A stretch of DNA of 32,575 nt from assembly GCA_001512965.1 (NCBI GenBank), contig LFRW01000017.1:134-32708 (forward strand), read 5' to 3'. The notes below the pieces were generated by a model, which saw only the letters and a list, made by a program, of their open reading frames with translations, ran no database searches and was not told where the DNA came from. The position numbers were made by a program, and so were the translations under genes. Origin of the DNA: Methanomicrobia archaeon DTU008 (GTDB lineage Archaea > Thermoplasmatota > Thermoplasmata > Methanomassiliicoccales > Methanomassiliicoccaceae). Positions 1 through 32,575 of the stretch are shown one piece after another. Each line of letters begins with the position of its first letter. Positions within the stretch are counted from its first letter, which is position 1.

Positions 1-3000
1 GTGGAGGAGCGGTTGAAAAGGGGAGAGCTCAAGTGTGTCGTCTCGTCAACCTCGCTGGAGCTGGGGATAGATATCGGCTCGGTCGACCTGGTGGTGCAGA
101 TAGGCTCACCCAAATCGGTGGCCAAGGGACTTCAGCGCGTGGGAAGGGCCGGGCACGCTACGGGATTGACGTCCAAGGGCCGAATGCTGGTGTTCGAGAA
201 GGACGACCTGGTCGAGTGCGCCGTGCTCTGCCGCGCAGCTCATAAGAAGCGCATAGACCGCGTGGCCATCGCCGAGAACGCACTGGACGTACTGGCCCAG
301 AGCCTGGTGGGAATGTCGCTGGAGCAAAGGTGGGACGTCAAGGATGCATTGAAGGTGGTGCGCTCCTCATATTGCTACCGCAACCTGGACGAGAAGAGCT
401 TCTTCGAGGTGCTCCGGTACCTGAGCAGCAAGGACGCCTTCGAGGGCGTGTATCCAAAGCTGTGGTACGATGAGGAGGAGGGGCGCTTCGGCAAGCGCGG
501 CGGCTCGCGCATGATCTATTTCCTCAACCTCGGAACGATACCGGAGGAGGCCAATTACAAGGTCTTCACCGACAAGGGCGGACTGATCGGCGACCTGTCG
601 GAGAAGTTCGTGGAACGGCTGTCGGCCAGGGACGTGTTCGTACTAGGAGGCCGCTCGTATGAGTACGTTAGGACCAAGGGGATGAAGGTCTTCGTGCGCG
701 AGGCCGCCGGGCGCAAGCCCACCGTTCCGTCATGGAGCGGCGAGATGCTGCCCCGCTCTTTCGACCTGAGCATGGACGTGGCCATATTCCGTCGGGAGAT
801 GAGGGAGAGGCTTGAGAGGGGAGACCCGGAGGACGAGATCCTATCCTGGCTGGCCACCTTCGGCATCGATCATGGATCATCGCGCTCCATCCTCTCCTAC
901 TTCAAGGAGCAGCAGGCCACTTGCGGCATCATACCGACCGACCGGGAACTGGCCGTGGAGGGCTACATCGACATGTCGGGAAACTTCAACGTAGTGTTCC
1001 ACTTCCCCTTCGGCCGCCGTGTCAACGATTCCCTGTCTCGTGCATACGCGTTCATCCTGACCCAGGAATATGGCTGCAACGTCTCGGTGTCCGTCACCGA
1101 CGATACGTTCATGATCACATCGCCAAAGCGCATCGAGCTGGAGGGTATAGAGAGGGTGCTAACCAGCAGCATGCTGGAGCCGGTCCTGGTCCGGGCCGTG
1201 AAGGACAGCGAGCTGTTCAAGCAGCGGTTCAGGCACACCGCCTCCAGGTCCTTCATGATCCTGCGCAACTACCGCGGTCGCGAGGTATCGGTGGGAAGGC
1301 AGCAGGTCCGTTCCCAGTATCTGCTCGACGCGCTGGGGGATATGAAGGGCGTTCCCGTGATCGATGAGACGTACCGCGAGATCATGGAGGATGTCATGGA
1401 CATCAAGAACGCCAGGTTCGTGCTGGAGAGCATTGAGAACGGCTCGATGAGGGTCGTTCCGATAGACTACACCTCCACGCCCTCGCCGTTCGCCCACAAC
1501 GCCATCCTGACCGGCATCAGCGACATGGTGCTCATGGAGGACCGCGGCGCCCTGCTCCGAGAGCTGCATCGCAAGGTGCTCAGCAAGGTCATGGGAGCGG
1601 ACATCTCGGAGTTCGAGTTCACAGAGGACCAGGTGGTCCCCTTCTTCCGCCGCCGCATAGGCATGGCCGCCTCCAAGGATGAGGTCCTCTCCCTGATCGG
1701 CAGGGCCGGGCCGCTGCGAGTGTTGAAGGAGAAGGGCCGTTCCATCTATCCGTACACGGTAGCCGACCGCGAGGAGGTGGACGGATGGTGCATCGAACTG
1801 CTGGACGAGGGAAAGATAGCCTCCGTGTACATAGACGACGCCTACTTCGTCCCGGCCGAGGACCTGGACACCTATCTTACGGTGATGGCGAAGCCCCGCA
1901 GACTGAGCAAGGACGAGGAGCGTGTTCTGGCGCTTCTTGAAGAACCGCACTCCCCCGCCCAGGTGGCGTCCGCGCTCGAGCTGCCGTCCAGCACGGTGCA
2001 TCAGGCCCTCAGGCGCCTCGAGGCCACGGGCCGCGTGGGACGCATCGGATACCGTGACGGCAAGTGGGTATACCGCGCCCGCAGTTTCCATGAGGGGGCG
2101 AGGGAGGAGGCACTGGACGAGGTACTGGTCCGCCATCTGGAGTGCTACGCTCCCGCCACAGCCGAGGAGGTGGCGTTCTCTCTGGGGCTGGCGGAGGAAG
2201 AGGTCAGGCGGACCCTCAACGATCTGACCCAGGAGGGCCTGGTGGCCAAGGGACGCTTCCTCGTGTCGGAGCATGAGCAATACATGCTGGAGAGGGACTA
2301 CCTGCGTCTGAGGACCAACGACCTGCGAGCCTACGACCACCGCACCGTGGAGTCATATCGCCGTCAGAAGCAGGACGGGCCGTTCGACAGCATCGATCGA
2401 CTGTTCGATGCCCTGTGGACCATAGGCACGCCCTTGGACGCCTTCTATCGAGTGAACGGCTTCAAGCTCTCCGATTGGGAGGACATGCGCCGCTCTGGTC
2501 GGCTGCTTCTGGGCCGTTTCATGCACGGACGCGTTCGATACGTCCGGGCGGAGGACGCCGCCGATCTGGTAGCGCTGTACCGTAACGACTCCCCCGGCCC
2601 CCTGGACAGGATGGTGCTGGATGCCGTGCGGGCAAGTGAGGATGGCATGTCCATGCGTCAGCTGGCGGCGGTCCTCGATATCCCGAAGGAGCAGCTGAAG
2701 GAATCGATCGACCGGCTGGACAGGAACATGTACCTGGTCCGGCGGTTCGAGGAGAGGGAGGAATGGTCCACTGAGAACGTGTATCTCGCCTACGATGCGC
2801 CTCCCGCCGCCGACGATCCGCTGAAGCGTGTGGTCGCCCGCTTCCTCCGCGCCCACTCCCCCGCTTCCTTACACTCCATAGCTCAGGCCCTGAAGGTGCC
2901 CATGAAGGAGATAGGCAGGGCCCTTGATTCCCTGGACGTGGTGACCATATCGGTCGGCCCGTCCCGGGAGGAGATGTACCTCTTCCGGGATGAGCTGCTC

Positions 3001-4413
3001 CTCCTGGATGAGAAGCACTCTCCGGACTCCAGCATGCGATTGGTATCCCTCTACGATCCCGGGGTCCAGAGCATGTGGGCATCCATCGCCGCCCGTTATG
3101 GAGACCGCTGGATCTACCCCATCGTGGCGGACGGTCAACTCGTCGGAGGGGTGGAGAAGTGGAACATGAGCGGCTGCATCGAGATCCGGGAGCTTGACCT
3201 CACGGACCCATCCTTGCTGCCGCAGGCCTTGGACGCCCTGGACGAGTTCATGCGCTTCTACCACATGATGGGCTACGAACTGGTGCGTCTGAGGGAGGTG
3301 CTTGGCCACAGCCCCGCGGCCCTGCCCGAAGAGCACGCCGAGGTGCTGAGGCGACATGGATACGTCCGCATGGGCGACATGTACGCCAAGGGCAGGATGA
3401 TATGCGAGCGCCATCCCTGGGAGGACATTCTGTCCTATATATTGTCCAAGCAGAGGATCGAGGCCTCCCGCCGATTCTCCAGCGTGGCGACGGCCATCAA
3501 GTCCGTCGGCGGCCTGCGCTCCGACGCCGAGGCGGCGCTGCGCTGCCGGATGAGGATCCCCCTGAAGAAGATGTTCGAGATGGGCTTCGTGGTGAAGGTC
3601 CAGCCGATCCCTGATTATGTGATGTACACCAGCATGGAGTATGCGGCGCTATGCCGCAAGGCCAAGGGCAGAAAGGTGACGGCGGACATGGATGTCATCC
3701 TGCGGATGATCCGTGATGAGAAGCCCATGACCCGACAGCAGGTCTTCGACCGTTCCCCGCTGGGCCACCGCGCGACATATGACGCCATGAAGGAGCTGAA
3801 CAACGGCACCTTCATATACGTGGACCAGAACAAGCGCGTCCGCCTGGTGCCAGACATCGAGATGAGCACAGCAGAGGCGCGAAAGGAGGTGGTCCGTCAG
3901 CTGTTCCGCAATTTCGGCATATTCACCGCGGACAACCTCCAGAGGTACATGAGATATGAGATGCCCAAGAAGGAACTGCGGTCCATCCTTGCAGAATTGG
4001 AGGACGAAGGCTTCCTGGTCAAGGGCTTCCTCATGGAGGACGATGATTCCGTGCACTGGCTTCTCTCCGAGGACGTCGGCCGGATCGGTACTGTGAAGGT
4101 CCAAGAGCAGTTCGTTCTCAGCCCCGATGACAATCTGCACAGCTATCTGCATCCCTGGATCAAGCAGATGCTCGGCAGCAGCTACTACAGCTTGATAATG
4201 AGCGGGCCGCGCGTCCTTGGCTCCTTCCGCGGGAAGGTCAAGGCCCGGGACCTGGAACTGCAGGAGCTCCAGGGAGGGGCGGAGGCCAGGGCGGTTCTGG
4301 CCACGCACCTTCGCTCCCTTGGCCTGACCCTTCGCATGCCTTCGGCGGTGGACGAGATGCCCGACTGGGAGGTGCAGGCGTTCTACGAGAAGACGCATCC
4401 GGGAGAAGTTTGA
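1..4413 (+). CDS. Lhr-type superfamily 2 DNA helicase, extended form (5' end outside window)
   Basis: The reading frame is open at the window edge, so the first codon is not a real start. The visible protein (1470 residues) begins inside the second RecA-like helicase domain: motif V (SSTSLELGIDIGSVD, about residues 16-30) and motif VI (QRVGRAGH, about 45-52). The Lhr-specific region follows. The C-terminal half has at least six winged-helix-like segments, near residues 634-700, 703-770, 868-920, 940-985, 1224-1290 and 1295-1350. The first helicase domain with Walker A and DExH lies upstream. With it the protein would be roughly 1800 residues, well beyond the compact archaeal Lhr at 26875-29616. 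Lhr proteins are ATP-driven 3'-5' DNA translocases linked to DNA repair; winged-helix C-terminal extensions are known in bacterial long Lhr (AlkZ-like). The family call is firm. The repair role and the AlkZ-like nature of the tail are inference. Confidence 0.85.
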   Translation: MEERLKRGELKCVVSSTSLELGIDIGSVDLVVQIGSPKSVAKGLQRVGRAGHATGLTSKGRMLVFEKDDLVECAVLCRAAHKKRIDRVAIAENALDVLAQSLVGMSLEQRWDVKDALKVVRSSYCYRNLDEKSFFEVLRYLSSKDAFEGVYPKLWYDEEEGRFGKRGGSRMIYFLNLGTIPEEANYKVFTDKGGLIGDLSEKFVERLSARDVFVLGGRSYEYVRTKGMKVFVREAAGRKPTVPSWSGEMLPRSFDLSMDVAIFRREMRERLERGDPEDEILSWLATFGIDHGSSRSILSYFKEQQATCGIIPTDRELAVEGYIDMSGNFNVVFHFPFGRRVNDSLSRAYAFILTQEYGCNVSVSVTDDTFMITSPKRIELEGIERVLTSSMLEPVLVRAVKDSELFKQRFRHTASRSFMILRNYRGREVSVGRQQVRSQYLLDALGDMKGVPVIDETYREIMEDVMDIKNARFVLESIENGSMRVVPIDYTSTPSPFAHNAILTGISDMVLMEDRGALLRELHRKVLSKVMGADISEFEFTEDQVVPFFRRRIGMAASKDEVLSLIGRAGPLRVLKEKGRSIYPYTVADREEVDGWCIELLDEGKIASVYIDDAYFVPAEDLDTYLTVMAKPRRLSKDEERVLALLEEPHSPAQVASALELPSSTVHQALRRLEATGRVGRIGYRDGKWVYRARSFHEGAREEALDEVLVRHLECYAPATAEEVAFSLGLAEEEVRRTLNDLTQEGLVAKGRFLVSEHEQYMLERDYLRLRTNDLRAYDHRTVESYRRQKQDGPFDSIDRLFDALWTIGTPLDAFYRVNGFKLSDWEDMRRSGRLLLGRFMHGRVRYVRAEDAADLVALYRNDSPGPLDRMVLDAVRASEDGMSMRQLAAVLDIPKEQLKESIDRLDRNMYLVRRFEEREEWSTENVYLAYDAPPAADDPLKRVVARFLRAHSPASLHSIAQALKVPMKEIGRALDSLDVVTISVGPSREEMYLFRDELLLLDEKHSPDSSMRLVSLYDPGVQSMWASIAARYGDRWIYPIVADGQLVGGVEKWNMSGCIEIRELDLTDPSLLPQALDALDEFMRFYHMMGYELVRLREVLGHSPAALPEEHAEVLRRHGYVRMGDMYAKGRMICERHPWEDILSYILSKQRIEASRRFSSVATAIKSVGGLRSDAEAALRCRMRIPLKKMFEMGFVVKVQPIPDYVMYTSMEYAALCRKAKGRKVTADMDVILRMIRDEKPMTRQQVFDRSPLGHRATYDAMKELNNGTFIYVDQNKRVRLVPDIEMSTAEARKEVVRQLFRNFGIFTADNLQRYMRYEMPKKELRSILAELEDEGFLVKGFLMEDDDSVHWLLSEDVGRIGTVKVQEQFVLSPDDNLHSYLHPWIKQMLGSSYYSLIMSGPRVLGSFRGKVKARDLELQELQGGAEARAVLATHLRSLGLTLRMPSAVDEMPDWEVQAFYEKTHPGEV

Positions 4414-4429
4414 TTGCGACCTAGCAACA

Positions 4430-4439
4430 TTTTATTATT
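4430..4439 (+). promoter_or_regulatory. TATA box for the HTH regulator gene
   Basis: A T/A-only stretch is centred about 26 bases before the ATG at 4461. That is the spacing expected for an archaeal TATA box driving a leaderless or nearly leaderless transcript. No Shine-Dalgarno-like sequence precedes the ATG, which fits leaderless initiation. Confidence 0.55.
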
Positions 4440-4460
4440 GTTAAGACATTACCCCTGTTA

Positions 4461-4844
4461 ATGAAGATTCCCTGTGAGCTCATCGTGTGGTATGTCCTCC
4501 CCTCCATCCGGAGGGAATTGGCTAGGGTTCTCGTGGAGAAGCACAACCTCACCCAGGCCGAGGTTGCCCGCCGTTTCGGAGTAACGGACGCGGCCGTCTC
4601 CCAGTATCTCAAGTCGAAACGCGGCACGAATAAGGAACTGGAGAGCAGCGGAAGGTACGAAGAGTTCAAGGAAGAGGTCGAGAGGGCGGCGCAGCGCATC
4701 ATAGACGGTTCGGACATAGTGACCGAGACCTGCCGGATATGCAACATGGTCAAGCACAGCGGCATGCTCGTCAAGGTCTATGAGGCCCATACCGGCGTCA
4801 AGGCGCCTAGCTGTGTGTGTCCGGATTCCCAGGGCATGATCTGA
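4461..4844 (+). CDS. Helix-turn-helix transcriptional regulator with C-terminal cysteine knuckle
   Basis: This 127-residue protein has an N-terminal helix-turn-helix of the Xre/sigma-70-like kind: LTQAEVARRFGV followed by TDAAVSQYLKSKRG, about residues 30-54. A basic/acidic helical stretch leads to four cysteines (C91, C94, C118, C120) that could bind a metal. This layout matches a family of small archaeal predicted transcriptional regulators (COG2522-like). Its target cannot be read from the sequence. The ATG is chosen because it lies at leaderless distance from the AT-rich box at 4430-4439. Its last 38 bases overlap the 3' end of the convergent glycosylase gene on the other strand, so the two transcripts are antisense at their ends. 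Confidence 0.75.
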   Translation: MKIPCELIVWYVLPSIRRELARVLVEKHNLTQAEVARRFGVTDAAVSQYLKSKRGTNKELESSGRYEEFKEEVERAAQRIIDGSDIVTETCRICNMVKHSGMLVKVYEAHTGVKAPSCVCPDSQGMI

Positions 4845-5643
4845 TGGTCTTCCGCGTCCTGTCCTCCGCTATGTAAAGATATTCTTGGGCATACCCGGCG
4901 AACCGGCCGAAGTGGCGGCGGGCGAAGCCTGCCACCTTATCGTACTGGCCGGTCACCCCATATATTTCACGCATAGCCCTCGCGATGCGAACGTCCACTG
5001 GGCATGCCTCCAGATGGTCGAGCGAGAAGAGGGCGATGCAATCGGCGACCTTGCTCCCTATGCCTTTCACCCTTTTCAGGTACTCCACCGCTCCCTGGTA
5101 ATCCTTGGTGGCCAGTTCGTAAAGGTCAAACTCGCCGCTGTACACCATGCCCGCGTAGTTTCGAAGCCAGTCCGCCCGGTACCCAAGCCGGCAGCAGGCG
5201 ATGTCCGCCTCCCCCTCCAGTATCTCTTGCGGCGTGGGGAAGGCGAACACGCCGTTCTCGATCTCCCGCCCATAGGTGCGGCACAACGAATCTATCATCT
5301 TCTTGATGCGGGGCACGTTGGAGTATGTGGCCAGCAGGTATGATGCGGAGCATTCCCATATATCCTGCCTGATCAATCGAAGTCCGCGGAAGCGATCGAT
5401 GATGGAGGCTATGCACTCATCCCTCGAGATCTCCGCATATATCTCTTCGAGATCGTCGTCGAAGCGGAAGTAATGGGCGATCATGTCCTCCGAGGTCCCT
5501 TTAACCTCGAGCCGGTCGCCGTCTTGGCGCAGTTGGATGTAGCGGTCCTTGACCACGCCTCGCCACCACTCGCCCTCCTTCCGCCAGCGGAACACCTGTC
5601 CGCTGTCCAGGGTGTGGTCCAGGTTGAAGAGTGGCGTTCTCAT
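4807..5643 (-). CDS. ogg: 8-oxoguanine DNA glycosylase/AP lyase, Ogg1 family
   Basis: The protein has 278 residues. The N-terminal part (FNLDHTLDSGQVFRW) matches the start of the Ogg1 family. The helix-hairpin-helix (KGIGSKVADCIALF) and the PVDV block carry the two catalytic residues of the family: K198 (Schiff-base lysine) and D217 (activating aspartate). The enzyme should excise 8-oxoguanine opposite C and nick the abasic site. The reading frame extends further upstream, but that stretch lies inside the methyltransferase gene and is not Ogg-like. The ATG at 5643 is also the methyltransferase stop region (ATGA overlap), which indicates translational coupling. The gene ends in TAG and its last codons overlap the convergent regulator gene. 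Confidence 0.9.
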   Translation of the reverse strand: MRTPLFNLDHTLDSGQVFRWRKEGEWWRGVVKDRYIQLRQDGDRLEVKGTSEDMIAHYFRFDDDLEEIYAEISRDECIASIIDRFRGLRLIRQDIWECSASYLLATYSNVPRIKKMIDSLCRTYGREIENGVFAFPTPQEILEGEADIACCRLGYRADWLRNYAGMVYSGEFDLYELATKDYQGAVEYLKRVKGIGSKVADCIALFSLDHLEACPVDVRIARAMREIYGVTGQYDKVAGFARRHFGRFAGYAQEYLYIAEDRTRKTIRSCPGNPDTHS

Positions 5644-6461
5644 CTCTTCCTGGCCACGAACACCATGATGGGGCTGGTGGCCGTGAACCCTCCGCCGTGG
5701 TAGTTTCCATAGGTCTCGATGACCTCGAAGCCGCAACGCGACAGCAGTTCCAACGCTTCTCGGAAGAACAGATAGCGAAGTGTGAACTCCGTGGTCACTC
5801 GGCGCACTGGCTTGTCCTGCTTCGATATGTCGTAGAAGTATGTCACGGTGGTCCTCTGATTGCCCTGGTCGAAAACCTGGGCCTCGAACCACGAGATGAT
5901 CTCTCCTTGCGTGGTCACTCTGGTACCGCGGTGACGGACCAGGTGCTCAGGGCGGTCCAGGCGGGGGGAGAACACCGCGAAGCTGAACAGCCCTCCATCT
6001 TCCAGATGGTCGCGCACGTTCAGGAGCGCCTTCTCCTGTTCCGCCGTGGTGAGCAGGTGCAGGAAGGAGTTGAAAGGCATGAAGGCCAGCCGGAACTTTC
6101 TATCCAGCTTGATGTCCACCACATCCCCCTGATGTAGTTCGATGCGATGCTGGACGTCTGGGCGCTCGAAGCTGACCTTGGTGGTGCAACGGTCCAGCAT
6201 GGTGGCGCTGCGGTCCACTCCGGCGATCTCGTATCCCTTCCGGGCGAACGGTATCAGGACGCGCCCGGTGCCACACATGCATTCCAGCACCGGCCCTCCG
6301 GTGCGCTCGGCGAGCCGCAGGTAGAACTCCACGTCATCATTGAAGTCCTCATGCCACAGATCGTAGTATCTGGCGGACGCCTCATAGGGGTCCAGCATCT
6401 CTCTGTCAGCGCTTATATCCGATGCGTCTGAGGAGCTCTTTCCTTTTTTTGACGTGTTCAT
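5640..6461 (-). CDS. Class I SAM-dependent methyltransferase, substrate unknown
   Basis: The protein has 273 residues. The SAM-binding motif I is VLECMCGTGRVLI (about residues 58-70), followed by an acidic residue at the end of the next strand (GVDRSATML, D83). A motif IV-like segment is LAFMPFNSFLHL, and a Rossmann-fold tail follows (FSFAVFSP, then VIETYGNYHGG). The substrate is not evident. The ATG at 6461 is chosen because GGAG sits 9 bases upstream; a TTG five codons earlier is an alternative. With this start the gene overlaps the upstream kinase-like gene by 56 bases. It then overlaps the glycosylase gene by 4 bases, so the three genes appear to form one translationally coupled operon. 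Confidence 0.75.
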   Translation of the reverse strand: MNTSKKGKSSSDASDISADREMLDPYEASARYYDLWHEDFNDDVEFYLRLAERTGGPVLECMCGTGRVLIPFARKGYEIAGVDRSATMLDRCTTKVSFERPDVQHRIELHQGDVVDIKLDRKFRLAFMPFNSFLHLLTTAEQEKALLNVRDHLEDGGLFSFAVFSPRLDRPEHLVRHRGTRVTTQGEIISWFEAQVFDQGNQRTTVTYFYDISKQDKPVRRVTTEFTLRYLFFREALELLSRCGFEVIETYGNYHGGGFTATSPIMVFVARKR

Positions 6462-6888
6462 CGTTCTCAACTCCAAGCGGGGTCTGGCCGTCTACGACCC
6501 CAATGATGCCTCGGCCTAGTTCGGTCTCGGCTACCAGCACCTCCACCTCATTGGCGCTGGCGCAGAATATGGTGCATACCTCGGGGACGTCCTTGACACT
6601 CCTCATCACGTTGATTGGGTACGCGTCCATCATGAGGATTATGAAGCTATGCCCCGCTCCAATGCGGAGGGCGTTGTCCACGGCGGCGGCCTTCAGCGCG
6701 TCGTCGTTGCCGTCCGCCCTCACCAGGCGGTCGCCCGAAGCCTCGCAGAACGCCAGCCCGAAACGGATGCCTGGACATGACGACACCAGCGCCTCGTACA
6801 GGTCTTCCACGGTCTTGATGAAATGAGCCTGGCCTATGATCACGTTGGCCTCCTGCGGCTTCATTATCCTGACGCTCTCGGTATGCAT
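6406..6888 (-). CDS. Adenosine-specific kinase family protein (PF04008)
   Basis: This 160-residue protein has the conserved blocks of a small archaeal/bacterial family annotated as adenosine-specific kinase. They are FIKTVEDLYEALVSS, FGLAFCEASGDRLVR, NDDALKAAA, IGAGHSFIILMMDAYPIN, VPEVCTIFCASAN and VAETELGRGIIGVVDG. The length is normal for the family, and the C-terminal EHVKKRKELLRRIGYKR is also typical. The family name comes from a structural study, and the physiological reaction is poorly established. It is the first gene of the minus-strand operon that continues with the methyltransferase and glycosylase. It is divergent from the TIM-barrel gene and may share the AT-rich box at 6919-6928 with it. 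Confidence 0.8.
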   Translation of the reverse strand: MHTESVRIMKPQEANVIIGQAHFIKTVEDLYEALVSSCPGIRFGLAFCEASGDRLVRADGNDDALKAAAVDNALRIGAGHSFIILMMDAYPINVMRSVKDVPEVCTIFCASANEVEVLVAETELGRGIIGVVDGQTPLGVENDEHVKKRKELLRRIGYKR

Positions 6889-6918
6889 AGTATCCTATCA
6901 GGAACAGCCTATCGCCGA

Positions 6919-6928
6919 GATAAAAATT
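6919..6928. promoter_or_regulatory. AT-rich box between divergent genes, possible bidirectional TATA element
   Basis: GATAAAAATT is the only strong AT-rich element in the 83-bp divergent space. Read rightward, it predicts a transcript start near 6947-6952, after the TTG (6930) and ATG (6939) candidates and before the ATG at 6972. Read leftward, it lies about 33 bases before the ATG at 6888. Either direction, or both, could use it. Confidence 0.4.
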
Positions 6929-6971
6929 CTTGCCGGACATGCTTATCATCCATGACATCGTTGGGCATAGC

Positions 6972-7769
6972 ATGTTGTTCGTAGGCCCCGCAGGATATCC
7001 GCCGGGCAGCAAGGGGGGTGTGAACGCCGTCGAGAGGACCAAGGCGCTCGGCCTCAGCGCCCTGGAGGTGCAATTCGGAAGGAGCGTGAACCTGTCCGAT
7101 GAGAAGGCCAGGGAGATAGGAGCGAAGGCACGGGAACTAGGGGTCGCGCTCAGTGCGCATGCGCCCTACTACATCAATTTCAACTCGAACGAACAGACCG
7201 TGGAGAAGAGCCATGATTGGCTCATGCGTGCCGTCCGGGCGGCCGACGCCATGGGCGCCAGGATCGTGGTGGTGCATGCCGCCTCTTACATGGGCCATAC
7301 GTCGGAACAGGCCACCAGGAAGGTCGTGGAGGCGATGCGGCGCATCCGCAGGCAGATGGAATCGGAGGACCTGCATACAATCATCGGCCTCGAGACCATG
7401 GGCAAATCGGCCAGCTGGGGGACTCTGCAGGAGATCGCCTCCGTGATGGCCGAGGTCGATGGAATAGAACCCGTCCCTGACTTCGGCCACATCCATGCCC
7501 GGTATGGAGGCCAGCTGCGCACCGAGGATGACTTCCGCAAGGTCCTGGACTCTTGCTCCGAGATGCATCAGGGACGACTGCATTGTCACTTCAGTTGCAT
7601 CGAGTACACTGCCAAGGGCGAGAAGCGGCATCTCCTCCTCGAGGAGAAGGAGCCCGACTTCGCCCTGCTCGCATCCATCATCCAGGATGAACGGAGGGAG
7701 ATGACGATCATCTCCGAGACGCCCGCTCCGACGGAGGACGCCGTACGGATGCTGGCCATGTTGTCATGA
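6972..7769 (+). CDS. Endonuclease IV-like TIM-barrel protein (AP endonuclease family 2)
   Basis: The protein has 265 residues from the ATG at 6972. That start is chosen because the family opens with a strand reading FVGPAGYPPG and because the AT box at 6919-6928 would place transcription initiation downstream of the earlier ATG/TTG candidates. Metal-ligand positions expected for an endonuclease IV-like (xylose isomerase-like) barrel can be followed in order: HAPYYIN, VVVHAAS, GLETMGK, DFGHIHA, HCHFS and IISETP. These supply the histidines, aspartate and glutamates of a three-metal site. Canonical endonuclease IV cleaves 5' of abasic sites. Several archaeal relatives are uncharacterised, so DNA repair is probable but not proven. 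A glycosylase gene two genes away fits a base-excision repair context. Confidence 0.75.
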   Translation: MLFVGPAGYPPGSKGGVNAVERTKALGLSALEVQFGRSVNLSDEKAREIGAKARELGVALSAHAPYYINFNSNEQTVEKSHDWLMRAVRAADAMGARIVVVHAASYMGHTSEQATRKVVEAMRRIRRQMESEDLHTIIGLETMGKSASWGTLQEIASVMAEVDGIEPVPDFGHIHARYGGQLRTEDDFRKVLDSCSEMHQGRLHCHFSCIEYTAKGEKRHLLLEEKEPDFALLASIIQDERREMTIISETPAPTEDAVRMLAMLS

Positions 7770-7945
7770 GCGTTCCAAGTCGCGGCCATCGATCGAGATG
7801 GCCATCGGGAAACCGTCGTCCTCGGACCCCATCGGGATGGGCAGGCGATCGCTCCCGGCAAACCGGATGGCCCGTCCAAGCCAGCTGTGCGCATGTGCGA
7901 TGCCGCGGCAGGCCTGGGCCGCCGCCGACCTGCCGGGAGGAGAAG
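7770..7945. other. Intergenic GC-rich region with three inverted repeats
   Basis: No convincing gene was found between the TIM-barrel stop and the tRNA promoter. The segment holds three inverted repeats: GGCCATC/GATGGCC (7784-7790 with 7797-7803), CCCAT/ATGGG closely spaced around 7836-7850, and CGGCAGG/CCTGCCG (7906-7912 with 7929-7935). The first could be a 3' end structure for the upstream gene. The others are unexplained. Confidence 0.4.
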
Positions 7946-7956
7946 AAAAATATAAG
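7946..7956 (+). promoter_or_regulatory. TATA box of tRNA-Thr
   Basis: AAAAATATAAG lies 30-40 bases before the first tRNA base (7986). This fits an archaeal promoter producing a short 5' leader that RNase P would remove. Confidence 0.6.
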
Positions 7957-7985
7957 ACTAGGGTATCTCTTGGTGGATTCTCGAT

Positions 7986-8090
7986 GCCACTGTAGCTCAG
8001 CGGTCATGCGCTCCGTTCAGGCGCGCATCGCTAAGGAGCGGCGGTTTCGTAAACCGTAGGTCGGGGGTTCGATTCCCTCCAGTGGCTCCA
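7986..8090 (+). tRNA. tRNA-Thr(CGT) with D-loop intron and encoded CCA
   Basis: The arms are: acceptor 7986-7992 paired with 8080-8086; D stem 7995-7998 with 8036-8039; anticodon stem 8041-8045 with 8053-8057 (outer G-T wobble); anticodon CGT at 8048-8050; T stem 8063-8067 with 8075-8079 around TTCGATT. The discriminator is T8087 and CCA is encoded at 8088-8090. T at the discriminator suits archaeal threonine tRNA. Read continuously, the D loop would be 37 bases. Removing 8005-8034 gives a normal 7-base loop (AGCGGTG) with the GG pair in place. The mature RNA is 75 bases including CCA. The downstream minus-strand ThiC family gene ends only 2 bases after the CCA. Confidence 0.93.
8005..8034 (+). 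other. 30-base tRNA intron in the D loop with perfect bulge-helix-bulge
   Basis: The folding is exact. The D-stem helix GCTC/GAGC (7995-7998, 8036-8039) continues into a 4-bp central helix AGCG/CGCT (7999-8002, 8029-8032). A 3-base bulge GTC (8003-8005) sits on one side and a 3-base bulge AAG (8033-8035) on the other. A 6-bp intron helix ATGCGC/GCGCAT (8006-8011, 8023-8028) closes an 11-base loop. This is the substrate form of archaeal tRNA splicing endonuclease, which cuts after the second base of each bulge. That places the cuts after 8004 and 8034. The site corresponds to about tRNA position 20/21, not the usual 37/38. Confidence 0.88.
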
Positions 8091-8092
8091 CG

Positions 8093-9352
8093 TCACTCAT
8101 TTCTCAGATATTTCTGCACCAGCTTGATGGCGCATACATCTCCGCACATCGAGCAACCGTCCGATTCGGCAGTACTGCCCCTGGCGCGGTACTCCTTGGC
8201 CTTATCGGGGTCCAGCGCCTCACGGTACATGGATTCCCAGTCAAGCTCCCTACGGGCTTCCGCCATTCGCATGTCCCGCTCCCGCCCGCGCCCCCTGGCC
8301 ACGTCTGCGGCATGGGCGGCGATCTTCGAAGCGATCACTCCTTCCTTCACATCATCGGGGGTCGGCAGCGATAGATGCTCGGCCGGGGTGACGTAACACA
8401 GGAAGTCGGCGCCATGGTATGCCGCCAGAGCGCCACCTATGGCCGAGGTTATATGGTCATAGCCTGGCGCGATGTCCGTGACCAGGGGACCGAGCACGTA
8501 GAAGGGCGCCCCGTCACAGATGCTCTTCTCCAGCCTGACGTTCGCCTCCACCTGGTCCAGGGGGACGTGGCCTGGACCTTCCACCATGCACTGCACGCCT
8601 GCCTTCCGACACCTCTGAACCAGTTCCCCCAGGACGATGAGCTCTTGCACCTGCGCTCCGTCGGTGGCGTCGTGGATGCAGCCCGGCCGCATCCCGTCGC
8701 CAAGCGACAGCGTCACCTCGTGCTCCTTTGCCAGCTCCAGCAGGTAATCGAAGTTCTCATAGAACGGGTTCTCCTTCTCGTTGTGCAGTATCCATGCGAC
8801 CAGGAAGGAGCCGCCCCTGGACACCACGTCCGTGACGCGTGGGGACCTCTTCAGGCGGTCGACGACCTCCCTGGTGATGCCGCAGTGCACGGTCATGAAG
8901 TCGACGCCATCCTTGGCATGCTGGACGAAGCCGTTGAACATGTCGTCCTCATCCATGTCCACGACCGCGCTCCTCCTTGCCATGGTCAGACCGATCTGGT
9001 ATATGGGCACCGTGCCCACCGGCATGGACGATTCCTTTACGATGCGGCGCCTGATGGCGTCTATGTCGCCTCCGGTGCTCAGGTCCATGATGGCGTCAGC
9101 GCCGTAGCGCTGGGCGATTCTCACCTTCTCCAGCTCTTCCTCCAGGACCGCTCGGTCACGAGAGGTGCCCACGTTGACATTGATCTTGACGCTCAATCCC
9201 TCTCCTATGCCACACGGCTTCGGCGAGTGCAAAGGGTTGAAGGGTACCACAACGCGCCCCGCTTCCACGCCACGGCGGAGCCGGTCCATGTCCACACGCT
9301 CGTTCCTGGAGATCTCCTTCAGAAGGTCCGTTGAAACGCCCATTACGCTCAT
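8093..9352 (-). CDS. thiC: ThiC family radical SAM enzyme: phosphomethylpyrimidine synthase (or BzaF-like paralog)
   Basis: The protein has 419 residues and a typical ThiC core: INVNVGTS, GADAIMDLSTGGD, SMPVGTVPIYQ, VDFMTVHCGIT, SRGGSFLVAWILHN, EGPGHVPLDQVEANV and FLCYVTPAEHLSLP. ThiC converts aminoimidazole ribotide into the thiamine pyrimidine using a C-terminal 4Fe-4S cluster. Here the cluster cysteines are C400, C403 and C407 (CSMCGDVC). This is a CX2CX3C spacing, one residue shorter than the CX2CX4C of bacterial ThiC. The shorter spacing also occurs in ThiC paralogs and in BzaF-type 5-hydroxybenzimidazole synthases, so the product is not certain. The ATG at 9352 is chosen for the AGGAG about 8 bases upstream. 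No TPP riboswitch consensus was found in the leader. Divergent from gyrB. Confidence 0.85.
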   Translation of the reverse strand: MSVMGVSTDLLKEISRNERVDMDRLRRGVEAGRVVVPFNPLHSPKPCGIGEGLSVKINVNVGTSRDRAVLEEELEKVRIAQRYGADAIMDLSTGGDIDAIRRRIVKESSMPVGTVPIYQIGLTMARRSAVVDMDEDDMFNGFVQHAKDGVDFMTVHCGITREVVDRLKRSPRVTDVVSRGGSFLVAWILHNEKENPFYENFDYLLELAKEHEVTLSLGDGMRPGCIHDATDGAQVQELIVLGELVQRCRKAGVQCMVEGPGHVPLDQVEANVRLEKSICDGAPFYVLGPLVTDIAPGYDHITSAIGGALAAYHGADFLCYVTPAEHLSLPTPDDVKEGVIASKIAAHAADVARGRGRERDMRMAEARRELDWESMYREALDPDKAKEYRARGSTAESDGCSMCGDVCAIKLVQKYLRNE

Positions 9353-9440
9353 CTTCCTCTCTCCTTCCAAAACCGATGTGATAGAAAGACCCTTCCCTGT
9401 GTGGCACATTTTTAGGCGATGCAAAAACAATGGTGAAAGA

Positions 9441-9470
9441 CCCCCTCGGAATGGGGCGCTCCGAAGGGGG
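9441..9470 (-). promoter_or_regulatory. Inverted repeat in thiC leader/operator
   Basis: CCCCCTCGGA (9441-9450) and TCCGAAGGGGG (9460-9470) form a 10-bp stem with a single bulged base. It lies just downstream, in the thiC direction, of a TATA-like GGCTATATAAGC (9476-9487). Transcription from that box would start near 9453, inside the repeat. It may therefore be a repressor site rather than an RNA hairpin. The regulator is unknown. Confidence 0.45.
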
Positions 9471-9495
9471 GCCCTGCTTATATAGCCAGCATGCC

Positions 9496-9520
9496 TAGAA
9501 GCATATTAATACTTAGAAGC
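9496..9520 (+). promoter_or_regulatory. gyrB promoter: TATA box flanked by direct repeats
   Basis: The AT box ATATTAAT (9503-9510) is bracketed by two copies of TAGAAGC, at 9496-9502 and 9514-9520, 18 bases apart. Transcription from this box would begin near 9535 and leave a leader of about 100 bases before the ATG at 9634. The paired repeats could be a regulator site. Other AT-rich boxes lie near 9555 and 9600, so the main promoter is not settled. Confidence 0.4.
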
Positions 9521-9603
9521 CTTACCTCGGGCCGTAGAGAGAGCGTTAGGGATGCACATAATTCAGTGGCGAGTATCGATGTCGGTTAGCCGATCCGCCA
9601 TAA

Positions 9604-12132
<2,529 letters not shown>

Positions 12133-12143
12133 GGTGATCTCAC

Positions 12144-14684
12144 ATGACCGATAACATTCAACCAGACATCAACGAGAGCAACGAGGCGACGCCGGCGCGC
12201 GAGATAAGGAGCCCCATCGAGCAGGAGATGAAGAAATCCTACCTCGACTACTCCATGAGCGTCATCGTCGGGAGGGCGCTTCCGGACGTCCGCGACGGAC
12301 TGAAGCCGGTGCATCGCCGCATACTGTATTCGATGTGGGACATGGGGCTCATGTCGAACAAGCCTCACAAGAAGAGCGCCAGGGTCGTCGGTGACTGCCT
12401 TGGCCGCTACCACCCGCATGGTGACAGCTCCGTCTACGATGCATTGGTGCGCATGGCCCAGGACTTCTCCCTGCGCTATCCGCTGGTCAACGGCCACGGC
12501 AACTTCGGCAGCGTGGACGGCGATTCGGCGGCCGCCATGAGGTACACGGAGTGCCGCATGGAGAAGATAGCGGAGGACATGCTGAGGGACATAGACAAGG
12601 ACACGGTCGACTGGGTCGACAACTTCGACAGCTCTCTCAAGGAGCCGGAGGTCCTCCCCTCCATGGTGCCCAACCTCTTGGTGAACGGATCGTCGGGCAT
12701 CGCCGTGGGCATGGCGACCAATATCCCTCCTCACAACCTAAGCGAGGTGTGCGACGCCCTGGTGCACCTGATCGACCACCCGTCGGCCGACACCCTGGAC
12801 CTGATGAGCTTCATCAAGGGGCCCGACTTCCCTACGGGAGGCATCATATACGGCACCAACGGCATCGTGGAGGCGTATTCCACTGGCCGTGGGAGGCTCA
12901 AGGTCCGCGCCCGCACAAGCATAGAGGACAATGACGGCAAGAAACGCATAATCATCCACGAGATCCCCTACCAGGTGAACAAGGCCAATCTCGTGGAGAG
13001 CATAGCTGACCTTGTCAAGGAGAAAAGGATCGAGGGCATCACCGACCTCCGAGATGAGAGCGACCGGTCCGGCATGCGCGTGGTCATCGAGCTGCGCAAG
13101 GACGTCATGGAAGAGATCGTGCTGAACCAGCTGTTCCAGCACACCCAGCTGGAGGTCACCTTCGGCGTGATCAATCTTGCCCTGGTGGACGGTCAGCCCA
13201 AGGTCCTTTCCCTGCAGGAGATGCTACAGGCCTATCTTGACTACCGGCAATCGGTGGTCATAAGGCGCACTGAGTATGACCTTCGCAAGGCGAAGGAAAG
13301 GCATCACATCCTAGTAGGCCTGATCAAGGCCGTGGACGCCATAGATGAGACCATCCGGATCATCCGCGAGGCCGCCAACACGGAGGAGGCGCGCCTGGGG
13401 CTCATGGAGCGCTTCGAACTTGATGAGGAACAGGCCAAGGCCATCTTGGAGATGCGGATGCGCGCCCTCACCGGCCTGGAGATCGAGGAGCTTCGCAAGG
13501 AGTACGTCGAGATCGAGGAGAGGATGCGCGGACTGCAGGAGATCCTCGCTGACAATGCCAAGATCATGGCCATTATCAGGGAGGAGCTTCTGGAGATTAA
13601 GGGGAAGTACGGCGACGACCGCAGGACCGAGATCCTGATCGACGACGGGGAGCTGGACATCGAGGACCTCATTCCCAATGAGCAGATGGTCATCATGATC
13701 TCCAACGATGGCTACATCAAGCGTCTGCCACTCGACACATACAAGAAACAGCATCGCGGCGGCCAGGGCCTTCTTGGCATGGAGACCAAGGAAGAGGATA
13801 GCGTGGTCGATCTGTTCGTCACCATGACGCACAACAACATCCTCTTCTTCACCGACAGAGGACGTGTCTATCAGCTCAAGGCATACCGCATCCCCGTGGC
13901 AGGACGACACTCCAAGGGGCGACCCATAGTCAACCTGCTTCCCCGGCTGGAGGAGGGCGAGAGGCTGGAGGACAACATATCGATCACCGGCTTCGATGAC
14001 GACCTTGATCTGGTGTTCGCCACCAGGCGCGGGATAGTCAAACGCACCCCGCTCAAGGAGTACCGCAACATCCGCGCCAGCGGCATCATAGCGATCAGCC
14101 TGATGGAGGGCGATGAACTGGTGGAGACGAGAGTGGCCAGGCAGGACTCCGAGATCGTGCTGGCCTCCCGCAGCGGGCAGGCCGCGCGGTTCAGCGTCTC
14201 CGAGGTCCGCTCGGTGGGCCGCGCATCCATAGGCGTCAAGGGCATGCGTCTGGACGATGGCGATGAAGTGGTCAGCATGGCGGTGGTGAGGCCGGAGGAC
14301 AAGCTTCTCACGATCACCGAGAACGGGTATGGCAAGACCTCCCTGGTATCGGACTACCGGAAGACCCACCGCGGGAGCAAAGGGGTCATCACCATCAGGA
14401 CGAACGAGAGGAACGGCGGCGTGGTCTCGGTCCGCACCATCGGTGACGACGACCAGCTCCTCATAACCACCCAGCAGGGCAAGGTGATAAGGGTGGCCGC
14501 CGGAGAGATACGGACGATGGGCCGCTCGACGCAGGGAGTGAAGATCATGGACCTGGCGGAGGGCGACAAGATCACCGCGGTGGCCCGGCTCGTAGGGGCC
14601 AACGAGGAGGAGCAGATCGCCAAGATCGAGGTGCACGAGAGCGAGCTGGTGGTGGAGAACCTCACTGAAGCGGACGACGAGTGA
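12144..14684 (+). CDS. gyrA: DNA gyrase subunit A
   Basis: The protein has 846 residues. The breakage-reunion domain shows [41 protein letters not shown] and [11 protein letters not shown]. The catalytic tyrosine is Y134, preceded by [15 protein letters not shown]. The C-terminal beta-pinwheel carries a gyrase box (QHRGGQG, near residue 540) needed for DNA wrapping and supercoiling, as opposed to decatenation only. Repeated pinwheel blades follow, with [18 protein letters not shown] and [20 protein letters not shown]. The N-terminal 20 residues are a variable polar extension. The gene starts 11 bases after gyrB with GAGGTGAT before the ATG, so the two subunits are co-transcribed. Confidence 0.97.
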
Positions 14685-14693
14685 GAGGGCCCA

Positions 14694-14733
14694 CCGTGCC
14701 CTGACCGGATGCGCGACGGTCGCGAGGGCACGG
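14694..14733 (+). terminator. Large hairpin in gyrA 3' region
   Basis: CCGTGCCCT pairs with AGGGCACGG (9 bp). An inner stem GACCG/CGGTC (5 bp) is separated from the outer stem by a 3-base bulge. The structure starts 10 bases after the gyrA stop. It is not followed by a T run, so it may be an RNA 3' end or stability element rather than a classical terminator. Confidence 0.4.
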
Positions 14734-14952
14734 CAGCTCCGGACTCCGTCATCTGGACGGCGAAAGGGCTCCTCCAGGCTTCGGGCGCGCATCCCGCGGC
14801 CTGCACCGCCAATGACACATCTCGACATTGGCCGCCGATGGAGGGCCGTTCAGGTCCCCACATGCCCTGTCCTTTCATGGCCATGCGTGGCGTCTGTGAT
14901 CCCAGGACGATCCTCCTTCACGAATATCGGGCCGATATCGCCATTGCGAACA
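14734..14952. other. Convergent intergenic region, no gene seen
   Basis: This space lies between the gyrA 3' hairpin and the end of the minus-strand pilus operon. Frames on both strands are open over part of it only as continuations of antisense frames, with no plausible start signals or recognisable protein. Apart from scattered short palindromes, nothing is supported. Confidence 0.4.
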
Positions 14953-16620
14953 TCATTCCGATAACTTGGCCCGGACCTCTTCGATGACCTTATCCGGCTC
15001 CTTGTAATACGCCGAGACTATCTTGGCCACCTGGCGGTAGTTCTCCACCCCGATACGTTTCATGTACTCCAGGATGTCGATGCGCCTCTTCACCTCTCGT
15101 TCCATGTCGAGGGAGCTCCAATTGCGGACCGCTCTCACCTTCTCATAGATGTAGGAATGGCCGGAGTAGGTGAACGAGTCGTCGGCGGGGTTCCAGTAGA
15201 ATACGGTGTTTGCGATCAGCTCCCCGGTCTCGGGGTCCAACCCCACTATCTCGGTTAGCGTCCTCACCCGCCGAGCCATGTTTGAACCTACTTTGACCTG
15301 GCCTTGCAGCAGCACCAGGTCCAGTGAGGACAGCAGCGATCGGGGGAGGTTTATGGGCTCGTTCTCCAGCCTGTTGACCATGGATTGTACCGAATCGGCA
15401 TGCATGGTCGAATATGTCGTGTGCCCGGTGGCCATGGCCTGGAAGATCACGTATGCCTCCTTCCCCCTGACCTCGCCGACCATCAGGTACTGTGGCCTCT
15501 GCCTCAGGGCCGCCGTCAGTAGATCGAACATGTCTATGCTTCCGCCATTGTCACCCATGCCCGAGAAGCCTTCCCTGGTCAGACCAGGCACCCAGTTCTC
15601 ATGCGGAAGGTTGAGCTCCCTGGTGTCTTCGATGCTGACGATCTTCATTTGAGGCGGAATGAACAACATCAAGGCGTTGAGGGTGGAGGTCTTGCCGGAG
15701 GCCGTGCCGCCGCAGACCATCATCGAGGAACCGAACTCCACTGAGATCCAGAGATAGGCCATCATCTCGGTGCTCATGGTATTGAACCCGATGAGGTCGA
15801 CGGGGGTGAACGGATCATCCTTGAACCGACGGATGGTGAAGGAGGAGCCACGCTTTGTGACGTGCCTGCCAAGCGTGGCGTTGAGCCTGGAGCCGTCCGG
15901 GATGGTGGCGTCCAACATGGGCCTGGCCAGGGAGATGTGCTTGCCGCATCTCTGGGCCAGCCATATCACGTATCTGTCCAGCTCCGCTTCGTCCTCGTAG
16001 ATGACATTGGTCCTGATGCTGCCGTACTTGCGGTGGTACACGAACAGTGGCACGCCGACACCGTTGCAGGATATGTCCTCGATGTCTGGATCGGCCATCA
16101 TCACGGTGATCGGTCCGTAGCCGATGAAGTCCCTATGAAGATGGTAGAGGATGCGCTCCCTGGAGACAGGCCGCAAGGTCAGACCAAGAGTGGATGTCAG
16201 CCGATCGACGGCCTTGTCGAGCATCTTCCTGCGATGCTCCGGGGAGGGATCCGATGGAGCGTTAAGTGAGATGATCAGCGCTTTCTTCAACAGCTCGAAT
16301 GCGGCGAGCTCATCCTCGTTCAGCCTTGGCTCCACGACCTCGTACATGTGCTCGGCCGTCGCATCGTCATAGGTGATGCGAGCGTACGAGCGGCCTTCCT
16401 CGATGACCGACAGTTCCACCGTCCCCGCACCGTTCGAGACGATGTGTTCGATGTCGATGATGGGTTCGTCATGATTCCCATGACCGGACCGGTCGCGCGG
16501 AGAGCGGCCCTCCAGGGGTTGCGGAGGAGCATGTTGACGACCTGCTTTCGTCGAAACATCATCTGGTGACTCCTCTGACGATCGCAAGACATCGTCCTCA
16601 GGCATGGTCGACCGCATCAT
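14953..16620 (-). CDS. Type IV pilus/secretion ATPase (TadA/ArlI/GspE-like), second copy
   Basis: The 555-residue protein has a polar, disordered-looking N-terminal stretch (about 1-60), then the N-terminal domain of archaeal secretion ATPases (GYGPITVMMADPDIEDISCNG, FVYHRKYGS). The RecA-like motor has Walker A GGTASGKTST (near residue 308), an Asp box (VSIEDTRELNLPHENWV), Walker B (LMVGEVRGKE) and a His box (GHTTYSTMHADS). All catalytic motifs are intact, so it should be an active cytoplasmic hexameric motor. The ATG overlaps the TadC-like stop (ATGA) with GAGG upstream, so it is the last gene of the operon. It is a paralog of the ATPase at 18553-20280 and shares near-identical DNA tracts with it. 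Whether it powers extension, retraction or a mixed hexamer is unknown. Confidence 0.88.
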   Translation of the reverse strand: MMRSTMPEDDVLRSSEESPDDVSTKAGRQHAPPQPLEGRSPRDRSGHGNHDEPIIDIEHIVSNGAGTVELSVIEEGRSYARITYDDATAEHMYEVVEPRLNEDELAAFELLKKALIISLNAPSDPSPEHRRKMLDKAVDRLTSTLGLTLRPVSRERILYHLHRDFIGYGPITVMMADPDIEDISCNGVGVPLFVYHRKYGSIRTNVIYEDEAELDRYVIWLAQRCGKHISLARPMLDATIPDGSRLNATLGRHVTKRGSSFTIRRFKDDPFTPVDLIGFNTMSTEMMAYLWISVEFGSSMMVCGGTASGKTSTLNALMLFIPPQMKIVSIEDTRELNLPHENWVPGLTREGFSGMGDNGGSIDMFDLLTAALRQRPQYLMVGEVRGKEAYVIFQAMATGHTTYSTMHADSVQSMVNRLENEPINLPRSLLSSLDLVLLQGQVKVGSNMARRVRTLTEIVGLDPETGELIANTVFYWNPADDSFTYSGHSYIYEKVRAVRNWSSLDMEREVKRRIDILEYMKRIGVENYRQVAKIVSAYYKEPDKVIEEVRAKLSE

Positions 16621-17516
16621 ATCAGCCTCGTTCCCACGAACCCTATCGCCAGCATGATGAAGCTGTGACGAAGCCCGCTTGATATCTGTCCATCTTGCAG
16701 CACCCCTGCCAATATGCCGTCGCCGAAGGCATGTATGACGACGGCCAGCACAAGAAGGGTTTGCACCGTGGAGACGACATCGGTCTGGATGGTCACCAGG
16801 GACCCCGAGGCGCCCGCCCTCTCGGCCGCCTCCGTCAGCTGGCTGCCCGCCTCCACCATCTTTGGCAGGAAGGTCGTGTTCAGGATGAATATGGTGGCGA
16901 TGAACACGGCGAACGCAACGTATATCACGACGGTGTAGGTGGCCATGGTGATCCTCCTCTCGTTCTGGTTGAGCATCACCTCTCTGGCATCGTGCGCCAC
17001 CATCGTGAGCACGTCCGCCACGTTGCCTCCAACATCGTTCGCCTTGATTATTATGGCCGTCATCCTGCGGACCATTGGGGTGTCGACGCGGTCGGCGAAC
17101 AGCCGTATCGCGTCCGATGCAGGCACGCCCCATTCGATCTGGGCCGCCATTCGACGGATCTCCGGAGTCAGCCTCCCATAGCGTCCCTTGGACGCGGCCA
17201 CGATGGCTTGCGATAGGGTCATGCCGAAGCGGCCTGCCTCAGCCACATCTCGAAGGAACTCGGGAAGACGTCTTTCTATGTCGCGAACCCTCATCCTCTG
17301 ATAGGTCATGTAGAATCCATAGGGGCCGGATATGGCCATAAGACCGAAGATGAGGTAGTCGATCCACTCCCCTGGCAGGGCCACCCCTCCCACGTGGTCC
17401 ATGGATCCGAGAATGAACATGAGCGCGGCGACCGCAATGCCGGCGATAAGGATGGCCTTGCCATGGTCGAGGCGGTTTCGCTTCAGTTGGTCCAGGTCCA
17501 ATATCTCCTCGGTCAT
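16617..17516 (-). CDS. TadC/ArlJ-like pilus platform membrane protein
   Basis: This 299-residue membrane protein carries a type II secretion F domain. There are two N-terminal membrane segments (about 17-38 and 50-70). A cytoplasmic helical domain follows with the family pattern RRLPEFLRDVAEAGRFGMTL...A, LTPEIRRMAAQIEWGVPASDAIRLFADRVDTPMVRR, and the IIIKANDVGGN block. C-terminal membrane segments lie near 193-217, 254-277 and 284-298. Such proteins anchor the motor ATPase and the growing pilin fibre in the membrane. The ATG at 17516 is preceded by GAGGTG that overlaps the upstream TGA, showing coupling to the TadB-like gene. A GTG two codons earlier is possible. It pairs with the TadB-like protein, and archaeal pilus loci often have two such subunits. 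Confidence 0.85.
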   Translation of the reverse strand: MTEEILDLDQLKRNRLDHGKAILIAGIAVAALMFILGSMDHVGGVALPGEWIDYLIFGLMAISGPYGFYMTYQRMRVRDIERRLPEFLRDVAEAGRFGMTLSQAIVAASKGRYGRLTPEIRRMAAQIEWGVPASDAIRLFADRVDTPMVRRMTAIIIKANDVGGNVADVLTMVAHDAREVMLNQNERRITMATYTVVIYVAFAVFIATIFILNTTFLPKMVEAGSQLTEAAERAGASGSLVTIQTDVVSTVQTLLVLAVVIHAFGDGILAGVLQDGQISSGLRHSFIMLAIGFVGTRLI

Positions 17517-17523
17517 GCCCACC

Positions 17524-18552
17524 TCAGAACGACGACTCCTTGGTCGTATTCCATATCAGGAATATGAAGCCGAACTGTGAGAACGGCACTATCACTACAA
17601 TGACCACCTCCAACAGGAACATGGTAAGGGCAGGGCTCCCGCCTCCCGGGATGATGGCCATGATGGCCATGATCACCACTAGGAACAGGGGGAACGCCAC
17701 CACCACCGTGACGAAGGTCTCCGCCATGAGACCGATCGTCTCCAACTGGGAGCGCATGGCCAGTTTCCCTTCTTTCTCGAACTGCTCGGCCTTTTGCAGG
17801 AAGTATGGCTTCAGCCGGCCGCCCGAGGTAGAGATCGTCACCACGCCCTGGAGGAATTCCTGGAACTTCACCGACGGCGTCCTCTGGGCGGCGCGGCCGA
17901 TGGCGGTGAGTATGTCGAAGCCCAGAAGCTCGTTGTCGCGGGCGATCCATTCCGCCTCGTTCTTGATCTCACCATATATGTCCTGCCTGGCCAGTTCCTT
18001 GAATATCACGTCGATGTTGACGTCGGCGGAAGCCATGGCCGAGATGAAGCTCATGGCCGGACCTATGCGCTTGTCTATGTCCCGCCCCCTCTCCTTGGCC
18101 TTGATCGAGGGCATGGCCATGAGCATCCCTAACGTGATGGCCGGCGGCAGAGGGATGATGAGGACGGACACCATCATGACGATCTCCGCCGGTGCTTGAA
18201 GCATCGACAACATGGCGATGGCGAGCAAGAGGCCGATCGCCAGGGAAGACAACAGGACCAGCAGGACGGTCGTCCACACATACGCGGTGTATTCCTCCGC
18301 CCTCATGCGCACATGAGCCTGTTGAAGCTGCAGTTCAAGCCTGGAATCCAGCTTCGCTCTTCTGACAACGGCCCCGCCCATGACCTTCCAGCAGAACATC
18401 TGGTACCTGGTCAGATCGATATACTTGGGAGCCGACCCGCCGGATCGGCCGACATCATGGGAGCCAGCATCCTGACCCTGACCGGCCTTCATGCGCCTTT
18501 TCTTGCGCACATCCTGCCTGGATGGGCCGTTGGACAGCCTAGATGCCATCAT
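17524..18552 (-). CDS. TadB/ArlJ-like pilus platform membrane protein
   Basis: This 342-residue protein has a basic, polar N terminus (about residues 1-45). Membrane segments lie near 88-117, 121-146, 275-297 and 303-335. A cytoplasmic helical F domain sits between them (KERGRDIDKRIGPAMSFISAMASADVNIDVIFKELA, then SVKFQEFLQGVVTISTSGGRL). It belongs to the same superfamily as the next gene and is likely its partner in the inner platform of a pilus or secretion machine. Two adjacent ATGs (18552, 18549) follow a GGAGG that overlaps the end of the upstream ATPase gene. The first is reported; the second has slightly better spacing. Only one base separates the ATPase stop from this start. Confidence 0.83.
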   Translation of the reverse strand: MMASRLSNGPSRQDVRKKRRMKAGQGQDAGSHDVGRSGGSAPKYIDLTRYQMFCWKVMGGAVVRRAKLDSRLELQLQQAHVRMRAEEYTAYVWTTVLLVLLSSLAIGLLLAIAMLSMLQAPAEIVMMVSVLIIPLPPAITLGMLMAMPSIKAKERGRDIDKRIGPAMSFISAMASADVNIDVIFKELARQDIYGEIKNEAEWIARDNELLGFDILTAIGRAAQRTPSVKFQEFLQGVVTISTSGGRLKPYFLQKAEQFEKEGKLAMRSQLETIGLMAETFVTVVVAFPLFLVVIMAIMAIIPGGGSPALTMFLLEVVIVVIVPFSQFGFIFLIWNTTKESSF

Positions 18553-20280
18553 TCACCCCTCCTCCCGTAGCTCATTGCGCATGCGTTCGGCGACCCCTTC
18601 TGGATCCTTGCTGTACCTGTTGATGATCTCCCAGATGCGGCGATGGTCGGTGATGTCGTGATGCACCATGTATCTCACCACGTCCATCCGCCGGTCGAAC
18701 TCGGCCATCATCTCCTTGTATGTGAGGTCGCGCACCTCCATGATGTGGTCGATCAGGGTGCTGTGGCCCTTGAACACGAAGCGGTCATTGGCCTGGTCCC
18801 ATTCGAAGACGGTGCTGGATATGAGCTCGTTGGTATCTGGCTCGTAGCCAATGATCTCGATGACCTGCCTCATCCGGCGGGCGAGGTCGTTCCCAACCCT
18901 GACCTGTGACTGGAAGATCACATTGCAGAGGGATGTAAGAAGCATGCGGGGGCAGTTGATGGGCTCGTTCTCCAGCCTGTTGACCATGGACTGCATCGAG
19001 TCGGCATGCATGGTCGAGTATGTCGTGTGCCCGGTGGCCATCGCCTGGAACATGGTATAGGTCTCCCTCCCCCTGACCTCGCCGACGATGATGTAGTCGG
19101 GCCTCTGCCTAAGTGAGGCGCGCATGAGGTCGTACATGTCGATCTCACCCGGGGCCTTACCCTTTGGCCCCCGTTCACCTACCCCTGAGCGGGTGGTGCT
19201 GGGAACCCAATTCTCATGTGGGAGGTTGATCTCACGCGTGTCCTCCATGCTCACGATCTTCGATCCGGGCGGTATGAAAAGCGCGATGCTGTTGAGGGTG
19301 GATGTCTTGCCGGAGGCCGTGCCGCCGCAGACCATGGTGGAGGAACCGAACTCGACCCCCAGCCAGAAGTAGGCCATCATCTCCGGGCTGGCCGTCCCGT
19401 TCTTGATCAGGTCCACCGGCGTGAAGGGATGGTCTCGGAATCGGCGGACAGTGAACGTCGACCCCCGCGTCGTGACCTCCCGGGCATACGTAGCCTGGAC
19501 GCGGTGCCCTTCTGGACTGGTGCCGTCAAGGATCGGATTGGCCACGGAGATCTGCCTCCCGCATTTCTGTCCCAGCGCCACAACGTAGGAGTTCAGCTCC
19601 TCCTCGTCGTTGAAGACCAGTCCGGTCTTCATGCTGCCGTACTTGCGGTGGTACACGAACAGTGGCACGCCAACACCGTCGCAGGATATGTCTTCTATGT
19701 TGCCGTCGCGCATCAGGACGTCCGTCTTTCCATATCCGATGAAATCCCTCAGGATGTAGTAGCCTATCCGTTTCCTGGATAGGGGGCTTATCATATACCC
19801 GCGGCTGCGCGCGAAGCTATCGAAGTTCCTCAGAAGATGATCCCTCTTGTCTGAGGCGTTCGGCTCATCCCATTCATAGCGAAGCGCTCTCCCCATGGTT
19901 TCCTTGGCCGCGGCCAGCAACCTCTCTTCATCCTGCTCCAGTCGAGGCTCCAGCACTTCCAGGAAGTACTCGCTGATGTCCTTATCATATGTGATGCGGA
20001 CGTAGCTGTACGGCTCCATCACCGCGTAGGTCTCCACGGATCGGACAGCTTGTCCCTCGATCTCCGGGACCTCGGTGATGGGCAGGTCATCTTCATCGCC
20101 CCAACCTGATCGTTCGGTCGCTCCATCGTCTGAGGTCCTCCCGGCGGCGGATCGAGAGGTCAGCCCTTGCAGGGCCCTGACGTAGCTCCCTCTCAGCCTG
20201 CCCCTTAGGCCCCCTATCGGGCTGGTTGCACGCTCGTTCCCGTCCAGGTCACCAGTCTTCCGAGGCCCGGCCTCTTGCAT
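18553..20280 (-). CDS. Type IV pilus/secretion ATPase (TadA/ArlI/GspE-like), first copy
   Basis: This 575-residue protein opens with about 80 polar residues rich in G, R, S and D, unlike the other copy. The N-terminal ATPase domain follows (GYGKTDVLMRDGNIEDISCDG, FVYHRKYGSMKTG). The motor has Walker A GGTASGKTSTLN (near residue 325), an Asp box (VSMEDTREINLPHENWV), Walker B (IIVGEVRGRE) and a His box (GHTTYSTMHADS). It has a GERGPKGKAPGE insert near residue 370 where the paralog reads FSGMGDNGGS. Function is expected as motor for pilin assembly or substrate export at the membrane. Excellent initiation context: GAGGTGAGAG directly precedes the ATG. It follows the pilin-like gene by 8 bases. 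Confidence 0.9.
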   Translation of the reverse strand: MQEAGPRKTGDLDGNERATSPIGGLRGRLRGSYVRALQGLTSRSAAGRTSDDGATERSGWGDEDDLPITEVPEIEGQAVRSVETYAVMEPYSYVRITYDKDISEYFLEVLEPRLEQDEERLLAAAKETMGRALRYEWDEPNASDKRDHLLRNFDSFARSRGYMISPLSRKRIGYYILRDFIGYGKTDVLMRDGNIEDISCDGVGVPLFVYHRKYGSMKTGLVFNDEEELNSYVVALGQKCGRQISVANPILDGTSPEGHRVQATYAREVTTRGSTFTVRRFRDHPFTPVDLIKNGTASPEMMAYFWLGVEFGSSTMVCGGTASGKTSTLNSIALFIPPGSKIVSMEDTREINLPHENWVPSTTRSGVGERGPKGKAPGEIDMYDLMRASLRQRPDYIIVGEVRGRETYTMFQAMATGHTTYSTMHADSMQSMVNRLENEPINCPRMLLTSLCNVIFQSQVRVGNDLARRMRQVIEIIGYEPDTNELISSTVFEWDQANDRFVFKGHSTLIDHIMEVRDLTYKEMMAEFDRRMDVVRYMVHHDITDHRRIWEIINRYSKDPEGVAERMRNELREEG

Positions 20281-20288
20281 CTCTCACC

Positions 20289-21206
20289 TCAAGAATTGAC
20301 CACGGTCATGCCGATGACGACACGGTCCACGGTCAGGGTGTCCACGTCGTTTATAGTCAGTCTTATCGTCGTCACGCCGCTCTCGTCATCGGGCGGCTCT
20401 ATCGTGTAATCATCCTTATCCAACTGTGAGAGCGCATCGTCCAGGTATGTCCTCCAGGCCTGTCCATACTCTGTCTTCAGTTCGAGGGTCCAGCTGCCCA
20501 CGCCGGTGTAGGTTTGGTTGCTGGCACGGCGCATCTCCAGGTTCAATCCCATGGAGTGGCTGCCGGATACGATCATGCCCGTCCCCTCCAGGTCTATCAA
20601 GGTGAAGTGAACCCGCACTCCATCAGAGGTTTTTTTGATGAGCATGCCAGGATATGCGAGCATGACCTGTCCATCCTCTTGCTTCAAGATGATGGCGCCG
20701 TTCTCGTATGCCACCCACTGCTGGACATAGTAGCGGTTGGGACAGTACAGTTCTATCTTCCCACCGCCCCTGATGGTCTCCTCTTCCCTGGCGATGGGGT
20801 CACCGAACGTCACCGTCATCTGGACGGCCGAGATGGCGGAGCCGTTGGGCACCGTCTTCATTATCCCGATCGTGGGAGATGCTAACAGCGGCACTGCTGG
20901 CGAGCCAAGGCTGATGGGCGCGTACATGGGACCGTAAGGGCTTCTTCGGATGGTCCATTGCAGCATCATGCCATCCACCTTCCCCTTGAGGCCTCCGAAC
21001 TGATCCAAGACCTGGTTCATGTGCCCCCGCTCGTTGTCCATCATCCATGCCGGGACGAACGTGTTGACGACAAGGGCCATCAATGATAGGAACACCAGGA
21101 GAGCCAGGATGGTGCCCACGGCGGATGCCACCCCCTGCCGGTCCTTCTTGAGGGAACGAGCCTTGACCCTCCAGGAAATGGCTCTTCCATGACTCCTCGA
21201 TAACAT
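20289..21206 (-). CDS. Archaeal type IV pilin-like protein with class III signal sequence
   Basis: This 305-residue protein has a basic N terminus ending KKDRQG, followed by a hydrophobic segment VASAVGTILALLVFLSLMALVV (about 26-48). This is the pattern cut by archaeal prepilin peptidase, predicted after G25. The remaining ~250 residues look extracytoplasmic and beta-rich, with alternating hydrophobic strands, NQT sequon-like sites and a C terminus rich in T, V and D. At this size it is larger than a simple major pilin and may be a minor pilin, tip adhesin or pseudopilin. The rest of the protein matched no family I can name. It is the first gene of the pilus operon. No prepilin peptidase gene is in the window. 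Confidence 0.7.
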   Translation of the reverse strand: MLSRSHGRAISWRVKARSLKKDRQGVASAVGTILALLVFLSLMALVVNTFVPAWMMDNERGHMNQVLDQFGGLKGKVDGMMLQWTIRRSPYGPMYAPISLGSPAVPLLASPTIGIMKTVPNGSAISAVQMTVTFGDPIAREEETIRGGGKIELYCPNRYYVQQWVAYENGAIILKQEDGQVMLAYPGMLIKKTSDGVRVHFTLIDLEGTGMIVSGSHSMGLNLEMRRASNQTYTGVGSWTLELKTEYGQAWRTYLDDALSQLDKDDYTIEPPDDESGVTTIRLTINDVDTLTVDRVVIGMTVVNS

Positions 21207-21252
21207 ATGCGCCCCTTTGCTCCTCGACCCTTCGACGGAAACATCCAGTTAG

Positions 21253-21272
21253 CTATTAAATGCTTCTAGAAG
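21253..21272 (-). promoter_or_regulatory. Promoter of the pilus operon
   Basis: Read on the minus strand, a TATA-like TTTAATAG (21253-21261) lies about 47 bases before the pilin ATG. This predicts a leader near 25 bases. Immediately upstream is the 10-base palindrome CTTCTAGAAG (21263-21272), placed where the BRE or an activator/repressor would bind. Confidence 0.5.
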
Positions 21273-21351
21273 AATTGTTGATGAGCCGAAACGGCCGAAC
21301 CGGGAGACCATGCCGACGTTACGTTTCATCCGCTGGATGCCGCTAGGAAAC

Positions 21352-21360
21352 TTTATAATA
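21352..21360 (+). promoter_or_regulatory. TATA box of tRNA-Phe
   Basis: TTTATAATA lies 26-34 bases before the first tRNA base. This is the canonical archaeal arrangement. Confidence 0.65.
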
Positions 21361-21385
21361 TGAATCCACTTTACTGACCTCGGAC

Positions 21386-21458
21386 GCCGCAGTAACTCAG
21401 TTGGGAGAGTGCAAGACTGAAGATCTTGAAGTCGCTGGTTCGAGCCCGGCCTGCGGCA
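21386..21458 (+). tRNA. tRNA-Phe(GAA)
   Basis: The arms are: acceptor GCCGCAG/CTGCGGC (21386-21392 with 21451-21457), D stem ACTC/GAGT (21395-21398, 21407-21410), anticodon stem CAAGA/TCTTG (21412-21416, 21424-21428) with loop CTGAAGA and anticodon GAA at 21419-21421, and T stem GCTGG/CCGGC (21434-21438, 21446-21450) with one G-T pair. The discriminator is A21458, the phenylalanine identity base. CCA is not encoded, unlike the tRNA-Thr in this window. No intron. Confidence 0.97.
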
Positions 21459-21526
21459 CTCTAATCATCCTGTTCTCTGGAAAATGTCTAATAGCTCGGC
21501 AGGTCATTGCTCGCCCTGATCGGGAC

Positions 21527-21958
21527 ATGAAGGTAATCGGTTATGAGGCCTCGGCCATAGAGGCCAAGCGGTTCTCTCAACAGGGGGAGCACCTGGTCAA
21601 CATTCGGATCGATCACAATAGTACCGTGACGAGGATCAGCAAGGCATCCGACCAGACCGCCTCCGCGGAGTTCCGCTTCACCGCCAACTATTCTGGGATG
21701 GGCTACATAAGGATCGAAGGCTCCCTGCTCCTCCAGGGCGAGGTAGACCCTCTGATCGAAGAATGGAGCTCCACCGGTTCCATGCCGGGCCAGGTGGCCA
21801 ATCTCGTTCACAATGCCATCGTGGGCAACTGCATACCGACCGCATTGCTGATCGCCCGCGACATACGCCTGCCCCCGCCCTTTCCCATGCCACGTATAAA
21901 CGTGCAGAAGAAAGGCGACGCTTCCAAGCGCTCGCAGCCAGGCCCTGAGTTCGCCTGA
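21527..21958 (+). CDS. Conserved hypothetical protein, 143 residues
   Basis: Not assigned to a named family. The protein starts MKVIGYEASAIEAKRFS and contains alternating strands (VNIRIDHNSTVTRIS, AEFRFTANYSGMGYIRIEGSLLL) typical of a beta-sheet domain. A helical block follows (MPGQVANLVHNAIVGNCIPTALLIARDI), then the proline-rich segment RLPPPFPMPRINVQKK. The overall layout of strands, then a long helix, then a PPPFPMPR tail vaguely recalls a SecB-like fold, but this is speculation. No membrane segment or signal peptide. The ATG at 21527 is used because the longer frame to the left runs through tRNA-Phe. It starts 68 bases after that tRNA and may be co-transcribed with it. Confidence 0.7.
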   Translation: MKVIGYEASAIEAKRFSQQGEHLVNIRIDHNSTVTRISKASDQTASAEFRFTANYSGMGYIRIEGSLLLQGEVDPLIEEWSSTGSMPGQVANLVHNAIVGNCIPTALLIARDIRLPPPFPMPRINVQKKGDASKRSQPGPEFA

Positions 21959-22173
21959 GCTGCTTCGATGTCGCACGAGAAGAGGCCGGGCGACGTTCAC
22001 GATCTCCGCCGACGGCGAGTGATCGGCCACGATCCAGCAAGAGCGGCGCGGACATGGCGGCCGCATGCCGGCATCGCCAGCCCATGCGGTCGTGCCACGG
22101 CCCATGACTGGCCCCAGCATGCGTCGCCAGTGCCACTTAGTTGGATAATGATAAATACCGACTCACTCATTCA
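21959..22173. other. Intergenic region, no gene supported
   Basis: A 69-codon frame at 21968-22177 crosses this stretch but has odd composition (many R, H, P, W) and no start signal. The right end becomes AT-rich and leads into the promoter of the 56-residue gene. Nothing else is seen. Confidence 0.4.
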
Positions 22174-22187
22174 ATAATTATAATTTT
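22174..22187 (+). promoter_or_regulatory. AT-rich promoter of the 56-residue gene
   Basis: A 14-base A/T-only stretch lies 21-34 bases before the ATG at 22208. This is the right distance for a TATA box with a leaderless transcript. There is no GGAGG-like sequence before the ATG. Confidence 0.55.
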
Positions 22188-22207
22188 GAAGGGCGCCAGG
22201 TGTTCTA

Positions 22208-22378
22208 ATGGAGAAGCAGGTCCATGTCAAGATAGATAAGAAGAGCGACATGACACTGCGAGAGGTGTTGCGGAAGATCGAGGAGATACAGGCCGAGCAC
22301 CCTGAGCGGGATGTATTCTTCGACGGCGACTCCTATTCCATATGCAGCCGACCCCGGAAGATCGTTAAAGAACCATGA
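22208..22378 (+). CDS. Small acidic/basic protein, 56 residues, function unknown
   Basis: The frame starts MEKQVHVKIDKKSDMTL and reads through an amphipathic helix (REVLRKIEEIQAEHPE) into DVFFDGDSYSICSRP and a basic end RKIVKEP. The composition is that of a real soluble protein: charged helix, GC-rich third positions, and its own promoter. A beta-alpha-beta fold is plausible. The FFDGD and single-cysteine SICSRPR segments look like conserved motifs, but I do not recognise a family. It stands alone between the 143-residue gene and the deoxyhypusine synthase family gene, all on the same strand. Confidence 0.65.
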   Translation: MEKQVHVKIDKKSDMTLREVLRKIEEIQAEHPERDVFFDGDSYSICSRPRKIVKEP

Positions 22379-22534
22379 GCCGTCGTAACCTCGACGGTAC
22401 CTGGGTCGGGTCGGGACGTTCTTGGGCTAAGCTTATTAGCTTCGATATTATCGCATTGTGGATGGCGGGAGGCGCCAAGGCCTCAGAGGCCCCTAAGCCA
22501 TGCCAACATTCCACCATCGTCTAAGTGAGTGTCC

Positions 22535-23557
22535 ATGACCAAGAAAGACCTCCTCAAGAAAGTCGTGACGCATGTAGATGCGACAAGCTTTGACTCCACG
22601 CCGATCATCAACAGCATGCGCGAGATGTCCTTCAGCTCTCGGGACACCGCTCGCGCCGCCGACATCTTCAAGTTGATGTTGGAGGACCGGGACTGCACCA
22701 CCATGCTGACGCTGGCTGGCAGCACGAGCGCCGGCGGCTGCATGAAGGTCTATGCTGATATGATCAAGCACAACATGATCGACGCAGTGGTCGCCACGGG
22801 CGCCTCGATAGTGGACATGGACTTCTTCGAAGCCCTGGGCTTCAAGCATTATCACGGCACGCAGTTCGTGGACGACCATATGCTGAGGGACAACTACGTC
22901 GACCGGATCTACGACACATACATCGACGAAGAGGAGCTCCAGAAGTGCGACGCCACCATCAAGGAGATCGCCGACTCCCTGGAGCCGAGGCCGTATTCAT
23001 CAAGGGAGTTCATCCGGGAGATGGGGCGGTGGCTTACAAAGAACGCCAAGAAGAAGGAGTCACTTGTGGAGCTTGCTTTCAAGCATGACGTTCCAGTGTT
23101 CTGCCCGGCCTTCTCGGACTGCAGCGCCGGGTTCGGACTTGTCATGCATCAGCATGAGAATCCCGAGAGGCACTTGTCCATCGACTCCGTGAAGGACTTC
23201 TACGAACTGACCAAGATCAAGATGGCGGCAAAGACCTCTGGTCTGTTCATGGTGGGCGGCGGGGTGCCGAAGAACTTTGCACAGGATACGGTCGTGTGCG
23301 CCGAGGTCCTTGGCTCCGAGGTGCCAATGCACCAATATGCGGTGCAGATAACCGTGGCGGATGTCCGCGACGGCGCCTGCTCCTCCTCAACCCTGAAGGA
23401 GGCGAGCTCATGGGGCAAGGTGCAGACGACCTACGAGCAGATGGTGTACGCAGAGGCGACCACCGTCGTCCCGCTGATCTTCAGTTATGTATACCATAAC
23501 GCCGACCTCAAGGACCGGCCCAGGTTCCGTTGGGCCAAGATGCTTGACGGCAACTGA
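22535..23557 (+). CDS. dys: Deoxyhypusine synthase family protein
   Basis: This 340-residue protein has the fold signatures of deoxyhypusine synthase: TLAGSTSAGGCMKVYADMI, DAVVATGASIVDMDFFEALG, VPVFCPAFSDCSAGFG, LFMVGGGVPKNF and EASSWGK. K295 in SWGK aligns with the catalytic lysine that carries the aminobutyl intermediate. The enzyme would move the butylamine group of spermidine to a lysine of archaeal IF5A. The block SDCSAGFGLVMHQ differs from the TDGSLGDM of the human enzyme and recalls DHS-like proteins of uncertain substrate, so homospermidine or agmatine chemistry is possible. The ATG at 22535 is used; a GTG two codons earlier is an alternative. The leader of roughly 60-80 bases contains a small GGCCT/AGGCC hairpin. 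Confidence 0.8.
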   Translation: MTKKDLLKKVVTHVDATSFDSTPIINSMREMSFSSRDTARAADIFKLMLEDRDCTTMLTLAGSTSAGGCMKVYADMIKHNMIDAVVATGASIVDMDFFEALGFKHYHGTQFVDDHMLRDNYVDRIYDTYIDEEELQKCDATIKEIADSLEPRPYSSREFIREMGRWLTKNAKKKESLVELAFKHDVPVFCPAFSDCSAGFGLVMHQHENPERHLSIDSVKDFYELTKIKMAAKTSGLFMVGGGVPKNFAQDTVVCAEVLGSEVPMHQYAVQITVADVRDGACSSSTLKEASSWGKVQTTYEQMVYAEATTVVPLIFSYVYHNADLKDRPRFRWAKMLDGN

Positions 23558-23566
23558 GAACAAATC

Positions 23567-23589
23567 GCCGCCCCACGGGGCGGCCTTTT
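23567..23589 (+). terminator. Intrinsic-type terminator after the deoxyhypusine synthase family gene
   Basis: GCCGCCCC (23567-23574) pairs with GGGGCGGC (23577-23584), followed by CTTTT. This strong stem with a short T run begins 9 bases after the stop codon. Confidence 0.65.
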
Positions 23590-23602
23590 CCTTCCATCAC
23601 AC

Positions 23603-23611
23603 AAACTATTA
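23603..23611 (+). promoter_or_regulatory. TATA box of the DUF531 gene
   Basis: AAACTATTA is centred about 32 bases before the ATG at 23639. This is consistent with a very short leader. It supports that ATG over the in-frame GTG at 23612, which would lie upstream of transcription initiation. Confidence 0.5.
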
Positions 23612-23638
23612 GTGGAACCGTCTCATCTGCCGCATCCC

Positions 23639-24193
23639 ATGTCACGCCTGGGTCGGGCCACCATCGCCCTCTACAACTCCTACGATCCGACCAAGTTCAG
23701 GGAGCCCCATCGCCGCGCCCTGGCTCGCGCGGGGCCTCTGGCCTTGACCTTCGACCTCAACCTGGCCACCTTCGGCTTCCCATTTCCAGCGGAGCTGCAG
23801 ACTCCTCGCGAGATAGCGGATTGGGTGGCCACGACCACTTCGATCGGAGAGCATGGCGGCTTTCTTCAGAAACTCACGGGGAAAGGGCGTTTTCAGACGT
23901 TCCCCTATCCCAATCGCGGCTTCCCTCCCCAGCTGGGCGAGGCGATCCTGACCACCAGCAAGCCCGCGGCGGATCGGAAGGTAGGTATGGACGACGTCGT
24001 GGCCGCCCTACGCTCTGGCCGAAGCGTGCTCGTGGTCTTCGGCCTTGGGCCAAGGGGAGCTCCCAGGGAAGTGTTCGAGATGTGCCGTATGCATCTGGAC
24101 ATCACTCCTGGAGGCTTCTCCCTGGAGACCTGCACGGCCATGGGGGCCGTGGCCGGCGTCATTGCGCATAGATTGCGGGAGCGGGGCCACTAA
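23639..24193 (+). CDS. DUF531 family archaeal protein
   Basis: This 184-residue protein opens MSRLGRATIALYNSYDPTKFREPHRRALARAGPLALTFDLNLATFGFPF. That block is the signature I associate with the archaeal family DUF531, in which ALYNSYD and AFDLNLA are conserved. A second conserved area contains RSVLVVFGLGPRGAP and LDITPGGFSLETCTAMGAVAGVIAHRL. The glycine-rich end, with a substrate-loop feel, resembles SPOUT-type methyltransferase C termini (a GFSLET...AMGAVA knot-like pattern). That is inference; the family function is unknown to me. The gene ends in TAA sharing four bases with the convergent purM stop. Confidence 0.75.
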   Translation: MSRLGRATIALYNSYDPTKFREPHRRALARAGPLALTFDLNLATFGFPFPAELQTPREIADWVATTTSIGEHGGFLQKLTGKGRFQTFPYPNRGFPPQLGEAILTTSKPAADRKVGMDDVVAALRSGRSVLVVFGLGPRGAPREVFEMCRMHLDITPGGFSLETCTAMGAVAGVIAHRLRERGH

Positions 24194-25221
24194 TACTCAG
24201 CGTAGCTGATGTCCAGCGACGGCGCGCTCACCCCGCTGCCATCCACGACATGACCTACCACGCGGGCTCCGTCGCCGCAGATGGCCTTTGCCTTGTCCGC
24301 CTCCTCCTCCGGGAGGATGATGGCGAATCCCATGCCCATGTTGAAGGTCTGATATTGCTCCTCCACCGAGATCTTGCCAAGGTTGGCCAGTATATCGAAG
24401 ACGGGCTGCGCTGGCAGGGGATCGTCGATCACCACGCCCACTCCCTCGCGAAGGCGAAGGAAGTTACGCAGCCCTCCGCCGGTCACGTCCACCATGCCAT
24501 GCACGTCGCACTCCGCCACTACGCGCAGCACCTTCTGGACGTATATCTCGGTGGGAGTAAGGAGTTCCAGGCCGATGGTCGCCCTCAGTGATGGGAACTT
24601 CTCATCCAATGATACGTCTGCAGCCTCCAGCACCTTTCTTGCAAGGGTAAGGCCGTTGGAGTGTATGCCTGAGGATGGCAATCCGACCACTACATCGCCC
24701 GCCTTCACCCTGGAGCCGTCCACCAGACGGTCCCGGCGCACCATGCCCAGGCAAGCGCCCGAGAGGTCCACCTCCTTCACGATCTCCGGGAGGACGGCTA
24801 CCTCTCCACCTACAAGATCGCAATTGGCCAGCCGGCACCCCTCGTTGAGGCCGATGCCGATCTGCTCCAGCAGAACAGGGTCTGGAACATCGACGGCAAG
24901 ATAATCTACGAAGGCTATGGGCTCCGCACCGGCACAAATGGTGTCGTTGACGTTCATGGCCACGCAGTCGATGCCCACGGTGTCCCATTTGTTCATGGCC
25001 TTGGCCAGGAGGAGCTTGGTACCTACGCCATCGGTGGCCAGGGTAAGGATGGTCTCCCCGAAGTCGATCAGCCCCGTGAACTGCCCGGGGAGATCGATCA
25101 TACGCGGCCCCTCTTTCCGTCGGAAGCTGAGCTGCTTTACCAGCGCCGCGATGGCCCGGGACTTCATGTCGATGTCGACGCCCGAGCCGGCATAAGTCAT
25201 TCCCTCCTTCCTGTCGCTCAT
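24190..25221 (-). CDS. purM: Phosphoribosylformylglycinamidine cyclo-ligase (AIR synthetase)
   Basis: The protein has 343 residues, the standard length. It carries the PurM hallmarks: TYAGSGVDIDMKSRAI at the N terminus, LATDGVGTKLLLA, VAMNVNDTICAGAEPIAFVDYLA, CDLVGGEVAVLPEIV, GLPSSGIHSNGLTLAR, VTGGGLRNFLRL and FNMGMGFAIIL near the end. It catalyses ATP-dependent ring closure of FGAM to 5-aminoimidazole ribotide, the fifth step of purine synthesis; AIR is also the ThiC substrate. The ATG at 25221 is used. A TTG two codons earlier and an ATG seven codons later (AAGGAGG too close) are alternatives. It ends in TAG, overlapping the DUF531 stop by 4 bases. It is divergent from rlmE. Confidence 0.96.
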   Translation of the reverse strand: MSDRKEGMTYAGSGVDIDMKSRAIAALVKQLSFRRKEGPRMIDLPGQFTGLIDFGETILTLATDGVGTKLLLAKAMNKWDTVGIDCVAMNVNDTICAGAEPIAFVDYLAVDVPDPVLLEQIGIGLNEGCRLANCDLVGGEVAVLPEIVKEVDLSGACLGMVRRDRLVDGSRVKAGDVVVGLPSSGIHSNGLTLARKVLEAADVSLDEKFPSLRATIGLELLTPTEIYVQKVLRVVAECDVHGMVDVTGGGLRNFLRLREGVGVVIDDPLPAQPVFDILANLGKISVEEQYQTFNMGMGFAIILPEEEADKAKAICGDGARVVGHVVDGSGVSAPSLDISYAEY

Positions 25222-25291
25222 GGTCAATCGCCCCTGTATCCACAGCCTAGCTTTGTAACTTTTCTTGCCTACGCATCCTTGTGTTGACCAA

Positions 25292-25300
25292 AGTTATAAG
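25292..25300 (+). promoter_or_regulatory. TATA box of the rlmE-like gene
   Basis: AGTTATAAG is centred 29 bases before the ATG at 25325. This indicates a leaderless or near-leaderless transcript and supports that start. Confidence 0.6.
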
Positions 25301-25324
25301 GACGGGCTTTCAAATCGCAAGGGC

Positions 25325-25963
25325 ATGAGCAAGCGCTGGCTTAGGGAGCGGAAGAGGGACTTCTACTACAGGAAGGCAAAGCGGATGGACTACCGCTCCA
25401 GGGCCTCGTTCAAACTCATGCAGATCGATGAACGCTTCCACATCATCCCGAAGGGGGGAGCGGTGGCCGACCTGGGGGCGGCCCCGGGAGGATGGCTTCA
25501 AGTGGCCCAGGAAAGGGTCGGGCCCAAGGGTAGGGTGGTGGGAGTCGACCTCCAGCACATCGAGCCCCTGGAGGGTGTGGCGACGATCAGGGGGGACATC
25601 ACTCGACCTGAGACCGTGGAACGTCTGAAGGAGCTTCTGGGCGGTAAGGCGGACACCATACTCTCGGACATGTCGCCCAACATTTCCGGCTCATACTCCC
25701 TGGACCATGCCCGTTCGGTGGAGCTATGCACTCATGCACTCAACTTCGCGAGGCAAACGCTCAAACCGGGCGGCAATCTCGTGATGAAGATATTCGAGGG
25801 TGACATGATGGGCGATTTCCTGGGGGAGGTGAGGAAAAGCTTCTCCACCGTCAAGCTCCACTCTCCCCAGGCCTCACGCTCGAGCAGCTCCGAGATCTAT
25901 ATAATCGCACGCGGATTCAAAGGGGGAGAGGCGGAAGGCGAGGACCGGGAGAAGGAAACATAG
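25325..25963 (+). CDS. rlmE: 23S rRNA (uridine-2'-O)-methyltransferase, RlmE/RrmJ/FtsJ family
   Basis: This 212-residue protein has the FtsJ fold. The RSRASFKLMQID block with K30 is followed by SAM motif I (VADLGAAPGGWLQVA), D115 in ILSDMSPNISG, K155 in GGNLVMKIFEG and E190 in SRSSSSEIYI. Together these form the K-D-K-E catalytic tetrad of 2'-O-methyltransferases. The expected target is the A-loop uridine of 23S rRNA (E. coli U2552). A short charged tail (KGGEAEGEDREKET) ends the protein. The ATG at 25325 fits the TATA box spacing. It ends in TAG and has no clear terminator before the next promoter. Confidence 0.93.
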   Translation: MSKRWLRERKRDFYYRKAKRMDYRSRASFKLMQIDERFHIIPKGGAVADLGAAPGGWLQVAQERVGPKGRVVGVDLQHIEPLEGVATIRGDITRPETVERLKELLGGKADTILSDMSPNISGSYSLDHARSVELCTHALNFARQTLKPGGNLVMKIFEGDMMGDFLGEVRKSFSTVKLHSPQASRSSSSEIYIIARGFKGGEAEGEDREKET

Positions 25964-25975
25964 CCTGGCTGGCCG

Positions 25976-25989
25976 ATAAATCTTATAAC
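25976..25989 (+). promoter_or_regulatory. TATA box of the 77-residue gene
   Basis: An AT-rich stretch containing CTTATAAC is centred about 28 bases before the ATG at 26013. This is leaderless spacing. Confidence 0.6.
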
Positions 25990-26012
25990 GTCACCATCCC
26001 ATTATTCCAGCG

Positions 26013-26246
26013 ATGATTACCTATCTCACGGTAACATTCAGCACTGAAGGCGCAAGGCCGTCCGAGGTCATGGAGGCCTTGCATGGTCTTGGGTTCGAAC
26101 CCACCACGGGAAGCTATGACTTCATCTATCGGTGGGGGAACCAGGCCACGGTGGAGGATGCGATATACCTTGCGGACAAGGTGTTCCTGACCCTCAAGGG
26201 GAAGCACGTGCTGTTCAAGCTGCAGACCGTGAGCGATTACCCGTGA
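26013..26246 (+). CDS. Small conserved hypothetical protein, 77 residues
   Basis: The pattern is strand (MITYLTVTFSTEG), helix (RPSEVMEALHGLGF), strand (SYDFIYRWG), helix (TVEDAIYLADKVFLTLKG), strand (HVLFKLQTVSDYP). This suggests a ferredoxin-like alpha-beta domain, as in many small archaeal proteins. No metal-binding or catalytic motif is evident, and I do not recognise a named family. Its TGA overlaps the next ATG by one base (TGATG), so it is translationally coupled to the fumarylacetoacetate hydrolase family gene, which may hint at a shared role. Confidence 0.75.
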   Translation: MITYLTVTFSTEGARPSEVMEALHGLGFEPTTGSYDFIYRWGNQATVEDAIYLADKVFLTLKGKHVLFKLQTVSDYP

Positions 26247-26878
26247 TGAACTTGCGCTGTTCGAAGATAGTTTGCATAGGGCAGAACTACCCTGCCCACG
26301 CCCGGGAGCTGAACTTCGCACCGCCTCCAAGACCGGTCCTGTTCTTGAAGCCGCCATCGTCCCTGATAGCCGATGGCGATGTCATCGAAGCTCCCTTGGA
26401 ACTTGGGAGGGTGGATCATGAGGTGGAGCTGGCGCTCATAATGGGGAAGCGTGCCAGGAACGTATCGGAGGAGGACGCACTCTCCTACATATCCATGGTG
26501 GCCGTGTTCAACGATATCACGGCAAGGGACATCCAGTCGGAAGCTCGGAGCTCCGGCCAGCCATGGGCGCTCTCCAAAGGCCTCGATACCTTTGCCCCCA
26601 TGTCGGCGCCGGTTCCGCGCTCTTCCGTGATGGACATACACCAGCTGGAACTCGAGCTCCGTGTAAACGGCGAGGTGTGCCAGCGCGGACATACGGGCGA
26701 CATGCTGTTCTCGCCTGAGCAGCTCATATCCTACATCACCGCGTACATGACCCTGGAGGAAGGAGATATCATCGCAACGGGAACTCCGGAGGGGGTGTCA
26801 GGGCTGAACGACGGCGACATCGTGGAAGCGTCCATCCCCGGGGTTGGAAAGGTCACCAATCGCGTGAGGCGCGTCTAG
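26246..26878 (+). CDS. Fumarylacetoacetate hydrolase family enzyme
   Basis: This 210-residue protein has the FAH core: KIVCIGQNYPAHARELN, RPVLFLKPPSSLI, DHEVELALIMGKRARN, AVFNDITARDIQ, KGLDTFAPMSAPV and DIIATGTPEGVSGLNDGD. The metal ligands expected for the family are the two glutamates of HEVELAL (E-x-E) and the aspartate of NDITARD. Members hydrolyse or decarboxylate beta-diketo acids (acylpyruvase, oxaloacetate decarboxylase, 2-hydroxyhepta-2,4-diene-dioate isomerase). The exact substrate cannot be read from sequence. The start at 26246 overlaps the upstream stop. Its TAG is shared as CTAG with the convergent helicase gene stop. Confidence 0.88.
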   Translation: MNLRCSKIVCIGQNYPAHARELNFAPPPRPVLFLKPPSSLIADGDVIEAPLELGRVDHEVELALIMGKRARNVSEEDALSYISMVAVFNDITARDIQSEARSSGQPWALSKGLDTFAPMSAPVPRSSVMDIHQLELELRVNGEVCQRGHTGDMLFSPEQLISYITAYMTLEEGDIIATGTPEGVSGLNDGDIVEASIPGVGKVTNRVRRV

Positions 26879-29616
26879 TCCCAGAACCGCTTGGTCCGGG
26901 CATAGGTCGTCTCTGCTGTCAGTATGTCGCGCAGGAATTCATCCTCGGTGTCGTAGAGGGACGATAGGATGCGGGACGCGGTGTCAGGGCCGATGCCACG
27001 GCCGGCCAGCGCCATCAGCGCCCGCTGGCCGAACTCCTTCACCAGGCTGGCGTTCTTGTACAGCCGGCGGATCTCCTTCACCTCTTCCGCGGTCGGCTCC
27101 TTCTTCTTCAACAATGCTATGTCCTCTCTATTGTAGGGAGCCAGCGCGGCGATCATGAGGCCCCCGCACTTCAGACACACTATATTGGATGGCGCATTGC
27201 GAGGTTTCATCTTCCACTGGGTCCGGCAGTTGAGGCAGGACATGTGCAGAGACTCATCCTCCAGCCGGCGCTTGAGCGCCATCAGGATGCTGTGGTCCGC
27301 ACGCTGGGGCATGATCATCTCTCGTGAATGCTGCAAGCCCGCTCGCCCAATGGGCGACAGGGCCGTGACCTCGAACGAGATCTCTCCGGCCTCCATCCGC
27401 CTGACGGCGTCCATGGTGCCCTCGACATCGAAGTCCTCCCATAGCACCCGGCGCACCGCCTCCTCGAACAAGGGGGTGCCTTCGAATGCCTCCGCCAGCC
27501 TGGTGAAGTTGACCGTACGATAATCGGCATCCTTCTCGATGGCCCCGAACTTCTTGGCCACGAACACGAACCGCCAGCGCAGGTAGCTTGATGATTTCAG
27601 GACAAGTCGGACGAGGCTCTCCACCCCTTCCGCCTTCATGGATCGCATGGTATCGATGATGACCGACGGCGACACGTCGCGAGGCAGTTCCAGAATGATG
27701 CGGTACGGGTCGGTCTGCACCCCCACCGACTCGCCTAGCCTCGCAGATAGAAGCACGGATATGATCTTCGACAGGGTCTCGTTGACCTTGGTGCCGAAGC
27801 ACACGTTCAGCACTGCCAGTCGCTTCCCCATCTCCAGCGTAACCGTCGTATCGGACGGCACCGCACCCTCCTTCCTCTGCTCCTCAAGGTAGTTCAGCAC
27901 CACATCTGCCGCATCCTTGTCCGCAGGGTAGGGTGACACATCTGCGGTCCTCCGCAACCGGCCCACTTCTTGGGCTATCTCATATGGTACGGGGATATCC
28001 TCCCCTACCCATGAGGGGATGGAGCCCAGGTCCGCCACCTGCTCCACCAGCAGCTCGTCCTCTCTGACCTCGACGATCCTCCACGAGCGGCCATGGGTGA
28101 TGAAGGTGGCATAAGGTTCGGCGAAGGAGATCACGAACGATTCATCCAGGGAGCCGACGATGCGACGGCTGCCGATCTCACGGATGAGGAAGGTGCGTTC
28201 ATCCGGGATCATGGACAGATTGTCGTAGAAATACCTCATGCCCCGGCTGGTGCGGCGGAACTTGTCCTGATCGTCGAACAACAGACCTATCCTGACGAGC
28301 TGGTCCAGCACTCCGAAGAACTCTTCGCGGGACAGGTTCCGGAAGGGATATGAGCGACGGACCAGGAAGTATGCCATCTCCTTATTCGCCGCTCCGCTCA
28401 TTGTCATGGCCACCAACTGATTGGCCAGGACGGCCAAGGGATTCTCCCTCACGCGCAGCTCCTCAAGCTCGCCCGCCATGGCCTTCCGGGCCACCACCAA
28501 GCTTTCTGCGATCTCATCAGGATCGGTGGCCACGATTGCACCCTTGGTCCTCTCGCCCACCCGGTGGCCGGATCTGCCCATCCTCTGGATCAGGCGGGAC
28601 ACCTGCCTTGGGGAGTTGTATTGGATGGCGAAGTCGACCGAGCCCACGTCTATGCCGAGCTCAAGCGACGATGTACATATCAGGCCCTTCAGTCTCTCTT
28701 CCTTGAACCGCTCCTCCATGTCTATCCGTATTTCCTTGGACAGTGAACCGTGGTGAACGCCTACCTTGAACTCCTCATCCCACATGAGATAGCGCGCTCC
28801 CAATGCTTCGGCGGTGTCGCGAGTATTGACGAACAGCAAGGTTGAACGGTGCTGCTCAATCAGGGTGCGGCATCTTCGCATGCCAGCGATAAGCTGGGGA
28901 TCGCTGAGCAAGCGCCCGGCCAGGTCGCGGTCCTCGTCCAGGACCTGGGGGGCCTCCACCCTCAGTTCAAGCTCCTTGGAGACATGGGTTCGGACTATGT
29001 CGACCTCTCGTCCGACGCCAGCCAGGTAGTTGGCCACCTCCTCGACCGAGCCTACCGTGGCCGATAGGCCGATCCTCTGGAACTCCCCCGCCAGCTCCGC
29101 CAGCCGCTCCAAGGCTATAGACAGTTGAGCGCCTCTCTCGTTGCCGGCCAGCTCATGTATCTCGTCTATGACGACCCACTTCACCCTGGATATGTGCTCC
29201 CGCAGCCTCTTGCCGGTGAACAGCACCTGCAGCGTCTCCGGTGTGGTGATAAGCACGTGCGGCGGGTTCCTGGATTGAGCCTGGCGCTCCGATTGTGAAG
29301 TATCTCCATGACGGACCGCGACGTTCAGGTCAAGCGCCTCCCCGAACTCGGTTAGGCGCTTCAACATGTCCCGGTTAAGGGCGCGGAGAGGAGTGATGTA
29401 TATGCACTTGATGCCCTTGCCAGCATCTTTCAGGAGGCGATCGAAGATCGGCAGCATGGCCGCTTCGGTCTTGCCTATGCCGGTATGCGCCACCACGAGG
29501 ACGTTCCTGCCGTCGAGTACGCGCGGTATCGCTTCCTGCTGAGCCCCCGTGGGCTCATTGATGTTCTTCTCTCTCAGGACCTCTCTGATGCGAGGGTCCA
29601 GCAGCTCGAACGACAT
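26875..29616 (-). CDS. Lhr-like ATP-dependent DNA helicase, compact archaeal form
   Basis: The complete protein has 913 residues. The helicase motifs are: GAQQEAIP (Q motif region), AHTGIGKTEAA with Walker A lysine K49, TPLRALNRD, DEIHELAGNERG (DExH box, D151-H154), GLSATVGSVEEVA, SSLELGIDVGSVD and QRMGRSGHR. The Lhr core follows (winged helix and further C-terminal domain). Near residues 793-820 two CxxC pairs (CLNC, CLKC) form a probable zinc ribbon. A C-terminal helix-hairpin-like segment (LAGRGIGPDTASRILSSL) follows. Family members unwind 3'-5' and are implicated in recombination-linked repair. It lies 63 bases after the iron-sulfur protein gene and may be read from the same transcript. 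This is the second Lhr-type gene in the window. Confidence 0.92.
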   Translation of the reverse strand: MSFELLDPRIREVLREKNINEPTGAQQEAIPRVLDGRNVLVVAHTGIGKTEAAMLPIFDRLLKDAGKGIKCIYITPLRALNRDMLKRLTEFGEALDLNVAVRHGDTSQSERQAQSRNPPHVLITTPETLQVLFTGKRLREHISRVKWVVIDEIHELAGNERGAQLSIALERLAELAGEFQRIGLSATVGSVEEVANYLAGVGREVDIVRTHVSKELELRVEAPQVLDEDRDLAGRLLSDPQLIAGMRRCRTLIEQHRSTLLFVNTRDTAEALGARYLMWDEEFKVGVHHGSLSKEIRIDMEERFKEERLKGLICTSSLELGIDVGSVDFAIQYNSPRQVSRLIQRMGRSGHRVGERTKGAIVATDPDEIAESLVVARKAMAGELEELRVRENPLAVLANQLVAMTMSGAANKEMAYFLVRRSYPFRNLSREEFFGVLDQLVRIGLLFDDQDKFRRTSRGMRYFYDNLSMIPDERTFLIREIGSRRIVGSLDESFVISFAEPYATFITHGRSWRIVEVREDELLVEQVADLGSIPSWVGEDIPVPYEIAQEVGRLRRTADVSPYPADKDAADVVLNYLEEQRKEGAVPSDTTVTLEMGKRLAVLNVCFGTKVNETLSKIISVLLSARLGESVGVQTDPYRIILELPRDVSPSVIIDTMRSMKAEGVESLVRLVLKSSSYLRWRFVFVAKKFGAIEKDADYRTVNFTRLAEAFEGTPLFEEAVRRVLWEDFDVEGTMDAVRRMEAGEISFEVTALSPIGRAGLQHSREMIMPQRADHSILMALKRRLEDESLHMSCLNCRTQWKMKPRNAPSNIVCLKCGGLMIAALAPYNREDIALLKKKEPTAEEVKEIRRLYKNASLVKEFGQRALMALAGRGIGPDTASRILSSLYDTEDEFLRDILTAETTYARTKRFWD

Positions 29617-29679
29617 TGACCTGTTTCCGAGGTCTCAGCGCTACTTCAATCTTTCTGGAAAAGGGAAATGGGAAGGAGT

Positions 29680-30897
29680 TTAAGCGTTGGTGGCCGCCTT
29701 GGCCTTCTCGACCGTCGCGGCAGGCACCTTTTCGGCCTCGGGCTCAGTGGCCTCCAGCAGCAGCTCGGAGATGTCAAGGACACGGATGTTCGAGCCGATC
29801 TGCTTGGCTCCGGCCTGCAGGTTGAGGACGCAGAAGGGGCAGGTGGTCACAAGGATATCGGCCCCAGTGGCCAGCGCTTCCTTGACCCTCTCGGCGGCGA
29901 TGTTGACGGCCAGGTCATTGAAGGCACTCTTATATCCGCCTCCCGCGCCACAGCATCGGGAGCCCATGCGGTTGCGGGGCATCTCAACCAGTTCCACGCC
30001 CGGTATCTTCTTGAGCACCTCACGCGGCTCCTCGAACACTCCACCATGCCTGCCTAGGTGGCAAGGGTCGTGGTAGGTGACCTTGAGGTTCAGCTCCTTG
30101 GTGAACTTGAGCTTCCTGCTCTTGATGAGGTCCAACACGTACTGGGTGAAGTGGTAGACCGGGAAGGTGGGGTTGCTGTAGTACGTGCCATAGTCGTGGG
30201 AGGTGGTCTTGTAACATCCCGCGCAGGTCATGACCATGGCCTTGGCGCCCCTCGTCTCCACCTCACGGATGTTGTGCTGGGCGAACTCGTGGGTGATGTC
30301 CGTCTGGCCCGTACGGAGGGCGGGAGAGGTGCAGCACCATTCCTCGCCACCCATGATGTCCAGCTTCACGCCGGCGCGGTGCAGGACCAGCGCGCCTGCC
30401 CTGGCGATCCTCTGCATGCGGTATGAAGCGGTACAGCCAGCGAAGAAGACGACGTCCGCCTGCGGACTGCGGGGGATCTCCTCTGGCCACCAGGCGCCGC
30501 GCTTCTCGGCGGGCTCTCCATACGGATTCTTGGTCTGCTTGATCCTCTCGTACAGCTTGGAATGGGCTGGCATGGGTCCCTTTCCCTGTTCCACCAGCCA
30601 CTCCCTGACCTTCTCCCAGAAGTCGGCGAACTCGATGTTCACGTGGCATACGGTCTCGCATTGGGCGCAGCCAGTGCATTTGAATACGGCCTCGACGAAC
30701 TCATCGTCGATCTTGACGCCCCTGCGGAGTATGGTGTCCATCGGGGAACGGTTGGCCAGCTGATTGAGATAATAGACCTTTCCGCGAGGAGTTATGGATT
30801 CCCAGGGCGTTTGCTCGTAGGACGGGCAGACCCTCACGCAGTAACCGCACTGCAAGCATGCGAGCAGTTCTCTCTTGATATCAGGCATCTTTACCAT
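29680..30897 (-). CDS. HdrD/GlpC-type iron-sulfur protein (heterodisulfide reductase subunit D-like)
   Basis: This 405-residue protein has two N-terminal 4Fe-4S ferredoxin motifs (CLQCGYCVRVC near residue 14 and CTGCAQCETVC near residue 72). Two CCG domains follow: C-x37-CC-x36-CAGC in the middle and C-x33-CC...CPFC near the C terminus. All cluster cysteines are present. CCG domains in HdrB/HdrD bind the non-cubane cluster that reduces the CoM-S-S-CoB heterodisulfide; GlpC and glycolate oxidase relatives share them. The C-terminal tail is rich in A, E and K. With no other methanogenesis gene in view, the electron acceptor remains open. The ATG at 30897 is chosen for the GAGGTG 5 bases upstream; a TTG 7 codons earlier and another ATG 3 codons later exist. 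Confidence 0.85.
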   Translation of the reverse strand: MVKMPDIKRELLACLQCGYCVRVCPSYEQTPWESITPRGKVYYLNQLANRSPMDTILRRGVKIDDEFVEAVFKCTGCAQCETVCHVNIEFADFWEKVREWLVEQGKGPMPAHSKLYERIKQTKNPYGEPAEKRGAWWPEEIPRSPQADVVFFAGCTASYRMQRIARAGALVLHRAGVKLDIMGGEEWCCTSPALRTGQTDITHEFAQHNIREVETRGAKAMVMTCAGCYKTTSHDYGTYYSNPTFPVYHFTQYVLDLIKSRKLKFTKELNLKVTYHDPCHLGRHGGVFEEPREVLKKIPGVELVEMPRNRMGSRCCGAGGGYKSAFNDLAVNIAAERVKEALATGADILVTTCPFCVLNLQAGAKQIGSNIRVLDISELLLEATEPEAEKVPAATVEKAKAATNA

Positions 30898-31488
30898 TAG
30901 CGCACCTCGTGACAGCAAACCGAATTCATGCCGTTAAGTTATGAATGGAGACTGTGTATGGAACGATTTCACATATATTTATCTATTGAACGGAACCGCC
31001 GATTTGGCGTTGCACCCATCAGCAGATGGCACATGCCCCCCTTCCCATTTCAGACAGGACGGTAAGCCGTGCCATCATTCTTCCCAGCCAGGCCTGACCG
31101 ATCCATGTCCTCCTGACCAGACAATTTCATGGACGTCTCATCAAATGTCTCCACATGCTCTGACGGCGCCTCGCTCATGCCAAGGTGCCCATGGCCGCCA
31201 TACGGCTTTGACAGGGAGCCGTCGAAGGAAGTCCGTGGAACGTCCCTTCGCCCGTTCAACCTTGTCCCATAGGCATGTCTGGATTTTGAACGTTGAGGGG
31301 TGTTAAATAACTATCGACGTTCGTCGACGATTCGCCGAAGGATATACTGATTCATATATTACTTACCAACTTTAGATATGCTCCGATACGTTTATGTTTC
31401 GGAGCCCAATGCTCCTCTAGTTTCGGAAGGTCCCGACCACGAGAATTAGCTTGTATTTCGACAGCTCGACGCCACCGGAGTCCTTCCA
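30898..31488. other. Divergent intergenic regulatory region
   Basis: This 590-bp space separates two divergent redox genes. AT-rich boxes include CACATATATTTATC (30970-30983, leftward for the HdrD-like gene), GTTAAATAACTA (31302-31313) and CATATATT (31353-31360, rightward for the hydrogenase subunit). A perfect 10-base palindrome TCGTCGACGA lies at 31321-31330. A weak minus-strand frame of up to 69 codons (31050-31259, TTG start) and a plus-strand frame at 30941-31306 occur, but neither has convincing start signals or protein-like composition. Confidence 0.45.
31380..31415 (+). promoter_or_regulatory. Alternating hairpins in the leader of the hydrogenase gene
   Basis: GCTCCGA (31380-31386) can pair with TCGGAGC (31399-31405). 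The GGAGC part of the latter (31401-31405) can instead pair with GCTCC (31411-31415). The two stems are mutually exclusive. They lie at the predicted 5' end of the transcript from the box at 31353-31360. This could be a switch or a dyad operator. Confidence 0.35.
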
Positions 31489-32575
31489 ATGATCAGCCAC
31501 ATGTTGTTTGTATCCATCATACTGACTTCACTTGCCGGCGCCGCGCTGGCAGTGATGTTGGACAGACGGCCTTCTTGCCTACTCGTCCCCTACGCCGCGG
31601 CAGCTCTCAGCTCAGCCTTGGCCATCATCATGTCGCTGACCGTACTGCTCGGCCATGAAGACTTCGTGCTCTCCCTGCCGACGTATGTTCAGCGCCTCGG
31701 TGAGTTCTCGCTGCGCGTCGATAACCTTTCGGCGTACTTCCTCCTGGTGGCCGCCATCGTCACCATGTGCGTCTCCGCATACTCCGTAGGATACCTTCGC
31801 GAATATCGGGGCCGGTACAGCCTGGGCCGCATGGGCTTCCTGTTCAACATATTCGTACTGTCCCTGTTCATGGTGTTCACGGCCGGCAACGCCGTCCTGT
31901 TCCTCATCGTATGGGAGATCATGTCGGTCTCTTCGTACCTCCTTGTCATGTACGAGTGGAGGAAGGAGGACAGCGTGTCCTCGGGACTGCTCTATCTGGT
32001 CATGACCCACGTGGGCACGGCGTTCATAGCCGCGGCCTTCATGCTGATGTGGACCCAGACGGGTTCTTTCGACTTCTCGTCCTTCGCAGGGATCAGGGAG
32101 ATGGAAGAGGTCTCGGGCTCCATGCGTTCGGCGATCTTTCTGCTCCTGCTGGTCGGGTTCGGCACCAAGGCTGGCCTGGTCCCCCTGCACATCTGGCTCC
32201 CAAGGGCGCATCCAGCTGCCCCGTCGAACATCTCCGCCCTAATGTCGGCGATCATGGTCAAGACGGCCGTCTACATGATCGTCCGTTGCTGCTTCGGCTT
32301 CCTGGGGGTGACCGAGGTATGGTGGGGACTCCTTGTCCTGCTGATCGCCTGCATCTCCGCCTTGATCGGGGTGCTGTACGCCATTGTGGAGACGGACATC
32401 AAGCGGGTGCTGGCGTACTCCACGGTGGAGAACATGGGCATAATCTTCATCGGGATCGGGGCGGCCATGGTGTTCCAGGCGTTCGCCAATGAAGGCCCCG
32501 CGACCTCTCCATACTTGGGCGACATAGCCGCCCTTGCCTTGGTGGCGGCCCTCTTCCATGTCATGAGCCATGCCA
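31489..32575 (+). CDS. HyfB/HycC-type proton-pumping hydrogenase membrane subunit (3' end outside window)
   Basis: The reading frame stays open from the ATG at 31489 to the window end (362 codons). The ATG is preceded by GGAG at 31477-31480. Many hydrophobic segments alternate with short loops. The region GFGTKAGLVPLHIWLPRAHPAAPSNISALMSAIMVKTAVYMIVR is the hallmark of the HyfB/HycC/NuoL-type antiporter family in group 4 hydrogenases (formate hydrogenlyase, hydrogenase-4). Its conserved lysines sit in GTKAGL and MVKT. VLAYSTVENMG is the matching NuoL/M block. The protein would couple ferredoxin or formate oxidation to ion transport across the membrane. Other subunits are probably encoded downstream. 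The N terminus (MISHMLFVSIILTSLAGAALAVML) is a normal first membrane helix. Confidence 0.88.
   Translation, partial: MISHMLFVSIILTSLAGAALAVMLDRRPSCLLVPYAAAALSSALAIIMSLTVLLGHEDFVLSLPTYVQRLGEFSLRVDNLSAYFLLVAAIVTMCVSAYSVGYLREYRGRYSLGRMGFLFNIFVLSLFMVFTAGNAVLFLIVWEIMSVSSYLLVMYEWRKEDSVSSGLLYLVMTHVGTAFIAAAFMLMWTQTGSFDFSSFAGIREMEEVSGSMRSAIFLLLLVGFGTKAGLVPLHIWLPRAHPAAPSNISALMSAIMVKTAVYMIVRCCFGFLGVTEVWWGLLVLLIACISALIGVLYAIVETDIKRVLAYSTVENMGIIFIGIGAAMVFQAFANEGPATSPYLGDIAALALVAALFHVMSHA

Follow-up and report, generated by a model that had tools for sequence, protein, structure and literature searches.

Known noncanonical tRNA introns and splicing endonucleases in archaea

Noncanonical introns bounded by bulge-helix-bulge (BHB) motifs are found mainly in Crenarchaeota, Nanoarchaeota, Thaumarchaeota, Korarchaeota and a few thermophilic methanogens, and position 20/21 of the D loop is one of the listed noncanonical sites (PMC4090602), so this kind of intron is already known. 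According to the same review, Euryarchaeota with alpha4 or alpha2 splicing endonucleases (EndA) carry introns at the canonical position only. Multiple-intron tRNAs have been described in M. thermautotrophicus and M. kandleri (PMC4033280), which means that euryarchaeal exceptions are known as well. A 2014 paper names Korarchaeum as the sole archaeon that combines an alpha2 enzyme with noncanonical introns, and credits a specificity loop of this enzyme (PMC4033280). The alpha'2 enzymes of A. fulgidus and T. acidophilum are tabulated as narrow, accepting canonical BHBs (Hirata review, PMC6379350), and the homodimeric EndA of Ferroplasma (Thermoplasmata) cuts minimal BHB substrates outside tRNA (PMC8707768). 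For tRNA introns of Methanomassiliicoccales, we found no description in the open literature, and the intron described here may already stand in GtRNAdb without comment.

A tRNA-Thr(CGT) gene with a D-loop intron

The analysed stretch, called the window here, comprises 32,575 nucleotides of one contig of Methanomicrobia archaeon DTU008, an archaeal draft assembly of 1.76 Mb with 98.98% completeness. The original prediction, made from the sequence alone, had placed the intron in a host outside Crenarchaeota, and the genome indeed belongs to Methanomassiliicoccales, class Thermoplasmata. Read from the sequence, positions 7986-8090 (plus strand) are a tRNA-Thr(CGT) gene with an encoded CCA, in which the D loop is interrupted by a 30-nt intron. 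The 5' exon (7986..8004, plus strand) covers tRNA positions 1-20 and starts with the 5' strand of the acceptor stem (7986-7992), the intron occupies 8005..8034 of the same strand, and the 3' exon (8035..8090, also plus) contains positions 21-73 and the encoded CCA, with the anticodon CGT in an anticodon loop reading TTCGTAA. The intron lies between positions 20 and 21, not at 37/38, which is a noncanonical position. A TATA-box-like element, AAAATATAAG (7946..7955, plus strand), is situated 31-40 nt upstream of the gene and, judged by the archaeal promoter consensus, may be its promoter element. On the other side the gene has a convergent neighbour, thiC (8093..9430, minus strand; Pfam PF01964), which served as the marker of the orthologous locus. 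The threonine codon ACG makes up 130 of the 449 Thr codons in 19 genes of the window.

Besides, two other regions of the window were noted. The segment 10951-11523 encodes a mini-intein in GyrB (Pfam PF14890, residues 440-630 of ORF 9634-12132), adjoining the Toprim domain. From the translations, 14953-20280 (minus strand) appears to contain two tandem gene sets of a secretion/pilus ATPase and membrane proteins, resembling an archaellum or type IV pilus.

The intron and its borders can be folded on the plus strand as follows. The D-stem pairs GCTC (7995-7998) with GAGC (8036-8039), and it is continued by a central helix of 4 bp, AGCG (7999..8002) with CGCT (8029..8032). This helix is flanked on opposite strands by two 3-nt bulges, GTC (8003..8005) and AAG (8033..8035), which is the arrangement that defines an archaeal BHB, and an intron stem of 6 bp follows, ATGCGC (8006..8011) with GCGCAT (8023..8028). 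In a BHB, each 3-nt bulge is cleaved between its second and third base, which predicts cuts at 8004/8005 and 8034/8035. No shifted pair of borders in this gene gives an identical spliced product, and the predicted junction is the same as that seen in intronless orthologues. These helices and bulges, all proposed beforehand, are also what the centroid fold of the unspliced RNA returned; it was better than 200 of 200 dinucleotide shuffles (z -3.7). We scanned both strands of the 32.6-kb window for strict Watson-Crick BHBs (4 bp, 4 bp and 6 bp with 3-nt bulges), and it turned out that exactly one exists, at tRNA-Thr(CGT), while the same scan found none in 6 shuffled windows.

ARAGORN identifies the spliced sequence as tRNA-Thr(CGT) and gives it a complete cloverleaf, in agreement with the predicted identity. 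The expectation that standard callers could overlook the gene was also borne out: ARAGORN with introns switched off and Rfam at the gathering score both missed it, and ARAGORN with anticodon-loop introns allowed miscalled it as tRNA-Arg(TCT).

Conservation and covariation of the BHB in relatives

An intron at the identical junction of tRNA-Thr(CGT) was found in 50 distinct forms from relatives. Without aligning them by structure, we counted pairs at constant distances from the exon borders. All 50 relatives have the D-stem and central pairs 2-4 paired. Central pair 1 is paired in 40 of 50, so that these have all four central pairs, and the remaining 10, one of them from the same genus, have A-G at this place, indicating a slightly relaxed BHB in those 10. 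The first three pairs of the intron stem are paired in 50 of 50 relatives despite 2-5 pair types each. In total, 89.5% of the intron-stem cells are paired, compared with a mean of 60% (maximum 69%) after the 3' arms were swapped between sequences.

For covariation, 40 forms were aligned with plain MAFFT by sequence only. In this alignment, both partners have changed in all six intron-stem pairs and in one pair of the central helix (CG to TA). The covariation score is 0.247 versus 0.112 for the shuffled control, and the signal was lost when the partners were slid by 1-3 columns (at most 0.084). The relatives' introns share little sequence between the stems. The pairing is kept and covaries while the sequence and length of the intron vary: selection acts on the RNA shape at the exon borders of tRNA-Thr(CGT).

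Intronless orthologues and distribution of the intron

Family f2 and some other genomes have a tRNA-Thr(CGT) gene without the intron, whose D arm reads GCTCAGCGGTAGAGC. One intronless orthologue, G262, reads GCTCAGCGGTGGAGC, exactly the D arm left when 8005-8034 is removed. The predicted intron borders at 20/21 match this orthologue, and the normal D loop that splicing was expected to restore is the one it possesses. A convergent thiC lies beside tRNA-Thr(CGT) in intron carriers of several families as well as in intronless genomes of f2, f19 and f23 and in one of f3 (G040), which places the presence and absence of the intron at one orthologous locus.

Two individual genes were also noted. In G040, the thiC-linked tRNA-Thr(CGT) without intron (L238) is strongly diverged, and perhaps the gene was replaced and did not simply lose its intron. 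For a genome of family f25 (L197, G100), ARAGORN gives tRNA-Thr(CGT) a 13-nt anticodon-loop intron in place of the D-loop intron.

We summarized the distribution by DNA patterns, since the covariance model proved too general a tRNA model and was set aside. The Thr D-loop intron exists in five of the six Methanomassiliicoccales families (f1, f3, f4, f5 and f6) and, outside this order, in two further Thermoplasmata families (f8 and f24). It is absent from f2, f28 and the f3 genus represented by G040. In most of the other Thermoplasmata families sampled, the Thr(CGT) genes that were read lack it too. A tuned DNA pattern matched 47 records in a search of 84,980 species with one genome per species, and all 47 titles name Methanomassiliicoccales or Methanomassiliicoccaceae, Methanomassiliicoccus, Thermoplasmata, Thermoplasmatota, or Euryarchaeota/euryarchaeote.

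The RpoB tree places f2 together with f5 (100/99) inside Methanomassiliicoccales, so the lack of the intron in f2 is best read as a loss. Only f13 separates f8 and f24 from Methanomassiliicoccales in this tree, with an uncertain placement (88/91; one-clade test p 0.195), and a single gain followed by losses is about as parsimonious as two gains. Taken together, the comparison indicates that the Thr intron is old and is shared by most of Methanomassiliicoccales and by f8 and f24, not a peculiarity of the DTU008 genome. The original prediction had considered the intron notable for one such genome; the unusual host stands, but the scale was understated, as the intron is probably ancestral across most of the order and in two other families of the class.

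A second D-loop intron in tRNA-Leu(CAA)

The same genome contains another D-loop BHB intron, of about 23 nt at roughly 21/22, in tRNA-Leu(CAA) (G000:C19:5648-5758; L100, L242), which ARAGORN mislabels as Glu(CTC). This intron is kept with compensatory changes in f1, genus g6 of f3, f4 and f6, and it is absent in other f3 genera, where a clean empty site reads GGTCAAAGGC. D-loop introns are therefore no one-off in the Methanomassiliicoccales lineage. We also noted a weak tRNA match in this genome, L101 (G000:C2:68542-68621), which by eye resembles a tRNA-Arg(TCT) with a 37/38 intron.

The splicing machinery and alternative explanations

The genome has one EndA gene, whose product of about 351 aa is a single chain that holds two PF02778 and two PF01974 repeats. 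On this basis, the host enzyme is classed as alpha'2, arranged as in A. fulgidus and T. acidophilum, and the single gene with two repeats suggests that it works as a homodimer. In the C-terminal repeat, Tyr, His and Lys (Y290, H298 and a lysine of the VKK motif) align to the solved EndAs of M. jannaschii and A. fulgidus. The 10-residue Crenarchaea-specific loop, which lies between YYG and LxLSLIE in A. pernix EndA, is missing from the host protein (YYG-LQLSLIE) and from the other Methanomassiliicoccales EndAs in which the motif was read. A gene for RtcB is also present.

Our reading, held with near certainty, is that this tRNA-Thr(CGT) gene is functional and that its single BHB intron, at the noncanonical site 20/21, was inherited within Thermoplasmata and is spliced by the host alpha'2 EndA and RtcB. 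In the pre-tRNA, the D-stem, the 4-bp helix that D-loop bases 14-18 form with the 3' end of the intron, and the intron stem would make up a strict BHB. The homodimeric alpha'2 EndA would recognise this shape and cut at the two predicted sites, and RtcB would join the exons of the expressed transcript, so that the D loop of the product has its normal 7 bases. The intron itself would have come from an ancestor within Thermoplasmata and would have been lost more than once at one locus. Two points speak against this reading: a review assigns to alpha4 and alpha2 enzymes the BHBs in the canonical place (PMC4090602), and the first central pair is A-G in 10 of the 50 relatives.

A broad-specificity endonuclease had been expected from the position of the intron, and the analysis does not bear this out. 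Such enzymes, of the (alpha-beta)2 or epsilon2 type, have a separate beta-subunit gene or a chain of three units, together with a Crenarchaea- or ARMAN-specific loop. We looked for these features and found one EndA gene per genome, without the 10-residue insert. It could be argued that the lineage EndA gained broad specificity by a route other than the known loops, and that the intron is spliced only for this reason. Both Thr and Leu tRNAs have D-loop introns, and the central helix is imperfect in some relatives, which would suit such a gain. However, nothing is inserted at the loop position in the Methanomassiliicoccales EndAs read, and homodimeric EndAs are reported to cut loop-type motifs as well (PMC8707768). 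The motif in the window is strict and the Ferroplasma enzyme cuts minimal BHBs, so broad specificity is not required; an alpha'2 EndA should cut a strict BHB wherever it is located, and one in the D loop should suffice. We thus regard a gain of broad specificity as improbable, and we think it likely that a loop-less, "narrow" alpha'2 EndA routinely splices D-loop tRNA introns.

The insert might also be retained, the tRNA working with an enlarged D arm, and its shortness would allow this. Yet the insert varies from 16 to 31 nt while the two 3-nt bulges and the 4-bp helix persist, and the intronless orthologues have the spliced D loop. Moreover, a mature tRNA needs G18 for the contact between D loop and T loop, and the BHB fold occupies this base. 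Retention is therefore very unlikely. Least credible of all is a relic or pseudogene with ACG read by another tRNA: tRNA-Thr(TGT) is present and could in principle wobble to ACG, but no further tRNA-Thr(CGT), which the original prediction had named as a sign of a relic, was detected in the 98.98%-complete draft, the exons of this single detected copy are strongly conserved with compensated changes in the anticodon stem, and the gene persists beside thiC across families, so we rejected this reading.

Comparison with known systems

The lineage studied here brings together two old D-loop introns, kept across families of a methanogen-containing order, and a loop-less alpha'2 enzyme. In the reviews, noncanonical archaeal tRNA introns go together with an EndA that is heterotetrameric or bears a loop, and the present case contrasts with this. 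If the alpha'2 enzyme does splice such introns routinely, its restriction would be the strict BHB shape and not the anticodon-loop position, and the link between enzyme type and noncanonical introns would reflect the quality of the motif, not its location. Relatives with and without the intron at one locus provide a system in which the loss of tRNA introns can be studied, as well as the question whether the enzyme is limited by position or by motif. Besides, where a caller lacks a BHB model, the tRNA-Thr(CGT) and tRNA-Leu(CAA) genes of these genomes go unannotated or receive a wrong label.

Like other noncanonical archaeal BHB introns, the one described here is short, has a BHB at its exon-intron borders and lies at D-loop position 20/21; unlike them, it has a Methanomassiliicoccales host, is a single intron inherited across families and occurs with an alpha'2 EndA that lacks the loop. 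Korarchaeum cryptofilum also combines noncanonical introns with a homodimeric alpha2-type EndA (PMC4033280), but the korarchaeal enzyme is reported to have a Crenarchaea-like specificity loop and that of DTU008 has none. The host enzyme resembles the alpha'2 EndAs of A. fulgidus, T. acidophilum and Ferroplasma acidarmanus in having two repeats per chain, the second of which bears the catalytic residues. For the first two of these species, narrow specificity is tabulated (PMC6379350), whereas the substrates here would include D-loop introns. While the intron class and the 20/21 site are known, two things appear to be new, namely how deeply the intron is conserved in this lineage and that it occurs together with a "narrow" alpha'2 enzyme.
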